DNA of 64,000 nucleotides from contig NZ_CP133319.1 of NCBI RefSeq assembly GCF_038811545.1, forward strand, positions 3,980,001 to 4,044,000, read 5' to 3'. The notes beneath the pieces are model-generated. The model did no database searches. It had not been told where the DNA came from and saw only the letters and a program-made list of their open reading frames with translations. Shown in pieces: positions 1 through 64,000 of the stretch. How positions within the stretch are numbered: the stretch's first letter is position 1; every line of letters starts with the position of its first letter. Origin of the DNA: Rhodoligotrophos sp. CJ14. GTDB lineage: Bacteria; Pseudomonadota; Alphaproteobacteria; Rhizobiales; Im1. A program made the translations under genes and the position numbers.

Positions 1-84
1 CGCAGCTTCTGCTTCCTCCCGGATACGCCTCCAGACGGGGTCAACCTGCTGAAGCTTCGCAGTGGATGCAGTGAAGCGTGCCAT
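1..84 (-). CDS. cysE: Serine O-acetyltransferase, N-terminal fragment
   Basis: Only the first 28 codons lie in the window; the gene runs off the left edge. The translation begins MARFTASTAKLQQVDPVW and continues RRIREEAEAA, which matches the start of the N-terminal helical domain of CysE (typical pattern DPxWxRIREEAE). CysE acetylates L-serine with acetyl-CoA, the first committed step of cysteine synthesis in the cytoplasm. A GGAG ribosome-binding site lies 5 bases before the ATG. The catalytic left-handed beta-helix is outside the window, so the call rests on the N-terminal motif alone. Confidence 0.72.
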   Translation of the reverse strand, partial: MARFTASTAKLQQVDPVWRRIREEAEAA

Positions 85-238
85 GGCCTTCTCCTTCCGC
101 CTCGGGGGAACATGTCTCCTCCCGCTGCCTATTTGAACGAGATAACCGTTCCGATGCCCATGCACAAGCCGATGCGGCTTGCAGCATGTGGATGGCTCTG
201 GTAGCGCGATGGGTGTTCGTCCCGACGAGGTTGCCATT

Positions 239-1060
239 ATGCACAGTGATCTTTTAGCGCTCGGAGAGGCGCTTCCGTCCCCGACGCCCCATCTTGCGGC
301 ACGCCGCGCGGGAAGCGTTGGCTATCTGATCTTCAACCGCCCGGAGCGGCGCAATGCCGTCAGCCTCGAGATGTGGGAGGCGATACCGGCATTGATGCGG
401 GCGTTTGATGAGGACCCCGCCATCCGGGCGGTCGTGCTGGCGGGCGCGGGGGATCAGGCCTTCATCGCCGGTGCCGACATCAGCGAGTTCGAGGGTGAGC
501 GCAACAGCGCGGAAAGCGCTGCCCTTTATGAGGAGCGCAACAGCGCTGCCTACCGGGCCATAGCCGAAAGTCCGAAATCGGTGATCGCCATGATTCACGG
601 TTTCTGCATCGGCGGGGGTATGGCCATTGCGCTGGCCTGCGACATCCGGATCGCGGCCGAGGGCTCGACCTTCGCCATTCCGGCAGCCCGGCTGGGCCTT
701 GCCTATCCGCCTGAGGCGATGGCGCTTCTGGTGCGGGCTGTCGGCCCCTCGCGCGCTAAGCTCATCCTTCACACCGCACGTCGCTTTTCTTCTGACGAGG
801 CGCTGGCCATGGGACTGGTGGACCTGGTGGCGCCACGCACCGAGCTGCTTGCCCGGGTTGGGGAGCTCACTGACGCGATTTCCGATAACGCGCCGTTGAC
901 CATCGCGGCGGCGAACGCCACCATCGATGCGGTCCTTGGTTCTTTTGGATTGGACGATAACGCCCGCGCAGCGATCGCCCGCTGTTTTGCAAGTGACGAT
1001 TATCGGGAAGGTCGCCAAGCATTTATGGAAAAAAGGCGTCCAATTTTCCGCGGCAGCTAA
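239..1060 (+). CDS. Crotonase-fold (enoyl-CoA hydratase/isomerase family) protein
   Basis: The product is 273 residues from the ATG that follows a GAGG site; upstream in-frame starts at 179 and 209 have poorer ribosome-binding sites. The crotonase fold is clear: NRPERRNAVS at residues 33-42, the first oxyanion-hole segment AGAD at 77-80, and the second, GGG, at 125-127. Both glutamates that activate water in classical enoyl-CoA hydratase are missing: the position after GGGx is Ala instead of Glu, and the later PE pair is PA. It should still bind an acyl-CoA, but hydration is unlikely; isomerase, lyase or thioesterase activity is more plausible. It is a lone gene, divergent from cysE. Confidence 0.8.
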   Translation: MHSDLLALGEALPSPTPHLAARRAGSVGYLIFNRPERRNAVSLEMWEAIPALMRAFDEDPAIRAVVLAGAGDQAFIAGADISEFEGERNSAESAALYEERNSAAYRAIAESPKSVIAMIHGFCIGGGMAIALACDIRIAAEGSTFAIPAARLGLAYPPEAMALLVRAVGPSRAKLILHTARRFSSDEALAMGLVDLVAPRTELLARVGELTDAISDNAPLTIAAANATIDAVLGSFGLDDNARAAIARCFASDDYREGRQAFMEKRRPIFRGS

Positions 1061-1300
1061 GCAACGGGTTTATTTTCTGCCTTCTCAATTGGTTATGGTT
1101 GATCGCCGTCAGTTGTGGAACCCGACCCTGGCCTCAGCGTTAACTTGGCACAGAAGCTGGATTTCGTCTGGTTCGGCAGCCGGAGCGGCTGCGACATGGC
1201 CTTTAAGTGGCTGAGCTCTGCCCGAACTGGAGGATCTGCTTCGACCGAGGCTCTCGAAAGCTTCGACCGAGCAGCATCATTGGAAGGTCAGGAGGCAGAC

Positions 1301-1972
1301 ATGCTGAAGAAGACAGTAAGCGTCATTGCGATTGCGGCGGGCTTGGGTCTTGCCCCGCTGGCCGCGGTTCAGGCACAGACCACTCCCACGCCGCCGGCAC
1401 AAAATCAGCCGGCACAGGATCAGTCTGCGCAGCCCACGCCACCAGCCACGACCACCCCGAATGCGCAAACGCCAAGCACATCCGACAGTGGCTCGACGGC
1501 TCAGGCACCTTCGACACCGGGCTCCACTGGGCAAACGGCCGATAACAGCGAAGGTAAGCCTGTGGATGGTCAGATCACCATGCAGCAGGAAGGAACCTAT
1601 CTCGGCACCGACCTGATCGGCACCACGGTCTATTCCGCTGGAAACGAGGACATCGGCGATGTGGCCGACGTGATCATCGGCACCGATGGCCGCATTCAGG
1701 GCGTCGTGGTCGGCGTAGGCGGCTTCCTTGGCATTGGCCAGAAGGACGTGGCGATCCAGATGGACAAGGTCCAGATGCAGGATCAGGGCGACAACACCGC
1801 CAAGCTGATCGTGAATGCCAGCCGCGAGGAGCTCGAGCAGGCGCCTGAGTTCCGCACTGTTGCCGAAATGCAGTCGGACAACAATAATGCGACGACCACC
1901 GGCAACACGCCTATGACCGGCACCGGCACCGGAACAGGCGGCACCGGGGCGGCAACTGGCACCAGCGACTGA
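1301..1972 (+). CDS. Exported PRC-barrel domain protein
   Basis: The 223-residue product starts at the ATG preceded by AGGAGG; the longer open frame upstream lacks such a site. Residues 1-25 form a signal peptide ending AVQAQ. A Pro/Gln/Thr/Ser-rich linker of about 65 residues follows, then a PRC-barrel (about 95-165: GTDLIGTTVYSAGNEDIG and DVIIGTDGRIQGVVVGVGGF) and a Thr/Gly/Asn-rich tail. Such periplasmic PRC-barrel proteins are common in Hyphomicrobiales, with no established function. The disordered linker and tail suggest a surface or envelope location. A strong terminator follows, so the gene is probably monocistronic. Confidence 0.8.
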   Translation: MLKKTVSVIAIAAGLGLAPLAAVQAQTTPTPPAQNQPAQDQSAQPTPPATTTPNAQTPSTSDSGSTAQAPSTPGSTGQTADNSEGKPVDGQITMQQEGTYLGTDLIGTTVYSAGNEDIGDVADVIIGTDGRIQGVVVGVGGFLGIGQKDVAIQMDKVQMQDQGDNTAKLIVNASREELEQAPEFRTVAEMQSDNNNATTTGNTPMTGTGTGTGGTGAATGTSD

Positions 1973-1996
1973 CGCCTGGTAAGGCTTAGCGCCGAA

Positions 1997-2031
1997 AACC
2001 AGGTCGCGTGGAAGCGCGGCCTGGTTTTTTT
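1997..2031 (+). terminator. Rho-independent terminator after the PRC-barrel gene
   Basis: AACCAGGTCGCG pairs with CGCGGCCTGGTT across a TGGAAG loop (12 pairs, one G-T wobble) and is followed by a run of seven T. It separates the PRC-barrel gene from the convergent alpha/beta hydrolase, whose stop codon lies at the end of the T run. Confidence 0.85.
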
Positions 2032-2791
2032 ATGGAGTGGCGCTCGCCTGACTCAGGAACGCGATCACCCCCGCCTTGTAGCGCCGGTCTCCCACCGTCC
2101 GCATATGGTCGCGATCTGGCACGATCAGGACCTCTGAACCGGGAATGACGGCTTGCAATGGCTCGGGCCGACCGGCGATGTGATCTTTCGATCCGACGGC
2201 GATCAGCGTCGGCGCGGTAATCCGCCTGAGCTCCTCGGCCGCGATCTTCTGGCGCGAGGTGCGAATGCAGGCGGCGAGCGCCTTCCGATCGCTCTTGGTC
2301 GCATCGGCAAAAATCCGGAACGGCCGCGCGTCACGGTCCTGAACGTCATCGAGGCTGTCGGCCTCCAGCGCCTTGGCGATATCCTCCGCGCCTCCGACGC
2401 CATTGATCATGTTCTCGGCAAGCCCCGCCAGAATGAGGCGCCCCACGCGCTCAGGGTGATCGATCGCGAGTCGCGCGGCCACCCGGGCCCCCATTGAATA
2501 GCCCATCACGTCAGCCTGGCGCATGCAGAGGTGATCGAGCAGGCCAACCGCGTCCTCGGCCATGGCCGAGGTGGTATAGAGTTCGGAGTGATAGAGCTTT
2601 TCACTCTGACCATGACCCCGATGATCGAACACGATCACCTGATAGCCGGCTTGGGTGAGGGCTGTCACCCAGCCCGTGTCGATCCAGTTCGCTTGCGCAT
2701 TCGAGGCAAAGCCATGGATCAAGAGGATCGGAGGGCCATCGCCATCGACTTCGTAATGGATACTCACGCCCTGCGAGGAAAACTGCGGCAA
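2030..2791 (-). CDS. Alpha/beta hydrolase
   Basis: A 253-residue alpha/beta-hydrolase-fold protein. I prefer a TTG start (LPQFSSQG) because AGGAG lies six bases upstream; a longer reading from TTG at 2860 has no such site. Seen: the oxyanion segment LLIHGFASN, DHRGHGQSE after strand 4, the nucleophile elbow GYSMG, the acid in GSKDHIAG and the catalytic His in PDRDHMRTVG. It has no signal peptide, so it acts in the cytoplasm on an unknown ester, lactone or similar bond. Substrate cannot be read from the sequence. It converges with the PRC-barrel gene across the shared terminator. Confidence 0.82.
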   Translation of the reverse strand: MPQFSSQGVSIHYEVDGDGPPILLIHGFASNAQANWIDTGWVTALTQAGYQVIVFDHRGHGQSEKLYHSELYTTSAMAEDAVGLLDHLCMRQADVMGYSMGARVAARLAIDHPERVGRLILAGLAENMINGVGGAEDIAKALEADSLDDVQDRDARPFRIFADATKSDRKALAACIRTSRQKIAAEELRRITAPTLIAVGSKDHIAGRPEPLQAVIPGSEVLIVPDRDHMRTVGDRRYKAGVIAFLSQASATP

Positions 2792-2989
2792 TATTGGCTC
2801 CTGAAGACATTTCTTCGGCACGTGCTTTGCGGGGGCGCCAGGATATGCTATTCGCCGCAAAGAGCAATCCGGAGCGGCCTCAGCCCGAGGGCTTTATGGT
2901 CTTGACGGCGCGCCGCTCCAACCACAAGCGATCACGACCTCCTTGCGATCTTTCGCGAAGAATGTGATCCCCCGGCCGATGGACCTACA

Positions 2990-3238
2990 ATGGCGCACGC
3001 GATCATTCCGAAGTTTCACAACGATATGGGTGTCGAAGTCATCGAGATCGGTGTGAAGGAGTTCGAATGCACCGGTGCATCCGCGCCGTTCGACCACCCG
3101 CATATCTATATGGATATGGGCGACGACAGCGAGATCATCTGCTCATACTGCTCGACCGTCTACCGCCACAATCCGAGCCTTGGCCCCGAAGACTCCAAGC
3201 CGGCGGGAGCGCTCTACAAGGAATATGTCGAAGGCTGA
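2990..3238 (+). CDS. CHCC zinc-finger protein, NDUFS6-like
   Basis: An 82-residue protein with Cys27, His36, Cys51 and Cys54 in the spacing of the zf-CHCC domain, found in the 13-kDa complex I subunit NDUFS6 of mitochondria and in free-standing alphaproteobacterial proteins. The C-terminal CSYCSTVYRH is characteristic. It probably binds one Zn ion and may be an accessory subunit of respiratory NADH dehydrogenase; the nuo genes are not in this window. Its last codons overlap the start of the GNAT gene, so the two are probably translationally coupled. Confidence 0.8.
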   Translation: MAHAIIPKFHNDMGVEVIEIGVKEFECTGASAPFDHPHIYMDMGDDSEIICSYCSTVYRHNPSLGPEDSKPAGALYKEYVEG

Positions 3239-3755
3239 TTTGCGAGGCGCGGCTGTGGATCTGCGGGAAGCGGTGCTTATCCGCGACTTTCATGATCGTG
3301 ATACTCCCGCGGTGATCGCCCTTGCCGATGAGCTTCGCCGCTTCGAGGCGCGTCTCTATCTCCGGATGAAGCCTTCGCGCCAGCTTGGACGCTGGTACGT
3401 GGACGAGCTTCTTGCTGAATGCGCGGAAGCCGATGGCCGCATTTTCGTCGCCGACAGCAGTGGCCTCGTGGTCGGCTATGTCTGCGTGCGTGCCCGTGTG
3501 GTGGACGAGGCGCGCGACCGCAGCCAGCTCTCCTACGCCATGATTGATGATCTTATCGTGGCAAGCGATTATCGCGGGCGGGGTATAGGTCGAATGCTGA
3601 TCGATCAGGCGCAGTATTATGCCCGGAGGCGCGGTGCCGCCTGGCTCAGGATCGGGGTCCTCGCCAGCAACACCAATGCCCACGATCTCTATCGCCGCGA
3701 GGGCTTCGATGATCACCTGGTGATGCTTGAGAAGCGGCTGAAGCCGATGCGGTAA
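3225..3755 (+). CDS. GNAT family N-acetyltransferase
   Basis: The 176-residue product starts at an ATG overlapping the end of the zinc-finger gene, with AAGG just upstream. The acetyl-CoA-binding motif A is clear (IDDLIVASDYRGRGIGRMLI, with the RGRGIG pyrophosphate loop), followed by motif B (LRIGVLASNTNAHDLYRREGF). The fold transfers an acetyl group from acetyl-CoA to an amine, but the substrate cannot be predicted. The N-terminal 80 residues contain the usual first strand and helices (IRDFHDRDTPAVIALADEL). Confidence 0.82.
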   Translation: MSKADLRGAAVDLREAVLIRDFHDRDTPAVIALADELRRFEARLYLRMKPSRQLGRWYVDELLAECAEADGRIFVADSSGLVVGYVCVRARVVDEARDRSQLSYAMIDDLIVASDYRGRGIGRMLIDQAQYYARRRGAAWLRIGVLASNTNAHDLYRREGFDDHLVMLEKRLKPMR

Positions 3756-3773
3756 GCTGCCCGTGCTTCGGCA

Positions 3774-4415
3774 TCACCGGGCTGCCACGGCCGCCGGACC
3801 GGGCCGCGTCGGCTCGTCGAGTGCCTCCCACATCTTCGGATCGTAAGAGGACTGACGCTTGACATACTGATAGGGCGTTTCCGACCAGTCGAGCACGGTC
3901 GGGTTCTGGTTATCGAGCACCAGGTCGCCCCCGGTGGTCTTCACCATCAGCACCGCGTGCCCGTCCCCGCGCTCGTCGATCACCACGGTCAGAAGTAAAG
4001 TGGAACGTGGCCATCCCAGCTGCTCAAGATAATATTGCTTGAGCAGGGCGTAGTCTTCGCAATCACCTTTTTCGCCGGGAATGGTCCAATACTCGTCCAC
4101 TTGGTAGAGTTCATTGTCCGTGGCCGGCTTCACCATCTTGTTCACGTGGTCATTCACCGAGACCAGCTCCTTGAGCCGCTCGGGCGTGAGCGCGACCCGT
4201 GCCGGCGTGGAACGTTGGCGCGCGCAGGACTGGGGAAATCGCTTGCAGAAATCAACGAAGCCGATGGGCGGCAGAGCCTGCTCGTGGACCTTGGCATAGG
4301 CGGCGTTCACCGCCAGGCGATAGCCACCGCTATCCTCGTGAAAGCTGGCTGACTGCGCTTGCGCAGCGGTCACCAGGCTTCCCATCACTGCAATTGTTGC
4401 CACCAATCGCTTCAT
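3774..4415 (-). CDS. Transglutaminase-like cysteine proteinase (BTLCP family)
   Basis: The 213-residue product starts at MKRLVATIAVMG; 12 extra in-frame codons upstream are unlikely because they would precede the signal peptide. The signal peptide runs to about residue 20 (TAAQAQ). The triad is visible: Cys119 in GDCEDYALLK, His153 in GDGHAVLMV and Asp168 in LVLDNQ. BTLCP proteins of proteobacteria are predicted periplasmic peptidases or amidases; relatives such as LapG cleave an adhesin. No LapA or LapD partner is visible here, so an adhesin-release role is only a possibility. Confidence 0.82.
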   Translation of the reverse strand: MKRLVATIAVMGSLVTAAQAQSASFHEDSGGYRLAVNAAYAKVHEQALPPIGFVDFCKRFPQSCARQRSTPARVALTPERLKELVSVNDHVNKMVKPATDNELYQVDEYWTIPGEKGDCEDYALLKQYYLEQLGWPRSTLLLTVVIDERGDGHAVLMVKTTGGDLVLDNQNPTVLDWSETPYQYVKRQSSYDPKMWEALDEPTRPGPAAVAAR

Positions 4416-4589
4416 ACTTTGACGCCCATCTCTCTTCTTTGTTGAGAGCATCCTGGCGCGCCAACGTTTTAAACAAAGGTAATGCGAAGAATATCTGGAT
4501 TTGATGTTTGACAGAAGGCTAATGTAGCTAAACTACATAGCCACTTACATGATTCAATAACCTAATGACTGATTCACCGTTTAACTGGT

Positions 4590-5156
4590 TTACGCTCCGG
4601 AAACCAACTGGTTGATACGATCAAGCGCGCCTATATCGCGGGTTTCGTCTGATCCTGTCCGGAAATTTGTTATCGGATGTTCACTAAACCAGTGCGGTTC
4701 GTTAAGAGGGAACAGCGCGCCCAGCACCTGCACGGTTTGCCGTCCATCCACAAGCATGGGCAGGAAAACGCACTCAAAAGACGCCGTCCGCCCCGAGGCA
4801 CTGACTCCTTTGGCTAAAAAAGCGTGAGGATCATAGGCCGACAGGGTCTCGCTGAGCGCGTGATTGATCCGTTCCCGGTCGGCTGGATCCCAGATCTGCG
4901 AGAAATCGGTGCCGGTAAGCTCACGCCCCGTGAAGCGCCGCAGCGCCGTGCCGGCCAGTCTGAACGTGAACAGCGGTCGCACGGGGCTGCGCTCGAGCAG
5001 CATGATGCAGGGCAATAGCGGACATAGCTCGCGCATCTTCGCATCGCTGCGCTTGGGAGCAGGCCGATCGCCGCGCCAGCCGGTCCAGAGCTCCAACAGG
5101 CGCGCGCTATCGGGGTGCAGCAGATCGGTTTGCTCACCAAAGGTCGGCATTATCAA
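4590..5156 (-). CDS. PAS domain protein (PAS_5 family)
   Basis: A 188-residue protein with the pattern of the alphaproteobacterial PAS_5/DUF1457 family: an N-terminal segment ending LLELWTGWRGDRPAPKRSD, then a PAS-like core (FTFRLAGTALRRFTGRELTG, DPADRERINHALSETL, SFECVFLPMLVDGRQTVQVL). It has no output domain, so it is probably a small sensory or adaptor protein, or a regulator acting through interaction. The 174 bp between it and the BTLCP gene is markedly AT-rich. The cofactor and partner are unknown. Confidence 0.72.
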   Translation of the reverse strand: MIMPTFGEQTDLLHPDSARLLELWTGWRGDRPAPKRSDAKMRELCPLLPCIMLLERSPVRPLFTFRLAGTALRRFTGRELTGTDFSQIWDPADRERINHALSETLSAYDPHAFLAKGVSASGRTASFECVFLPMLVDGRQTVQVLGALFPLNEPHWFSEHPITNFRTGSDETRDIGALDRINQLVSGA

Positions 5157-5433
5157 CGCGCTCCGGTACTGGTCACAACAAAAGGTTTCAAGACCCTCGC
5201 GCGATGATCTTGCATCTGTCGTGCCAGCTCGGGCTGTCTCACAATCGCACAGAGGAGGGTGCGACGGCGCATCTCATGCCTTCGCGAGCATTCCGTGAAA
5301 AGGCTGGTGGCATTCACCCGTAAAATGCGAAACAACAGTGCGGACCAGCCGATCACCTTCCCCTGCAAATCCCGATTCGACGGAAGGCACAGATGAGACG
5401 ACACCACGCCTCGCACAGCGCGACCCGGCCAGG

Positions 5434-6165
5434 ATGGCGCGCCGCATGAGCCGTTCTCCATCATCCTCAGAGCCGATGCTCAATGCGCCGCCGGTTGTGC
5501 TCGGCCTTATTGCGCTGTTCATCGTCATCCATCTCATTCGCTCCGTGCTGTCCTACGATGACGATCTCTGGGTGATCCTCACCTTCGCCTTCATTCCGGC
5601 GCGCTATCTTTATCCTGCCGGGGAACTGCCGGGTGGCGCGGGCGCGGATATCTGGACATTCGTCTCCCACATGTTTCTGCACGGCGGCTGGGCCCACGTG
5701 CTGGTGAACAGCTTCTGGATGCTGGCCTTCGGAACCCTCATCGCCCGCCGCTTGGGTCCTGCTGGATTTCTCCTTCTCACGGCAATTTCTGGAATCGCTG
5801 GTGCAGCCCTTCACCTTCTCATCTATTGGGGAGAGTTCGCGCCCGTGATCGGCGCCTCCGGCGGAATTTCGGGCCAGATGGGCGCAGCCCTCCGTCTGAT
5901 GTTCTCCAATCCTGGCGGCCTTCTTGCAGCCACGCGCCGCGATCAGCGCTATGTCAGGCCACTCACCGTCCGGGAGACCTTCACCAGTCGCGGTCCCCTG
6001 ACCTTCATTCTGGTCTGGCTCGCCATCAACGTGATTTTCGGACTGCTGAGTTTCGGCGCCGGTGATGATGCGACGGTTGCCTGGCAGGCCCATATCGGCG
6101 GATTTCTCGCAGGTCTTCTTGCTTTTGGCCCGATTGACCGCTGGACACGTCGGTTCGTCCTTTAA
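5434..6165 (+). CDS. Rhomboid family intramembrane serine protease
   Basis: With the ATG at 5434 the product is 243 residues. Other starts are a GTG at 5338 and an ATG at 5446; no start has a strong ribosome-binding site, so the 5' end is uncertain. Six hydrophobic segments are visible. The dyad is Ser142 in GASGGISG and His220 in AHIGGFLAG; HGGWAHVLVNSFW (83-95) is the usual HxxxN region of helix 2. It cleaves transmembrane substrates within the inner membrane. An Arg/Thr-rich stretch between helices 5 and 6 is a cytoplasmic or periplasmic loop typical of alphaproteobacterial rhomboids. Substrates are unknown. Confidence 0.85.
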   Translation: MARRMSRSPSSSEPMLNAPPVVLGLIALFIVIHLIRSVLSYDDDLWVILTFAFIPARYLYPAGELPGGAGADIWTFVSHMFLHGGWAHVLVNSFWMLAFGTLIARRLGPAGFLLLTAISGIAGAALHLLIYWGEFAPVIGASGGISGQMGAALRLMFSNPGGLLAATRRDQRYVRPLTVRETFTSRGPLTFILVWLAINVIFGLLSFGAGDDATVAWQAHIGGFLAGLLAFGPIDRWTRRFVL

Positions 6166-6255
6166 CGTCGCGTGAGCTTTCGCGCAGAACTCGTTGCTGC
6201 TCTGCCTTGCGATCTGTGGTAGGCTGTCAGGCCTTACAGTCTTGCGGAGGACAGT

Positions 6256-6684
6256 ATGACAGTGGCGACGATCCTCAAGCAGAAAGGACACGAGGTGATC
6301 ACCGCGGCGGTGACAGACACGGTGCACGCCGCAGCCAAACGTCTCGCCGCGCATCGCATCGGCGCCCTGATCGTGGTGGATGATGGTGGCCGTATCGCCG
6401 GCATCGTCTCGGAACGGGATATCGTCCGTGCACTGGCCGATCACGGCGATGCTGTGCTCTCCGCATCCCTCTCAGCAATCATGGTGCGCGACGTCATCAC
6501 CTGCACACCGGAGGACACGGTGGCGCAGCTGATGGAAGCGATGACCGAGCATCGCGTGCGGCACCTGCCGGTGGTGACGGAGAACGGGCTGTCGGGCATC
6601 GTGTCGATCGGCGACGTCGTCAAGATGCGGATCGCAGAGGCCGAACTCGAGGCGGCCGAGATGAAGCGCTACATCGCGTCCTGA
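6256..6684 (+). CDS. Tandem CBS domain protein
   Basis: A 142-residue protein made of two CBS motifs (about residues 10-60 and 75-130). Each ends in a typical segment: GIVSERDIVRALADHG for the first and GIVSIGDVVKMRI for the second. CBS pairs form a Bateman module that binds adenine nucleotides, S-adenosylmethionine or NADH and regulates partners. GGAGG lies seven bases before the ATG. There is no catalytic domain, so it is probably a stand-alone cytoplasmic sensor. It faces the patatin gene tail to tail. Confidence 0.85.
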   Translation: MTVATILKQKGHEVITAAVTDTVHAAAKRLAAHRIGALIVVDDGGRIAGIVSERDIVRALADHGDAVLSASLSAIMVRDVITCTPEDTVAQLMEAMTEHRVRHLPVVTENGLSGIVSIGDVVKMRIAEAELEAAEMKRYIAS

Positions 6685-6729
6685 CAGTCGCATCGGGGCA
6701 GGGGCGTCCCGCGCGGGTGACGTTCGTTC

Positions 6730-7710
6730 TCAGGCCGAATCGACCTGTGCCAGACGGTCGAGCGCCCATTGGATCTCCGGCAGCGCCCGTTCTGCTGCCT
6801 CACGCCCTGCTTCGATGGCAATATCGGCCTTCTCGAAGTCAAACAGGCCGACATCCCCCGTGCGCGGCGAAATCAGCACGTCCGGCGGGTCGCCCGCAAG
6901 CCGTGAACGCGCGAGCCTGTCCTGGGCGATATTGAACGCAGCCACCAGCACTGCGCTGATGCCCGGTGGGGTCGAATATTCTCGCCGCGGATCGATGGGC
7001 TTCGGTGGTCTGACATCCTGCTGAGACGTGTCGCCCACCTGCTCGACCGCATGAACGATATCTGGCTGCTGCACCACCGTCCCGCCAAAGGCCTCCGCAT
7101 TGACATTGACGGCGATCACCAGCCGCGCCCCGCGTGCCCGGCAGGCAGAAACCGGGATCGGGTTGACCACGGCCCCATCGATCAGCCATTGATGCGCGAA
7201 ATAGATCGGCTTGAACACGCCGGGCAAGGCGTAGGACGCCCGGATGGCATCGGCCAGGTGCCCCTTCTGCAGCCAGATCTCGTGGCCGGTTAACAGCTCC
7301 GTGCCGATGCAAATGAAGGGGCGGTCGAGCTCCTCGATCAACGTATCGCCCAGTTGCTCATTGAGCATGCGCTGCAGCCTGTCGCCGGCAATGAGGCCAC
7401 CGCCGCGCCAAGAGAAGTCGAGCAGCGAAAAGATGCGACGCCTCGTCAGTTTCCGAGCGAAATCTTCGAGCGCATCGAGCTTGCCCGCCGCGAACAGACC
7501 TCCGACCAGCGCCCCGATCGAGGTTCCGGCAATCACGTCGAACTCGATATCCGCCTCGAGCAATCGATGGATCACGCCGATATGGGCCCAGCCGCGTGCA
7601 GCACCGGCACCGAGTGCGAGCCCCACCCGGGGACGCTGCCGCTCGGCAATCGGCGTCACCGCCTCGCCGGAGCCATTCGCTGGCCCTTCGAAATGTCTCC
7701 AGAACCTCAA
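6730..7710 (-). CDS. Patatin-like phospholipase family protein
   Basis: A 326-residue protein with the patatin fold: oxyanion loop GAGAARGWAHIG (34-45), nucleophile elbow GTSIGA with Ser64, and the dyad Asp178 in DGAVVNPIPV. The bacterial RssA/NTE subgroup hydrolyses acyl esters of phospholipids or lysophospholipids. The reading opens at TTG; a GTG at 7659, just before the conserved domain, is an alternative start and would give 309 residues. There is no signal peptide, so it acts in the cytoplasm or at the inner leaflet. Confidence 0.86.
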   Translation of the reverse strand: MRFWRHFEGPANGSGEAVTPIAERQRPRVGLALGAGAARGWAHIGVIHRLLEADIEFDVIAGTSIGALVGGLFAAGKLDALEDFARKLTRRRIFSLLDFSWRGGGLIAGDRLQRMLNEQLGDTLIEELDRPFICIGTELLTGHEIWLQKGHLADAIRASYALPGVFKPIYFAHQWLIDGAVVNPIPVSACRARGARLVIAVNVNAEAFGGTVVQQPDIVHAVEQVGDTSQQDVRPPKPIDPRREYSTPPGISAVLVAAFNIAQDRLARSRLAGDPPDVLISPRTGDVGLFDFEKADIAIEAGREAAERALPEIQWALDRLAQVDSA

Positions 7711-7923
7711 TGGTCTGCCCGCTCGTCTACTCCGCCACGGAGGAGGTGTATGGCTTCGCGTACTGTGGTGGGTCTAGCTCTGCAATCGTCCATGGCTATC
7801 CTTTCGGATAGATTAAGGCTGTGTGACGGCACGTGCGGCCAGCTCCGATATCTGGCCGCAATCCGGCATTCCACTCAGCCCTGGGATCGATTGTCGCAGG
7901 TAAGCCTGTCTGCGGCTGTCTAC

Positions 7924-8403
7924 CTAAAGCTGAGTGGGGTTTGGAACGTCCCCGTACACTTCGAGAGGATCGAATGTCTTTTGACTTTCGCGGAATTCCA
8001 GGCGGATCTCCGGAGAAACCGATTGGCCTAGGGGCACGGAGCGATAGAAGCAGGACTTGTAGCCCACATGGCAGCTGGCGCCAGATCCTGCCACCTGCAC
8101 CTTCAGCCATACAGCATCCTGATCATCGTCGATCCTGAGGTCGACGACCTTCTGCACGAGTCCGCTGCTTGCGCCCTTGTGCCAGAGAACCTTGCGCGAG
8201 CGGCTCCAGTAATGAGCCTCGCCCGTCTCTATGGTGCGCCGCAGCGCCTCCGCATTCATATATCCAACCATCAGCACATCGCCGCTGGCAGCATCAGTGG
8301 TCACGGCGACGAGCAATCCATCCTGATCGAACTTCGGCGCGAGGTCCTGGCCTTCCTCGACTTGTTCGATGCTGAGGCGCTTCGAGAAAACTGTATCGTT
8401 CAT
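7924..8403 (-). CDS. hisI: Phosphoribosyl-AMP cyclohydrolase
   Basis: The third enzyme of histidine synthesis, opening the purine ring of phosphoribosyl-AMP to give ProFAR. The 159-residue protein has the monofunctional HisI core: [26 protein letters not shown], the Mg site in [15 protein letters not shown], and zinc cysteines Cys111 and Cys118 in [12 protein letters not shown]. It lacks a HisE domain. A TTG 12 codons upstream would overlap the folE stop by 4 bp and is an alternative start. It lies downstream of folE and is probably co-transcribed with it, an arrangement common in this order. Confidence 0.93.
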
Positions 8404-8435
8404 GGCGTGCGTTCTGTACCGAACCGGAAGCTGGG

Positions 8436-9068
8436 TCAACGGGCGTGACGGATCAATTCGAAGAAGCGGGCCTGCAAATGGTGATCCGCCTTGAATTCAC
8501 CTGTGAATTGGGTGGTGATGGTCGAGACGTTGGGCTTCTGCACTCCGCGCAGAGACATGCATTGATGGACGGCATCGATCATCACCGCAACCCCGCGCGG
8601 CTTGAGCGCCGTTTCGATCGCATCGGCAATCTGCGCCGTCATCGTCTCCTGGGTCTGCAGCCGGCGTGCGAACACCTCGACGACCCGCGCGATCTTCGAC
8701 AGCCCCACGATGCGCCCCGTGGGGAAATAGGCGACATGGGCCTTGCCCACGAACGGCACCATGTGATGCTCGCAATGTGAGGCCACTTCGATGTCGCGGA
8801 TCAGCACGATATCGTCATAGCCGGCGGTCTCCTCGAAGGTGCGCGACAGGATTTCGACCGGATCCTGCCCATAGCCTTTGAAGAATTCCCGATAGGCCCG
8901 CACCACCCGCTGCGGGGTATCCGCAAGCCCGTCCCGGTTCGGATCATCGCCCGCCCATCGGATCAGCGTGCGCACCGCCGCTTCCGCTTCCTCCTGCGTG
9001 GGTCGCCCCGAGGCATCCACCGCGACATCGTCCCTGTGGCGCGCGAGAAGGCTCACGATCGCATCCAT
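8436..9068 (-). CDS. folE: GTP cyclohydrolase I
   Basis: It converts GTP to 7,8-dihydroneopterin triphosphate, the first step of tetrahydrofolate and queuosine-type synthesis. From ATG (AGGAG five bases upstream) the product is 210 residues, normal for the family; a longer frame upstream has no homologous content. Zinc ligands are visible: the Cys and His of [11 protein letters not shown], and the Cys in [12 protein letters not shown]. The active-site segment [18 protein letters not shown] is intact. It heads the folE-hisI pair and diverges from the iron-sulfur scaffold gene. Confidence 0.95.
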
Positions 9069-9246
9069 ATGAACTCCTGAACCCCGCGCTTGTGCTCGCC
9101 CGCTGTCCTGTCGCAGGTGTCGGGGCTTCGTTGCCGATTTCCCTACACCATATAGAATTGGCGGGTCGGTGTCGCAAGCCGGCACGGCACCGATCGATGG
9201 TCGCGGGCGAGAACCCGTCCGCAAGGAGCCCAATCGAGGGAACGAG

Positions 9247-9708
9247 ATGCTGAATGACATTTACAACCGCAAGATCCTGGGTTTCGCGGCGGACATTCCC
9301 TTGACCGTAAGGCTCGCCGCGCCCGATGCGACTGCGGTTGCTCATTCGCGCCTCTGCGGATCCAAGGTGACCGTGGATCTCGAGATGGAGAACGGGGTGG
9401 TGACCGCCTTCGGCCACGAAGTGAAGGCCTGCGCGCTTGGGCAGGCCTCATCATCCATCATGGCGCGCAACGTGATTGGCTCAACCGCGAGCGAGCTCCG
9501 CGCCCTTCGCGACACAATGTATGCGATGCTCAAGAATGGTGGCCCGCCCCCGACCGGGCGCTGGGCAGATCTGGCCGCACTCGAACCCGTGCGTGACTTC
9601 AAGGCGCGCCATGCCTCGACCCTGCTGACCTTCGATGCGGTCTGTGATTGCCTCGATCAGATCGAGGCCAAGGCGCAAGTGCCCTCCAAGAGCAGCGCGG
9701 CCGGCTAG
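9247..9708 (+). CDS. Iron-sulfur cluster assembly scaffold protein (IscU/NifU-N-like)
   Basis: A 153-residue protein starting [19 protein letters not shown], with GAGGGAACGAG just upstream. Conserved features of the short alphaproteobacterial scaffold family are Cys in [12 protein letters not shown], Cys in [16 protein letters not shown] (the CALGQASS signature) and a later Cys in [12 protein letters not shown]. Such proteins assemble or carry Fe-S clusters in the cytoplasm. This group is more diverged than canonical IscU and lacks the LPPVK motif for HscA, so it is probably SUF-linked or specialised. It is followed after 3 bp by yidD. Confidence 0.85.
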
Positions 9709-9711
9709 CGT

Positions 9712-10029
9712 ATGGATCGCCTCTTCGCCCTAATCGGTATCGCGCTCATCACGACGTATCGTTATACGCTCTCCGCGATCATGGGCCGGACCTGCCGGCA
9801 TCTGCCGAGCTGCTCCGAATATGGGATTGAGGCTCTGCGCCGCCATGGCGCCTGGCGCGGCGGGTGGCTGACCATCTCGCGCCTGTCTCGCTGCCATCCC
9901 TGGGGAACACACGGATTTGATCCGGTTCCGGAGAGATTGCCGGATCACGGTTGGTGCTTCTGGCGGTACGGCAGTTGGTCGCCGGCTCGTGACCATTCGC
10001 TGAACGAAAGAGGCCGCCAGGGCCGGTGA
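9712..10029 (+). CDS. yidD: Membrane protein insertion efficiency factor YidD
   Basis: A 105-residue protein with the family signature: an amphipathic membrane-binding N-terminus (LFALIGIALITTYRYTLS), then CRHLPSCSEYGIEALRRHGAWRGGWLTISRLSRCHPWG with its conserved cysteines. YidD is a peripheral inner-membrane protein that assists YidC in inserting proteins. It is usually next to rnpA and yidC but in this order is often next to folE and the scaffold gene, as here. The C-terminal 30 residues are poorly conserved and overlap a hairpin. Confidence 0.92.
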   Translation: MDRLFALIGIALITTYRYTLSAIMGRTCRHLPSCSEYGIEALRRHGAWRGGWLTISRLSRCHPWGTHGFDPVPERLPDHGWCFWRYGSWSPARDHSLNERGRQGR

Positions 10030-10048
10030 ACGGCACGGACGGCCTCTT
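10008..10048. terminator. Hairpin between yidD and the beta-barrel gene
   Basis: AAGAGGCCG and CGGCCTCTT form a perfect 9-bp stem around a 23-nt loop, ending in TTCTC. It overlaps the last codons of yidD and sits between convergent genes, so it may act as a bidirectional terminator. The long loop and weak T tract make this uncertain. Confidence 0.4.
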
Positions 10049-10145
10049 CTCGAAGTGGCCTCTCGAACACGAGGCAATTCTCGCGGGCTGGCGGTAAACA
10101 CGCCGTAAACATTCACCCCTTGTGTGAATTGCCCCCGCGGTCGCC

Positions 10146-10880
10146 TCAGAGGGCAGGCAGCTGGTAGACCAGGGCGGCACGGAACGTATGAAAGTCGCTC
10201 GTGCTCAGCATGCCTTGGCTGCCCTTGACGCTGAAGTCGAACCGCTTCGGGTCGAGCTGGGTATAGAGATATTCGCCGCGCAGCGAGATATTGTCCGTGA
10301 GCTTTGCCTCGATACCCCCGCCATAGGTGAAGCCCGTGACCAACTCCTTGTCCGTTCCCCATTGGCTGGTTCTGACCGCCATATCGGCAAGCGCGAGCCC
10401 ACCGGTCGCATAGAACAGCACATTGGGTGCTGGGGTGAAGCCGACCCGACCGCGCAGGGTGGAGAATTGGCCGACTTCTCCCACCACCGCATCGGATCCG
10501 GAAGTGCCAGAACGGCCAGCAATATTCCCGAAGCTTGTGTCGGCTTCCAGGCCAAGCACGACGGCATCGAACTGAGCATCAGCCCCGGCCAGCACACCGA
10601 GCGAGTAGCCCTCTGCATCGAATGAACGGGTCGTGCCGTTGGTGAACTGGCTTTTGCCGCTCAACTGGCTATTGCTGCCGACGATACCCACATGAAACCC
10701 CTGCCATCCTGGCAAGGCGTGCTCGTCCTGGTCCGAAGGCACGGCGCTATACTGGACAGGCTGGTAGCTCGGTTCCGTCGGCGGCAGGTCTGCGGCCAGC
10801 AGCTGATTGGCTGCGGCGGCGGATAGGACCATGGCGAACGGGAGCGATTTGAAGGATCGGCGGGTCCTTGGAAAACACAT
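10146..10880 (-). CDS. Outer membrane beta-barrel protein (Omp25/RopB-like)
   Basis: A 244-residue protein with a signal peptide cleaved near LLAAD, a Pro-rich spacer and an eight-strand-type barrel. Seen: alternating strands with Gly-Gly turns (GFHVGIVGSNS, GYSLGVLAGADAQF, RGRVGFTPAPNVLFYATGGLALADM), SLRGEYLYTQLD, and the terminal strand FHTFRAALVYQL ending in Leu as BAM substrates require. Related proteins are abundant Hyphomicrobiales outer-membrane proteins linking envelope and peptidoglycan. It has only about 28% length overlap in style with the second barrel protein in this window, so the two are distant paralogues at best. Confidence 0.82.
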   Translation of the reverse strand: MCFPRTRRSFKSLPFAMVLSAAAANQLLAADLPPTEPSYQPVQYSAVPSDQDEHALPGWQGFHVGIVGSNSQLSGKSQFTNGTTRSFDAEGYSLGVLAGADAQFDAVVLGLEADTSFGNIAGRSGTSGSDAVVGEVGQFSTLRGRVGFTPAPNVLFYATGGLALADMAVRTSQWGTDKELVTGFTYGGGIEAKLTDNISLRGEYLYTQLDPKRFDFSVKGSQGMLSTSDFHTFRAALVYQLPAL

Positions 10881-11240
10881 AGGAACCTACTTTCAAACTG
10901 ACTATCCGAAACACGACTGCATGAATGCAGCTGGATTTGTACCAGCCGATCGCCAGAATGCAACATATGGTTGTGTGTGAGTGAGCCAAGCTTATTCCGA
11001 GAATATAAGTGACCCCAAAGCCTTATCTTTGAAACCCGTAAGCGACGTCTTGGCGGAGCGACTCTATTTCCGATAACCTGTGGTTGTCAGGCCACAGGCG
11101 CGATCCCCAAAGCCGCGATCCACGCCTTGACGCTCGCCCTCACAGAGGCGAAAACCAGCGCCGCTGGTCCGGACGTGACCGGCACCCCGATAACAGCCGC
11201 TTACCTGCCTGGTATGCAGTGAGTGAGCAGGAGAAAACTG
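10881..11240. other. Intergenic region between divergent barrel gene and thrS
   Basis: This 360-bp stretch holds the start regions of two divergent genes. The half near the barrel gene is AT-richer (GAATATAAGTG, AACATATGG) and probably holds its promoter; the half near thrS is GC-rich with no coding-like reading. I see no T-box, riboswitch or repeat. Confidence 0.4.
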
Positions 11241-13184
11241 ATGATCAATCTTTCCTTCCCCGACGGCAGCCGTCGTTCATTCCCGCAAGGTGTCTCCGGC
11301 GCCGAAGTCGCCGCATCGATCGCCAAATCCCTTGAGAAGCGGGCGGTTGCGGTCCTTCTTGACGGAACGCTGGCCGACCTCTCCGACCCGATCGAGAGCG
11401 ATGCCGACATCCGCATTGTGACGCGCGACGATCCGGAGGCCCTTGAGCTCATCCGTCACGATGCAGCCCACGTGCTCGCCGAGGCCGTTCAGGAACTATA
11501 TCCCGGAACGCAGGTCACCATCGGCCCTGTGATAGAGAACGGGTTTTATTACGATTTCGCGCGCAATGAGCCGTTCCATCCTGAGGATCTCGCCGCGATC
11601 GAGGCCAAGATGCGCGAGATCATCGCGCGTGACCGGCCTTTCACCAAGGAGGTTTGGAGCCGCGATCAGGCCAAGGCCTATTTCCGCGACAAGGGTGAGA
11701 GCTACAAGGTCGAGCTGGTCGATGCGATCCCTGAGGACCAGCAGATCAAGATCTATCGCCAGGGCGAATGGCTCGATCTTTGCCGTGGCCCCCACATGAC
11801 CTCCACCGGCAAGGTGGGCAATGCCTTCAAGCTGATGAAGATCGCCGGCTCCTATTGGCGCGGGGATGCCAACAATGCCCAGCTTCAGCGCATTTATGGC
11901 ACCGCCTGGGCCAGTGAGAAGGACCTGAAGGAATACCTGAACCGGCTGGAGGAGGCGGAAAAGCGCGACCACCGCCGCCTCGGCCGCGAGATGGACCTGT
12001 TCCATTTCCAGGAGGAAGGCCCCGGTGTGGTCTTCTGGCATGCGAAGGGATGGACGCTCTACCAGTCCCTCATCGCCTATATGCGCAGGCGTCAGGACGA
12101 TGCCGGCTATCTCGAGGTGAACACCCCCCAGCTGCTCGACCGCGCGCTCTGGGAAGCGTCGGGCCATTGGGAGAAATATCACGAGAACATGTTCATCACC
12201 GAAACCGAGGATGAACGCAGTTTCGCGCTGAAGCCGATGAATTGCCCTGGTCACATCCAGGTCTTCAAGCATGGGCTGAAGAGCTATCGTGATCTGCCCC
12301 TCAAGATCGCCGAATTCGGCCTGGTCCACCGATATGAGCCATCCGGTGCGATGCACGGGCTCATGCGTGTGCGCGCCTTCACTCAGGACGACGCCCATAT
12401 CTTTGTGACACCCGATCAGCTTGCCGAGGAATGTCTTGAGGTCAACGACCTCATCCTGTCCATCTATAGCGACTTCGGCTTTGACGATGTCTCGATCAAA
12501 TTCTCGGACCGTCCGGAGCAGCGGATCGGTGCCGACGAGGTCTGGGATCAGGCCGAGGCAGCCCTCAAGGACGTGCTTGCACGTACCGGCCGTCCTTGGA
12601 CGCTGAACAAGGGCGAGGGCGCCTTCTACGGGCCCAAGCTCGAATATGTCTTACGCGATGCGATCGGGCGCGAGTGGCAATGCGGCACGCTGCAGGTAGA
12701 CTTGAATCTGCCCGGTCGCCTGGGCGCCTTCTACATCGCACCCGATGGTGAAAAGCGTATTCCCATCATGTTGCACCGTGCGATGTTCGGTTCGCTCGAA
12801 CGGTTCATCGGTATTCTGATCGAGCATTATGCCGGCCACTTCCCGCTTTGGCTCGCACCGGTGCAGGTCATGGTCTGCCCGATCGTGTCCGAGATCGATG
12901 ACTACGCGACCGAAGTGGCGAATGCGCTGGCGTCAGCCGGGCTCCGTGTCGACACCGATCTGCGCAATGAGAAGATCAACTATAAGGTGCGGGAGCATTC
13001 CTTGGCCAAGATCCCCGTCATTCTGGTTGTCGGCAAGCGCGAGCGCGATGAGCGCTCCGTGAACGTGCGGCGGTTGGGATCCAAGGACCAGGAGAGCCTC
13101 TCGCTCGATAAGGTGATCGCGCGCCTCGCTGAGGAAGCGGTGCCGCCTGACCTGGCGCGCAGGGAAAAGAAGCGCGCAGCCTAA
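11241..13184 (+). CDS. thrS: Threonine--tRNA ligase
   Basis: Charges tRNA-Thr with threonine. The 647-residue product starts at the ATG after AGGAG; a GTG six codons upstream is less likely. Domains in order: TGS (1-62), the editing domain with [16 protein letters not shown] (HxxxH), the class II catalytic core ([21 protein letters not shown], motif 2 around [21 protein letters not shown], motif 3 near [13 protein letters not shown]), and the HGTP anticodon-binding domain ([17 protein letters not shown] onward). Length is normal. It is a single gene with a hairpin between it and the convergent barrel gene. Confidence 0.97.
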
Positions 13185-13186
13185 CG

Positions 13187-13220
13187 CAAAAACAGAAAAC
13201 GGGGGCGAATGAAGCCCCCG
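13187..13220 (-). terminator. Terminator between thrS and the second barrel gene
   Basis: CGGGGGC and GCCCCCG pair around a GAATGAA loop. On the minus strand the stem is followed by TTTTCTGTTTTTG, giving a good intrinsic terminator for the barrel gene; the same stem may serve thrS. Confidence 0.75.
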
Positions 13221-13249
13221 CTAGTTCTTGAGAAGCAGGCTCAACCTTG

Positions 13250-14104
13250 TCAGTTGATCGGCAGGTGATAGGTGCCCATCACGCGGATCATATGCGTGCC
13301 TTCGAATTCGGCATTCACGCGGTTCGTCTCCTTCTCGAGATCCACCTTATTGCCGACAGTGTTATATCTGAACTTGTTTGCCTTCATGCCCACGTCGAAT
13401 CCGGTCATGTACAGATACTGTACACCCAGGCCGAAATTGTCTGTCACCTTGTAGTTTACGCCGCCGCCGAACACTGGCGCAAAGCCGTAGCCGTCGTCCT
13501 TGATCAGCCCGTCGACCGGGTTCTCGGCATTGATCTTCGCATGCGCGATACCGAGGCCGCCCGTACCATAGATCAGTACGTTGTCGAAGGCATAGCCGAG
13601 ATTGGCGCGAACCGTGTAGAGCTCATCCAGCTTGGCTTTGGAGCGGAAGCCATATGTGCCCTTATTATAATCTTCTGTACGTTTGGTCAGTTCGTCTTGC
13701 GTCCACTTGTCGTAAGAGGGAAGGTCGGCACCGGCCTTCTTCTTGTCCTTGTCCTTGTCCTTGTCCTTCTTGTAACCACGGCTATCGCTGATCGAGCCGA
13801 ACGACCCGTCGAACTCGGCGCCCAGCACCCAATTGCCGATCTGGTTGTGCAGGCCGATGATGCCGCCCACCATCGGGCCATCCAGACTGTTCAGATGGGT
13901 GAGATCCTTCTCCTTGCCGTTGAGCCCGTAGGTGCCGATCACGCCAACCGAAAGACCCTGCCAGGGCTTGTACTCCTGGGCGACCGGGAGGACCGGCGCC
14001 GGAGCCGGTGGCTCATAGACCGGCAGATCGGCCGCAAAGGCTGGGGCTCCGATAAGAACCGGGGCAAGGGCGGTGGCCCAGGCGGCTTTACGCAGAAAAT
14101 TCAT
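13250..14104 (-). CDS. Outer membrane beta-barrel protein with Lys-Asp repeat loop
   Basis: A 284-residue protein with a signal peptide (MNFLRKAAWATALAPVLIG to about AFAAD), a Pro-rich spacer (VYEPPAPAPVLPV) and a barrel: GLSVGVIGTYGLNG, GGIIGLHNQIGNWVLGAEFDGSF, VRANLGYAFDNVLIYGTGGLGIAHA, FGLGVQYLYMTG and the last strand MIRVMGTYHLPIN. Between strands it carries KKDKDKDKDKKK, encoded by a hexanucleotide repeat and probably a surface or periplasmic loop. The C-terminus ends in Asn, not Phe, which is unusual for a BAM substrate. A decayed copy of its 5' and 3' ends lies just upstream. Confidence 0.8.
   Translation of the reverse strand: MNFLRKAAWATALAPVLIGAPAFAADLPVYEPPAPAPVLPVAQEYKPWQGLSVGVIGTYGLNGKEKDLTHLNSLDGPMVGGIIGLHNQIGNWVLGAEFDGSFGSISDSRGYKKDKDKDKDKKKAGADLPSYDKWTQDELTKRTEDYNKGTYGFRSKAKLDELYTVRANLGYAFDNVLIYGTGGLGIAHAKINAENPVDGLIKDDGYGFAPVFGGGVNYKVTDNFGLGVQYLYMTGFDVGMKANKFRYNTVGNKVDLEKETNRVNAEFEGTHMIRVMGTYHLPIN
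13742..13771 (-). repeat. Hexanucleotide tandem repeat inside the barrel gene
   Basis: Four perfect copies of CTTGTC (read on the plus strand) followed by a degenerate unit. On the coding strand each unit encodes Lys-Asp. Because the unit is six bases, copy-number change would alter loop length without a frameshift. Confidence 0.85.
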
Positions 14105-14182
14105 ACTCTCCTCCGAAACAACAACTCAAATCACTTTGTTCGTGCACGTGTGATGCAGATGGCTTTACAACCGGAAATGGCG
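14102..14182. repeat. Leader repeat, copy 1 (intact barrel gene)
   Basis: The start codon and about 80 bp of leader of the intact barrel gene. It is repeated with scattered mismatches at 14482-14565: both contain CATACTCTCC, CCGAAACAACAACTCAAA, TCACTTTG, CGTGTGAT, TTACAACC and ATGGCG in the same order. It is the outer limit of a tandem duplication and probably carries the promoter. Confidence 0.85.
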
Positions 14183-14360
14183 GCCCGAATGCGGCTAAAT
14201 GCGAGCCAATCTTGGGTGGCGGGTGTCTCGTAAAGGTTGTGACTTTCGGGACACAACGACCCCGTCGGCTGGGCGGGAATGGTCAAGCGTGAAGAGAAGA
14301 GCGGGACGCTCTAGATGGCGGGAGCCTCGAAGATTAGCTGAGCATCGCGCGAGGCGACGA

Positions 14361-14484
14361 GATGGTAGTGCCCATCGGCGCCGGAGCCGACGGCCCATAG
14401 ACCGGCAGATCGGCCGCAAACGCAGAGGCCGCGGCGAGGTCGGGGCAAGGGCTCCCAACCGCGCGATCTTACGTAAAAGTTCAT
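14361..14484 (-). pseudogene. Relic of a duplicated beta-barrel gene, internally deleted
   Basis: Reading leftwards from ATG at 14484, the sequence matches the intact barrel gene's first 40 codons (shared blocks include CATAGACCGGCAGATCGGCC and CGGGGCAAGGGC) but is frameshifted by small deletions. It then jumps directly to a match with the last codons of the gene (GATGGGCAC-TACCATC against GATGGGCACCTATCACC). About 700 bp of the middle are missing. It cannot make a barrel. It is a remnant of tandem duplication followed by internal deletion. Confidence 0.75.
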
Positions 14485-14565
14485 ACTCTCCACCGAAACA
14501 ACAACTCAAAAGTCACTTTGCTCGTGTATGCGTGTGATATGGTGGTGTTACAACCACACATGGCG
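14482..14565. repeat. Leader repeat, copy 2 (relic barrel gene)
   Basis: Second copy of the start-and-leader segment found at 14102-14182, here in front of the relic. Similarity remains high in this non-coding part, so the duplication is fairly recent or the leader is under constraint. If the promoter is still active, it would make a short untranslatable transcript across the relic. Confidence 0.8.
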
Positions 14566-14650
14566 TGAGTGCTGTTAAAACCAAGCAGTTGTGAGATCGA
14601 GAATGCCTCTTGAGGGTTGTATCTTCTGGGCTACAGGGGGGCCGGCGCCC

Positions 14651-16864
14651 ATGCTGCGAGATCTCGCAGGATTCGCTTGGAAGGGCAGCTTTTGGATGAT
14701 GCTCCTCGGGCTCTTTTTTTCAGCGCTCTCCTGTGGCCCCACCCTTGCACAACCAGCGTCCGAGCCGGAACGCCCGGTTCAGGTCGAGCAGCTCCTTAGG
14801 CTCCTTGCTGACCCTGGCGTCCAGGCCTGGATCAAGGCCGAGGCCGGCCGGCCAGCACCGGATAACGGAGGGAGTGCGAACGCTGCAGGAGCGCCCGCGG
14901 CTGCACACATTCATGACCCTGCTGTGCCGGAATCGGGTCGGTGGGCCGGAGACGGACGGATCATTGCCGCAATTGACGGGCGCCTAGCGGCAGCGCGCCG
15001 CCATCTGGCGGAACTGGCAACGGCAATACGCACCTTGCCCGCAGAGCTGAACGCGCTTGCTGGGTTTCTGAGGCAAGAGCGAGCGCAGATCTCCGTCCCG
15101 AAGCTTGCAGCAGCTCTCGCCCTTGCCGTGGTTTTGGGAGGCGCCCTGCAATGGTTGTTCGGCCATGCCACGGCTGGTTTCACCAGCATCGATCCTGTCC
15201 AAGGCCCCGGTATCCGTCTCCGTATCCTCGCAAGAAGACTGGCGCTGGCTTTGGGCTCCTGCGCTGCCTTGGCCGGCGGTCTGATGATCGGCATGTTGCT
15301 GTTCCAGCTGCCCCTCGTCACACGGCACCTCGCCTTGAGCCTGCTCGTGCTCGCATTGGCGCTCGTTGCGACCTGGCGGGTGACTGATGCGCTGTTGGCA
15401 CCGTCTGGAGCTGGTGCAGTGCCGCCGCGACCGTTGCGGGCGATTCCGATGTCGGATGCGGCCGCGCGATTCTGGCGTGCGCGCATAACGCTCTTCGTGG
15501 GCTGGGGTATCCTCACATGGCTCATCATCCGATTGCTCGAGATGCTTCCGCTTCCCACCGGCACCCGCGATCTCCTGACCTATCTGCTGGGCTTCGGCCA
15601 GCTCCTCCTGGCCCTGGAGATGATCTGGGGCAGCAGGCGCTTGTCCGAAATGGAGCAGCAGGTTGATGCAACGGCGTCCGGGACATGCTGGCTGCTATCG
15701 CTCTGGGCGGTGCTGCTTTGGGTGATCTGGGTTGTCGGCGCCATCAGCCTGTTCTGGCTGCTGTTGGTGGCGGTCGTCTTGCCTTTGGCCCTCTGGCTGA
15801 CCAGGCGATCAACCGCTCATCTTCTCGAGCGCGAGGCCGGTGCTGGACAACACGCGAGCATCATGAGCGCTTCCGTTGAACGGGGCCTTCAGGCGTGCCT
15901 GATTCTGCTCGCGATCGGCGTGCTCGCCTGGGCATGGAATATCGATCTCGTGGCCATGACCGCCAATGAGACACCGCACAACCGGATTGTGCGTGGAATA
16001 CTGAACGCTCTCCTGATCCTTTTGGCAGCAGATGTGCTCTGGCATGTCTCCAAGACAGCGATCGATCTGAAGCTCGCTGCCGCCGCCTCCGCCGCGCCGG
16101 AGGATAATGAGGCAATTGCCCGCGCAGCGCGCCTGCGGACCCTTCTGCCAATTCTGCGCAACATCCTGCTGGCGACCATTGTGATCGTCGCGGGCATGAT
16201 GGCCTTGGCCTCGCTCGGCGTCGAGATCGGCCCCCTGATCGCCGGCGCTGGGGTGGTCGGTGTTGCCATCGGTTTTGGCGCCCAGACCCTGGTGAAGGAT
16301 ATCATCTCCGGCATGTTTTACCTGTTCGATGATGCTTTCCGGGTGGGCGACTACATCCAGAGCGGCTCGCACAAGGGAACGGTGGAAGGGTTCAGCCTGC
16401 GCTCGATTCGCCTGCGCCACCAGCGTGGGCCGGTCTATACAGTGCCTTTCGGTGAATTGGGGGCGGTGGAGAATCTCAGCCGCGACTGGGTGATCGACAA
16501 GAGCACCCTGAGCGTGACCTACGACACCGACCTTGAGCAGGTTCGCAAGATCATCAAGGAGATCGGCCAGAAGCTGAAGGCCGATCCCGAATTCGCGCCC
16601 CATATCATCGACACCCTGAAAATGCAGGGGGTGCAGGAATTTGGCGATTATGCCATTCAGATCCGCATGAAGCTCACCACCAAGCCCGGTGAGCAGTTCG
16701 TGATTCGCCGCCGCGCCTTTGCCATGATCAAAAAGGCTTTCGAGGAGAAGGGCATCAAATTCGCAAGGCCCGTCGTTCATGTGGCGAGCGATGAGGAAGC
16801 CAGTGCTGCCGCCGCCCAGCAGAGCCTGAACATGCGGCGAATCGAGGAGGCGGACCCCGCCTGA
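14651..16864 (+). CDS. Mechanosensitive ion channel family protein, large MscS type
   Basis: A 737-residue product from the ATG preceded by AGGGGGG; an ATG 16 codons upstream is less likely. It has a signal peptide (about 15-40, ending TLAQ), a periplasmic region with a helical domain, several membrane helices (about 150-450) and a C-terminal MscS core. The pore helix is VGVAIGFGAQTLVKDIISGMFYLFDD, followed by the beta domain (FRVGDYIQSGSHKGTVEGFSLRSIRLRHQRG) and a cytoplasmic alpha/beta domain. It opens on membrane tension to release solutes under hypo-osmotic shock. The architecture resembles YbiO/MscM-type channels. Confidence 0.9.
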   Translation: MLRDLAGFAWKGSFWMMLLGLFFSALSCGPTLAQPASEPERPVQVEQLLRLLADPGVQAWIKAEAGRPAPDNGGSANAAGAPAAAHIHDPAVPESGRWAGDGRIIAAIDGRLAAARRHLAELATAIRTLPAELNALAGFLRQERAQISVPKLAAALALAVVLGGALQWLFGHATAGFTSIDPVQGPGIRLRILARRLALALGSCAALAGGLMIGMLLFQLPLVTRHLALSLLVLALALVATWRVTDALLAPSGAGAVPPRPLRAIPMSDAAARFWRARITLFVGWGILTWLIIRLLEMLPLPTGTRDLLTYLLGFGQLLLALEMIWGSRRLSEMEQQVDATASGTCWLLSLWAVLLWVIWVVGAISLFWLLLVAVVLPLALWLTRRSTAHLLEREAGAGQHASIMSASVERGLQACLILLAIGVLAWAWNIDLVAMTANETPHNRIVRGILNALLILLAADVLWHVSKTAIDLKLAAAASAAPEDNEAIARAARLRTLLPILRNILLATIVIVAGMMALASLGVEIGPLIAGAGVVGVAIGFGAQTLVKDIISGMFYLFDDAFRVGDYIQSGSHKGTVEGFSLRSIRLRHQRGPVYTVPFGELGAVENLSRDWVIDKSTLSVTYDTDLEQVRKIIKEIGQKLKADPEFAPHIIDTLKMQGVQEFGDYAIQIRMKLTTKPGEQFVIRRRAFAMIKKAFEEKGIKFARPVVHVASDEEASAAAAQQSLNMRRIEEADPA

Positions 16865-16962
16865 TCTCCCCGGGACCCTGTCTCACCGGGTGGCAGGCAC
16901 CTTGACGCGCAGGCGAGATTGTCCAGTTGCCGAGCATCATGAACCAAACCGAGAGAGCCATG

Positions 16963-17571
16963 TCTACAGCCTCTGCCGAAGCGCCTGCCGAGGCGCACAC
17001 CAACGACCTGAGCAGCACCATGAGCCTTTTGCTCACCCGACGCTCTCAGGCGATCGCCAAGCTGACCGATGCAGGTCCGAATGACGAGGATCTGCGCACG
17101 ATCCTGACCGCCGCCGCCCGGGTGCCGGATCACGGCAAGCTCGCGCCCTGGCGCTTCATCATCTTCAAGGGCGAGCGTCGCGCAGCCTTCGGCCGCTTCC
17201 TTGAACGGCACCTGCGCGAAACCCGTCCCGATGCCGGTGACGTGATGTTCGAGAAGGCCCGCACCATCTTCACCGACGCGCCGGTCGTGATCGGCGTGGT
17301 CTCCCGGGCGGCGCCCCATGTGAAAATCCCGGAATGGGAGCAATATCTCTCCTGCGGTGCATCCTGCATGAACATCGTGACCGCCGCGACCGCGCTCGGC
17401 TATGGCGTTCAATGGATCACTGGCTGGTATGCCTATGATCGCGAGGTTGCCTCTCACCTTGGTCTCGCCGATCATGAGCGTATGGCTGGCTTCATCTTCA
17501 TCGGCGGCATGAGTGAGCAGCCCAGCGATCGTGCAAGGCCTGATCTGGCGCAATTGGTCAGCGAATACTAG
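16963..17571 (+). CDS. Nitroreductase family protein (YdjA-like)
   Basis: A 202-residue flavoprotein of the short nitroreductase group. FMN-binding signatures are the early LLTRRSQAIAKLTD and ILTAAARVPDHGKLAPWRFIIF, and later the YLSCGASCMNIVTAATALGYGVQWITGW stretch. Such enzymes reduce nitro compounds or quinones with NAD(P)H. GAGAG precedes the chosen ATG; an ATG eight codons earlier (16939) is possible. It is followed after 8 bp by the HAD gene and then the flavin reductase gene, an apparent three-gene operon with a redox theme. Confidence 0.86.
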   Translation, partial: STASAEAPAEAHTNDLSSTMSLLLTRRSQAIAKLTDAGPNDEDLRTILTAAARVPDHGKLAPWRFIIFKGERRAAFGRFLERHLRETRPDAGDVMFEKARTIFTDAPVVIGVVSRAAPHVKIPEWEQYLSCGASCMNIVTAATALGYGVQWITGWYAYDREVASHLGLADHERMAGFIFIGGMSEQPSDRARPDLAQLVSEY

Positions 17572-17579
17572 GAGCTAAG

Positions 17580-18332
17580 GTGGCAGCAGACGGATCGAGG
17601 ACCCCGGGCAGTGCAGCCCTCAAAGGCATCCTTTTCGACAAGGATGGCACTTTGATCGACTTCCAGAAGAGCTGGGGACCCGTCGTGCGTGCGCTCGCGC
17701 TGTCCTTCGCGCACGGTGACGAGCGTGAGGCCATGCGGCTGATGATCGCCGCCGGCTACGATCCCGAAAGCGACAGCTATCGCTCGGGGTCCGTGGTCGC
17801 GGCGGGAACCTCGGTTGACCTCTGTGATCTCTGGCGGCCGGGCCTGGCGCCCGCCGAGCGCGCCGCAACCATCACGGAGATCGATGCCACTTTCGCGCAA
17901 GCCGCGATCGACCATGCGGTGCCGGTCTGCCCGCTAGATGCCGTCTTTTCGGCTCTTGCGGCGGAAGGCTATGTGCTCGGCCTCGCCACCAATGATGCAA
18001 CCGCCTCCGCGGAACTATGCCTCACCGGCTTAGGCGTGCGGCACCACTTCGCCTCGGTCCACGGATGGGACAGCGTCGCAAACGCGAAGCCGGCGCCCGA
18101 CATGGTGCAAGCCTTTTGTGCCGGCGCAAACCTTGCGCCGGAGCAAGTGGCCGTGGTCGGCGATAACCTGCATGATCTTCATATGGCGGAAGCCGCCGGT
18201 GTTTCGCTCAAGGTCGGCGTATTGTCCGGCAATTCGCGGCGGGAGCATCTGGAGGCCCATGCCGACTTGTTGATTGAAGACGTCTCGTATCTGCCCGCCG
18301 CCTTGAAAGAGCGCGCGCGCATAGCCGGTTGA
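17580..18332 (+). CDS. HAD family hydrolase (phosphoglycolate-phosphatase-like)
   Basis: A 250-residue protein using a GTG start after AGGAGCTAAG. HAD motifs are present: nucleophile FDKDGTLIDF (Asp20, Asp22), motif II LGLATNDATAS, the motif III Lys in NAKPAPDMV and motif IV VVGDNLHDLHMAEAAG. The helical cap between motifs I and II (about 30-110) is of the PGP-like C1 type. It should dephosphorylate a small phosphate ester; phosphoglycolate is one guess. It lies between nitroreductase and flavin reductase genes in the same direction. Confidence 0.88.
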   Translation: MAADGSRTPGSAALKGILFDKDGTLIDFQKSWGPVVRALALSFAHGDEREAMRLMIAAGYDPESDSYRSGSVVAAGTSVDLCDLWRPGLAPAERAATITEIDATFAQAAIDHAVPVCPLDAVFSALAAEGYVLGLATNDATASAELCLTGLGVRHHFASVHGWDSVANAKPAPDMVQAFCAGANLAPEQVAVVGDNLHDLHMAEAAGVSLKVGVLSGNSRREHLEAHADLLIEDVSYLPAALKERARIAG

Positions 18333-18342
18333 GGAGGAGAAT

Positions 18343-18990
18343 TTGTTCTACGACGCCATCGCCAATAATCATGGCCTGCCGCATGACCCCTTCAAGGCTC
18401 TGGTGGTGCCGCGCCCGATCGGCTGGATCTCGAGCCTTGCCCCTTCCGGCGAGGTCAACCTTGCCCCTTACAGCTATTTCAACGCGGTGGGCAGCGATCC
18501 GCATTACGTGATGTTCTCCTCCGACGGCTATAAGCATTCCGTCTCCAACATCGAGGCGACCAAGGAGTTCGTCTGCAATCTCGCGACCTGGGATCTGCGC
18601 GAGCAGATGAACCTGACCTCAGCCCCGGTGCCGGCCGGTATCGATGAAATGCGCATCGCGGGTTTGACGCCGGCGCCATCCCGTCTTGTCCGTCCCCCGC
18701 GTGTGGCCGAAACACCGGTCGCGCTCGAATGCATTTACACCCAGACCGTCGAACTCCCGTCGCATGATCCCTCATCCCCCAATGTGGTTGTGATCGGCAA
18801 GGTGGTCGGCGTCCACATAGACGATGCCTTCATTCGCAATGGCCTGGTGGATTCGGCCGCTATGAAGCCCATCGCTCGCTGCGGCTATATGGATTATGCG
18901 GTGGTGACGGAAATGTTCTCGATGCGCCGGCCAAGTGCTGTCGATGCCGAAAGCCTTGCAGCGGTAAGCCCGAAGCCCGTGGCGGGCTGA
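18343..18990 (+). CDS. Flavin reductase family protein
   Basis: A 215-residue protein of the FMN-binding split-barrel flavin reductase family. Typical segments are LVVPRPIGWISSLAPSGEVN, NLAPYSYFNAVGSDPHYVMFS and VCNLATWDLREQMNLTSAP. It starts with TTG, supported by a strong GAGGAGGAG six bases upstream, and there is no ATG near the conserved N-terminus. It binds FMN and probably reduces flavin or acts as an oxidoreductase. It is last in the nitroreductase-HAD-flavin reductase set. Confidence 0.88.
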   Translation: MFYDAIANNHGLPHDPFKALVVPRPIGWISSLAPSGEVNLAPYSYFNAVGSDPHYVMFSSDGYKHSVSNIEATKEFVCNLATWDLREQMNLTSAPVPAGIDEMRIAGLTPAPSRLVRPPRVAETPVALECIYTQTVELPSHDPSSPNVVVIGKVVGVHIDDAFIRNGLVDSAAMKPIARCGYMDYAVVTEMFSMRRPSAVDAESLAAVSPKPVAG

Positions 18991-18996
18991 TCAGCG

Positions 18997-19842
18997 TCAG
19001 ATCGCGATATTGTCGATGAGGCGCGTTCTACCCAACCGTGCTGCAACCAGCAGCCGGCGCGGGTTGGCGGGATCGGCGTTTGGCGCCAGCGTCTTCCCAT
19101 TCCGCAACTCGAAATAATCGACCACAAAACCTGCTTCGCCAAGCATCGCCGAGGCCTTCGCAATCGCTTGGGCCACGTCTTCACCGGCGCGCACGGCGTC
19201 CGCCACGAACCGTAATTGCGCAGGAATGAGCGAGGCCGTCCGGCGTTCCTCCGCGCTGAGATAAGCATTGCGCGAAGACATGGCGAGACCATCCGCTTCC
19301 CGGACCGTCTCGCAGCCGATGATGCGGCAGGGGATATCGAGATCCCGCGCCATCTGCTTGACGACCAGGAGCTGCTGGTAATCTTTCTCGCCGAACAGTG
19401 CGACATCGCATTGCGACTGGATGAGCAGTTTGGCAACCACCGTGGCCACCCCGCCGAAGAAATGCGGCCGAAACCGGTCTTCAAGCCCTTGCACCGCGGG
19501 GCCGGCAACCGTGACCCCGGTGGCAAATCCCGGGCGGTACATTTCTTGGGGGCCGGGCACGAAAGCAAGGTCGGCTCCCGCCTGCCGCAGCTTTTCGATG
19601 TCGTCCGCCTCCTGACGAGGATAAGCGCCGAAATCCTCATTCGCCGCGAACTGCTTGGGGTTAACGAAGATCGAGGCCATCACGCGATCGGCTTGCCGCA
19701 AGCCCTCTTCCACCAAGGCCAGATGCCCGCGATGCAGGGCACCCATAGTGGGCACCAGCGCTACCGTTTCGCCAGCCTTGTGCCAGTCGCGCACATGCGC
19801 GCGCAGTTCGGAAATGGTGCGAACCACATGGACTTCCGTCAT
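18997..19842 (-). CDS. panC: Pantothenate synthetase
   Basis: Joins pantoate and beta-alanine with ATP to make pantothenate, the precursor of coenzyme A. The 281-residue product starts at MTEVHVVR after GAGG; an ATG four codons upstream is an alternative. Nucleotidyltransferase signatures are intact: MGALHRGHLALVEEG (HxGH-type), FVNPKQFAANEDFGAYPRQ, GVATVVAKLL, FGEKDYQQLLVVKQM and MSSRNAYLS (KMSKS-like). It is a single gene here; panB is not in the window. It converges with the flavin reductase gene and diverges from putA. Confidence 0.95.
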   Translation of the reverse strand: MTEVHVVRTISELRAHVRDWHKAGETVALVPTMGALHRGHLALVEEGLRQADRVMASIFVNPKQFAANEDFGAYPRQEADDIEKLRQAGADLAFVPGPQEMYRPGFATGVTVAGPAVQGLEDRFRPHFFGGVATVVAKLLIQSQCDVALFGEKDYQQLLVVKQMARDLDIPCRIIGCETVREADGLAMSSRNAYLSAEERRTASLIPAQLRFVADAVRAGEDVAQAIAKASAMLGEAGFVVDYFELRNGKTLAPNADPANPRRLLVAARLGRTRLIDNIAI

Positions 19843-19947
19843 CACCAGCCTCATCTTGTTTGGTGGTGTTTTGGCGACATTGCCGCGCTTTGTCGATAGG
19901 CCAAACTCGAACGATGGTACTATCGCCAGAGACCTGCCAATAGTTGT

Positions 19948-22900
19948 ATGGCGGACAGGACAGCTAAGATGAGCACGGGGTTAGGCATGGCGATCTCGGA
20001 TCAGGCATTATCGTCCGATACGGCGCTGCGTGAGGCGATATCTGCTCGCCTCCTTGGCGACGAAACGGAGATCGTTCGCAGCCTGATAGAGATCGCGAGG
20101 CTCGATGATGCCGAGCGGCGCGAGGTCGAGACCCTGGCCCGCCAGCTGGTGCATGCGGTGCGCGCCGGGCGTCGCCAAGGCGGCGGCGTTGACGCCTTCA
20201 TGCAGGAATATTCTCTGTCCAGCGAGGAGGGCGTGGTGCTGATGTGCCTCGCCGAAGCGCTGCTGCGCATTCCCGACGCCGCAACCCAGGACAAGCTCAT
20301 CGCCGATAAGGTCGGCGGCCGCCAATGGAGCGAGCATCTCGGCCAGTCCGATAGCCTCTTCGTCAACGCCTCCACCTGGGGGCTGATGCTGACCGGCCGC
20401 GTCCTCGATATGCGCGGCGCCACGGACAATGCCTTCATGGGCATCGCTAAGCGCTTGGTGGCGCGATCCGGCGAGCCGGTGATCCGCCAGGCGCTGCGTC
20501 AGGCCATGCGCATCATGGGCAAGCAATTCGTGCTCGGCCGCACCATCGAGGAGGCGCTCGAGCTTTCCGAGCCTCAGGAGAAAGTCGGCTATCGCTTCTC
20601 TTACGATATGCTGGGCGAGGCGGCGATGACCGGCCATGATGCTCAGCGCTACTTCAAATCCTATATGGACGCGCTGGATGCCGTGGCCCGCCATGCGGGG
20701 CCCCTCAAGCCTGATCAGCGTGTGTTCGAGCGCCCCTCGATCTCCGTGAAGCTTTCGGCCTTGCACCCGCGCTATGAGCCCAAGCAGGAGGCGCGGGTGA
20801 TGGACGAGCTGCTGCCGCGCGTACTCGAACTCTGCCGGCGCGCCCGCGACCGCGACATCGGTATCACCATCGATGCAGAGGAGGCCTTCCGGCTCGATCT
20901 ATCGCTCAAGCTCTTCGAGCAGCTCGCCGCGAGCCAGGCTCTCGCGCGCTGGGATGGTTTGGGCCTCGCGGTCCAGGCCTATGGCAAGCGAGCCTATCCC
21001 GTCCTGCAATGGCTGGGCGCCCTGGGCGAGCGCACCAGCCGCCGCATTCCGATCCGCCTCGTCAAGGGCGCTTACTGGGATACCGAGATCAAGCGGGCGC
21101 AGGAGGCGGGGCTCGACGGCTATCCCGTCTTCACGCGCAAGCCGAACACCGATGTCTCCTATCTCGCTTGTGCGCGCTACATGCTCACGCAGACCCGGTC
21201 GATCTACCCGCAATTTGCCACCCACAACGCACACACGGTGGCAGCCATCACCGTGATGGCCAAGCAGGACCAGGATTTTGAGTTCCAGCGCCTGCACGGC
21301 ATGGGGCAGGCTCTTTATGACGAAGTGGTCGGCGGCAATAAGCTCAATCGTCCCTGTCGCATCTATGCGCCGGTAGGCACGCATGAGGATCTGCTGGCCT
21401 ATCTCGTGCGCCGGCTGCTGGAGAATGGCGCGAACACATCCTTTGTGCATCGCCTGGCCAATGACGAGGCGCCGATTCGCGACATCATCGCCGATCCCGT
21501 GGAGGAGGTGAGCCACCTCAAGTCCATTCCGCATCCGTCCATTCCACTGCCGCGCGATATCTTCAAGCCCCGCGCGAATGCGCGGGGCTTTCCCTTATGG
21601 GATGATCCGACCCGAGCGTCCTTCGTCGAGAAGATGCTCGCGGCCACCGCAACCCCGGTCGATGCGGCGCCCCTCATCCGCGGCGTGATCGGCAGAGGAG
21701 CGCCGCGCAACGTGACCTCCCCCCAGGATCGGCGCACTACAGTCGGCACGGTCATCGAGGCGGATGCAGCGGCGGTCGATGCCGCCTTGGCCGCGGCCAC
21801 CAATGCCGCTTCAGCTTGGGATAGCCGGGGCGGTACGGAACGCGCGGCTATTCTCGAGCGGGCGGCTGACCTTTACGAGGCCAATGTGCACAAGCTCGTT
21901 GGCCTCATGGTGAAGGAAGCGGGCAAGACCTTGGAGAATGCGTTGGCCGACCATCGCGAGGCGGTTGATTTCCTGCGCTATTACGCCAGCGAAGCCCGCG
22001 CCAAGTTCTCAGGCGGCGTGCTTCTGCCGGGCCCCACGGGCGAGCGCAACGAACTGTGGTTGCACGGCCGCGGCGTTTTCGCCTGTATCAGCCCGTGGAA
22101 CTTCCCGCTGGCCATTTTCACAGGTCAGGTGGCGGCAGCTCTTGCCGCCGGCAATGCTGTCGTCGCCAAGCCGGCCGAGCAGACGCCCCTGGTCGCCTTC
22201 GAGGCGGTCAAGCTGCTGCACCGCGCCGGCGTTCCGACAGATGTCCTCCACTATCTGCCTGGAGGAGGGGGGGAAGTTGGCGGCAGGCTCACCGCAGACC
22301 CGCGGGTCAATGGCATCGCCTTTACCGGCTCCAACGAGACCGCCGCGATCATCAATCGTGCCCTGGCCGCCAGAGAGGGCCCCATCGTGCCGTTGATCGC
22401 CGAGACCGGTGGTCTCAACGCCATGATCGTCGATTCGACCGCTCTGCCCGAACAGGCCGTGCGCGACGTGGTTCTCTCTGCTTTCGACAGCGCCGGCCAG
22501 CGCTGTTCCGCAGCCCGCCTGCTCTTCGTGCAACGCGATATCGCCGGCCGGCTATTGCCCATGCTGAAAGGGGCGGTCGAGGAGCTCTCGGTGGGTGATC
22601 CCGCCCGCTATTCGACCGATGTCGGCCCCGTGATTGATGAGGATGCGGCGAAGGTCCTCAATGATCACAAGCAGCGCATGAGCCGCGAGGCCAAGACCTT
22701 GATCGATCTGCCCCTGCCGCCTGAGGCCAGGCAGGGCACCTTCGTCTCGCCGGCGGTCTATGAGATCAGCGACATGTCCGCCCTGGAGCGCGAGGTCTTT
22801 GGCCCCATTCTGCATGTGGTTCAGTTCGATGGCGATAAGCTCGACCAGCTCTGCGAGAAGATCAACCGTTCCGGCTATGGTCTCACCCTGGGCCTCCACA

Positions 22901-23148
22901 CGCGCATCGAGACCACGGCAGAGGAGGTGAGCCGCCGGGTGAAGGTGGGCAATGTCTATGTGAACCGCAATCAGATCGGCGCGGTGGTCGGCGCGCAGCC
23001 TTTCGGCGGTGAGGGGCTCTCAGGAACCGGTCCGAAAGCGGGCGGCCCGCATTACCTCTATCGTTTCGCGACCGAACGGGTGATCTCGACCGATACGACC
23101 GCATCTGGTGGTAATGCCAGCCTGTTCTCCATGGTGGGCGAGGACTAG
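19948..23148 (+). CDS. putA: Bifunctional proline dehydrogenase / L-glutamate gamma-semialdehyde dehydrogenase
   Basis: Oxidises proline to glutamate in two steps, using FAD then NAD. The 1066-residue protein is the short PutA type without an N-terminal DNA-binding domain. The arm and PRODH barrel cover about 60-500, with RPSISVKLSALHPRYEP, RLVKGAYWDTEIK and FATHNAHTV lining the flavin site. The P5C dehydrogenase domain covers about 570-1040, with ISPWNFPLAIFTGQV, GSNETAAI, LIAETGGLNAMI and catalytic Cys in GQRCSAARL. A dispersed repeat overlaps its stop codon. Regulation must come from elsewhere, since no RHH domain is present. Confidence 0.96.
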   Translation: MADRTAKMSTGLGMAISDQALSSDTALREAISARLLGDETEIVRSLIEIARLDDAERREVETLARQLVHAVRAGRRQGGGVDAFMQEYSLSSEEGVVLMCLAEALLRIPDAATQDKLIADKVGGRQWSEHLGQSDSLFVNASTWGLMLTGRVLDMRGATDNAFMGIAKRLVARSGEPVIRQALRQAMRIMGKQFVLGRTIEEALELSEPQEKVGYRFSYDMLGEAAMTGHDAQRYFKSYMDALDAVARHAGPLKPDQRVFERPSISVKLSALHPRYEPKQEARVMDELLPRVLELCRRARDRDIGITIDAEEAFRLDLSLKLFEQLAASQALARWDGLGLAVQAYGKRAYPVLQWLGALGERTSRRIPIRLVKGAYWDTEIKRAQEAGLDGYPVFTRKPNTDVSYLACARYMLTQTRSIYPQFATHNAHTVAAITVMAKQDQDFEFQRLHGMGQALYDEVVGGNKLNRPCRIYAPVGTHEDLLAYLVRRLLENGANTSFVHRLANDEAPIRDIIADPVEEVSHLKSIPHPSIPLPRDIFKPRANARGFPLWDDPTRASFVEKMLAATATPVDAAPLIRGVIGRGAPRNVTSPQDRRTTVGTVIEADAAAVDAALAAATNAASAWDSRGGTERAAILERAADLYEANVHKLVGLMVKEAGKTLENALADHREAVDFLRYYASEARAKFSGGVLLPGPTGERNELWLHGRGVFACISPWNFPLAIFTGQVAAALAAGNAVVAKPAEQTPLVAFEAVKLLHRAGVPTDVLHYLPGGGGEVGGRLTADPRVNGIAFTGSNETAAIINRALAAREGPIVPLIAETGGLNAMIVDSTALPEQAVRDVVLSAFDSAGQRCSAARLLFVQRDIAGRLLPMLKGAVEELSVGDPARYSTDVGPVIDEDAAKVLNDHKQRMSREAKTLIDLPLPPEARQGTFVSPAVYEISDMSALEREVFGPILHVVQFDGDKLDQLCEKINRSGYGLTLGLHTRIETTAEEVSRRVKVGNVYVNRNQIGAVVGAQPFGGEGLSGTGPKAGGPHYLYRFATERVISTDTTASGGNASLFSMVGED

Positions 23149-23192
23149 CATCTTCGAGCGAAGTGGATACCGGTTCGCGTGAAGAAATTGCG
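23147..23192 (+). repeat. Dispersed palindromic-type repeat, copy A
   Basis: It contains AGCATCTTCGAGCGAAGTGG followed by ATACCGGTTCGCGTGAAGAAAT. This matches a short repeat common in Hyphomicrobiales intergenic regions (AGCATTTTCGA...GTGGACACCGGTTCGCGTGAAGAAA). Two more copies are at 43851 and 58263. This copy begins inside the TAG stop codon of putA. Confidence 0.75.
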
Positions 23193-23214
23193 ATACGGCT
23201 CTTTGCCCTGAGAA

Positions 23215-23685
23215 TTACGGCGTCATGTAATCCTGGGCTTGGCTCGTCACCTGCACGTCGATGCTGTCGGGCGTGTAGCTCACCACATAGGTGTCATAGA
23301 CGATCGTGGCGACATCGCCGAAATCGCCCGGCGCTCGGGCCAGCACCTGGTCGCCCCAGGCCAGGTTTACCTTCTTGCTCCGGTAGACATATTTCTGCAC
23401 CCGCAGCGAGCAGGTATTTGCGGCATCGCATGTGAAGCCATGACTGGTGAAGAACGGCGCGCTATAGGGCACGCCCTCCGCTTCGCGCAGATCCGCCAGC
23501 GCGAATCGCATCGAACGCCGCTTGTCGGCATCGGTCCCGATCAGATGGCGCTCGAACACCTTTTCGCGGAGATAGGGATCATAACCGCCCTCGAAGGCGG
23601 TATAGGTGGTTTCCGTGCACCCCGTAAGCACAGCGGCAGTCGCCATGGCGAAAACCGCCAGGGCCGCCAAACGCCCGTTCAGCAT
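23215..23685 (-). CDS. Putative lipoprotein of unknown function
   Basis: A 156-residue product from ATG (GGGGAA five bases upstream) with a lipoprotein signal: MLNGRLAALAVFAMATAAVLTGC, with Cys23 in the lipobox LTGC. The mature part has no domain I recognise; it contains YDPYLREKVFERHLIGTDADK, a Cys pair in GFTCDAANTCSLRVQKYVY that may form a disulfide, and a beta-rich C-terminus. It follows moaD after a short gap in the same direction and may share its transcript. It occupies the place where moaE is often found. Confidence 0.6.
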   Translation of the reverse strand: MLNGRLAALAVFAMATAAVLTGCTETTYTAFEGGYDPYLREKVFERHLIGTDADKRRSMRFALADLREAEGVPYSAPFFTSHGFTCDAANTCSLRVQKYVYRSKKVNLAWGDQVLARAPGDFGDVATIVYDTYVVSYTPDSIDVQVTSQAQDYMTP

Positions 23686-23710
23686 GTCGTTCCCCATCTC
23701 TCGTCTTGCG

Positions 23711-23962
23711 TCAGCCGCCCGTGACAGGCGGAAAAAACGCAACCTCTCTCGCACCTGCAATCGGCGCATCCAATGCGACCATCGACTGATCGATAGCCGC
23801 CCGGACCACGCGCAAATCCCCGAAGGCGTGACCATAAGTTTCGTCTTTTTCAGTCAACCATGCAATGGCATCTGCGACGGTCTTCACCTCAGGAGGAAAT
23901 GAAATCTCTTCCTGCGCCTTGCCCACCCGCTCGCGAATCCATGCGAAATAGAGGACTTTCAC
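23711..23962 (-). CDS. moaD: Molybdopterin synthase small subunit
   Basis: An 83-residue ubiquitin-like protein ending in the Gly-Gly tail (PPVTGG) that becomes the thiocarboxylate sulfur donor for molybdopterin. The start MKVLYFAWIRERVGKAQEEI is typical. Its start overlaps the pgsA stop by four bases (ATGA), so it is translationally coupled to pgsA. The partner moaE, usually adjacent, is not in this window. Confidence 0.93.
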   Translation of the reverse strand: MKVLYFAWIRERVGKAQEEISFPPEVKTVADAIAWLTEKDETYGHAFGDLRVVRAAIDQSMVALDAPIAGAREVAFFPPVTGG

Positions 23963-24567
23963 GGTCTTTCATCCTCCATGACATGATCAAGACCGGCTTT
24001 CAGATAGTCATAGCCGGTATACAGCGTGAGCAGGGCCGAGAGCCACAGCCCGAAGAGACCCAGAGCCGTCGTGAACGGAAAGACTTTGTCAGCGGCATCC
24101 CCGGCCGTAAGCAGGGCGATCGCCACCATCTGCAAGGTCGTCTTCCATTTGGCGAGCCGGGTGACCGGCACCGACACGCGGAGTTCCGCGAGATATTCCC
24201 GCAAGCCCGAAACCAGGACCTCCCGCAGCAGGATGATCACGGCAGCGACCACATGCACGCCCTCGATGGTGCGCACGGTGGTGAGCATAAGCAGCACCGC
24301 CGCCACCAGCAGCTTGTCCGCGATTGGATCGAGCATGCGGCCGAGCGATGATTGCTGCGACCACAGCCGCGCGAGATATCCATCGAAGAAGTCCGACACC
24401 GCCGCGAGAATGAACAGGGCCAGGGCTGCCCAGCGGGCGCCGTCCCCATCGATGAAGAAGCACCCCACGATCAGCGGCACGGCTGCGATACGTCCGAATG
24501 TCAGGAAATTCGGGAAATTGAGGATCTGTTCGCGCCGGCCCACAGCCGCTGGTGATTTGCTCGTCAT
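23959..24567 (-). CDS. pgsA: CDP-diacylglycerol--glycerol-3-phosphate 3-phosphatidyltransferase
   Basis: Makes phosphatidylglycerol phosphate at the inner membrane. The 202-residue protein has about five hydrophobic helices and the CDP-alcohol phosphotransferase motif (D-G-x2-A-R-x8-G-x3-D-x3-D) spanning DFFDGYLARLWS, QQSSLGRMLD and PIADK. NFPNFLTFGRIAAVP at the N-terminus is typical of PgsA. It lies 24 bp after uvrC and overlaps moaD, so uvrC-pgsA-moaD is probably one operon, an order well conserved in alphaproteobacteria. Confidence 0.95.
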   Translation of the reverse strand: MTSKSPAAVGRREQILNFPNFLTFGRIAAVPLIVGCFFIDGDGARWAALALFILAAVSDFFDGYLARLWSQQSSLGRMLDPIADKLLVAAVLLMLTTVRTIEGVHVVAAVIILLREVLVSGLREYLAELRVSVPVTRLAKWKTTLQMVAIALLTAGDAADKVFPFTTALGLFGLWLSALLTLYTGYDYLKAGLDHVMEDERP

Positions 24568-24591
24568 GCGATGGCGTCAACTTGCAACCGG

Positions 24592-26556
24592 TTAACTTCG
24601 ACTTTCGTGAAAATAATCATAAATGGTTCGGGCCAGCGCAGTGCTGACACCGGCGACTGCCGCAAGATCTGCGACACTGGCGCGCGCAACCGAACGAGCC
24701 GACCCGAAGGCGCGCAGCAAAGCACGTTTTCGCTCCGGGCCGATACCAGGAATTTCGTCCAGCGGATTGACCCCCATCGCCTTCTTGCGGCGGGCGCGGT
24801 GGCTGCCGATGGCGAAACGGTGCGCTTCATCTCTGAGACGCTGAACGTAGTAGAGCACAGGATCCCGGGCCTCCAGCATGAATGGCGGGCGGCCATCCAT
24901 ATGGAAATGGTCACGCCCCGCATCGCGATCCGGTCCTTTTGCGACGCCGACCACGGCCACACCGTTAACCCCGAGCTCCTTGAGCACGCCGAGCGCCGCC
25001 GAAAGCTGGCCTTGGCCACCATCGATCAGCACGAGGTCCGGCCAGGCCGGCAGGTCATCGGGATCGCCCGTCGCGTCCGCCTCCTCGGCATCCCCCTCAT
25101 CGAGGGGGCCTTCCACATCGAGCGCCGCCGATTCTTTCATCAGACGGCTGAAGCGCCGGGTCAGCACTTCGCGCATCATCGCATAATCGTCACCCGCCGC
25201 ATCGGCCGAGCGGATGTTGAACTTGCGATACTCCTTTTTGATGAAGCCTTCACGACCGGCCACCACCATCGCGCCGACCGGCGATGCTCCTTGAATGTGA
25301 CTATTGTCGTAGATTTCGATCCGGCGTGGCGGCTCATCCATGCCGAATGCCCGGGCGACACCCTCGAGCAGCCGGTTTTGCGAGCTGCTCTCTGCAAGCT
25401 TCCGGCCCAGCGCTTCGCGGGCATTGCTGGCCGCATGGGCGACGAGCTCGCGTTTCTCGCCGCGCTTGGGAACCGTGATCGAGACCCGGTGTTCCGCCCG
25501 GGTGCTGAGCGCTGTCTCCACCAGCTCCCGGGAAGGGACCTCGTCACTCAGCAGGATCAGCCGCGGGCAGGGCTTGTCGTCATAGAATTGCACGAGGAAC
25601 GTCTCGAGCACTTCAGCCGGCTCGACGCTCTTGTCAGTTTTGAGGAAATAGGCGCGATTGCCCCAGTTCTGGGCTGACCGGAAGAAAAACACCTGGATGC
25701 AGGTCTGCCCGCCCTCCTGGAACATGCCGAACACATCGGCCTGTTCCACCGACTGCGGATTGATGCCTTGATGCGCAGTGACATGCGAGAGGGCTGCGAT
25801 CCGGTCGCGGTAACGCGCCGCCTGTTCGAAATCGAGCCGTTCCGATGCCTGCTCCATGGCCCGCGCCAAATCCTGCTTCACGTTTTGGCTGCGCCCGGAC
25901 AGGAACGCGATCGCATCCTGGACCAGCACGTCATAATCGGCGGCATCGATATAGTTCGTGCAAGGCGCGCTGCAGCGTTTGATCTGATAGAGCAGGCAAG
26001 GCCTGGTGCGGTTCTCGAACACGGAATCCGAGCAGGAGCGCAGAAGAAAGGCCTTCTCGAGAGCATTGATCGTCCGGTTCACCGCGCCCGCTGAGGCAAA
26101 GGGGCCGAAATAGCTGCCTTTGCGGGTGCGCGCGCCACGATGCTTGGTGATCTGCGCAACCGCATGATCCCGGGCGATGAGAATATAAGGAAACGATTTG
26201 TCGTCCCGCAGCACCACGTTATATCGCGGCTTGTGCGTCTTGATGAGATTGGCTTCGAGCAGCAGCGCCTCGGCTTCGGTCGCCGTGGTGATAAGCTCCA
26301 TGCTCGTCGTCAGCGAGATCATGGTGGCGATTCTGTTGGTGTGGCCACCAAGCCGGGTATAGTTCTGCAGCCGCGCCTTGAGGCTGCGGGCCTTGCCCAC
26401 ATAGAGGAGCTGCCCGTCCGCGTCGAACATGCGATAGACACCCGGCCGGGTCGGCGCGGTCTTGACCACCGCGCGAATGACCTCAGGCCCGGAAAGCGAA
26501 GCGGTCTCGCCGGGAATGTCGGTCTCTGTCAGGCTATGAGGCAATTCACTATTCAT
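24592..26556 (-). CDS. uvrC: Excinuclease ABC subunit C
   Basis: Makes the dual incisions of nucleotide excision repair together with UvrA and UvrB. The 654-residue protein has the N-terminal GIY-YIG nuclease domain ([26 protein letters not shown]), a UvrB-binding region with a Cys-rich stretch (CSAPC), the RNase H-like 5' nuclease domain ([27 protein letters not shown]) and tandem helix-hairpin-helix motifs at the C-terminus ([20 protein letters not shown]). Acidic insertions ([17 protein letters not shown]) interrupt the C-terminal nuclease domain. It is first of the uvrC-pgsA-moaD set. No LexA box is evident directly upstream. Confidence 0.96.
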
Positions 26557-26799
26557 CGAATGGATCAGAGATCAATTAGACGCTTGCAGAGGATTGGTCG
26601 ACACCTCTCTTCGAATCTGTGCTTCCAATATGGCGAGCCATACGCCAAGCGCAAACCTTGCCGTGAGAAAGGACACCCAAGCGTGACCTGTCCCACATAC
26701 GGGCGGCATTGCATCGCGGGGGCATAGCCGGTATAAGCGCCGCATTCGCGTAAGGTCGGGCGCCGTTCACCCCTGGAGGAAGCCCCGTGCGCGTGTCGG

Positions 26800-26829
26800 G
26801 AGGCCACCTTTGCGTGGCCTCGTTTTGTT
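26800..26829 (+). promoter_or_regulatory. Leader hairpin upstream of rplY
   Basis: GAGGCCAC and GTGGCCTC pair perfectly around CTTTGC, followed by GTTTTGTT. It has terminator-like form and ends 23 bases before the rplY start codon, so it may be an attenuator or autoregulatory leader for ribosomal protein L25. The T tract is interrupted by one G. Confidence 0.55.
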
Positions 26830-26851
26830 ATGGACGTTCAGGAGAAATCTC

Positions 26852-27469
26852 ATGGCGCAGACACATTCTCTGACTGCCGTCGTGCGTGATCGGGCCGGCA
26901 AGGGGGCCGCTCGTGCCGTACGTCGTCAGGGGCTCGTACCTGGTGTGATCTATGGCGGCAAGCAGGAGCCGCAGCTGGTCTCTCTCATCTACAAGGATCT
27001 CATGAAGGAAGTCGAGACGGGCCGTTTCCTCTCGACCATCTACGACCTTCAGGTCGATGGCCAGACCGTTCAGGTTCTGCCGCGCGATGTCCAGTTCGAG
27101 CCAGTGCGCGACTTTCTGATCCATGTGGATTTCCTCCGCATCGCCAAGGACTCGCACGTCACCGTGAGCGTGCCGGTGGTCTTTATCAATGACGAGAGCG
27201 CGCCCGGCATCAAGCGCGGTGGTGTGCTGAATATCGTTCGCCACGAGATCGAGCTCGATTGCCCCGCCGACAATATTCCTGAGGAAATCACTATCGATCT
27301 CACCGGTGCGGATATCGGCGATTCCATTCACATTTCCGCTGTGAAGCTGCCGGCCGGTGCCAAGCCGACCATCACGGACCGCGACTTCACCATCGCCACC
27401 ATCGCCGTGCCTGCTGCTGGTGTCGAAGAGGCCGCTCCCGCTGAAGGCGGCGAAGAGGAAGCCTCCTAA
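26852..27469 (+). CDS. rplY: 50S ribosomal protein L25/Ctc
   Basis: Binds 5S rRNA in the large ribosomal subunit. The 205-residue product is the long form: an L25 domain (1-95, [31 protein letters not shown]) and a C-terminal TL5/CTC domain ([21 protein letters not shown]), ending in an Ala/Glu-rich acidic tail. The ATG follows AGGAG by eight bases; an upstream in-frame extension overlaps the leader hairpin. It heads rplY-pth-ychF, a classical translation-linked operon. Confidence 0.95.
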
Positions 27470-27501
27470 GGCTCGGCATATCGGGAGAGGCTTGGACGCC
27501 G

Positions 27502-28143
27502 ATGATGATCATCGTCGGATTGGGCAATCCAGGCCCGAAATATGCGAATAACCGGCATAATATCGGCTTCATGGCGGTGGATGCGATCCATCGCCGCCAT
27601 GGCCGGTTCACCCCATGGCGCGCGCGCTTCCAGGGCGAGCTCTCCGAGGGTGAGCTTGGGGGCGAGCGGGTTCTGCTCCTGAAGCCCCTGACTTACATGA
27701 ACGAGTCGGGCCGGTCGGTGGGTGAGCTCCTGCGTTTCTACAAGGCCGAGCCCACCGACGTGATCGTGTTCTATGACGAGCTCGATCTCGCGCCGGGCAA
27801 GGTCAGAATCAAGCTCGGTGGCGGGGCTGCCGGCCATAATGGCATCAGATCACTGATCGCCCATATCGGGCCGCACTTCACCCGTATCCGCCTGGGCATC
27901 GGTCATCCCGGTCACAAGGATTTGGTTCTCGGTCATGTGCTTGGCGATTTCGCGAAGGCGGATGCGGCCTGGCTGGATCCGCTGATGGACGCGGTTGCGG
28001 ACAATGCAGCCCTGCTCGTGACCGACAAGCCGGAAACCTTTCAAAACCGAATTCACGCTGCACTGAAGCCTGCTACCCCGAAGCCGCAGACGGCAGGGAA
28101 GGCGCAAGGCCAGGTGTCGGCAAGCACATCTGAAAAGGACTGA
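27502..28143 (+). CDS. pth: Aminoacyl-tRNA hydrolase
   Basis: Recycles peptidyl-tRNAs released prematurely from ribosomes by cleaving the ester bond. The 213-residue protein has [22 protein letters not shown] with catalytic His19, [34 protein letters not shown] and [10 protein letters not shown]. The C-terminal extension is Ala/Pro/Lys/Thr-rich and probably disordered, as in other rhizobial Pth proteins. It lies 32 bp after rplY and 4 bp before ychF. Confidence 0.96.
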
Positions 28144-28147
28144 GCCT

Positions 28148-29245
28148 ATGGGGTTCCGCTGTGGCATCGTCGGTCTTCCCAATGTCGGGAAATCGACGCT
28201 CTTCAATGCCTTGACCCAGACCGCAGCGGCACAGGCGGCCAACTATCCCTTTTGCACCATCGAGCCGAATGTAGGCGATGTGGCGGTTCCTGATCCGCGC
28301 CTTGACACTCTTGCCCGTATTGCCGGCTCTCGCGAGATCATCCCCACCCGGCTCACCTTCGTGGATATTGCAGGCCTGGTGCGTGGCGCCTCCAAGGGGG
28401 AGGGCCTGGGCAACCAGTTCCTGGCCAATATCCGTGAAGTTGATGCGATCGCCCATGTTCTGCGCTGCTTCGTGGATGACGATGTCACCCACGTCGAGGG
28501 CAAGGTTGACCCTCTGCGCGATGCCGAGATCGTCGAGACTGAGCTCATGCTGGCGGACCTCGAGAGCCTGGAGCGTCGCCGCATCGCCATCGAGAAGAAA
28601 GCCAAGTCCGGCGATAAGGAAGCCAAGGCCAGCCTGGAGCTGATCGACAAGGCGCTTATGCTGCTGCGCGAGGGAAAGCCCGCCCGTTTCGCTGAGGTGG
28701 CCCCTGACCAAATAACCGCGTGGAAGGGCTTGGGCCTCATCACCACCAAGCCTGTGCTCTATGTCTGCAACGTGGAGGAGGCCTCTGCAGGCACCGGCAA
28801 TGCCTATTCCGAGCAGGTCTTCGAGAAGGCGCACGCCGAAGGAGCAGGGGCGGTGGTCATTTCCGCCCAGATCGAGGCGGAGCTTGCCCAGCTCGACACT
28901 ATTGAGCGCCAGGACTATCTCTCGGAGCTCAATCTCGAGGAACCGGGCCTCAACCGCCTGATCCGCGAGGGCTACAGGCTGCTACAGCTCATCACTTATT
29001 TCACTGTTGGCCCGAAGGAGGCGCGGGCCTGGACCATTCGCCAGGCGACTACCGCGCCTAAGGCGGCTGGCGTTATTCACACGGACTTCGAAAAAGGCTT
29101 CATTCGCGCCGAAACCATTGCCTATGAAGACTATGTCGCCTTCAATGGCGAGACGGGGGCGAAGGAAGCCGGCCGCATGCGGCTTGAGGGCAAGGACTAT
29201 ATCGTGCGTGATGGCGACGTCATGCATTTCCGCTTTGCAACTTGA
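28148..29245 (+). CDS. ychF: Redox-regulated ATPase YchF (Obg-like)
   Basis: A 365-residue Obg-family P-loop protein that prefers ATP to GTP and associates with ribosomes. Seen: G1 GLPNVGKSTLFNALTQ, G3 DIAGLVRGASKGEGLGNQFL, the non-canonical specificity motif in YVCNVEEA (NxxE in place of NKxD), and the C-terminal TGS domain (LLQLITYFTVGPKEARAWTI). Length is typical. It is the third gene of the rplY-pth-ychF operon. Confidence 0.96.
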   Translation: MGFRCGIVGLPNVGKSTLFNALTQTAAAQAANYPFCTIEPNVGDVAVPDPRLDTLARIAGSREIIPTRLTFVDIAGLVRGASKGEGLGNQFLANIREVDAIAHVLRCFVDDDVTHVEGKVDPLRDAEIVETELMLADLESLERRRIAIEKKAKSGDKEAKASLELIDKALMLLREGKPARFAEVAPDQITAWKGLGLITTKPVLYVCNVEEASAGTGNAYSEQVFEKAHAEGAGAVVISAQIEAELAQLDTIERQDYLSELNLEEPGLNRLIREGYRLLQLITYFTVGPKEARAWTIRQATTAPKAAGVIHTDFEKGFIRAETIAYEDYVAFNGETGAKEAGRMRLEGKDYIVRDGDVMHFRFAT

Positions 29246-29278
29246 GGCTGGAGCGCGCGAACCGGGCTGAGAGGATCG

Positions 29279-29743
29279 ATGCCGGAACTCTATTTCGAGG
29301 ATTTCACCGTTGGCCGGGTGTTCACCTCGCCCGTCTATGAGCTAACCGCGGACGCGATCAAGGAATACGCGCGCGAATTCGACTGGCTCCCCTTCCACAC
29401 CGATGAGGCCGCGGCAGAGGCAAGCCTGCTTGGGGGCCTCTGTGCCAGCGGGTGGCATGCCAGCAGCCTCGTCATGCGGCTCATTGCCGAGAGCTATATC
29501 AACCGCGCCGCCGGCATGGGGTCCTTTGGTCTCGATGAATGCCGCTGGATAAAGCCGCTCCGGCCAGGGCCTTACCAGCTGCGCAGCGAGGTGCTTGAGG
29601 CGCGGGTCTCGGCCAAACGCCCGGAAATGGGCATCACCAAGATGCTTTGGCAGCTCCACGATCCTGCAGGCGTGATCTTCGTCGAGATGCGTGGCGCTAA
29701 CCTGTTCAAGACCCGAGCCTCTGAGAGTGCCCATGTTCGTTGA
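29279..29743 (+). CDS. MaoC family dehydratase, first of a pair
   Basis: A 154-residue hot-dog-fold protein starting MPELYFEDFTVGRVFTSP. The hydratase-2 region is visible as EYAREFDWLPFHTDEAAAEASLLGGLCASGWH, where Asp and His of the classical DxDPxH motif are replaced by DWLPFH. It is a probable acyl-CoA hydratase or thioesterase-like protein. Its 3' end overlaps the next gene, which encodes a paralogue, so the two probably form a heterodimer or a tandem functional unit. Confidence 0.85.
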   Translation: MPELYFEDFTVGRVFTSPVYELTADAIKEYAREFDWLPFHTDEAAAEASLLGGLCASGWHASSLVMRLIAESYINRAAGMGSFGLDECRWIKPLRPGPYQLRSEVLEARVSAKRPEMGITKMLWQLHDPAGVIFVEMRGANLFKTRASESAHVR

Positions 29744-30236
29744 ATTCTACGAGGACATGCAGCTGGGCGAAGAGGTTCTCGTCGGCAGCTATCGCTTCAC
29801 CGAAGAGAACATTGTCCGCTTTGCCCGCTGGTTCGACCCGCAGCCTTTCCACCTGTCGGAGGAGGGGGGACGGAACTCCATTTTTGGCCACCTCTGTGCC
29901 TCTGGCTGGCAGACAGCATCCGCATGGATGTATTGCAACCTCACCTATCAGGAGGCCTTCCGCGCCACGCACCAGCCGCGGCGCGGCCGCTGGCCGGAGC
30001 TGGGGCCGTCTCCAGGCTTCGAGGACCTTCGTTGGCCCAAGCCCGTCTATGTCGGTGACGAGGTGACCTACAGCGCCACGCTGCTTGCCAAGCGGCCACT
30101 GGCCTCGCGCCCGGGCTGGGGCATGGTGACCGTGCATATTGTCGGCCGCAAGCAGACGGGCGAGGAAGTCATTTCGATCAAGTGCAAGGTGCTGGTCGAG
30201 ATGTTCGGCGCCACTGAAGCGCAGTCCGCGCAGTAA
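29733..30236 (+). CDS. MaoC family dehydratase, second of a pair
   Basis: A 167-residue paralogue of the preceding protein (MFVEFYEDMQLGEEVLVGSYRFTEE), with FARWFDPQPFHLSEEGGRNSIFGHLCASGWQ carrying the DPQPFH catalytic motif. The ATG overlaps the upstream gene by 11 bp, indicating translational coupling. It probably acts on an acyl-CoA in the cytoplasm. The hairpin at 30284 lies beyond its stop codon. Confidence 0.86.
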   Translation: MFVEFYEDMQLGEEVLVGSYRFTEENIVRFARWFDPQPFHLSEEGGRNSIFGHLCASGWQTASAWMYCNLTYQEAFRATHQPRRGRWPELGPSPGFEDLRWPKPVYVGDEVTYSATLLAKRPLASRPGWGMVTVHIVGRKQTGEEVISIKCKVLVEMFGATEAQSAQ

Positions 30237-30283
30237 CGCAGCCTGCTCCGAAACAACCCTATAAATGCGCGGAAGGCGAGTTG

Positions 30284-30309
30284 GAGCGCGTTTTCGAACG
30301 AAAACGCTC
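30284..30309. terminator. Inverted repeat between the MaoC pair and mtnA
   Basis: GAGCGCGTTTTCG and CGAAAACGCTC pair around AA with one bulge and are followed by TTACTCTT. It sits between convergent genes and is likely a bidirectional terminator. Its core resembles the end of the dispersed repeats seen elsewhere in the window, so it may be a fragment of one. Confidence 0.6.
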
Positions 30310-30315
30310 TTACTC

Positions 30316-31413
30316 TTAGCCTCGCCGCTCCGGAAACAGCGACAGGAGACCTTCCGTGCTTGCCGGGCAGAGACCACGCTCCGTGATGAGGCCGGTGACG
30401 AGCCGGGCTGGAGTGACATCGAACGCGTAATTTGCTGCAGGGCTGCCGGGCGCTGCAATCTCGACGGTTATGATGTCCCCTTGAGCGCTCCGTCCGGTCA
30501 TATGGGTGACCTCCGTCGGCGATCTCTGCTCGATAGGAATTTCGGCCACACCGTCTTTGATGGTCCAGTCGATGGTAGAGGAGGGCAGCGCCACGTAGAA
30601 CGGAATGTTATTGTCCCGTGCGGCGAGCGCCTTGAGATACGTACCGATCTTGTTGGCCACGTCCCCCTGGGCCGTGGTTCGGTCCGTACCGACGATGCAC
30701 AGGTCGACTTGGCCATGTTGCATGAGATGTCCGCCGCTATTGTCCGCGATGATCGTATGCGGGACCCCATGCTGGCCGAGCTCCCAGGCCGTGAGTGCGG
30801 CCCCCTGATTGCGCGGCCGCGTCTCATCCACCCAGACATGGACCGGAATCTCGGCCTCATGCGCCATATAGATCGGTGCAAGCGCGGTGCCCCAATCGAC
30901 TGTCGCGATCCAACCCGCATTGCAATGGGTGAGAATGTTGACGGTCTGTCCGGCTTTCTCCTTGGCGATCTCCTGGATCAGCGCAAGGCCGTGCTTGCCG
31001 ATGCAGCGGTTCGTTTCGACGTCTTCATCGCAGATCTCTGCTGCTTTGGCGAAGGCTGCGGCTGCCCGCGCCTCTCGCGGCCGATTGCGAATGGCAGCGA
31101 GCATCTCATCGATCGCCCAGTTGAGATTAATGGCGGTGGGGCGGGTGCGCCGCAGCCGGGCAGCGGCTGCTTCGAGGGCTTCATCGGATGCATCGACCTT
31201 GAGCGCGAGCGCAATTCCATAGGCAGCCGTCGCACCGATCAGCGGTGCCCCGCGCACCTGCATGGTTTCGATCGCTGTGGCGGCATCCTCCAGGCTTTCG
31301 AGCGCAACGACGACGAAGGCGTGTGGCAGCCGTGTCTGATCGATGATCTTGACCGACTGACCGCCGTTTCCCTCGCACCAGATCGAGCGGTAATGGGCGC
31401 CGTTGACCTTCAT
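30316..31413 (-). CDS. mtnA: S-methyl-5-thioribose-1-phosphate isomerase
   Basis: Isomerises methylthioribose-1-phosphate to methylthioribulose-1-phosphate in methionine salvage. The 365-residue protein shows [41 protein letters not shown] with the active-site Cys, and [11 protein letters not shown] with the catalytic Asp. It is four bases downstream of apt on the same strand. mtnP lies further upstream. Together they handle methylthioadenosine: mtnP yields adenine plus methylthioribose-1-phosphate, apt reuses the adenine, and mtnA takes the sugar. Confidence 0.95.
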
Positions 31414-31417
31414 GGCT

Positions 31418-31963
31418 CTATTCGCCCTCGAATGCCACGAGAGAATGGACTTTCAGCCCGCGCGCCATGATCTTCTCTGCACCCCCGAGGAAGGGCAGGT
31501 CGATCACGAACGCCGCAGCCACCACCTCGCCGGCCGATTCCTCGAGAAGCTCGATTGCGGCATTGGCCGTTCCCCCGGTGGCGATCAAGTCGTCGACGAG
31601 CAGAATGCGATCGCCTTTGCCCACCGCATCCGCATGGATCTCCACCGTGTCGACACCGTACTCGAGCTGATATTCCTTGCCGATGGTCTTCCAGGGCAGC
31701 TTGCCCTTCTTGCGGATCGGAATGAAGCCCACCCCAAGCTCGCGTGCGACGGCTCCGCCCAGAATGAACCCGCGCGCCTCGATCCCTGCGACAAAGTCGA
31801 TCTGTTCACCAATAAATGGCCAGATGAGCTCATCGATGGTGGCACGCAGACCGCGCGCATTGGCAAACAGCGTCGTCACGTCGCGGAAGATGATGCCGGG
31901 CTTGGGATAGTCCGGGATCGAACGGATCAGGCTCTTGATGTCCGTGTTGCTGCGGACGTTCAT
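31418..31963 (-). CDS. apt: Adenine phosphoribosyltransferase
   Basis: Converts adenine and PRPP to AMP. The 181-residue protein has [19 protein letters not shown] at the start, [16 protein letters not shown], the flexible loop [19 protein letters not shown], and the PRPP motif [18 protein letters not shown]. It is directly upstream of mtnA; the adenine it uses is a product of mtnP. The pairing suits purine recovery from methylthioadenosine. Confidence 0.95.
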
Positions 31964-32119
31964 CGGGCGGGCTTCCTTTCGCGGTTAAGGTCCAGCGCGT
32001 TCAGGTCTTGCGAACCGACGTTTCCTTAACAGAAACGGCACAATCTTTCGACTATGGGATGAGCGTCTTTTCGCATCCGTGAAACGATGGATAACGCAAG
32101 CATTACCGGAGCCATTCCC

Positions 32120-32341
32120 ATGACCGATCAGCGCGAAGTGGTTGTCACCGATATCCGCATGCCCTTTTGGTCAATGGTGCGGTTCCTGGTGAAGCTTGCC
32201 ATCGCCTCGATCCCCGCCTTCGTGATCCTGTGGCTGGTGAGCATGCTCCTGCTGCTCCTGTTCGGCGTGACCAGCTTTGCCTGGATCCCCTTTACGTTCC
32301 ACTGGGGCACTGGCAGCGTCGGTCCCGGCATCGGGGCCTGA
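32120..32341 (+). CDS. Small inner-membrane protein, unknown function
   Basis: A 73-residue protein with a start supported by GGAG eight bases upstream; another ATG 11 codons earlier lacks a site. After MTDQREVVVTDIRMPFWSMV comes one long or two short membrane segments (about 20-50: LVKLAIASIPAFVILWLVSM and LLLLLFGV). The tail FTFHWGTGSVGPGIGA is Gly-rich and short. The pattern is conserved-hypothetical-like but I do not recognise a family. It points away from apt and begins a small plus-strand interruption between apt and mtnP. Confidence 0.55.
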   Translation: MTDQREVVVTDIRMPFWSMVRFLVKLAIASIPAFVILWLVSMLLLLLFGVTSFAWIPFTFHWGTGSVGPGIGA

Positions 32342-32452
32342 TGCGGCAGCGGTTCTCGGCGGGAGCGTGCTCTTTTATGTTGCACGGCTCGTCGCCCTTA
32401 TAAAAACAATTTAAGATTGTACGCAGGTGCGTGTTCGTCATTGGAGCCACGC

Positions 32453-33103
32453 ATGCCCCTGTCATTGAGCCGCGTGAAAACAGCGCTGAAGAATTGGTCG
32501 ATGTATTCGAGCCTCGTCCCGGAGCATGAGGTGCAGGCGGGGGCCAGCGCCTCTGTCTCCAAGATCTATGGGCCGACTGTTCACGTAAATCCAGCGACGG
32601 TCAGCGCTTACAACGCTGAAATTGAACACACCATGGACCATTTTGCGGGTCTGGTCAGCCAGGGCGTACATCGCCATCCGGCGCGCCTCGAGGAGGCCAT
32701 CGATCAGGAGGCAAACCGCCTCTATACGTTCATGGAGGAGACGGACAGATCTCTCGGGGATGGATCGGTCGCGCAGCACAGGCCGGCTCTGCTGCCAAGA
32801 GCCGAGTGGGTGCCAATGGCCAAGCAAGAGCTTTCCGCCTTGGTCTCGCATTTCGAGCGCGCCGGCTCTCTTTCGCAGGAGGATGCCTCCACCCAAACGC
32901 GGGAAGAAAACGCCCGACACCCATCGGCCTCTGCCGCAGCATTCACTGCCAAACACGCGGTCGAAGGCATTTCTGCCTCCACCGATCCAGTGGCGCTCCT
33001 GACGAAAATGGCGATCATCATGTCCGGTGTCAGCTCAGCGCCCAGCCATGATGCGCATCCCGAGGACTCTGCAATGCACGCCTCTCCCTTCATTGTGAAC
33101 TGA
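32453..33103 (+). CDS. Protein of unknown function
   Basis: A 216-residue protein starting MPLSLSRVKTALKNWSMYSS, with GGAG seven bases upstream. The N-terminal half is largely helical and charged (ATVSAYNAEIEHTMDHFAG, LEEAIDQEANRLYTFMEE); the C-terminal third is Ser/Ala/His-rich and probably disordered. There is no signal peptide or membrane segment. AT-rich sequence (TTATAAAAACAATTTAAG) precedes it. In style it resembles the low-complexity proteins at 42.6-45 kb, but I see no direct sequence identity. Confidence 0.5.
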   Translation: MPLSLSRVKTALKNWSMYSSLVPEHEVQAGASASVSKIYGPTVHVNPATVSAYNAEIEHTMDHFAGLVSQGVHRHPARLEEAIDQEANRLYTFMEETDRSLGDGSVAQHRPALLPRAEWVPMAKQELSALVSHFERAGSLSQEDASTQTREENARHPSASAAAFTAKHAVEGISASTDPVALLTKMAIIMSGVSSAPSHDAHPEDSAMHASPFIVN

Positions 33104-33498
33104 GTGGCGGCTAAAGGGGTGGTTCTTGGATCTCCCGGAGCTCGCCATGAGCCGCCCAGTCAGCATGATGCCCATTGGCGGATCCAATCTCGGGCGAGTC
33201 GCCAACATACTGGTGCGTATTGCGGAAGATCCCCGACAAGAAGCTCCAGACCCTGTTCAGGATGCTTGGGCTTTCTGTGTAGTCCTCGGTCATCTCCACC
33301 CCGCGGTCAGCCCGGCACGCTCTTGCAGATCGGCTCCCAACTGAATGCGAAAGCCATGACCTTGGGTGATGTGGGGACCCGTCGTGAGCAGCCGGTGCGT
33401 CTTATCCCGTATGATCCGGCAGATCATCCGATGTCATGCGCAAAATAAGACGCCGGCGCGGCATTCCTGCGGAACGGTCGTTCAGCTTACGAGACTGT
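33104..33498. other. Region between the unknown gene and mtnP
   Basis: A 395-bp stretch with no convincing long gene. The minus strand can encode about 60 residues from ATG at 33293 (MTEDYTESPSILNRVWSFLS onwards), with GGTGGAG directly before the ATG. That spacing is too tight for a good ribosome-binding site, so I do not call it as a gene. Nothing else stands out. Confidence 0.35.
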
Positions 33499-34386
33499 CT
33501 ACGAACGAGCGGGAGAGCTCTTCAGAACCCGGCCGGCAACCGCGTCGAGCTTGGCCACGAGCGCTGGATCCCGGGCATCCGGCGCCGTGATAATGGCATG
33601 CTCGAGCGCCCGATCGGAACCGATCGGACAGGGCTCGTGCTCACGCGGGAGCATCTGCGCCAGACGAATGACGAGCCGGCGCGCCTTCTCGCTATTTTCG
33701 GTCATCACTTTGATGATTTGCGTGATGTCGACCACCCCATGGTCTGGGTGCCAGGAATCGAAATCCGTAACCATCGCAACCGACGAGTAGCAAATCTCGG
33801 CCTCACGCGCGAGTTTAGCCTCCGGCATATTCGTCATGCCGATGACATCGCAACCCCATTCCCTATAGAGCTTGGATTCGGCCAGCGTGGAAAATTGCGG
33901 GCCCTCGATCGCGAGATAGGTGCCCCCTGTATGATGTGGAATGCTCTCGGCACGCGCTGCCGCTGCGACGCGCTCAACCAGCTTCGGGCTTACCGGCTCC
34001 GCCAAGGAGACATGCGCCACGCAGCCCGCACCGAAGAAGCTCTTCGGCCGCGCAAAGGTCCGGTCGATGAACTGGTCGACCAGCACGAATGTGCCGGGGG
34101 CCATATGCTCGCGGAACGACCCGCACGCCGATACCGAGACGAGATCGGTCACGCCAGCGCGCTTCATGACATCGATATTGGCGCGATAATTGATGTCGCT
34201 CGGTGACAGGCGATGGCCTTTGCCGTGACGCGGCAGGAACACCACCGTCAGCCCGTCGATATCGCCAATGGTCAAGCGGTCCGATGGCTCGCCCCAGGGG
34301 CTGGCGATCTTTTCCTGGCGGGCATGGGTCAGCGGCAGGTCATAGAAGCCGCTGCCGCCGATGATGCCGAGAACAGCTTTGGTCAT
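33499..34386 (-). CDS. mtnP: S-methyl-5'-thioadenosine phosphorylase
   Basis: Phosphorolyses methylthioadenosine to adenine and methylthioribose-1-phosphate. The 295-residue protein has the phosphorylase start LGIIGGSGFYDLPLT, the phosphate-binding FLPRHGKGHRLSPSDINYRAN, GTYLAIEGPQFSTLAESKLY and GMTNMPEAKLAREAEICYS for base and ribose binding. It follows the pet operon across a terminator. In many relatives mtnP is next to apt and mtnA; here two unknown genes on the opposite strand intervene. Confidence 0.95.
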   Translation of the reverse strand: MTKAVLGIIGGSGFYDLPLTHARQEKIASPWGEPSDRLTIGDIDGLTVVFLPRHGKGHRLSPSDINYRANIDVMKRAGVTDLVSVSACGSFREHMAPGTFVLVDQFIDRTFARPKSFFGAGCVAHVSLAEPVSPKLVERVAAAARAESIPHHTGGTYLAIEGPQFSTLAESKLYREWGCDVIGMTNMPEAKLAREAEICYSSVAMVTDFDSWHPDHGVVDITQIIKVMTENSEKARRLVIRLAQMLPREHEPCPIGSDRALEHAIITAPDARDPALVAKLDAVAGRVLKSSPARS

Positions 34387-34456
34387 GAAGCGCAGTCCTT
34401 ATTCAGCGGATCCGTCGGACCGATCGGATGCCAATGAGCACCCTGACTTACCCACA

Positions 34457-34489
34457 AAAAATCCCCTCCGGAAGGGGGAGGGGATTTTT
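34457..34489. terminator. Bidirectional terminator between petC and mtnP
   Basis: AAAAATCCCCTCC pairs with GGAGGGGATTTTT around a short GGAAGGG loop, a 13-bp perfect stem with A and T runs on the two flanks. It is a strong intrinsic terminator for the petABC operon on the minus strand. Confidence 0.9.
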
Positions 34490-34516
34490 CAGATCGATGA
34501 TCGCACGAAGCAGGGG

Positions 34517-35386
34517 TCAATGTTGCCCGATACGCGACCAGATCCTCTGCTTGGTGAGATAAAGCAGCACGCTCAGAATGGCGATGTAGATCAGCACCTG
34601 GAAGCCGAGCTCCTTGCGCTGCTCCATCTTCGGCTCTGCCGCCCATGCGAGGAAGGTTGAGACGTCCCTCGCCATCTGATCGACGGTTGCCTCCGTACCA
34701 TCCTGATAGGTGACTTGGCCGTCATTGAGCGGCTTCGGCATGCCGATCCACGGTCCGGCTGCGAAATAGGGATTATAGGCCTTCCCCGCAGGGCCGCTGG
34801 CAGCGACGTCTGCCGGTGGATCCTCGTAACCCGTCAGCACCGAATAGACATATTGCGGCCCGCCAATCCCGTAGACGAGCTGGTTGAAGGTACCAAACCA
34901 GCCCGGCCGTGCCTTGGTGATCAGGGACAGATCAGGCGGCAGCGCGCCCCCATTCGCGGCCCGCGCCGCATTTGGATTGGGATAGGGGCTCGGGAAATGA
35001 TCGGATGGCAGACCGGGCCGTTCGAACATTTCGCCGTCTTCGTTGGGACCAGCCTGGATCTGATACCCGGCTGCGATCGCTTTCACCTGCTCCTCGGGAA
35101 ATTCCGGGCCACCTGGTTCGCCGAGATTGCGGAAATAGAGCAAATGCATGCTGTGGCAGGCGGAGCAGACCTCCTTATAGACCTGGTAGCCCCGCTGCAG
35201 CTGCGCCCGGTCGAAGGTGCCGAACGGACCCTCGAACGAGAAGGAGATATCCTTCGCCTCGTGCTGCCCTTCGGCGGCCAGTGCCGGAGAGGCCAGCGCA
35301 AGGCCAAGGCCGACCGAGATGGCTGCCAGCAGGCTGCGTGCTCTTTTTGTCGTGACTGTCTGAGACATGGGCTTGCTTTCGACCAT
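34517..35386 (-). CDS. petC: Ubiquinol-cytochrome c reductase, cytochrome c1 subunit
   Basis: The c-type haem subunit of the bc1 complex, passing electrons from the Rieske protein to cytochrome c. The 289-residue precursor has a signal peptide (ARSLLAAISVGLGLALASPALA), haem motif CSACHSMH, an axial Met expected around DGTEATVDQMARDVSTFLAWA, and a C-terminal membrane anchor (LGFQVLIYIAILSVLLYLTKQ). An ATG six codons later (MSQTV) is an alternative start. It is separate from petB, not fused as fbcH is in Bradyrhizobium. Confidence 0.95.
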   Translation of the reverse strand: MVESKPMSQTVTTKRARSLLAAISVGLGLALASPALAAEGQHEAKDISFSFEGPFGTFDRAQLQRGYQVYKEVCSACHSMHLLYFRNLGEPGGPEFPEEQVKAIAAGYQIQAGPNEDGEMFERPGLPSDHFPSPYPNPNAARAANGGALPPDLSLITKARPGWFGTFNQLVYGIGGPQYVYSVLTGYEDPPADVAASGPAGKAYNPYFAAGPWIGMPKPLNDGQVTYQDGTEATVDQMARDVSTFLAWAAEPKMEQRKELGFQVLIYIAILSVLLYLTKQRIWSRIGQH

Positions 35387-35389
35387 CGC

Positions 35390-36649
35390 TTACTCGGCGG
35401 GTTGCGGTTGCGTCTGCCCGGCCTTCTTGCCGCCAAGAACTGCTTCCGAGATGCTCGAGGGCAGGGGCTTGGGCGTCTCGATCAGGCCGATCACCGGCAG
35501 GATGACCAGGAAGTGCAGGAAGTAATAGATCGTACCGATCTGGCCGATGGTGACCCAGATACCCTCCGGTGGCCTGGAGCCCACATAGCCCAGCAGGATG
35601 CAGTCGATGACGAGCAGCCAGAAGAACTGCCGGTAGATCGGCCGATAGTTGCTGGACCGCACCTTCGAAGTGTCGAGCCAGGGCACGAAGAACAGCACGA
35701 CGATCGCGCCGAACATCGCGACGACGCCGAGGAGCTTGTCCGGGATCGACCGCAGGATCGCATAGAAGGGCAGGAAGTACCATTCCGGAACGATATGCGC
35801 CGGCGTCTTCAGCGGATCCGCCATCTCATAGTTCACCGCATGCCCGAGATAATTGGGCAGGTAGAACACGAACAGCGCGAAGACGAACAGGAACACCATG
35901 ATCGCGAAGGCATCTTTCATGGTGTAGTACGGATGGAACGGCACCGTGTCCTGGCTCGACTTCACCGCGACCCCGGTCGGGTTGTTGTTACCGGGCACAT
36001 GCAGCGCCCAGATATGCAGGGCGACAAGGCCGGCCAGCACGAAGGGCAGGAGATAGTGCAGGGCGAAGAACCGCTGCAGCGTGGGATTGTCCACGGTGAA
36101 GCCGCCCCACAGCCAGGTGACGATCGCATCCCCGAAGAAGGGAATGGCGCTGAACAGGTTGGTGATGACCTTCGCGCCCCAGAAGCTCATCTGCCCCCAA
36201 GGCAGCACATAGCCCATGAACGCGGTCGCCATCATGACGAGATAGATGATGACGCCGATGATCCACAGAACCTCGCGCGGGGCCTTGTAGGATCCGTAAT
36301 AGAGGCCGCGGAAAATGTGGATGTAGACGGCGATGAAGAAGAAGGAGGCGCCGTTGGCGTGCATGTAGCGGATCAGCCAGCCATAATTCACGTCGCGCAT
36401 GATGTGCTCGACGCTGTCGAAGGCCAGCCGCGTATCCGGCGTGTAATGCATGACCAGCGTGATGCCGGTGATGATCTGAATGGCCAGAAACACCGTCAGA
36501 ATGCCGCCGAAGGTCCAGAAGTAATTCAGGTTCCGCGGGGTTGGGAAAGCGAGAGCCTGGTCATGGGCGAGCCGGACGATCGGCAAACGCTGATCGAGCC
36601 ATTTCTCGATGCCGGATTTCGGCTCATAGGTGGAAGGTCCGCCGCTCAT
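35390..36649 (-). CDS. petB: Ubiquinol-cytochrome c reductase, cytochrome b subunit
   Basis: The 419-residue membrane core of the bc1 complex with two b haems and the quinone sites. Seen: haem-ligand regions around [31 protein letters not shown] (split here by position) and [20 protein letters not shown], and the Qo-site PEWY in [16 protein letters not shown]. Eight hydrophobic helices are visible. It is the second gene of petABC, with a 3-bp gap before petC and a 14-bp gap after petA. Confidence 0.96.
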
Positions 36650-36663
36650 CGGAGCTAATCTCC

Positions 36664-37236
36664 TTAGCCGATCGTCACTTTAGTGTCGCTGGTGTATGTA
36701 TAGGGTGGAATATGCAGGTTCTGCGGTGCCGGACCTTTCCGAATGCGACCCGCCGAATCATAATGCGAGCCGTGGCACGGGCAGAACCAGCCGTCGAAAT
36801 CACCCGCTTGTCCGATCGGCACACAGCCGAGATGTGTGCACACCCCGATCTGGATCAGATACTGCTCCTTGCCGTTGATGACGCGGTTTTCGTCGGTGGC
36901 CGGTGCATCGTCGGGCAGGTTGGCATTGCGGGCAACCGGATCAGGCAATTGATCGACGGGAACCGCTTTGGCCTCCTCGATCTCCTTCGCCGTCCGATGG
37001 CGCACGAATACGGGGTTGCCGCGCCAGGTGATGGTGATGCTCTGGCCTTCCTGCAGCTGAGACAGGTCCACCTCGGTGGAAGCCAGCGCCAGCACCGATC
37101 TGTCCGGGTTCATTTGATCGATAAGCGGCCAAGCCACTCCGGCTACGCCGACAGCGGCGAAGGCGCCCGTGGCGATGTAAAGGAAGTCGCGCCGTGTCGG
37201 CTCTTGGGTTTCGCTTGCGGCAACCACTGAATTCAA
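36664..37236 (-). CDS. petA: Ubiquinol-cytochrome c reductase, Rieske iron-sulfur subunit
   Basis: A 190-residue protein with a Tat-type N-terminus ([17 protein letters not shown]), a membrane anchor and the 2Fe-2S domain: box I CTHLGC (Cys133, His135, Cys138) and box II CPCHGS (Cys152, His155). It accepts electrons from ubiquinol and passes them to cytochrome c1. It is the first gene of the petABC operon, whose promoter should lie in the 250 bp before the divergent trmL gene. Confidence 0.96.
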
Positions 37237-37493
37237 CCCCTTTAAGTTACCGGTCCAGGACGGTCCGGCAATGATATCGGGCAGGCAAAAACCTACAAAG
37301 GCGGAATCTCAACTTCCGGTGCGGCACAGCGCCCGGTCGCGAAGATACCTCCTCCTGTCTTCGAGGGAGTCTAGAATCCTTCTCAGACAGGACGTCTTTT
37401 CGCATCGTGATCTGGGAATGTCCAGTCATGGCGCCGCCCGGCAAAGTGTCGCATAAGGATGCCACATTCTTGTGCTTCGAGCAGCGCCGAACC

Positions 37494-37976
37494 ATGGTCG
37501 ATATCGCCCTCTATCAGCCTGATATTCCGCAGAATACCGGCACGCTGCTGCGGCTCGGCGCCTGCCTCGGCGTGCCTGTGCACATCATCGAGCCCGCGGC
37601 CTTCACCTGGAGCGAGCGGGGCTTGCGCCGTGCGGGGCTTGATTATCTCGACCGGGTGCCGCTCACCCGCCATGCCTCTTTCGACCATTTTCTTGAATGG
37701 AGCGCTCACCGGAGGCTCATCCTGCTCACCACCAAGGCAAGCGATGATTACCTGGATGTGGCCTACGCGCCCGACGACATCTTGCTCCTCGGCCGCGAGA
37801 GCGCCGGCGTGCCTGAAACGGTCCACGCCCGCGCCGATCTGCGCGTGACGATCTCCATGCAGCCGGGCTTCCGCTCCCTCAATGTCGCTATGGCCTGCGC
37901 CATGGTGCTCGGCGAGGCCCTGCGCCAGACACGGACCCAGGGCCTCTCTTCCATTGCGGTCGGACCTGTCATTTAG
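37494..37976 (+). CDS. trmL: tRNA (cytidine(34)-2'-O)-methyltransferase
   Basis: A 160-residue SPOUT methyltransferase for the wobble base of tRNA-Leu. Typical features are MVDIALYQPDIPQNTGTLLRLGACLG, the knot segment ILLLGRESAGVPETV and the C-terminal ISMQPGFRSLNVAMACAMVLGEALRQ. The start at MVDIAL gives the family length; a longer upstream frame (to 37407) adds 29 unmatched residues. Its stop codon overlaps the end of the convergent ABC exporter. Confidence 0.92.
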   Translation: MVDIALYQPDIPQNTGTLLRLGACLGVPVHIIEPAAFTWSERGLRRAGLDYLDRVPLTRHASFDHFLEWSAHRRLILLTTKASDDYLDVAYAPDDILLLGRESAGVPETVHARADLRVTISMQPGFRSLNVAMACAMVLGEALRQTRTQGLSSIAVGPVI

Positions 37977-39802
37977 GCATCGGCGAGAAAGCCGCCCGAC
38001 TGGCGCTGCCAAAGCTGTGCATAAAGCCCGCCATCGCGGATGAGCGCCTCGTGCGTGCCTTGCTCGACGATATGCCCGCGATCCAGCACGATCAGCCGGT
38101 CCATCTTCGAAATCGTCGAGAGTCTGTGGGCGATCGCGATCACCGTCTTGCCGTCCATCAGCTGATAAAGCTGCTCCTGGATCTCGGCCTCGACCTCCGA
38201 ATCGAGCGCCGAAGTCGCCTCGTCCAGAACCAGGATGGGCGCATCCTTGAGGATCGCACGAGCGATGGCGATCCGCTGCCGCTGTCCGCCCGAGAGCTTC
38301 ACCCCCCGCTCACCCACATGCGCAGCATAACCCTGCCGGCCGCGCGGATCCTCGAGCTTCAGGATAAAGTCGTGCGCGGCCGCCAGCTTGGCCGCCCGCT
38401 CGATCTCAGCAATATTGGTCTCCGGCCGCCCATAGGCGATGTTGTCGGCGACCGACCGATGAAGGAGCGAGGTATCTTGCGAGACGACGCCGATCGCCGC
38501 GCGTAAGCTCTCCTGCGAAACCATCGCGATATCCTGGCCATCGATCAGGATGCGGCCGGACTCCACGTCGTGAAACCGCAGCAGCAGGCTCACGATGGTG
38601 GACTTGCCCGCACCGGAGCGCCCGATCAGGCCGACACGCTCGCCGGGCTGCACCGTGAAGGAGAGATCATCGATGATCCCGCCCTCCTTCCCATAATGGA
38701 AGCCAACATGCTCGAACCGGATCTCGCCTTGTGAGACGATGAGCTCTCGTGCATTCGGCGCGTCATTGATCTCATAGGGCCTGGAGATGGTCTCCATACC
38801 TTCCTCGACCCGGCCGAGATTTTCGAACAGTCCGGTGATCTCCGACATGATCCAGCCGGACATATTGGTCATGCGCACCGCAAGTCCGGTGGCGAAGGCG
38901 ATCGCGCCGACACTGATGGCCTGCCCGTGCCACAGCCACAGTGAAACGCCGGCAGTTCCCGCGATCAGCAGGCTGTTGATCACGGTGAGCGAGAAGTTCA
39001 TCGCGGTGAGCCCGCGCATCATCACGTAGAACTTGTCGGTCGTTTCTCTGACGGCCTCCTGGAAATACGCATCCTCCCGGCTCGCATGGGCGAACAGCTT
39101 AACCGTCATGATATTGGAGTAGCTGTCGACGATGCGTCCGACCATCATCGAGGTCGCCTCCGACGTGGCTGTCGCCCGTCTCTTGGCCTTTGGCACGAAG
39201 TGGCACAGAATGAACACATAAGCACAGAGCCAGATGAGGATCGGCGCAGCCAGCCGCGGATCCGCCTGGGCGAACAGCAGGACCGCGCTGCCAACATAGA
39301 TCGCCGAATACCACACCGCATCCACCAGGCTCGTCACGCTTTCGCGCAGAGCTGGTCCCGTTTGAATGATCTTATTGGCGATCCGGCCGGCAAAGTCATT
39401 CTGGAAGAACGACACCGATTGGCGCAGCACATAACGATAGGCTTGCCAGCGGATCAGGCCGCCGAAATTGGGCTCGATCGCCTGATGCAGCAGCAACAGG
39501 TGAAATCCCTGAACCACCGGCCGTGCCACGATGATGACCAGCGCCATCCATAGGAGCTCGCGGCCGTGATCAGCCATCAGGCGATCCGGCGTGGTGGCCC
39601 GCAGGATGTCGATGATCCGGCCGATATAGTCGAGGATGCTGACCTCGACGATGGCCACGGCAAACCCGACCACGAGTATGGCCACGAGTGGCCAGCCGCA
39701 TTGCCTTGCATAATGCCAGGTGAAGGCGAGGAGCCGGTCTGGAGGGCGGCCAATATCGACCGGACGAAAGGGATCAATGGAACGTTCAAAATAGCGAAAC
39801 AC
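37973..39802 (-). CDS. ABC transporter, fused permease and ATP-binding protein
   Basis: A half-size exporter of 609 residues. I choose the GTG start at VFRYFERSID because GGAG lies seven bases upstream. The membrane domain has six helices (about 30-320); the ATPase has Walker A GRSGAGKST, the Q-loop at IGVVSQDTSLLHRSV, signature LSGGQRQR, Walker B ILVLDEATSALD and the H-loop AIAHRLSTI. It probably works as a homodimer in lipid, peptide or drug export. It lacks a peptidase or other extra domain, and the substrate is unknown. Confidence 0.9.
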   Translation of the reverse strand: MFRYFERSIDPFRPVDIGRPPDRLLAFTWHYARQCGWPLVAILVVGFAVAIVEVSILDYIGRIIDILRATTPDRLMADHGRELLWMALVIIVARPVVQGFHLLLLHQAIEPNFGGLIRWQAYRYVLRQSVSFFQNDFAGRIANKIIQTGPALRESVTSLVDAVWYSAIYVGSAVLLFAQADPRLAAPILIWLCAYVFILCHFVPKAKRRATATSEATSMMVGRIVDSYSNIMTVKLFAHASREDAYFQEAVRETTDKFYVMMRGLTAMNFSLTVINSLLIAGTAGVSLWLWHGQAISVGAIAFATGLAVRMTNMSGWIMSEITGLFENLGRVEEGMETISRPYEINDAPNARELIVSQGEIRFEHVGFHYGKEGGIIDDLSFTVQPGERVGLIGRSGAGKSTIVSLLLRFHDVESGRILIDGQDIAMVSQESLRAAIGVVSQDTSLLHRSVADNIAYGRPETNIAEIERAAKLAAAHDFILKLEDPRGRQGYAAHVGERGVKLSGGQRQRIAIARAILKDAPILVLDEATSALDSEVEAEIQEQLYQLMDGKTVIAIAHRLSTISKMDRLIVLDRGHIVEQGTHEALIRDGGLYAQLWQRQSGGFLADA

Positions 39803-40337
39803 GGGAAAGCTCCGGATATGCTTGAAATGGGTATGGCGTGGGCGCCTGCGGACTGGCCGCAATTTCTCTCGAGGACCGACGAACGCAGGCTGCGTGCTGA
39901 GCTCAGGCGTATCGATGCAGCCAGCGCGGCATGAGCCCGGTGCTGGCCGAGAGAACGAGTTTGGGAAAAGAACTGCGATAGAAAATCATGGAGCGCTCCG
40001 GAGCAGTTGGCTGGCGAACGGATCGGAAGGGATCCGGTGTGGCTGGCCGTCCGGGGCGTCTTTGACCCTGTGGATCAGCCCGCCATCGACATCGATGCGA
40101 TGGTCATGGGTTTTCGGACCTTTGTGGTCGGTGCTGATGAGCCTTCGCGCGCACCTGAGTGCCGCGAAGGGGAGAGGTGTCTAGCAGAAATTCTGGAAAA
40201 TGCAAACCATCAAATATGTGTCCCTTGGCATACTGGACACCGGCGAGCGAATAGGCATTCTGCACGCAGGGCGTGCCGAGCGCGATGTTGAGCCGTTGGC
40301 GCGCACGGCTTCTCGTCTCCAATGTTCAGGTAAAGAC
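39803..40337. other. Region upstream of hemF without a clear gene
   Basis: This 535-bp stretch separates the divergent ABC exporter and hemF. Open frames of up to 120 codons exist on the plus strand but lack ribosome-binding sites and homologous-looking content. The hemF frame itself continues upstream to 40200, but those 46 codons have no HemF similarity. No FNR-type palindrome was seen. Confidence 0.4.
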
Positions 40338-41234
40338 ATGACCGTTTCGTCCGATCACCATTCAGCCGATGCGCTCGAGCGCCGCAAGCTCCGGGCCAGT
40401 ACTTGGTTCGAGACATTGCGCGACGACATCCATCGCCGCCTGGAAGCGTTGGAGGACGAGTTTGGCGACAATGGCTCCGGCGCGCCCGCCGGCCGTTTCG
40501 AGCGCAAAGCCTGGTTGCGCGAAGAGGGCACTGGCGGTGGTGGCGTGATGGGCCTGCTCAAAGGCCGGCTGTTTGAGAAGGCGGGCTGCCACGTCTCGAC
40601 CGTTTACGGCGCATTCTCCCCCGATTTTGCCAGGCAGATTCCCGGAGCCGACCAGGACCCCCGCTTCTTCGCGACCGGCATTTCGCTGATCGTGCACCCG
40701 CTCAACCCCAATGTGCCGACCGTGCACATGAATACCCGTTTCATCGTCACGAGCCGTGAATGGTTTGGCGGCGGCGCGGACCTGACCCCCGTGCTCGAGC
40801 GTCGCCGCACCCAGGATGATCCCGACGCGATCGCATTCCACACTGCCATGCGCCGCGCCTGCGAGGCGCATACTTGCGCTGATTATGCGCGCTACAAGGC
40901 ATGGTGCGATGAGTATTTCTTCCTGCCCCACCGCAATGAGCCTCGCGGCATAGGCGGCATCTTTTTTGATCACCACAATAGCGGCGATTGGGATGCCGAT
41001 TTTGCCTTTACCCAGGATGTTGGCCGCGCTTTCATCGATGTCTACGAGATGATCGTTCGCCGGAACATGCATATGCCATGGACCGACGATGATCGGCGCG
41101 AGCAGATCACGCGCCGGGGCCGTTATGTCGAGTTCAATCTTCTATACGACCGGGGCACCACCTTCGGGTTGAAGACCGGTGGAAATGTCGAGGCAATTCT
41201 CTCCTCCCTTCCACCGCTCGTTGCCTGGCCGTGA
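40338..41234 (+). CDS. hemF: Oxygen-dependent coproporphyrinogen III oxidase
   Basis: Decarboxylates two propionates of coproporphyrinogen III to make protoporphyrinogen IX, using O2. The 298-residue product starts at MTVSSDHHS. Conserved stretches are [77 protein letters not shown] and the C-terminal [23 protein letters not shown]. All are intact. It is a single gene followed by the MFS transporter gene. Confidence 0.96.
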
Positions 41235-41318
41235 CCCGATGAGGGTTGCCGAGGCAACAATTCTGGTAAAACTGAACTACCGTTCAGCAACGCCATTGCG
41301 CTTGCCTAACTGACAAGG

Positions 41319-41345
41319 CATCACCTCCGCTGAGGAGGAGTGATG
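41319..41345 (+). promoter_or_regulatory. Shine-Dalgarno-sequestering hairpin before the MFS gene
   Basis: CATCA-CCTCC pairs with GGAGG-TGATG around a GCTGA loop; a 2-nt AG bulge interrupts the 10 pairs. The GGAGG is the ribosome-binding site for the ATG at 41350, so the stem should block translation when folded. It could be a thermosensor, a protein-binding site or part of a longer regulatory leader. Confidence 0.5.
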
Positions 41346-41349
41346 TCTC

Positions 41350-42501
41350 ATGAGTAGAATCGCCGGTCTGGACCGGTCGCGCTGGCGCACGCTGATTGCG
41401 GCGATCGCTTGCGTGACCGTCTTCGACATCACCCTGGGTCTGAGCTTTCCCTTATTCTCGCTGATCCTCGAGGATCGAGGCTATTCAGCCACCATGATCG
41501 GCATCCAGGCAAGTTTCGGACCTCTGGGTGTTCTGGCGGCGGGCCCCGTCATTCCACATCTGACCGCTCGCTTCGGCTCGAAGCGGGTTGCGCAGGCCTG
41601 CTGTGTCCTCGTCGCCCTGGTTTTGATGAGCTTCAAGCTCGTGGAGAGCATGTGGATTTGGTTGCCGCTCCGCTTCGTGCTGGGCGCTCTGGCCTGCACG
41701 CTCTTTGCTGTCTCGGAATCCTGGGTGGTGAGGACCGCCGAGGGGCCGTATCGCGGTCGGATCACCGCAATCTATGCAAGTATTCTGTCCGGTGGTTTTG
41801 CTCTGGGACCAGCCATGCTGCCCTTCACGGGTTTTCGCGGCTGGCTGCCCTTTTTGATCGGCGCGGGTATCATGTTTCTCGCCATCATCCCGATCACCTT
41901 CGTCGAGATCGATGATCAAAGCGATGGCACGGAAAAGCCGGCCTCCTTCTTTGGCTTCTTCGCCAGGGCGCCCATTCTGCTGCTCGCGGTGGGTGCCTTT
42001 GCATTGCTCGATGCGGCGGTGCTCGCGCTCTTTCCCCTGTATGGCCTGCGCCATGGCCTGTCGGTAAACCTCTCCACCTTTGCGCTCACCGTTCTCATCG
42101 CGGGCAATCTCATTCTGCAATTTCCGATAGGCTGGATCGGGGATCACCTGCCAAAGCGCAAGGTCATGCTGGCCTGCGCTTTCATAACTGCCCTCGCCGC
42201 GCTGTTCTTGCCCAAGGCTATGGGCACGGTACTCATGTGGCCTCTGCTCGTGCTGATTGGGGCATGCGGCTTTGGCATCTATACCATGGCCATTGCCATT
42301 CTGGGCGAGCGCTATAAGGGGCCTGAGCTCGTGGCCGGCGCGGCAGCCTTTGCCTCCATGTGGGGACTCGGCGGCATGGTGGGACCGAGTCTTGGCGGCT
42401 GGTCCATGGAGCTTTTCGGCGCCGATGGTTTTCCCCTGGCGATGTCGTTTGTGTTCTTTGCCTTTTCAGGGCTCATCATTCTTCGTGATCGGAAAAGATA
42501 G
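41350..42501 (+). CDS. MFS transporter
   Basis: A 383-residue membrane protein with twelve predicted helices. The A-like motif is HLTARFGSKRVAQA between helices 2 and 3, with an equivalent GWIGDHLPKRKVMLA in the second half. A conserved RFVLGALACTLFAVSESWVV in helix 4-5 resembles the YcaD/unknown-efflux group. It moves a small molecule with a proton gradient; the substrate is unknown. GAGGAG precedes the ATG but lies in a predicted hairpin. Confidence 0.88.
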   Translation: MSRIAGLDRSRWRTLIAAIACVTVFDITLGLSFPLFSLILEDRGYSATMIGIQASFGPLGVLAAGPVIPHLTARFGSKRVAQACCVLVALVLMSFKLVESMWIWLPLRFVLGALACTLFAVSESWVVRTAEGPYRGRITAIYASILSGGFALGPAMLPFTGFRGWLPFLIGAGIMFLAIIPITFVEIDDQSDGTEKPASFFGFFARAPILLLAVGAFALLDAAVLALFPLYGLRHGLSVNLSTFALTVLIAGNLILQFPIGWIGDHLPKRKVMLACAFITALAALFLPKAMGTVLMWPLLVLIGACGFGIYTMAIAILGERYKGPELVAGAAAFASMWGLGGMVGPSLGGWSMELFGADGFPLAMSFVFFAFSGLIILRDRKR

Positions 42502-42648
42502 TCGGTTCACTCCTTAAAAATCCGTAAGGGCACATCATGGGACTCGCGCTGCGGTGGGCGTTATGCTACCTATGATTGTGTAAACGCCTTGGGATGGTGC
42601 AAGGAAGCGCGTCCAGGCAATCGCTTCATTGGTGAGGAGTATTTCAAC

Positions 42649-43272
42649 GTGGCATCTCTCTTTGGAAAGATCGCTAGTAAGGTAGGCAATCTGGCCCCGA
42701 TTGCTTCATCAGTCCTGCACAGCGCAGAGGCATTTCATCCAACAGCAGCTCTAGCCGGTTTGGCGAAGCCTGGCTTCAACCCGGGGCATGCTGGCGATCA
42801 CGGGCCGGCGCCTTCGCACAATAGCGCCGGCGCAGCTGCCGGAGCGGTCCAAGCCGCCGCGGCGAAGCCGGCCAGCCTGTCGGATCTCATCATCCAGGCG
42901 GGTGTCGGCACCCTAAGTGGGATAGTGCCAATGTTCGGGATCGCGTATTGGCAGCAGAAACAGATGGACAAGCAGGCGCAATTGCAGATGGAACAGAATA
43001 AAGCTCTCACGCAGGCGCAGCTAGATGCTCAGAACAAGCAGGTGGAACAACAGATCGTGCTTCAGTACGGCATCGAGAAGGGGGGCGAAGTCATTCAGCA
43101 ATTGAAGGCCGCCGGCTATCTCGGTGGTCCCGGCACATCCACCGCTCATGCCCCGGCATTTGCCTTGTATTCCGCCGAAGCTGGCCACGCGCCAGATCAA
43201 GTGTCCGATCTTTGGTCTCAGCTGGCGAATCTGCACGGCGCTCAAAATCAAACAGCTTCTCACATGGGATAA
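42649..43272 (+). CDS. Ala/Gly-rich protein with Gln-rich coiled segment, cluster gene 1
   Basis: A 207-residue protein, read from GTG with GAGGAG nine bases upstream. Layout: a short hydrophobic-amphipathic N-terminus (ASLFGKIASKVGNLAPIASS), a His/Gly/Pro linker (FNPGHAGDHGPAPSHNS), an Ala-rich stretch, a possible membrane segment (LIIQAGVGTLSGIVPMFGIAY), a Gln/Lys-rich coiled coil (QQKQMDKQAQLQMEQNKALT), and a C-terminal Ala/His/Gly part. There is no cysteine. I do not recognise a family. It is the first of three low-complexity genes in one direction. Confidence 0.6.
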   Translation: MASLFGKIASKVGNLAPIASSVLHSAEAFHPTAALAGLAKPGFNPGHAGDHGPAPSHNSAGAAAGAVQAAAAKPASLSDLIIQAGVGTLSGIVPMFGIAYWQQKQMDKQAQLQMEQNKALTQAQLDAQNKQVEQQIVLQYGIEKGGEVIQQLKAAGYLGGPGTSTAHAPAFALYSAEAGHAPDQVSDLWSQLANLHGAQNQTASHMG

Positions 43273-43385
43273 TTTAACGCGAATCGTTCAGCGAATTAAT
43301 ATATTGATTGTCATCGTTATATAGGATGTATTCAATAGTTTTGTTTATCGTTTGAAGTGTATTCTTACAATTTGGAGGTTGTATC

Positions 43386-43646
43386 ATGAGTTTTATTGGT
43401 GAAGCGCTCGGACACGCCGGTCAAGCGGCAGGTCAAGTTGTGCAGGCTTGGGGCAGTTTCCTTGGTGGAGGTATTAAGGCCGCCGGGGATACTATCAGTG
43501 GTCTCGGCGGTCTGATCCATGACGGTCTGGATGCCCTAGGTGGTGCGCATAATCACAACTCGCATCCAACCCCGGATCCACACCCGAACCCGGATCCACA
43601 CCCGAACCCGGATCCACACCCAAATGACAACCCCTGGGCCCATTGA
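43386..43646 (+). CDS. Small Gly/Ala-rich protein with PDPHPN repeats, cluster gene 2
   Basis: An 86-residue protein starting MSFIGEALGHAGQAAGQVVQ, with GGAGG just upstream. The first 50 residues are Gly/Ala-rich and amphipathic (WGSFLGGGIKAAGDTISGLG), in the style of a class II bacteriocin or a membrane-active helix. The C-terminal 30 residues are a His/Asn/Pro/Asp tail of repeated PDPHPN. That tail could bind metal or be an extracellular spacer. No Cys and no recognisable signal peptidase site are present. The leader is strongly AT-rich. Confidence 0.6.
   Translation: MSFIGEALGHAGQAAGQVVQAWGSFLGGGIKAAGDTISGLGGLIHDGLDALGGAHNHNSHPTPDPHPNPDPHPNPDPHPNDNPWAH
43571..43624 (+). repeat. 18-bp tandem repeat encoding PDPHPN
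   Basis: Three consecutive units of CCCGGATCCACACCCGAA, the third with one change. They encode repeated Pro-Asp-Pro-His-Pro-Asn in the C-terminal tail of cluster gene 2. Near-identity at the DNA level points to recent expansion or slippage; the unit is in frame. Confidence 0.9.
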
Positions 43647-44319
43647 CGCGATGTTATAATCGATCGGGAAGTCTGGCGTGGGTTGAGGCCCGGGTGACCT
43701 CGATGAGCGTCGCCTGGGCTCGTGCTGTTGCATCGCAACTCTGGAACGTATGTCCCAGGGGGCGAGTTTTCTTGCCGGCGGTGGGGCAGCCAAATTAGGA
43801 GCAAGTCTACCGCTAAGGCGTTGCTAGGCTAGACAGTTTTCGTCGAGCCTGGAGCATTTCGAGCGAAGATACCGGTTCGCGTAAAGAAATCCAAATAAGC
43901 AAGAACTTAGACAGGTTCGCGATTCAAAGAAAAGTGGGAACGCTCTAACAGTCAGCTACCCCAGATGTCGGGCCAACGGCCGCGCAGAGGCGCTGCCCGG
44001 GTGAGCCTCTCCGCGCCGCTGAGATTCTTTCGGGGGCATCGCGCTTCCTCAACTTCTTCTGTGATCAGGTGGTTGCGGGCGATCTAAAGAGTTTTTGACC
44101 GGCTCGCGGGAAGCGCTGCCGCGCTCAAATTGCTTGCGCCACGCATATCGGATCGAAATATTTGCCAAGCAATCGTGATGAAATAGCGATCACGTGTGCA
44201 ATATGTACGAATATTTCTATATCATCGTGTAAGTGTTATTGAATCTTTCCAATATATCATTTGGAAATAATTCTCATTCATAGTACATATTTCTACATGT
44301 TATTGTCTCGGAGAGTAAA
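43647..44319. other. Intergenic region between cluster genes 2 and 3
   Basis: A 673-bp stretch. The first 200 bp have no gene-like reading; a dispersed repeat lies at 43851-43948; the last 170 bp are strongly AT-rich (AATATTTCTATATC, CCAATATATCATTTGG) and probably hold the promoter and long leader of cluster gene 3. CCAATATATCATTTGG is an imperfect palindrome that may be an operator. Confidence 0.5.
43851..43948 (+). repeat. Dispersed palindromic-type repeat, copy B
   Basis: It begins GGAGCATTTCGAGCGAAG, continues ATACCGGTTCGCGTAAAGAAA and ends AGTGGGAACGCTCTAAC, so both conserved ends of the element are present. The middle contains a second GGTTCGCG. It is the longest copy in the window and lies between cluster genes 2 and 3. 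Confidence 0.7.
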
Positions 44320-45036
44320 ATGGCTATTGCTGGTGCTTTATTGCCTGCTCTTGGGGAAGCTGCTGCAACAGTGCTCCCAGGAGTGATAGGGGCGGCTGCG
44401 CCGTCCCTCATTAGCTTAGGTGGAAATTTGCTTTCTGGCCTGTTCGGAGGCGGTGGTGATTCCGCCGGAACCAAAGGTGCCGCTCATGTTGGTGGAGGGT
44501 CAATTCTGGACAAGGCTCTGCTTACTGGCATGAATATGATCGATAAAGTAGGGCCAACTATCCTTTCGAAAATATTCGATCACGGTTCCCCTAACGGTGA
44601 CCATACGCCGGACATCGGCGGCCATTCTGGCGGCGGCTTTGGTGGCGGTTATGGTTATCCCGGCTTCGGTGGCGGTTATAGTCATCCCGGCGGCGGCTCT
44701 GGTGGCTGGTTTGGCGGTCATCCTGGTGGCGGTCATCCTGGTGGCGTTCATCCTGGTGGCGGTTATGGTGGCTGGATCGCCGGTCATCCTGGTGGCGGTG
44801 GTTACGTCAGCCAGCCCGGCGGTGGCTTTGGCGGCGCCGCTTATGGCGAGTATACTGGCATGAAATTCGGTGGCGTTCATCCTGCCGGTTATGGTGGTGG
44901 TGGTTACGGCAGCCACCCCGGCGGAACCTTCGGTTATCCGGCTTCGTGGTATGGTGGCCATCCCGGTTACCAGCCAGCTGCTGGCGGCTTTGGCGGAGAG
45001 CACGTGCAAGTCCATGATGGCTTCTGGCCCAGTTAA
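44320..45036 (+). CDS. Gly/His/Pro/Tyr-rich repetitive protein, cluster gene 3
   Basis: A 238-residue protein starting MAIAGALLPALGEAAATVLP, with GGAG upstream. The first 75 residues are hydrophobic and Gly/Ala-rich, ending in the helix ILDKALLTGMNMIDKVGPTI. Residues 95-238 are a low-complexity domain of GGG, HPGG and YGG units (for example FGGHPGGGHPGGVHPGGGYG). Such domains form fibres, adhesive layers or silk-like material in other proteins; the function here is unknown. There is no Cys. The third of three low-complexity genes, with its own AT-rich leader. Confidence 0.65.
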   Translation: MAIAGALLPALGEAAATVLPGVIGAAAPSLISLGGNLLSGLFGGGGDSAGTKGAAHVGGGSILDKALLTGMNMIDKVGPTILSKIFDHGSPNGDHTPDIGGHSGGGFGGGYGYPGFGGGYSHPGGGSGGWFGGHPGGGHPGGVHPGGGYGGWIAGHPGGGGYVSQPGGGFGGAAYGEYTGMKFGGVHPAGYGGGGYGSHPGGTFGYPASWYGGHPGYQPAAGGFGGEHVQVHDGFWPS

Positions 45037-45567
45037 TGGGTCCAAAAGCCTGACCCTGTCTCAGCTGGATAGCGGAACTGCTTTCCAGCTTTAGACATCG
45101 TTTGGCCGCGGTTTCTCCACTGGGAAAAGATTGATGATCCCTTAGAGGCCGGTGAGTCCCGTCCTCGCGAGAAGCCGCGCCAAAAGGAGACACATCAGTG
45201 ACAGCCGGATACAATGAGCTCGGCGCTGACCTTCAGCCCATGAATCTGCTGCATTCAGTGTTGAAGCTTATTTTTCTGCCAAGCCCATTTTCCCACGACC
45301 GGGACTTGGTCAAAACAACCGGTGGCATCTCCCAAAAGCTCGTCGGAGCGGCCACCAGCGATGGCGTTCCGACGATAATCGAATGCCCGCAAAACGACCC
45401 CTGTCATGACCCCGGAACGAGCCTTCTCGACAACCTGATCTAGCAGCGTAGCTCGTCCCAGAAACGGATTGCCGCATCTTTCAAATTGCATCACAGTGAG
45501 GCTGTCGGCCGGCCGTCTGGCACCGGCTGTTATCACTCAGCTCCGTGCTTCGGCCGGTGGAGGTGGC
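45037..45567. other. Region between cluster gene 3 and the DMT transporter
   Basis: A 531-bp region. Two short opposed frames overlap here: GTG at 45198 on the plus strand (81 codons, AGGAG eight bases upstream) and ATG at 45491 on the minus strand (about 78 codons, no site). Neither resembles a known family. At most one is real; the plus-strand frame has the better start. Confidence 0.35.
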
Positions 45568-46524
45568 ATGGCCCAGGTGTTTTCGCCGGGTGGTGGTCGC
45601 ACTGCGCCCCGCGCCGAAAGTGTTCTTGTGGGCATGCTCCTTGTGATTTTTGCGGGCTGCCTCTGGAGCACGCAAGGATTGCTCATCCGTTTGATGGACG
45701 GCGCCGATCCCTGGCAGATCTTGCTGGTTCGCGGTCTCGGCATGGTGCTCGGCACGGTGCCAGTGCTCGTCATTCTCAGTGGAGGCAAGCCGTGGAGCCT
45801 CGTTCGCCAGGCAGGGTGGCGGGGTTTGGCCGCCGGACTGGCGATTGGAGCATCCGGCATCTTCTTCGTTGTCGCCCTCAACTTCACCACGATCGCCAAT
45901 GCGGTGTTCATGGTCGGGGCAGGGCCCTTCTTTGCAGCATTTCTGGGCCGTTGGATCCTGGCGGAGAAGGTGAGGCGAGAAACCTGGATCGCCATGGCTG
46001 CAAGCCTGTTCGGCGTCTTCTTGATGGTCTTCGATGGGCTCGAGAGCGGGCGTATGATCGGCAGCATTCTTATGCTCTTTTCGACCCTTGCCTTCGCCGG
46101 CTATAGCATCATCCTGAAAAGTGCCGCCGGGAGGGACATGAATCCGGCAACCCTGCACAAAGGTCTGGTTGAGGCAGCCGTCGCGGCCTTCGTCCTCCTC
46201 GGCGCGGGTCTGTGGACCGAAAGCGGCGCCGGTGCTGATGTAAGTCCGGCGATGTCCGTCAGGGATGTTCTGCTTGGGCTCGCGATCGGCCTGCTGCTGG
46301 CCCTGGGCATGCTGCTCTTCACCTTGGGCGCGCGCCGACTTTCTCCGGCCGAAATGACATTGGGGTCGCTCACCGAGCTCGTGCTGAGCCCGATTTGGGT
46401 TTGGCTCTTTGTGCATGAAGTGCCGGACAGGCTCACCCTCGCTGGCGGCGCGATCATCATTTCCGCCATTATCTATCAGGCGGTGACCGGCGCCCGCCGC
46501 GCCCGCCCGCCCGCCGTCGTTTGA
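45568..46524 (+). CDS. DMT family transporter (EamA domains)
   Basis: A 318-residue membrane protein from ATG with GGAGG five bases upstream. Ten hydrophobic helices form two EamA repeats: the first begins LLVIFAGCLWSTQGLLIRLMD, the second begins LMLFSTLAFAGYSIILKSAA. LSPAEMTLGSLTELVLSPIWVWLFVHEVP near the end is typical. It exports a small metabolite, possibly an amino acid or nucleoside. The substrate is unknown. Confidence 0.88.
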   Translation: MAQVFSPGGGRTAPRAESVLVGMLLVIFAGCLWSTQGLLIRLMDGADPWQILLVRGLGMVLGTVPVLVILSGGKPWSLVRQAGWRGLAAGLAIGASGIFFVVALNFTTIANAVFMVGAGPFFAAFLGRWILAEKVRRETWIAMAASLFGVFLMVFDGLESGRMIGSILMLFSTLAFAGYSIILKSAAGRDMNPATLHKGLVEAAVAAFVLLGAGLWTESGAGADVSPAMSVRDVLLGLAIGLLLALGMLLFTLGARRLSPAEMTLGSLTELVLSPIWVWLFVHEVPDRLTLAGGAIIISAIIYQAVTGARRARPPAVV

Positions 46525-46624
46525 TCTGCGCGAATTTTTTTAACGTTCAACCTTAAGTATAGTCCATTGCCCTCAACCGCGGCTTGGGATTATTAAAGCC
46601 GGCGACAGGGAATGAGGTAAGCGT

Positions 46625-47269
46625 ATGAAAGATCTGCTGAATGGATTTCGTCGGTTTCGAGAGCAATCCTGGCCGGAGCTGCAGTCGCTGTTCGGATCTC
46701 TGGCGACCCGCGGACAGTCTCCAAGGTCCCTCGTCATCGCCTGCTCGGATTCGCGCATCGACCCTCATTTGATTTTTCAGACGGCTCCGGGCGAGATCTT
46801 TGTCGTCCGCAATGTCGCCAATCTGGTCCCGCCCTACCAGCCGGATGCGGAATATCACGGAACCAGCGCGGCCATCGAGTTTGCCGTGCGCAATCTGAAG
46901 GTGCAGCACGTCATCGTCCTTGGGCACTCATCCTGTGGAGGTGTCGGCGCGCTGCTCCATGGCCCGGACGGAAGCTTCGACTTCGTCTCCCACTGGATGT
47001 CGATTGCCACAACGGCGCGCGAGGCCGCCCTGGCGCGCGCGGCCGAGGGGATAGAGGAAGCGCATGTTCAGCGGCTTTGCGAGCGGGAGGTGATTAAGGT
47101 CTCACTGGATAACCTTAAGACCTTCCCATGGGTTGCTGAACGGGTCTCCGCGGGCCAGCTTGCGCTTCATGGCATGCTGTTCGACATAGAAGCCGGTAAT
47201 CTCGAATTGCTCGATCCGGCCACAGGCGAATTCGCGCCGCTAGGGGTCGAGAACGGAAAGCCCGCTTGA
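46625..47269 (+). CDS. Beta-class carbonic anhydrase
   Basis: A 214-residue zinc enzyme interconverting CO2 and bicarbonate. Zinc ligands and catalytic pair are Cys40, Asp42 and Arg44 in ACSDSR, then His101 and Cys104 in LGHSSCGGVGAL. The dimer-type substrate channel segment EIFVVRNVANLVPPY is intact. GAGG precedes the ATG. A long inverted repeat follows the stop codon. Confidence 0.94.
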   Translation: MKDLLNGFRRFREQSWPELQSLFGSLATRGQSPRSLVIACSDSRIDPHLIFQTAPGEIFVVRNVANLVPPYQPDAEYHGTSAAIEFAVRNLKVQHVIVLGHSSCGGVGALLHGPDGSFDFVSHWMSIATTAREAALARAAEGIEEAHVQRLCEREVIKVSLDNLKTFPWVAERVSAGQLALHGMLFDIEAGNLELLDPATGEFAPLGVENGKPA

Positions 47270-47278
47270 GAGTCCCAG

Positions 47279-47306
47279 GAGGCAGGAGAGGGGTCTCTCC
47301 TGCCTC
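47279..47306. terminator. Inverted repeat after the carbonic anhydrase gene
   Basis: GAGGCAGGAGAG pairs perfectly with CTCTCCTGCCTC around GGGT (12 bp). It lies between convergent genes and overlaps the end of the amidotransferase stop codon. It has no T tract, so it may act as an mRNA 3'-end stabiliser or a weak terminator. Confidence 0.55.
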
Positions 47307-48054
47307 ACGTACTTTCGAGCGTCACCGCAGCCTCGAGGATACCCTCGAACAGTGCCGCTGCCTTTACATTGATCTCTGGCAGCTCGGCCCCGATCTCAGC
47401 CGAAATCTGCTGCTCACCCTCGGGGCCCCGTGTTTTCTCGGCCAGCCGTTTGAAGGCCTTCATCGCGCTCCAGGCGGCGATGGTCTCCCGAGAGGCTTCC
47501 GCATGGAACTGCAGCCCGAAGGCATGCGGGCCGACTTGGATGGCCTGCACGGCACAAATTTCGGAGGAGGCAAGCACCTTTGCATCCGCTGGCGGGGTCT
47601 TGACCTCCGCCCCATGCCATTGCATCCACCGGCTCGTTGGGGGGAGGGTCGCAAAAGGCGGAGCCACACGTCCAGCCTCGGTGACACTGACCTCGTGCAG
47701 ACCGAACTCCACCTGCGCGCCCGGGCCGACCTCGCCGCCAAGCGCATCGGCGAGCAATTGATGGCCGAGGCAGATCCCGAGATAAGGCTTGCCAAGATCG
47801 CTCACCCAGTTGCGGATCGCCGCCTTCTCTGCGATGAGCCACGGGAACTTATCTTCCTGCCACACATCCTGGACCCCGCCCATGACCAGAAGCAGGTCAT
47901 AGTCCTGCAGCGCCGGTATCGCATCGCCGCGATAGAAATGGACCACGTCCCAGGACAGGCCGCGTGCCTTCATAAGATCCGCAAAGAGACCGGGTCCTTC
48001 CAGCTCCATATGCTGAAAGATGAGCACACGCGCTGGATGCTCTTCCTTTTTCAT
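47305..48054 (-). CDS. Class I glutamine amidotransferase-like protein
   Basis: A 249-residue GATase1-fold protein. The nucleophile Cys is in LGICLGHQLLADAL and the His-x-Glu in GLQFHAEAS, so the triad is complete. It is related to the glutaminase half of GMP synthase but has no synthase domain; similar proteins may hydrolyse gamma-glutamyl compounds. ATG overlaps the RNase T2 stop by four bases (ATGA), so the two are translationally coupled. Confidence 0.85.
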   Translation of the reverse strand: MKKEEHPARVLIFQHMELEGPGLFADLMKARGLSWDVVHFYRGDAIPALQDYDLLLVMGGVQDVWQEDKFPWLIAEKAAIRNWVSDLGKPYLGICLGHQLLADALGGEVGPGAQVEFGLHEVSVTEAGRVAPPFATLPPTSRWMQWHGAEVKTPPADAKVLASSEICAVQAIQVGPHAFGLQFHAEASRETIAAWSAMKAFKRLAEKTRGPEGEQQISAEIGAELPEINVKAAALFEGILEAAVTLEST

Positions 48055-48734
48055 TGCGGAGTCCTGGAGCGCACAGCGGGCAGGATCAGGTTTTCCGCCC
48101 GGCATTGGCGGCGGTCGTGCTGGCAGGACATGGGCTTACCGTCGGGTGTGTAGCAGAGCCGGATATTGCTGAGCCGGGCCTCATTCCGCCTGTTGCCGCA
48201 ATAGACCCCGATCATCGTCTCGTCGAGCCCGGGATTGGCCGCCACGAAATCGCTGCGCAGCTGATCCGGCGTCGTGATGATGTCCTCGCTCGGCGCCTGA
48301 TATTTCTCCGGAATGTTAAGCTGACCGAACAGGTTTCGAATGAGAGCGAAATAGTCGTCCTGCTCGAGATTTGAGCAGGTCCCATGCCGCCGCCATTCAT
48401 GGATGATCAGCCGTTTGGACGGCATGATGTCCAGCATGGATGCGATCGTCTCATCCGGAACCCAGCGCTCTGCTGGTTCGCAGAAATCGGGCCATCCCTT
48501 CTGATATTGCGGCCAAAGACCATGGACGATGAATGCATAGGGTCTTTCCCCATTGCATTGCGCCGTATCGCGCCGGCCGCTGCTGGTCGCGCAATAGCTC
48601 GGCGACCAGGACAGCACCAACAGATAATAGTCGAAATTCCCGGGGCTCTCGCCGCGCGCGAAGCTTGGAGATGGGTTAATGCTGATCGCAAGCAAGCCAA
48701 TGACGGCTGCCAGGTATCTCAAGAGACAGGTCAT
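48051..48734 (-). CDS. Ribonuclease T2 family protein
   Basis: A secreted or periplasmic endoribonuclease of 227 residues. A signal peptide covers 1-27 (LLRYLAAVIGLLAISINPSPSFA). The two conserved boxes are CAS I IVHGLWPQYQ with His71, and CAS II IIHEWRRHGTC with His112, Glu113 and His117, so all catalytic residues are present. Cysteines suited to disulfides are Cys48, Cys60, Cys85 and Cys120. It probably digests extracellular or periplasmic RNA. It is coupled to the amidotransferase downstream. Confidence 0.92.
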   Translation of the reverse strand: MTCLLRYLAAVIGLLAISINPSPSFARGESPGNFDYYLLVLSWSPSYCATSSGRRDTAQCNGERPYAFIVHGLWPQYQKGWPDFCEPAERWVPDETIASMLDIMPSKRLIIHEWRRHGTCSNLEQDDYFALIRNLFGQLNIPEKYQAPSEDIITTPDQLRSDFVAANPGLDETMIGVYCGNRRNEARLSNIRLCYTPDGKPMSCQHDRRQCRAENLILPAVRSRTPQ

Positions 48735-48846
48735 GGACAAACATCCCCAGAGGCGGGAGCTGGCCGGCGGGGGTCCGGGCACTGTCTGAACTATGATAGA
48801 AGCCCAACGCCGCCGCAAGTCGATTCAGGGCTGCGGCGGCGGGTTT

Positions 48847-49203
48847 TCAGGCATGTTGGTTGAGAGAATTTTCTCCTTCGGGATGTCCCGACATCCCGGC
48901 CGTTCGTCGGCGCTCGATCTCCCGGTTCACCCGCTTGACCGCCGCCGAGAGGATATCCCGTCGCATTTTGGACCCGGTCCCGTCCGCCTCCTGCGGTGCG
49001 CCGATCGCCTTGGGCTGGGCGACGCCCGGCTGCAGCAACTTACGGCTGTTCCCCGCGGTTTCCCTGATTTCCCGCAATCGCTTCCTCAGCTTGAGCAGAT
49101 CGGGGGATTGGACGTTCCGAAGTTCCGGGAAATGCGTTTTATCAAGGAGGCTGATCTCCTCCTCGGACAGATAGCGCCGTTCGGTTTTTCTGCTGCGGGC
49201 CAT
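48847..49203 (-). CDS. Small conserved basic helical protein, unknown function
   Basis: A 118-residue, highly charged protein starting MARSRKTERRYLSEEEISLL. It has LLKLRKRLREIRETAGNSRK and a second helix AAVKRVNREIERRRTA. No signal peptide, membrane segment or Cys is present. It may bind nucleic acid or act as a coiled-coil adaptor; similar short proteins occur widely in Hyphomicrobiales as unknowns. It is a lone gene between RNase T2 and UPF0114 genes. Confidence 0.6.
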   Translation of the reverse strand: MARSRKTERRYLSEEEISLLDKTHFPELRNVQSPDLLKLRKRLREIRETAGNSRKLLQPGVAQPKAIGAPQEADGTGSKMRRDILSAAVKRVNREIERRRTAGMSGHPEGENSLNQHA

Positions 49204-49429
49204 ATGCCTTCATCCTCCGGAATCGTAGGTGCCGCTCCGGCATTCTTGTTCCCGTGGGGCCGGTGCGCGTTCGACACTGCTAACGCCGCACGCGCGATGA
49301 AGTTGCGAAGCTGGGATCAGACCTTCGATCATGTCAGAGACGTGAGGGGAGGTTGCTTCGGTGTGCTTGGAATGGCTTGCGCAATGCCGTAGATAGGCAC
49401 TGCATTGTCCTAGCTATTTCGAGAGAGCC

Positions 49430-50044
49430 ATGTCCTATCCTGCTGGTGCCGGCGAGCTGCCGCGCCTTTCCCTGATGATTTTCGGGTCGCGATGGCTGCA
49501 GTTGCCACTCTATCTCGGCCTCATCGTTGCCCAGGTGATTTACGTCCTTCTGTTCATGAAGGAGCTTTGGCACCTGGTGATGCACGCCGCCGAATTCGGC
49601 GAACAGCAGATCATGCTCGTCGTCCTGGGCCTCATCGATGTCGTGATGATCTCAAACCTTCTGGTGATGGTCATCGTTGGCGGCTATGAGACCTTCGTCT
49701 CCCGGTTGAGGCTGCAAGGCCACCCGGACGAGCCGGAATGGCTGAGCCACGTCAATGCCGGCATTCTCAAGATCAAGCTCGCAATGGCGATCATCGGCAT
49801 CTCCTCGATTCACCTCCTGCGCACCTTCATCGAGGCCGGTAATCTCGGCAGCGAAGGCTCGCGCTACGCCGAGGCTGGCATTCTCTGGCAGACGCTCATC
49901 CATTGCGTGTTCATCCTGTCCGCGATCGGCATCGCCTTTGTCGAGCGCCTGTCGCATTTCGGGCCCGGCAAATACCACCACAAATCATCCTTGTCCGAAC
50001 AGGCCGCTCCCAGCGCTCCTACGCCAAGCCCGGCCGCACATTAA
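49430..50044 (+). CDS. UPF0114 / TIGR00645 family membrane protein
   Basis: A 204-residue inner-membrane protein of the YqhA family. About four helices are seen: LQLPLYLGLIVAQVIYVLLF, IMLVVLGLIDVVMISNLLVMVIVGGYETFVS (two parts), LAMAIIGISSIHLLRTFIEA and LIHCVFILSAIGIAFVE. The central VIVGGYETFVSRL motif is the family signature. Function is unknown. It ends in a Pro/Ala/Ser tail. Confidence 0.88.
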   Translation: MSYPAGAGELPRLSLMIFGSRWLQLPLYLGLIVAQVIYVLLFMKELWHLVMHAAEFGEQQIMLVVLGLIDVVMISNLLVMVIVGGYETFVSRLRLQGHPDEPEWLSHVNAGILKIKLAMAIIGISSIHLLRTFIEAGNLGSEGSRYAEAGILWQTLIHCVFILSAIGIAFVERLSHFGPGKYHHKSSLSEQAAPSAPTPSPAAH

Positions 50045-50151
50045 GGAGGGCGGCGTCCACCAGCAGCGCGCAGGAGGGAGCGGGACCTGTCGTGGGAACG
50101 GGTGCGGGTGCGCGCTCGTTGTGCTCCAGGAGCAAATCCTGCGAGGCAGTT

Positions 50152-50391
50152 ATGACGCGCATTACCTATGAAGTCGTCGAGCATGATGGCGGTTGGGCTT
50201 ATCGGCTCGGCGATGTCTATTCGGAAACCTTCGCCACCCGCGAGGAGGCCTTGGATGCCGCTCAGCGAGTGGCCCGCGAGCAGGAAATGCCGGGGCCGAG
50301 CGCAACCATCGAATACGAGGACAGCAAAGGCCGCTGGCATCAGGAGGAGGCCTCCGGCGACGATCGGCCTGAAACCGAAGTGAAGGCCTGA
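50152..50391 (+). CDS. DUF2188-like small protein
   Basis: A 79-residue protein starting MTRITYEVVEHDGGWAYRLG, with GAGG six bases upstream. The pattern (VxxHDGGWAYRLGDVYSETFATREEALDAA) fits the DUF2188 group: a beta hairpin, then the helix EALDAAQRVAREQEM. The family is found often with stress genes; here the neighbour is an SDR of the general-stress type. The role is unknown. Confidence 0.7.
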   Translation: MTRITYEVVEHDGGWAYRLGDVYSETFATREEALDAAQRVAREQEMPGPSATIEYEDSKGRWHQEEASGDDRPETEVKA

Positions 50392-50464
50392 GCCAAGTCG
50401 CAACCTTCTCCCATGGCTCCGTGTTCCCGACGCAAGACATTGCTCAGGACTCAAGGGATCAGCC

Positions 50465-51325
50465 ATGGACACGAATTTCCCGAAGCCGCCATTTGATACG
50501 CCTCAGCAGCCGGTGCCGGGGCTCACCGGCGCGATGAAGCCCAAGCCCGATCATGGCGAGACGAGCTATCGTGGATCGGGCCGGCTGAATGGCAAGGCCG
50601 CCATCATCACCGGCGGCGATTCCGGCATCGGCCGTGCCGTTGCCATCGCATTTGCCAGGGAGGGAGCGGACGTCCTCATCTCCTATCTGAACGAACATGA
50701 GGATGCGGAAGACACGGCCAAGCAGGTGGAAGCTTCAGGCCGGAAATGCCTCCTCGTGCCGGGCGACATCTCTGCCGCGGCGCACTGCCGTCGCATCATC
50801 GCCCAGGCGGCCGAAGCCTTTGGCCGCATCGATATCCTCGTCAACAATGCGGCCCATCAGATGAGCTTTTCATCTCTCGATGAGATCTCCGATGATGAAT
50901 GGGAGCGCACCTTCGCCATCAACATCTCGGCCATGTTCTATCTGGTGAAAGCGGCATTGCCCCACATGAAGCCGGGAGCCTCGATCATCAATACCGCGTC
51001 CATTAATGCCGACAGCCCGAACCCTGGTCTCTTGCCCTATGCAACGACCAAGGGAGCGATCCAGAACTTCACGGCCGGCCTTGCGCAATTGCTTGCTGAA
51101 AAGGGCATTCGCGCGAACGCCGTTGCGCCGGGCCCCATCTGGACACCGCTCATTCCCTCGACGATGCCGCCCGACAGCGTGAAGTCCTTCGGCAAGCAGG
51201 TTCCGATGCAGCGGCCGGGCCAGCCTGTCGAAGTGGCGCCCATCTATGTGATGCTGGCATCTGACGAGGCGAGCTATGTCTCGGGCGCCACTATTGCGGT
51301 CACCGGCGGCAAGCCAATCATCTAA
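50465..51325 (+). CDS. SDR family oxidoreductase (YghA/GsiB-neighbour type)
   Basis: A 286-residue short-chain dehydrogenase. The N-terminal 40 residues (PPFDTPQQPVPGLTGAMKPK) are an extension typical of the stress-related YghA/YdaD subgroup. The NAD(P) motif is ITGGDSGIGRAVAIAFAREG; NNAAHQ, the catalytic Ser in IINTASINA, and YATTK (YxxxK) are present. It probably oxidises or reduces an alcohol or sugar with NAD(P). In relatives it is often induced by osmotic or general stress. Confidence 0.9.
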   Translation: MDTNFPKPPFDTPQQPVPGLTGAMKPKPDHGETSYRGSGRLNGKAAIITGGDSGIGRAVAIAFAREGADVLISYLNEHEDAEDTAKQVEASGRKCLLVPGDISAAAHCRRIIAQAAEAFGRIDILVNNAAHQMSFSSLDEISDDEWERTFAINISAMFYLVKAALPHMKPGASIINTASINADSPNPGLLPYATTKGAIQNFTAGLAQLLAEKGIRANAVAPGPIWTPLIPSTMPPDSVKSFGKQVPMQRPGQPVEVAPIYVMLASDEASYVSGATIAVTGGKPII

Positions 51326-51411
51326 GTGTGCCTGCAAGGCGCTTCAGGAAGGATGGTGCATCCTTCGTTAGCTGAAGGTGAACAGAAGGCGCGCCAGGCC
51401 TGTCGAGCGTC

Positions 51412-52338
51412 TCAAGCCTTCACGCCTGTCTCGCGCAGGATGGCGATGAGGCTCGTTGCTGCCCGTGGCAGCGTTATCAGGCTCTCGCTCAACGGCTTGC
51501 CTTGGGTGAAGATCACCAGCGTGAATGGCGCCAACCCCGGCACCTCGATACGCGCCGCATCATGCCGCCGATAGCTTGCGCGCTCGTCCCCGGTCCAGCC
51601 GGTCCAGCCGGCCTTCGACCAGAGCTTGGCATCCTGTGGGAGATCCTGGCCGAAATAGCCGTTGATCTGCGCTGAAGGATGCGCCTCGACCCAAGCCCGG
51701 TCGAAGGGCCGTGACAGGAGGCTCCGCATTGCCTTGCGGCTGTCATCGCAGAAATGGGCATCATCGAAGATCGCGTGCATCAGCCGCGCCGTCGCATTGG
51801 TGGTCAGCGCATTATGCCCGAGCGCATCCACGAGCTGCCTCTCCCGGCCGTAGCGATCATCATCCATGTTCTTCTGCGCCACATTGATCGGCGTCATTTC
51901 CGGCCAACCGAAGCTGCGGATCCAGCGATTGGCCCAGCTGCGCTTGTCGATCCAATCATCCAGCGCTTGCCCCTCAAGCAGCGTATCGCCGGTCGTGCCC
52001 GTCACGAGATCGATGATGTAATTGGTCGCCGTGTTGCTCGACCATTTGATCATGTCATGAAGTGCCCTATCGAGCTCCGCATGCGGCTTGATCGCGCCCG
52101 TCTCTAGGCAATGATAGGCGGCGGCCATCCAGAAGATCTTGATCACCGAGCACGGATAGAACGGTTTATCGCCGTTATGCGCAAAGCCTTTGGGCGCGCC
52201 ACCCCGACTGGGATGCAAAAGCAGCGTGACGCAGAGCGTGTCCGCTGTAAGCCCGAGCTCTGCATTGTCTCTCAAGGTCGTTGCGACGAGCCGTTCGCCG
52301 ATCTCGGTGGTTGTCGGGTCCATTTCGAAGAACGCCAT
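51412..52338 (-). CDS. Class A beta-lactamase-fold serine hydrolase without signal peptide
   Basis: A 308-residue protein with the three penicillin-binding motifs: SxxK as SVIK (Ser64, Lys67), SxN as SSN (100-102) and KxG as KAG (242-244). There is no N-terminal signal or membrane anchor, so it would act in the cytoplasm, unlike true beta-lactamases. Cytoplasmic members of this fold hydrolyse esters or amides. The gap between motifs is longer than in TEM-type enzymes and I cannot locate a clear Glu166. It diverges from the peptide ABC importer. Confidence 0.75.
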   Translation of the reverse strand: MAFFEMDPTTTEIGERLVATTLRDNAELGLTADTLCVTLLLHPSRGGAPKGFAHNGDKPFYPCSVIKIFWMAAAYHCLETGAIKPHAELDRALHDMIKWSSNTATNYIIDLVTGTTGDTLLEGQALDDWIDKRSWANRWIRSFGWPEMTPINVAQKNMDDDRYGRERQLVDALGHNALTTNATARLMHAIFDDAHFCDDSRKAMRSLLSRPFDRAWVEAHPSAQINGYFGQDLPQDAKLWSKAGWTGWTGDERASYRRHDAARIEVPGLAPFTLVIFTQGKPLSESLITLPRAATSLIAILRETGVKA

Positions 52339-52450
52339 GGTTTAGCCATTGACTCCCAGTGTCGGTTGCACGTGAATGACCCAGCGCGTCTGAGTAAGGG
52401 GAACGGTTTACTCCATACGCCAAATTCGTCGATTTCGTCAGGAGACAAAA

Positions 52451-53962
52451 ATGAGAAAGCGCCTAAGCGCCGCAATTCTCGGCATCCTTATGGCGGCCGC
52501 AGCCCCATTGGCCACCATGGCACAGGATAGCTCCACCTTCCGACTGGGCATTTATCAGGATGCGCAGACCCTCGATCCGATTGCATCGAGCGACAACGGC
52601 TCGATCTGGGTGCAGCTGCTGATCTACGATACGCTGATCCGCCCGAGTAAGGATGGCACCCAGCTTGAGCCCGGCCTTGCCGAGAGCTGGACCTCCAATG
52701 CCGAGGGCACCGAGTTCACCTTCAAATTGCGCGATGCCAAGTTCTCGGACGGAACGCCGGTGACGGCGAACGACGTGATCGCCTCACTCAAGCGGGCGCA
52801 GGGTGATCAGTCCAATTGGAAGCGCTTTTTCGCGCCGATCACCAAGATGGAGGCGGTTGATGGGAAGACCGTGAAGCTGGGCCTCGACAAGCCCTTCACG
52901 CCGCTCCTCAACAACCTCGCCATGTTCAGCGCCTCGATCTTGCCTGCCAAGCAATTGGAGGAGAAGGGCGCCGCCTTCTTCGATGCGCCCATCGGCTCGG
53001 GCCCGTTCACCCTCAAGAACTGGGCGCGAGGCAACAAGATCGAGCTTGCCGCCAATCCGAACTACTGGCAGGCCGGCAAGCCGTCGGTGAAGCAGGCTGA
53101 CCTCATGATCATCGGCGAGGACAATAGCCGTGTGCTGCAATTGCAGGCCGGCCAGATCGACGCCATGCTCAACGTGCCGGTGAACCAGATGCAGTCGATC
53201 GGCAGCTCTGGCGACATTACCGCCAAGGTGGCCCCGGTATTCCGGATCGATTTCGTGCAGCTGAACAATCGCGAAAAGCCCTTCGATGATCCGCGCGTGC
53301 GCCAGGCCCTTAACTATGCGGTGGATAAAGAAGGCATCATCCAGGGCATTCTGTTCGGCACCGCGACCCCGGCCACCTCGTCGATGCCGGTGATGCGCTA
53401 TCACAACGAGGAGCTGAAGCCCTATGCCTATGATCCCGCCAAGGCGAAGGAGCTCTTGAAGGAGGCGGGCCTCGCCGATGGCTTCTCCACCAACATGCTG
53501 GTGACCTCTGGCGATGCCACGGCACAGCAGGTGGCCGCCGCCATTCAGGCCAATCTGCAGGAGGTGGGCGTCAAGGCTGAGCTGCAGCTCATCGAATCCG
53601 GCACCCAGTGGGACACCACCAAGAGCGGCAAATATCAGATGTCGCTCAGCTATGCGACAAGCGACACCATTGACCCCGACCAGCTGATCGGCTTTACCGC
53701 CGTCAATCCCGAGCGTGCCAATGCCTACCACACCGAGTGGAAGAACGAGCGTCTGAACGAGCTCTATGCACAGGAACGCGTGACGCCTGACGGCCCCGAG
53801 CGTGAGAAGATGTTCAAGGAGATGGAGCAGCTGGTCCATGACGGCGCCCCATACATCTTTCTCTATAACAAGGGCGCGACCTATGCCTTCCGCAACAATG
53901 TCGAAGGCTTCGAGGTGCTGCCCACGTCGAACTGGCGGCTTGAAGACGTCGTGGTGAAGTAA
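52451..53962 (+). CDS. ABC transporter substrate-binding protein, peptide/nickel family
   Basis: A 503-residue periplasmic binding protein (SBP family 5). The signal peptide covers 1-24 (ILGILMAAAAPLATMAQ). Family segments are QTLDPIASSDNGSIWVQLLIY, KFSDGTPVTANDVIASLKRA and DPRVRQALNYAVDKEGIIQGIL. It binds a peptide, opine or similar oligomer and delivers it to the two permeases downstream. GGAG precedes the ATG. The ligand cannot be read from sequence. Confidence 0.92.
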   Translation: MRKRLSAAILGILMAAAAPLATMAQDSSTFRLGIYQDAQTLDPIASSDNGSIWVQLLIYDTLIRPSKDGTQLEPGLAESWTSNAEGTEFTFKLRDAKFSDGTPVTANDVIASLKRAQGDQSNWKRFFAPITKMEAVDGKTVKLGLDKPFTPLLNNLAMFSASILPAKQLEEKGAAFFDAPIGSGPFTLKNWARGNKIELAANPNYWQAGKPSVKQADLMIIGEDNSRVLQLQAGQIDAMLNVPVNQMQSIGSSGDITAKVAPVFRIDFVQLNNREKPFDDPRVRQALNYAVDKEGIIQGILFGTATPATSSMPVMRYHNEELKPYAYDPAKAKELLKEAGLADGFSTNMLVTSGDATAQQVAAAIQANLQEVGVKAELQLIESGTQWDTTKSGKYQMSLSYATSDTIDPDQLIGFTAVNPERANAYHTEWKNERLNELYAQERVTPDGPEREKMFKEMEQLVHDGAPYIFLYNKGATYAFRNNVEGFEVLPTSNWRLEDVVVK

Positions 53963-53968
53963 CCGCAT

Positions 53969-53996
53969 CGGTTGGGAGCCTCGCCGGCTCCAACCG
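53969..53996 (+). terminator. Hairpin between binding-protein and permease genes
   Basis: CGGTTGG-AGCC pairs with GGCT-CCAACCG around a TCGCC loop, with one bulged G. It lies seven bases after the binding-protein stop. It has no T run, so it more likely protects the upstream mRNA or allows partial termination, giving more binding protein than permease. Confidence 0.6.
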
Positions 53997-54092
53997 AGAG
54001 GGCCCGCTTCCGAGCACCCAGTCCATAACGGCCTGTGCCGGGATGGACTGGCTTTGTTACGTTCCGAGCTGCGCCCGGAACTGGTGAACTCT

Positions 54093-55034
54093 ATGACTTT
54101 GCTCCTGTTTTTCTTGCGGCGTTTGATCCAGCTCCTGCCGGTGATGATCGGCATCACCATCGTCGCCTTCATTCTCTTGCGCATTCTACCGGGCGATCCG
54201 GCATCGCTGATGATCGGCGCCCGCGGCAGTGAGGCCGATGTTGAGGCTTTGCGCCAGCAGTTGGGTCTCAATGCGCCGCTCTGGCAGCAATATCTCACCT
54301 TTCTCGGCGATGTGCTCAACGGCTCCTTCGGCCAGTCTGTCGTGCAACGCCGGCCCGTATCCCTTGTGGTGGCGGAACGCTTATGGCCGACCATTGCGCT
54401 GGTCGCCTATGCCACCGTGCTCGCCATCATCATCACCCTGCCGCTCGCCACCATCTCGGCCATCAAGCGCAACTCGCTCATTGACTTCTCAATCCAGGCC
54501 GTATTCGTGGCGGTGATGTCGATGCCGGCCTTCTGGCTGGGTGTGTTGCTCATCCTGCTGCTCGGCATCAAGCTGCCACTGTTTCCCGTCGCGGGCTACG
54601 GAACCGGCTTTCTGGACCGGCTATGGCACCTGTTCCTGCCCGCCCTCGTGATCGCGCTGGGAACCTCGGCCCTCACCATCCGCAGCCTGCGCAGCAGCCT
54701 CATCGCCGTACGCTCTGCGGAATTTGTCGATACGGCCCGCTCCAAGGGCCTGAACGAAGGCGAGGTTCTGCGCCGGCACATCATGCGCAACTCGCTCATC
54801 AGCACGGTCTCGGTGCTCAGCGTGCATACGAGCTGGGTGATCGGCGGCACAGTGGTGATCGAGGCAGTCTTTGCTCTGCCTGGGCTGGGCAATCTGCTCG
54901 TCACCTCGGTATTTGCGCGCGACTACCCCGTCGTCCAGGGGCTGACCATCGTCTTCGCGTTGCTGGTGATGGCCATCAGCATCCTCACCGATTTGGCCTA
55001 TGCCGCCATCGACCCGCGGATCCGCCTGCAATGA
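54093..55034 (+). CDS. ABC transporter permease, DppB/OppB type
   Basis: A 313-residue inner-membrane protein starting MTLLLFFLRRLIQLLPVM. It has six helices and the DppB signature: helix 1 with ITIVAFILLRILPGDPASLM, the periplasmic RQQLGLNAPLWQQYLTFLGD, and the EAA loop (DTARSKGLNEGEVLRRHIMRNSL) that docks the ATPase. It pairs with the next gene's product to form the channel. Confidence 0.94.
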   Translation: MTLLLFFLRRLIQLLPVMIGITIVAFILLRILPGDPASLMIGARGSEADVEALRQQLGLNAPLWQQYLTFLGDVLNGSFGQSVVQRRPVSLVVAERLWPTIALVAYATVLAIIITLPLATISAIKRNSLIDFSIQAVFVAVMSMPAFWLGVLLILLLGIKLPLFPVAGYGTGFLDRLWHLFLPALVIALGTSALTIRSLRSSLIAVRSAEFVDTARSKGLNEGEVLRRHIMRNSLISTVSVLSVHTSWVIGGTVVIEAVFALPGLGNLLVTSVFARDYPVVQGLTIVFALLVMAISILTDLAYAAIDPRIRLQ

Positions 55035-55879
55035 CCATGACCACCACCGCTGCAGCCCCCGCGACGCGCAAGCGTCGGAAGCTCAATACACAGCTGGTCG
55101 CCGGCCTGATCATGCTGGCACTCCTGCTCGTTGCCGTCTGGGGCGCGCCGCTCTTCGTGCCCTATGATCCGCTGAAGGTGAACTTTGGCAGCGCCCTCAG
55201 GCCGCCCAGCCCCGAGCATTGGTTCGGCACCGACAATCTCGGTCGCGATATCCTCGCCCGCGTGCTTGCCGCCGGCAAAACCGACCTGCAGATCGCCGTT
55301 GTCTGTGTGGCGCTGCCCTTCTTTCTAGGCTCGATAGCAGGTGCAATTGCCGGCTATTTCGGCGGTGTGGTCGATCGCATCATCTCAGGGATTATCGATA
55401 TTCTCTGGGCCTTTCCGTTTTACGTGCTGGTCATCGCCATTGTCGGCACGCTAGGCCCGTCGACCGGCAATATCTATCTCGCCTTCACCCTGGTGGTCTG
55501 GATTTCCTTCGCGCGTATCGTGCGCGGCGAGGTCCTCGTCGTGCGCGAGACGGAATATGTGATGGCCGCCCGCATGCTGGGCTTCAGCCATGCGCGCATC
55601 ATCCTGCGTCACGTGCTGCCCAACGCGATCACCCCCGCCTTGGTCTATGCCATGGCCGATGTGGTGCTCACCATCCTGGCGATCACTTCCCTGAGCTTCT
55701 TAGGGCTTGGCGTTCAGCCGCCCACGCCGGAATGGGGCATCATGATCGCCGACGGCCGCAACTTCATCTTCAATGCGTGGTGGATGTCGACCTTCCCCGG
55801 GCTGGCCATCATCTACACCGGCATTGCCTTCACCCTGATCGGCGATGGGCTCGATACGGCCCTCCGCCCCAAAGGCTAA
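55031..55879 (+). CDS. ABC transporter permease, DppC/OppC type
   Basis: A 282-residue inner-membrane protein overlapping the previous gene by four bases (ATGA). The N-terminus has the DppC-type leader (ALRPPSPEHWFGTDNLGRDI), followed by five helices and the EAA loop around YVMAARMLGFSHARIILRHVLPN. The conserved SFLGLGVQPPTPEWGIMI is present near the end. A longer frame reaching back to 54623 runs inside the first permease and is not used. Confidence 0.94.
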   Translation: MTMTTTAAAPATRKRRKLNTQLVAGLIMLALLLVAVWGAPLFVPYDPLKVNFGSALRPPSPEHWFGTDNLGRDILARVLAAGKTDLQIAVVCVALPFFLGSIAGAIAGYFGGVVDRIISGIIDILWAFPFYVLVIAIVGTLGPSTGNIYLAFTLVVWISFARIVRGEVLVVRETEYVMAARMLGFSHARIILRHVLPNAITPALVYAMADVVLTILAITSLSFLGLGVQPPTPEWGIMIADGRNFIFNAWWMSTFPGLAIIYTGIAFTLIGDGLDTALRPKG

Positions 55880-55885
55880 GCGTTC

Positions 55886-56860
55886 GTGGAAACTCTGCTC
55901 TCTATACGTGATCTTGTGACCGTCTTCGGCAAGGGCGAGAATGCCGTCCGCGCCATCGACCGCGTTTCGCTCGATATCGGCAAGGGCGAGGTCTTCGGCC
56001 TCGTCGGTGAATCCGGCTGTGGCAAATCCGTGACCTGCCGCTCGATCATCCGTCTGTTCGGCGGCGCACCGGCCCGCATCGAGAGTGGCGCGATCCTCTT
56101 CGATGGCACCGATCTCGTGAAGCTGCCCGACCGCGAGCTTGCGCGCATACGCGGCTCCGGCATCGCCATGGTCTTCCAGGATCCGATGACCTCGCTCAAC
56201 CCCACCATGCGGATTGGCGACCAGATCGACGAGGCGGTACGGCGCCACCAGAACCTCGGCCGCCGCGAGACCCGCCAGGAAACGATCCGGCTGCTCGATC
56301 GCGTGGGTGTGCCCTCGGCGGCGCAGCGGGTCAATGCTTGGCCGCATGAATTCTCCGGCGGCATGCGCCAGCGGGTGATGATCGCGCTGGCACTCGCCGG
56401 CAGGCCCCGTCTGCTGATCGCGGACGAGCCCACCACCGCCCTCGATGTCACCATTCAGGACCAGATTCTGAAGCTGCTGCTCGATCTGCGCCGCGAATTC
56501 GGCATGAGCATCCTCATGATCACCCATGACCTGGGCGTGGTTGCGCAAACCTGCGACCGGGTTGCCGTGATGTATGCCGGGCGCATTGCCGAGCGCGCCA
56601 CCACCACCGAGCTGTTCGCCCATCCCAAGCACCCCTATACCGAGGCACTACTCGCGGCACTTCCCGCGCGCCAAAGCCGTGGTCAGCCATTGCGCGCCAT
56701 CGGTGGCATGCCGCCTGATCTGGCGAACCCGCCGCCCGGCTGCCGCTTTCATCCGCGATGCGCCTATGCGGAGGAAGCCTGCATTGCCGCGACGCCACCC
56801 CTCGTCGAGGTGGCGCCTGGACACCAGACCGCCTGCCGCCGGCACGAGATCCTGCCATGA
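55886..56860 (+). CDS. Peptide ABC transporter ATP-binding protein, DppD/OppD type
   Basis: A 324-residue ATPase from GTG. Walker A is GESGCGKS, the Q-loop VFQDPMTSLNPTMRIGDQI, signature SGGMRQR, Walker B LLIADEPTTALD and the H-loop MITHDLG. The C-terminal oligopeptide extension has CRFHPRCAYAEEAC, whose cysteines bind an Fe-S cluster in DppD-type proteins. It energises the importer together with the next gene's product. Confidence 0.95.
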   Translation: METLLSIRDLVTVFGKGENAVRAIDRVSLDIGKGEVFGLVGESGCGKSVTCRSIIRLFGGAPARIESGAILFDGTDLVKLPDRELARIRGSGIAMVFQDPMTSLNPTMRIGDQIDEAVRRHQNLGRRETRQETIRLLDRVGVPSAAQRVNAWPHEFSGGMRQRVMIALALAGRPRLLIADEPTTALDVTIQDQILKLLLDLRREFGMSILMITHDLGVVAQTCDRVAVMYAGRIAERATTTELFAHPKHPYTEALLAALPARQSRGQPLRAIGGMPPDLANPPPGCRFHPRCAYAEEACIAATPPLVEVAPGHQTACRRHEILP

Positions 56861-57837
56861 CCGAAACGCCCCTGCTGGACGTCCGCCACGTCTCCAAGAG
56901 CTTCGCAAAACAGCGGAGCCTGGCCGATATCGTGTTGCGCACGCCCCGGCGCAGCCTGCAGGCGGTTCGAGACGTGTCCTTCACCGTGGCGCCCGGCGAG
57001 ACCCTGGGACTGGTCGGCGAGAGCGGCTGCGGCAAAAGCACCCTTGGTCGCGCCATTGCGGGCTTCCACAGCCCGACCAGCGGCGAGATCTTCCTGAATG
57101 GTCAGCCGATCAGCGGCGTTCATTACGATCGCGTGGCCCTGTCACGCCGCATTCAGATGATCTTCCAGGACCCGTACTCCTCCCTCAACCCGCGCCTGAC
57201 CGTCGGTTCGATCCTGGCCGAAGTGCTCAAGGTGCACGGCCTCCGCCAGGGGCAGAAGGCCATAGAGGCGCGCGTCGACGAGCTTCTCGGGATCGTTGGC
57301 CTGCCGCTTGAATCCAAGCACAAGCTGCCGCATGCCTTCAGCGGCGGACAACGCCAGCGCATCAGCATCGCCCGCGCGCTCGCCGCCGAACCCGAGCTCA
57401 TCATTGCCGACGAGCCCGTCTCCGCCCTCGACGTCTCCATTCAGGCGCAGATCCTGAACCTGTTCGAAGACTTACAGAAAAATTTCGGCTTGGCCTTCCT
57501 GTTCATCGCCCATGATCTCAACGTAGTGCATCACATCAGCCACCGCATCGCGGTCATGTATCTCGGCGAGATCGTCGAGATTGCAGAGGCGGACACGATT
57601 TTCCACCACCCCAAGCATCCCTATACCCGTGCGCTGCTCTCGGCCATCCCCGATCCTGATCCGGCCAAGCGGACGGAAACTGTGAGCCTGGCCGGCGAAC
57701 TGCCCGACCCCAACAACCCACCGCTCGGCTGCGCCCTGGTCGGCCGCTGCCCGATCCGCGTTGAGAAATGTGCAAAACACCACCCACCGCTTCTGCATGT
57801 CGGCGACACCGATGTCCGCTGCTTCCTGGCCCAGTGA
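56857..57837 (+). CDS. Peptide ABC transporter ATP-binding protein, DppF/OppF type
   Basis: A 326-residue ATPase overlapping the previous gene by four bases (ATGA). Walker A GESGCGKST, Q-loop IFQDPYSSLNPRLTVGSI, signature SGGQRQR, Walker B LIIADEPVSALD, H-loop FIAHDLN. The C-terminal CALVGRCPIRVEKC is an oligopeptide-type cysteine extension. It is the last gene of the five-gene importer operon. Confidence 0.95.
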   Translation: MTETPLLDVRHVSKSFAKQRSLADIVLRTPRRSLQAVRDVSFTVAPGETLGLVGESGCGKSTLGRAIAGFHSPTSGEIFLNGQPISGVHYDRVALSRRIQMIFQDPYSSLNPRLTVGSILAEVLKVHGLRQGQKAIEARVDELLGIVGLPLESKHKLPHAFSGGQRQRISIARALAAEPELIIADEPVSALDVSIQAQILNLFEDLQKNFGLAFLFIAHDLNVVHHISHRIAVMYLGEIVEIAEADTIFHHPKHPYTRALLSAIPDPDPAKRTETVSLAGELPDPNNPPLGCALVGRCPIRVEKCAKHHPPLLHVGDTDVRCFLAQ

Positions 57838-57888
57838 GATTTCACGCGGAGGCTGGCGGTTGGCGTGAAGAAAATACCATGCCGGAGC

Positions 57889-58209
57889 TTATACTCGTCC
57901 TGCCGCCTGTTCAGGCGGCGTTTCGCGCCCGACATGCATCGCAGCATCCTCGATCATGTCTCTGACCAGTTCAAAGGCGATAGATTGCACCGCCTGCACA
58001 TCGGCACGTTCAGCGCCTGGCAGCCCTTCGACACTTGCGAATGTCTCTTCGGTCCGCTCCTTCAACCCTGCCAGAAGCGACAAGGCCTGCTCTCTGTCAT
58101 TGCGCCCGAGAGCAGCCGCAAGCTCCTTCAGTCCTTGGCCCAGCAGCCGAGTGGCCAATCGTCCCGCAATGGCCCTCATCTCAAGTGCGCTCAATTCCGC
58201 CTCAGCCAA
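57889..58209 (-). CDS. Small helical protein of unknown function
   Basis: A 106-residue protein. I choose the TTG start because AAGGAGAGG lies six bases upstream; the longer frame starting at 58311 runs into a dispersed repeat and is spurious. The protein is almost all helix: LSALEMRAIAGRLATRLLG, GLKELAAALGRNDREQALSL, VQAVQSIAFELVRDMIEDA. There is no signal or membrane segment. It may be an adaptor or a small regulator; no family is recognised. A GC-rich hairpin (GCCGCCT-GTTC-AGGCGGC) lies within its last codons. Confidence 0.5.
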   Translation of the reverse strand: MAEAELSALEMRAIAGRLATRLLGQGLKELAAALGRNDREQALSLLAGLKERTEETFASVEGLPGAERADVQAVQSIAFELVRDMIEDAAMHVGRETPPEQAAGRV

Positions 58210-58543
58210 TAGCGACCTCTCCTTCGCCTCAAAGCGTCCGCGATTCTTGAATCGTGAAACCGCCCTAAGTTGTTGCCTGGCCGCATTTCCTTCACGTGAA
58301 CCGGTGTCCACTTCGAAAATGCTCTAAGCCCAGATACGCTGCCTTGAGCGCCCTCGAACCCCGATGACCGAGGCTGGACCGACGAAAACCTGGTTCGACT
58401 GTGACAGCGCTGATGCGAGACGCTGCCGAAGGCTCGTGAGTGTACGAACAATGCGGCAAAAGTCAGTACTCAGAACAGGAAATTGGACCCTTCATGATCT
58501 GCCGGACTGAACGAGCCCGCCTTCGAAAAAGCCGGCGAGAATG
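58210..58543. other. Region between the small helical gene and the UDG-like gene
   Basis: A 334-bp region. It holds the upstream sequence of the small helical gene and dispersed repeat copy C at 58263-58328. The remainder has no gene-like reading on either strand and no terminator I can support. Confidence 0.45.
58263..58328 (-). repeat. Dispersed palindromic-type repeat, copy C
   Basis: Read on the minus strand it gives TTAGAGCATTTTCGAAGTGG, then ACACCGGTTCACGTGAAGGA, then AATGCGG and finally CTTAGGGC. This is the most complete match in the window to the Hyphomicrobiales dispersed repeat. Confidence 0.8.
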
Positions 58544-59332
58544 TCAGGCATAGGCGTGAGTTTGACAACCCAGCGCATGCTGCACGCCCTCGCGCGCGAG
58601 AATGCCCAATTGCGATCGCGGGTGACCCGTCTCGCCCAGCCAGTTTGGCAACAGGGCGCCCTGTGCCGCAAAATGCTCCACATGGACGAGTGTCACTCTG
58701 CCATCCGTGTGTGACACCTCGTTGACCTGCCGCCATTGTCCCGGCCGCGCGCGCTGAACCAGCTTGAGGACCTCTCGCACGTAATTGCCGCGAGTTCCGA
58801 GTCCGAACATGATCACCAGTTTTGTGGTGGCCGGCAGAAAGCCGAGAAAGCGCATCGCGCAGCGGCCCGCGACCTCCTGGCCGAAGGGAGTGGCGACAAA
58901 CCTGTCGAGCATGCCACCGCCCGAGCCCTTCCATTCTCCAGTTCGGCGGTCGCGCCGCTCGACGGTGCATCGGATGAGCGAGCCGAAATGGAAACGCCCG
59001 GTTTTATCTCCGATCAATTTGTCGACCATGCGCTTGAGCCCCTCCGGCTCCTGCTTTGGAATGAGCCCCACATGCGCAAGGATCTTGCCTACCTCCAAGC
59101 GCCTGCCCTTGAATGCGATGAGCTCATGAGGCGTCCCCGCGAGCGCACCGGCCTGTGACGGCCCTTTCGAAAAGCCGAGCAGAATGACCTCCGCATTCGG
59201 ATTGCCCCAGGCGAGCGGATTGGCGGTTATTCGCCAGTCTCCATCAGTACGGCGTGTCTGGTCGAAGGTAATGGGTTGGCGACCATAGCAGAGGCTGCAA
59301 TCGACGCGTCCAGGGTGAGGCAGGCAGGTCAC
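58544..59332 (-). CDS. Uracil-DNA-glycosylase-superfamily-like protein
   Basis: A 262-residue protein from GTG with GGGGAA five bases upstream. An N-terminal CSLCYGRQ resembles a metal or cluster site. The middle follows UDG-fold topology: strand VILLGFSKGPSQ in place of motif A, helix AFKGRRLEVGKILAHVGL, then RCAMRFLGFLPATTKLVIMFGLG, which matches the CxxFLxxxLxxxxPKxIxxLG segment of family 4/5 enzymes, and LVHVEHFAAQ where HPS would be. Active-site residues differ, so substrate and activity are uncertain. It lies downstream of a promoter with a LexA box. Confidence 0.5.
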   Translation of the reverse strand: MTCLPHPGRVDCSLCYGRQPITFDQTRRTDGDWRITANPLAWGNPNAEVILLGFSKGPSQAGALAGTPHELIAFKGRRLEVGKILAHVGLIPKQEPEGLKRMVDKLIGDKTGRFHFGSLIRCTVERRDRRTGEWKGSGGGMLDRFVATPFGQEVAGRCAMRFLGFLPATTKLVIMFGLGTRGNYVREVLKLVQRARPGQWRQVNEVSHTDGRVTLVHVEHFAAQGALLPNWLGETGHPRSQLGILAREGVQHALGCQTHAYA

Positions 59333-59638
59333 AGCGATTCCCCAATCATCAACTCACTGCTGCCAATAGACCTTCAGCACCTTCAATGACACCTGTCGGA
59401 ACTGCAGCGGGGAGTGCGAAAAAAGCGTCGCCACACCGGGTGCCGCTATCGGGAATATAACGCCGCTATGTGACAAGCTCGTTCGGCAAGGGGCAACTCT
59501 GTCCCGCCTGGGGACTTGGCTTCCCCGAGATCCGCGCCGTTCTTAAAACGGATACCCGTCGGGCGTCTCCATTTGCCTCCGCTTCTCCGCGGCCCGGCCC
59601 GCATTTGTTCTCTCCTACATTCACAGTCGGTTCACCGT

Positions 59639-59653
59639 GAACATAATAGGAAC
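59639..59653 (-). promoter_or_regulatory. LexA box overlapping the -10 element
   Basis: On the plus strand GAAC-ATAATAG-GAAC matches the alphaproteobacterial LexA operator GAAC-N7-GAAC exactly. Read on the minus strand it is GTTC-CTATTAT-GTTC and covers the -10 hexamer TATTAT. A 13-bp palindrome, GTTCACCGTGAAC, immediately overlaps its left half and may hold a second regulator. Confidence 0.7.
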
Positions 59654-59672
59654 CTTGTGTGGCGACTGTCAA
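59643..59672 (-). promoter_or_regulatory. Sigma-70 type promoter, minus strand
   Basis: TTGACA and TATTAT separated by 18 bases give a near-consensus promoter reading towards the UDG-like gene. The overlap with the LexA box suggests repression until DNA damage. The transcript would have a leader of about 300 nt. Confidence 0.6.
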
Positions 59673-59844
59673 CGGCCCCTGACGGAACTTGGCATCGGTG
59701 TTATAAAACGACCATGTTCTGATGCGATAGACGGACCTGTGCTTCCTTTCCGACCCGAAGGTGGCATGGCGAGGGCGGCGCGGACAACCCGTCCCGCCGC
59801 CGCTCGCGCTCCATATTCCTGTCGAACAAGGGTCGCTTCACGGC

Positions 59845-60651
59845 CTAGCGTTTTGCATTGGCCCGCTGCCCGGTTCGTGGGCGCCCGCGGCCGCTCATCT
59901 GATAAGCGAGTGAGAAGACCAGAATAGCCAGCCCAGCCAGCGCCCAGGGGCTTTCGAGCGTGGCGAGAAGAGCGGTGATGACGCCACTCGCCGCGGTGAT
60001 CCCGCCGGACATGACCGCGGGAATGTTGATCGGCAACTGGCTGATTCTAGATGTCTGCGGGCTGGTCGCCTGCGCCGCGTTGAGAGCGGCAAGGAACGCC
60101 TTATGATAGCCGGCAATCAACTGCGCCTGGTCGTTGATATTGATGATGGCCCGCGCTCCGACCGGATCATCCGTGGTGTCGTTGAAATATTCATCGAGCC
60201 TTCTGCCCGTGAACAGCCCGCGCTCCATGCCTTCAAACAGAATGCGCGTGGCCACGTAGAGATTGAGAGCGAGGTCCGGATTGTCCACGAGATCGACACC
60301 GATGAGATCGCCGACCCTCTTATAATTCTCAAGCCACGTGATCTGAACGAAGCCGCGGCCGTAATAGACATGCCCATTGGGAGCTGGCTTGCCATAGGGC
60401 CGCTTCCTGACCCGCCGCCGCGCCTCGGCGTCGGTTTTGGCGAAACCTTCCCGCACCTGCTCGAACCTGCCGCCGGTTTCATGATGCACAGTCGCCAGCA
60501 TATAGGCCAGATGCCGTAAGTCTTCATTCTGTGGCCAGGCCTCCCAATGGCTCAAAATCGCATCGAGGCCGGTGATCTGCTGGCGTGTCAGCTGTCCATC
60601 GAAAAGTCGTGCACTGATATCGGCAAAAAATATGTTTCTGTTGATGCTCAT
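59845..60651 (-). CDS. GH19-like muralytic enzyme with C-terminal membrane anchor
   Basis: A 268-residue protein. Residues 1-190 show the glycoside hydrolase 19 / chitinase-like lysozyme pattern: LAYMLATVHHETGGRFE with catalytic Glu58, YYGRGFVQITWLENYKRVGD, and DNPDLALNLYVATRIL. A Ser/Ile-rich linker leads to hydrophobic segments (VMSGGITAASGVITALLATL and WALAGLAILVFSLAYQM). It resembles phage or gene-transfer-agent endolysins with an added anchor. It probably cuts peptidoglycan. It lies between the LexA-box region and tRNA-Gln. Confidence 0.78.
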   Translation of the reverse strand: MSINRNIFFADISARLFDGQLTRQQITGLDAILSHWEAWPQNEDLRHLAYMLATVHHETGGRFEQVREGFAKTDAEARRRVRKRPYGKPAPNGHVYYGRGFVQITWLENYKRVGDLIGVDLVDNPDLALNLYVATRILFEGMERGLFTGRRLDEYFNDTTDDPVGARAIININDQAQLIAGYHKAFLAALNAAQATSPQTSRISQLPINIPAVMSGGITAASGVITALLATLESPWALAGLAILVFSLAYQMSGRGRPRTGQRANAKR

Positions 60652-60792
60652 GGGAGGCTCCCGCGATCCCGAGATAATAAGTCAATTGAGCAGCAAGAGG
60701 CGGGAGAGTTGGCGGAAGCCTTAAGGATGCGTGGAGCGTTGTGGGGGAATTGAAGCAAATGCGCCCGCTGCAGGTCCTGGCGAAATTTCGGG

Positions 60793-60821
60793 TTGACGAT
60801 TATGTAAGCCGTTGATACTAC
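60793..60821 (+). promoter_or_regulatory. Promoter of tRNA-Gln
   Basis: TTGACG and TACTAC separated by 17 bases, ending 11 bases before the mature tRNA 5' end, fit a sigma-70 promoter for the tRNA gene. Confidence 0.7.
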
Positions 60822-60832
60822 GCCCGGACCCT

Positions 60833-60906
60833 TGGGGGATCGTCTAATGGTAGGACAGCGGACTCTGACTCCGCCAGTCTAGGTTCGAATCCTAGTCCCC
60901 CAGCCA
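60833..60906 (+). tRNA. tRNA-Gln, anticodon CTG
   Basis: The acceptor stem TGGGGGA pairs with TCCCCCA, the D arm is TCTAATGGTAGGA, the anticodon stem GCGGA/TCCGC holds loop CTCTGAC with anticodon CTG, and the T arm has CTAGGTTCGAATCCTAG. The encoded 3' end is CCA. It reads CAG codons. Small phage-like genes begin just downstream, so the tRNA may be or have been an integration target. Confidence 0.96.
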
Positions 60907-61036
60907 CTCAAAATCCTGACAATTCAGCCATTTTTCGCCTCCGACACATCGGACGATGGCGAAGCGCGCGACGTGGCGGCCGCACACAAACGGGCACAGT
61001 TTGTTCACTTTATGCCCCAGCGGCCAGAGGTGGCGC

Positions 61037-61183
61037 ATGACCGCCGAACCTCCCCACGTATCCCTATGGCTCCGGCTCTGCTCCACGCCGCTCGTATGGC
61101 TTGGCGTGGCCCTTCTCGCTTGGGCGCTGATCTTCCTCCTCCTCTGCGTCCTTTGGCCCGCAATATCGGAGATGTGGTCATGA
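61037..61183 (+). CDS. Small single-helix membrane protein, holin-like
   Basis: A 48-residue protein: a short N-terminus (MTAEPPHVSLWLRLCSTP), one long hydrophobic helix (LVWLGVALLAWALIFLLLCVL) and WPAISEMWS. AGAGGTGG precedes the ATG. Its stop overlaps the next start by four bases (ATGA). Size and layout fit a small phage holin or toxin-like membrane peptide, but sequence alone does not prove it. Confidence 0.5.
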   Translation: MTAEPPHVSLWLRLCSTPLVWLGVALLAWALIFLLLCVLWPAISEMWS

Positions 61184-61701
61184 TGGAGGATTACGGCTGG
61201 GGCGCATGCTGGCCTAACGGGAGCGCTGGCCCCTTCAGACTCATCCACACGGCCTCGCTGACACGGCGGGGCGCCTGCGAGTGCCTTGGAGAAGCTTGGA
61301 AGCGAGAAGGCGAAACCGCCATGCAGGGCTGGCGCAGAGCCTACCGGCAAGGATGCCGAGTAATCCGCGTCCGCATAACCCCAGCATTCAGAGCAAGGAT
61401 TGAGGTCATGACCGACGAACACGCCTGCGATAATTGCGATGGGGCGCCTCGTGGATATGGTGATGATATCACCGATCACGCAAACCCAGCACCCATTACT
61501 TGGTGGCGAATATTTCGCCGCACGCGAGGCGGCAGCGCGCTTCCTCGCTCATCGGCAGGAAGAACACGCCGAGCACTTGGCAGAGGAGATCACGAAACCC
61601 GTCCTAGACACCGTCAAGGAACGGGTTTGGGATGTCTTTCGGGACTGGCTTTTGTCAGACACGGAATACAACGTGCAGATGACGATGGCCCGCATGGTTG
61701 A
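61180..61701 (+). CDS. Phage-like protein, possible frameshifted fusion
   Basis: A 173-residue reading starting MMEDYGWGACWPNGSAGPFR, four-base overlap with the upstream gene. The first 75 residues look like real coding (AWKREGETAMQGWRRAYRQG). From 61408 the reading enters a second start-like sequence (MTDEHAC) and after about 61500 becomes Arg-rich shadow coding while another frame takes over. The two halves may belong to separate genes joined by a frameshift or deletion. Confidence 0.4.
   Translation: MMEDYGWGACWPNGSAGPFRLIHTASLTRRGACECLGEAWKREGETAMQGWRRAYRQGCRVIRVRITPAFRARIEVMTDEHACDNCDGAPRGYGDDITDHANPAPITWWRIFRRTRGGSALPRSSAGRTRRALGRGDHETRPRHRQGTGLGCLSGLAFVRHGIQRADDDGPHG
61408..61428 (+). 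repeat. Duplicated start sequence, copy 1
   Basis: A 21-bp sequence beginning ATGACCGACGAACACG, repeated exactly at 61903-61923. Both copies can start a protein MTDEHAC. The upstream sequences differ. Confidence 0.9.
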
Positions 61702-61906
61702 GGACAGCGTGAAAGCCCTGATCGGCGGCGACAAATGGGCCAACGTCAAATACATCTCACCCGAGGGCTATAGAACTGAAAAAGTCCGGGAAACTCTGGC
61801 CAAGCTTTACACCGACGAGATCAAAGACCGGCGCATAGCGGATCTGGAAAAGGAAGTGGATCATCTCAAGCAATCGCTGCGCTGGGCGAGAGGAGATTAC
61901 TCATGA
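61463..61906 (+). CDS. Phage-like protein with C-terminal coiled coil
   Basis: About 147 residues. The start is unclear; in-frame ATGs lie at 61439, 61457 and 61463. From LLGGEYFAAREAAARFLAHR onward the reading is convincingly coding, with an acidic helical region (EEHAEHLAEEITKPVLDTVK), a central part (YNVQMTMARMVEDSVKALIGG) and a C-terminal coiled coil (RIADLEKEVDHLKQSLRWA). No family is recognised. It overlaps the previous reading by about 240 bp, which argues for a frameshift in one of them. Its stop overlaps the next gene by four bases. Confidence 0.5.
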   Translation: MISPITQTQHPLLGGEYFAAREAAARFLAHRQEEHAEHLAEEITKPVLDTVKERVWDVFRDWLLSDTEYNVQMTMARMVEDSVKALIGGDKWANVKYISPEGYRTEKVRETLAKLYTDEIKDRRIADLEKEVDHLKQSLRWARGDYS

Positions 61907-61923
61907 CCGACGAACACGCCTGC
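61903..61923 (+). repeat. Duplicated start sequence, copy 2
   Basis: Second copy of the 21-bp sequence at 61408-61428. This copy has a good ribosome-binding site. Confidence 0.9.
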
Positions 61924-62160
61924 ATGTGCCAGGAGCCGAGCGCGGCAGAGCGCCGGAAGCCCGACGCGGGACGGGAGCCGGCGGTTGGGGCCGCCGTCGA
62001 CGCATATGACGCCGAGCGCATCCGGATTTGGAATTTAGACAACGAGGTCGGCGGGGCCGCTCCTATGAGCGTCCGTAATCGCCAGTATATCCGCCCGATG
62101 ATTGCGGCAGCCATCACGCCTATGAGGCTCCCCGGGGGCGGCGTGGTGCGGGTGGGTTAG
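61903..62160 (+). CDS. Small hypothetical protein, phage-like
   Basis: An 85-residue protein starting MTDEHACMCQEPSAAERRKP, with GAGGAG seven bases upstream. ATG overlaps the previous stop by four bases. The first seven residues and their DNA are identical to the sequence at 61408. It is Ala/Arg-rich and probably partly disordered; the C-terminus (RQYIRPMIAAAITPMRLPGG) may form a helix. No function can be assigned. Confidence 0.5.
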   Translation: MTDEHACMCQEPSAAERRKPDAGREPAVGAAVDAYDAERIRIWNLDNEVGGAAPMSVRNRQYIRPMIAAAITPMRLPGGGVVRVG

Positions 62161-62172
62161 TCACCCACACCC

Positions 62173-63108
62173 TTAACGCATGCGCCCGCTTACTTTGGTA
62201 ATGGTTGGATCGATGGTGCCCATCCGACCACCGAACCAGGCCGCGATGCCGCCAAGGACCAGCGCGATGAAACTGAAGATAGCCCCGCGGCTGACGCTCT
62301 TGGCGGCGACGTCTGCAGCCTCGGTTGCCTTCTGCTTCGCCTGATCAACAGCCTGGGTGTACTGCTGTTCGTATTGCTGGACCTGGGTGCGAGCTTGCTC
62401 GATCGGAATGTTCTGAGCACGTGCAATCGCCTGGGCAGCCCGTTCCCGAGCGTCCTGAGCCTGGGCCTGATCACCTGTCAAAGCTGCACGGACGCTCGAG
62501 ACTGTGGCATCGCGCAGGGCCGCCGGGTCATTTCCCCCTGATGCGCCGCGGATGCTTTGCTCGATCGATCCGAATGGGTCGGCATTATTTGCCAAAGCGG
62601 GTGCTGCAGTTTGGGCGACTTCAGCGGCCGTCTTGCCGAGTTCACCTGCGGCTGACGAGAGAGTGTTGAACGCGCCTCCGACCACGCCGCCGATTGTGCT
62701 CGTGAGCAAATAGAAGATAATCAAGGTGGTCAAAGCCCAGGTGGTGAGACCATGCCAAGCAGCGGTAGACTCTTTGGGACGGCCGCACAGGCGACCCGCT
62801 GCATAGCCGCCAACCAGGGCGGCAATGATGCCGGCGATCGTCCACCATATCCCTGCGCCGATCGAGAGGGTGCTGACTGCGGGATTATCTCCGGTTCCCG
62901 GATCCAGCGTTGATGCCCCCACTCCGAGACCGAGCAGGTTGAGAAGCAGGTGAACGACGAGTGAGATGACGACGCCGGCTAACACGGCACCCCAGGAAAC
63001 CCTGTTGATGAGGACGGATCTGAAATCCTCGCCCGGTGTGACCGGGCTTATGTGAGCGGCGTCGTGATCGCCAAGAGACCTGGGCGTTGTGGGATCGGCG
63101 TAAGTCAT
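62173..63108 (-). CDS. Four-helix membrane protein (PhnA-like / TIGR04086-like)
   Basis: A 311-residue protein from MTYADPTTPRSL. Membrane helices are seen at about 45-70 (GAVLAGVVISLVVHLLLNLL), 90-115 (WWTIAGIIAALVGGYAAG), 130-155 (TTWALTTLIIFYLLTSTIGG) and 285-305 (FSFIALVLGGIAAWFGG). Between helices 3 and 4 is a long Ala/Gln-rich coiled coil (ARAQNIPIEQARTQVQQYEQ). Such proteins are widespread in Hyphomicrobiales and often annotated PhnA-like; function is unknown. It may respond to stress. Confidence 0.75.
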   Translation of the reverse strand: MTYADPTTPRSLGDHDAAHISPVTPGEDFRSVLINRVSWGAVLAGVVISLVVHLLLNLLGLGVGASTLDPGTGDNPAVSTLSIGAGIWWTIAGIIAALVGGYAAGRLCGRPKESTAAWHGLTTWALTTLIIFYLLTSTIGGVVGGAFNTLSSAAGELGKTAAEVAQTAAPALANNADPFGSIEQSIRGASGGNDPAALRDATVSSVRAALTGDQAQAQDARERAAQAIARAQNIPIEQARTQVQQYEQQYTQAVDQAKQKATEAADVAAKSVSRGAIFSFIALVLGGIAAWFGGRMGTIDPTITKVSGRMR

Positions 63109-63910
63109 GGCGCACCTGCTCGAAAGATATTTCACGGGGCAACATGATCTTGAGACTTAGGTTCCCAAAGTGAAAAGCTGCTGGTACAGGCTGGAGCACT
63201 ACCGACCCTGCTAAAGCGCTCTTTCGAGATTCTGCTTAATAAAGAGTTCCATGGAAACGCTATGGCGTCGGATTATACTGCCTGTCAGAAGAAACGCTCG
63301 GAACCTGTCCGTGATAACTCGCCCTGGATACCCTGCAAGCCATTGCTGATCAGTTCAGGAACTGCATTCGGATTCCTATTAAGTGCTTGAGCTTAGCGGT
63401 TGTGATCTGATCATGGATGCAAGCCTAGTGCTGCCTAAGGTAGGCAGTGAGGGTTGATTTCACGACGGGAGCTGCGCTCGCGTGTCATCGGCAAGAAACC
63501 TCCCCCAAGGATGCGCATAGCTGCGCCCCGTCACCCTGGCGAGCGACTGATGAACAGCTGCTCCAAAGCGCGAAACCGAACGAGATCTTGGCCTTGAGGT
63601 TTGGCATAGGCGAGATCTGGCGGTGCCCTTTAAATGATATCTGCTCGGCAAAGCCGGGTCCCTCGCACCATTCCTCTATCTCGACAACGATCAACTTCAC
63701 CCCGCCTCTCGACGGCACTAGCAGAGAGACAACCTGCCCGTGCCGAACGCCTGCCATGGCTACCGATTGAACGGCTGACCTTCGGCTATGCCTGCCCTGA
63801 TCGACAGATAATATATGCCCGGATCGTCATTCGGCCTGAGCACAAAAATAGACAAGTCCGGCTCGTTAATGAGCCGGACTCAGATGTTGGAGCAGTAGAG
63901 CGCTCTGGGA
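63109..63910. other. Right-end region without a convincing gene
   Basis: An 802-bp stretch, AT-richer than the average. Short frames (about 60-107 codons) exist on both strands near 63447-63770, but none has a ribosome-binding site or family resemblance. A terminator for the RTX-like gene lies at 63843-63880. Confidence 0.4.
63843..63880 (-). terminator. Terminator of the RTX-like gene
   Basis: AGTCCGGCTC and GAGCCGGACT form a perfect 10-bp stem around a 6-nt loop. On the minus strand it is followed by TGTCTATTTTTGTG, so it ends transcription of the gene at the right edge. Confidence 0.8.
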
Positions 63911-64000
63911 TCAGACGAAGCGGAAGTCGTCGTGAGAGAGCTGACTGAGGCGAATATTCGCGATCGTCAGCGTGCTGCCCTCGTCATAGGTGATCACCAC
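63911..64000 (-). CDS. RTX-like calcium-binding protein, C-terminal fragment
   Basis: Only the last 29 residues lie in the window (VVITYDEGSTLTIANIRLSQ, then LSHDDFRFV). The pattern 'D..TLTL.N......L...DF.F' ending in a short hydrophobic tail is typical of the C-terminal secretion region of RTX and hemolysin-type proteins exported by type I systems. The gene runs off the right edge, so size and type are unknown. Confidence 0.6.
   Translation of the reverse strand: MVITYDEGSTLTIANIRLSQLSHDDFRFV

Follow-up and report, generated by a model that had tools for sequence, protein, structure and literature searches.

What does the LexA-type promoter at 59639-59672 control? The site lies in a 64,000-nucleotide stretch of DNA from Rhodoligotrophos sp. 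CJ14, analyzed as a whole and referred to here as the window, and it reads towards a gene that begins only after a long leader. The answer that we consider probable, drawn from sequence comparison and structural models, is that a working LexA operator-promoter puts a horizontally acquired gene of the UDG superfamily under SOS control. The features concerned are collected in Table 1.

Table 1. Features of the operator, the leader and the adjacent genes in the window
Feature	Position	Strand	Basis
LexA operator GTTCCTATTATGTTC	59653-59639	minus	exact GTTCN7GTTC; spacer 6th among 81 genomic matches
-35 hexamer TTGACA	59672-59667	minus	promoter scan
-10 hexamer TATTAT	59648-59643	minus	entirely within the LexA operator
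Leader of about 300 nt, promoter to gene	59333-59636	minus	ORF layout
52-codon ORF, ATG start, possible leader peptide	59604-59446	minus	AGGAG at 59616-59612, 7-nt spacing
UDG-superfamily-like gene, 262 aa	58544-59332	minus	GTG start, GGGGA 6 nt upstream
GH19 endolysin-like gene	59845-60651	minus, upstream of the promoter	Pfam E 4e-10; PHROG endolysin E 4e-35

The operator and its promoter

Pattern and promoter scans bear out the sequence-only reading of this site, which had described an exact alphaproteobacterial LexA operator overlapping the -10 hexamer of a near-consensus promoter. On the plus strand, the box at 59639-59653 reads GAACATAATAGGAAC, and the minus-strand promoter (TTGACA, 18-bp spacing, TATTAT) matches 11 of 12 consensus positions. 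Three promoter-like sites were observed in the interval 58400-59900 compared with 0.2 expected. One of the other two, a plus-strand site at 59620-59647 (10/12), likewise overlaps the box and points in the opposite direction, running antisense into the last part of the GH19 gene. A perfect 13-bp palindrome with a single central base, GTTCACCGTGAAC, is located at 59630-59642 and has one GAAC half-site in common with the LexA box.

The bare pattern GTTCN7GTTC is no more frequent than chance and is without evidential weight. The window holds one copy versus 1.32 expected, with at least one found in 77 of 100 shuffles, and the 4.81-Mb genome holds 81 copies compared with 134 for a reversed-pattern control. 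The box stands above chance because its A+T-rich spacer resembles those of the genome's own SOS boxes. We inspected what lies behind 16 of these 81, namely the lexA box and 15 others picked visually because their spacers are rich in A+T; the recA region, inspected as a 17th, contains no exact box. An SOS-type gene was recognized close behind eight of the 16, and none was recognized behind the other eight. Because half of the inspected boxes are without a recognized SOS gene, we hold the SOS-control explanation slightly less firmly.

Similar spacers precede lexA, imuA, yifB/comM, SRAP, uvrA/ssb, a PA0069-type radical SAM gene and a radical SAM-UDG operon. Measured from the first base of the box, the ORF start lies at 101 nt for LexA, 78 nt for YifB/ComM, 77 nt for UvrA, 45 nt for the ImuA homologue, 39 nt for the PA0069-type radical SAM protein, 26 nt for the TIGR03916 radical SAM protein and 23 nt for both SRAP and a second ImuA-like protein, the latter behind a consensus LexA box (L088, G000:C1:3752903). 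SSB lies on the opposite side of the uvrA box, at about 361 nt. The ImuA, ImuA-like and UvrA calls fall under the NCBIfam cut-offs, in the case of UvrA since its ORF is cut by the end of the locus. At G000:C1:4249575-4252266 (L089 and L151), a LexA-type box is followed by the TIGR03916 radical SAM gene and, with a one-base overlap, an ORF with a Pfam UDG domain; the genome apparently already has one LexA-controlled radical SAM-UDG operon here.

A spacer matrix was built from seven boxes at SOS genes and scored leave-one-out, these training boxes being a non-blind sample. By this matrix the box at 59639-59653 ranks sixth of 81, and a random spacer attains its score with a P of about 0.001, which corresponds to 0.08 expected among the 80 others. 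Scores above 4 are reached by 12 of the 81, followed by a drop to 0.3 for the 13th, and those above 4 include three inspected boxes (of four others) behind which no SOS gene was recognized. The genome encodes LexA (TIGR00498, E 2e-52), with its box 101 nt upstream, and RecA (E 4e-145), upstream of which GAAC half-sites are present and the exact box is absent. The SRAP box of this genome is identical to the Caulobacter box GTTCttgttatGTTC reported in the available text of PMC12700426. Likeness to the genome's own SOS boxes therefore leaves the identification of the site as a LexA operator well supported.

Lack of conservation of the box in related genomes was one of the conditions that the sequence-only reading had set for its own refutation, and the box did prove not to be conserved. 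Scored with the same matrix, no comparable LexA box was found upstream (up to 500 nt) of any of 41 related loci, for which the best score was 13.3 compared with 20.7 in the window and shuffle maxima of up to 19.3; conservation of the box was rejected on this count. By our own count 21 of these loci are alphaproteobacterial, one (L019) has 21 nt upstream only, and two (L029 and L170) are broken or partial. L015 carries an exact GTTCN7GTTC with a poor core, scoring 11.6, and in 28 upstream regions there is one exact GAACN7GAAC (L015) and one CTGTN8ACAG (L029), which is near chance. LexA control, if real, would therefore be confined to the locus in this genome. Because the gene is mobile and occurs at unrelated sites (see below), we take the missing conservation to mean that the promoter was acquired locally. 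There is no sign of selection on the pairing of box and gene, since none of the 41 loci has a comparable box and the gene is absent from the three nearest genomes.

Both the 0 of 41 loci and a pattern count that equals expectation in the window, and in the genome is lower than that of the reversed control, would fit a chance copy of GTTCN7GTTC that is not bound by LexA, with the gene expressed constitutively from the strong promoter. We regard this as distinctly improbable given that the spacer fits the genome's SOS boxes at the P value above, albeit with seven non-blind training boxes, and that the box coincides with the -10 hexamer of the best overlapping promoter among the 40 distinct boxes that were testable out of the 81.

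The leader and the gene downstream

The GH19 gene sits upstream of the promoter on the same strand, which leaves 58544-59332 as the only sizeable gene-like ORF downstream on the minus strand. Counted from the first base of the box, its start codon comes after 321 nt, which is long compared with the 23-101 nt seen for eight other genes of the genome, although ssb lies further away still. The sequence-only reading had allowed for an unseen small gene or RNA in this leader. Part of that suggestion stands, in that the 52-codon ORF has a good ribosome site and starts about 30 nt past the expected transcript start. In a search of 61 genomes the ORF has no convincing homologue, the best match outside its own genome being at E 0.011, and 44 of the 61 genomes yield a match with an E of at most 1, which is what chance would give. 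It matches no Pfam, NCBIfam or PHROG family, and as a conserved peptide it was rejected at the search sensitivity used. An RNA family or structured RNA was likewise rejected: scanning the leader against Rfam gave no family, and its fold is no better than that of shuffles (z 1.13). In 60 other genomes, with at most six candidates per genome scored, the leader has no scored DNA match.

It is conceivable that the LexA promoter is real and that its target is the leader, either as a 52-codon SOS peptide or as an untranslated RNA, with the UDG-like gene merely downstream. The well-spaced AGGAG would suit this explanation, as would the 49 nt between box and ORF start, counted as above, a distance inside the range of the eight SOS-type genes. 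Set against the missing homologues and families, an unremarkable fold and the absence of any terminator-like site in 58400-59900, we consider it quite unlikely and continue to favor 58544-59332 as the target.

Several repeated sequences occur nearby. The GH19 gene has at least four more copies in the genome, at 67-74% DNA identity. A dispersed repeat of approximately 90 bp at 58234-58326, inside ORF 57889-58311, has at least 12 further copies in the genome and more in the same-genus genome G002, and one of the copies (G000:C1:3753090) lies inside the imuA-like ORF behind the LexA box of L088. In addition, the 160 bp at 61024-61183 are 89% identical to G000:C1:1636881-1637040, a small duplicated stretch.

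A scan of the genome collection revealed 28 relatives of the 58544-59332 protein, with 50-66% identity, in alpha-, beta- and gammaproteobacteria as well as cyanobacteria. The gene is rare: with its own genome included each time, 8 of the 397 genomes from the order carry it, as do 3 of 385 from the class. Synteny with the three nearest genomes was of no use, as they lack the gene, and among the DNA matches listed only transporter, GH19 and repeat stretches were seen. The family also turns up in ten plasmid records and three viral contigs, whereas a search of 50,697 phage records yielded no relative. This is a mobile gene, located at unrelated sites. Five of the proteins (L021, L022, L023, L026 and L171) have C-terminal extensions of 127-156 residues, with no clear Pfam match in the two that were scanned (L021 and L023). 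We recognized no description of the family in the literature, of which our coverage was partial and in which the family has no searchable name.

Predicted fold and conserved residues

The 58544-59332 protein has no match in Pfam, NCBIfam, PHROG or PADLOC and none of note among PDB sequences, and assignment to UDG from these sequence libraries was discarded. The Pfam UDG model (PF03167) does not match the window protein and touches 2 of 27 members (best E 0.19), while Pfam Cutinase matched 2 of 27 at 0.066 and one of these 27 reached the Csm2 model of PADLOC with an E of 0.005. Aligned by hhalign with UDG families from related genomes, the profile scored 21.2 for family 5 and 24.3 over 50 columns for family 4, with reversed decoys reaching at most 18.0 and real UDG families scoring 50-105 against one another. 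Being consistent in its motifs with family 5 but weak, this alignment was set aside as sole evidence.

An AlphaFold model of the window protein, made from 27 sequences (26 of the 28 relatives were kept; L025 and L029, truncated or frame-broken, were left out), has a pLDDT of 86.8. Searched against the PDB with Foldseek, it finds UdgX at ranks 1 and 2 (E 0.019 and 0.022; probability 0.97 and 0.89), then SAUNG and poxvirus D4, with unrelated folds from rank 5, more UDG chains at ranks 6, 10 and 18, and no PDB match that passes E 0.001. In a viral model library, the first two matches are named UDG-like (E 0.06 and 0.08). The second model, of relative L026 (50% identical, pLDDT 81.2), has only UDG-superfamily structures at PDB ranks 1 to 11, including UdgX, human TDG and MUG, at E 5e-4 to 0.04; the best match reaches E 5.2e-4 with a probability of 1.00, and two fall below E 0.001. 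TM-scores of the models to UDG-superfamily targets are about 0.35-0.5, and the alignments behind the two models share most members, so that the tests are not fully independent. As for the earlier proposal of a UDG-like topology with altered motifs, it is upheld by the best PDB matches of both models, by invariant cysteines at positions like those in Fe-S UDGs and by H-P-S in four distant relatives; where a comparison with UDG families by HMM and structure had been suggested, the structural half agrees and the HMM and profile scores are weak. Overall, a UDG fold for this protein is supported by the models.

Conserved residues were counted in 38 aligned members, leaving out the broken or short L003, L025, L029 and L170. 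Four cysteines, C12, C15, C122 and C158, are identical in all 38, as are G53, S55, K56, G57, S118, H217 and H220. Motif A is G-[FVI]-S-K-G throughout and departs from the canonical G-x-x-P-[GAY]; the truncated copy L003, outside the count, has GFSNG instead of GFSKG. In motif B, H220 is followed by F-A in 33 of 38 members and by P-S in four distant relatives, the canonical motif being H-P-S (motif definitions from the available text of PMC10359453 and PMC10776899). The weak hhalign alignment pairs the four invariant cysteines with family 5, along with motif A and the His of motif B. The four family 5 cysteines that pair with C12, C15, C122 and C158 are presumably cluster ligands, and the protein is likely of the Fe-S type. 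Ser118 is invariant at the presumed place of the uracil-reading Asn, where the second core strand ends and hhalign leaves a gap, and apparently replaces this Asn of the Fe-S UDGs. The insert after the third cysteine is WKGSGGGML in most members and contains no His. Conserved departures of this kind from the usual motifs suggest that the enzyme acts on some damaged or modified base rather than on plain uracil, and this base may be one in phage DNA.

Replacement of the usual residues of motif A, and probably of those of motif 3 (as defined in the available text of PMC10359453 and PMC10776899), might instead indicate a UDG-fold protein that is no glycosylase and, for instance, senses or binds DNA with abasic sites or modifications. 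This seems to us unlikely, as the polar candidates S55, K56, S118, H217 and H220 do not vary in any of the 38 members, unlike a relaxed active site.

Under the explanation that we favor, LexA would cover the -10 hexamer in undamaged cells. DNA damage would lead to RecA-promoted cleavage of LexA and so free the promoter. Transcription would then pass through the 300-nt leader, reach the gene and give rise to the 262-aa protein, a probable Fe-S, UDG-fold enzyme that would flip a base out of the DNA and remove it. A mobile, divergent UDG-family gene would thus have landed behind a LexA promoter, or have acquired one, such that base excision is switched on by damage.

Neighboring genes and comparison with known systems

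At the loci of the relatives, a protein of about 300 aa is found by BLAST upstream of the UDG-like gene in seven cases and a related-looking one in four, and therefore in at least 11 of 40. This count joins two BLAST clusters that were judged related by eye from a shared central motif; L168 was left out as near-identical to L009, and L166 holds a 104-residue piece only. The partner ends 23-527 nt before the UDG-like gene (527 nt in L006), and a motif of the type ELALLAxVDERTVRNA is present in both kinds. Pfam HTH_3 matches the partner of L025 at E 3e-10 and that of L018 weakly, with no match in L026 or L171. In five loci a small ORF resembling DUF4258 is situated between the partner and the UDG-like gene; in the three that were scanned, Pfam DUF4258 matches at E 6.5e-4 (L013), at 0.037 (L164) and not at all (L024). 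DUF4258 is listed as a RelE/ParE-type family with unknown activity in the available text of PMC11980606.

Defense genes also adjoin the UDG-like gene at some loci. At E 1e-8 or better, 141 PADLOC models were matched among 126 neighbor proteins versus 10 among 119 controls from arbitrary places in related genomes (12 of 131 controls were dropped for size), with many models matching the same few neighbor proteins. On individual re-scan, 7 of 10 hand-picked neighbors were matched. L028, L029 and L168 were dropped from one further step of the comparison of loci. Named defense neighbors occur in four loci in total: REase_III and Orf5/HEC-06 in L030; Orf5/HEC-06, PDC-S26 and PDC-S48 in L163; ZacB and ZacC in L010; and McrBC in L009. 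In L012 and L218 the UDG-like gene lies about 30 nt after an integrase-like ORF, named by eye, and Pfam Phage_integrase matches 3 of the 126 neighbors.

An HTH-type partner, a DUF4258-like small ORF (with weak HMM support), adjacent defense genes, the excess of PADLOC matches and integrase-like ORFs at some loci would all be consistent with a mobile anti-phage base-excision protein with a Brig-like role, acting with an HTH regulator and a DUF4258-like protein in other hosts, for which SOS control is secondary and which does not serve housekeeping repair. Such a role is a serious possibility, to which we nevertheless give less than even weight: inspected by eye, the window copy has no defense gene or HTH partner alongside and has transporter genes on both flanks, the PADLOC controls come from other genomes and the models converge on few proteins, and the named defense neighbors are confined to four loci, with the phage records holding no relative. 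It overlaps with LexA control of a UDG-superfamily gene because that explanation leaves the role open. Damage signals can also follow phage attack, and so SOS control would suit a defense role.

A more specific proposal, and a doubtful one, is that this undescribed UDG family is a mobile base-excision immune enzyme directed against modified phage DNA, accompanied elsewhere by an HTH/DUF4258-like module and wired to the SOS response here, in which the near-invariant motif A lysine may be the nucleophile. If this were true of the lysine, the protein would be a glycosylase/AP-lyase or a self-cross-linking enzyme; we know of no UDG-fold enzyme that uses lysine as nucleophile. The sharp residue pattern (K56, S55, S118, H217, H220 and the four Cys) makes the family directly testable.

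Among known systems, the site shares with the alphaproteobacterial LexA regulon the exact GTTCN7GTTC, an A+T-rich core and overlap with the -10 hexamer; in the literature that we surveyed we saw no report of a gene of this family as a member of that regulon. UDG families 5 (UDGb) and 4 (UDGa) have G-x-x-P-[GA] as motif A whereas this family has G-F-S-K-G, and the Asn of their T-N-[AV] strand apparently corresponds to Ser118; the likeness to family 5 is the weak profile alignment described above, with its matches at the cysteines and in motifs A and B. UdgX, an Fe-S, cross-linking uracil-DNA glycosylase related to family 4 and the best PDB structural match of both models, has GEQPG, KRRIH and HPSSLLR (available text of PMC10359453), in contrast to GFSKG, WKGSGGGML and HFAS in most members of this family. 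The insert after the third cysteine probably sits at about the place of the UdgX R-loop, but has no counterpart to the nucleophilic His of KRRIH. Brig1 and Brig3 are UDG-superfamily enzymes reported to be antiviral through excision of modified cytosines (available text of PMC11078745 and PMC13160076), and the likeness, which is by description only, is that of divergent UDG-superfamily proteins in defense settings. Homologues of Brig1 are mostly from Actinobacteria according to the available text of PMC11078745, whereas the family described here was found in Proteobacteria and Cyanobacteria.
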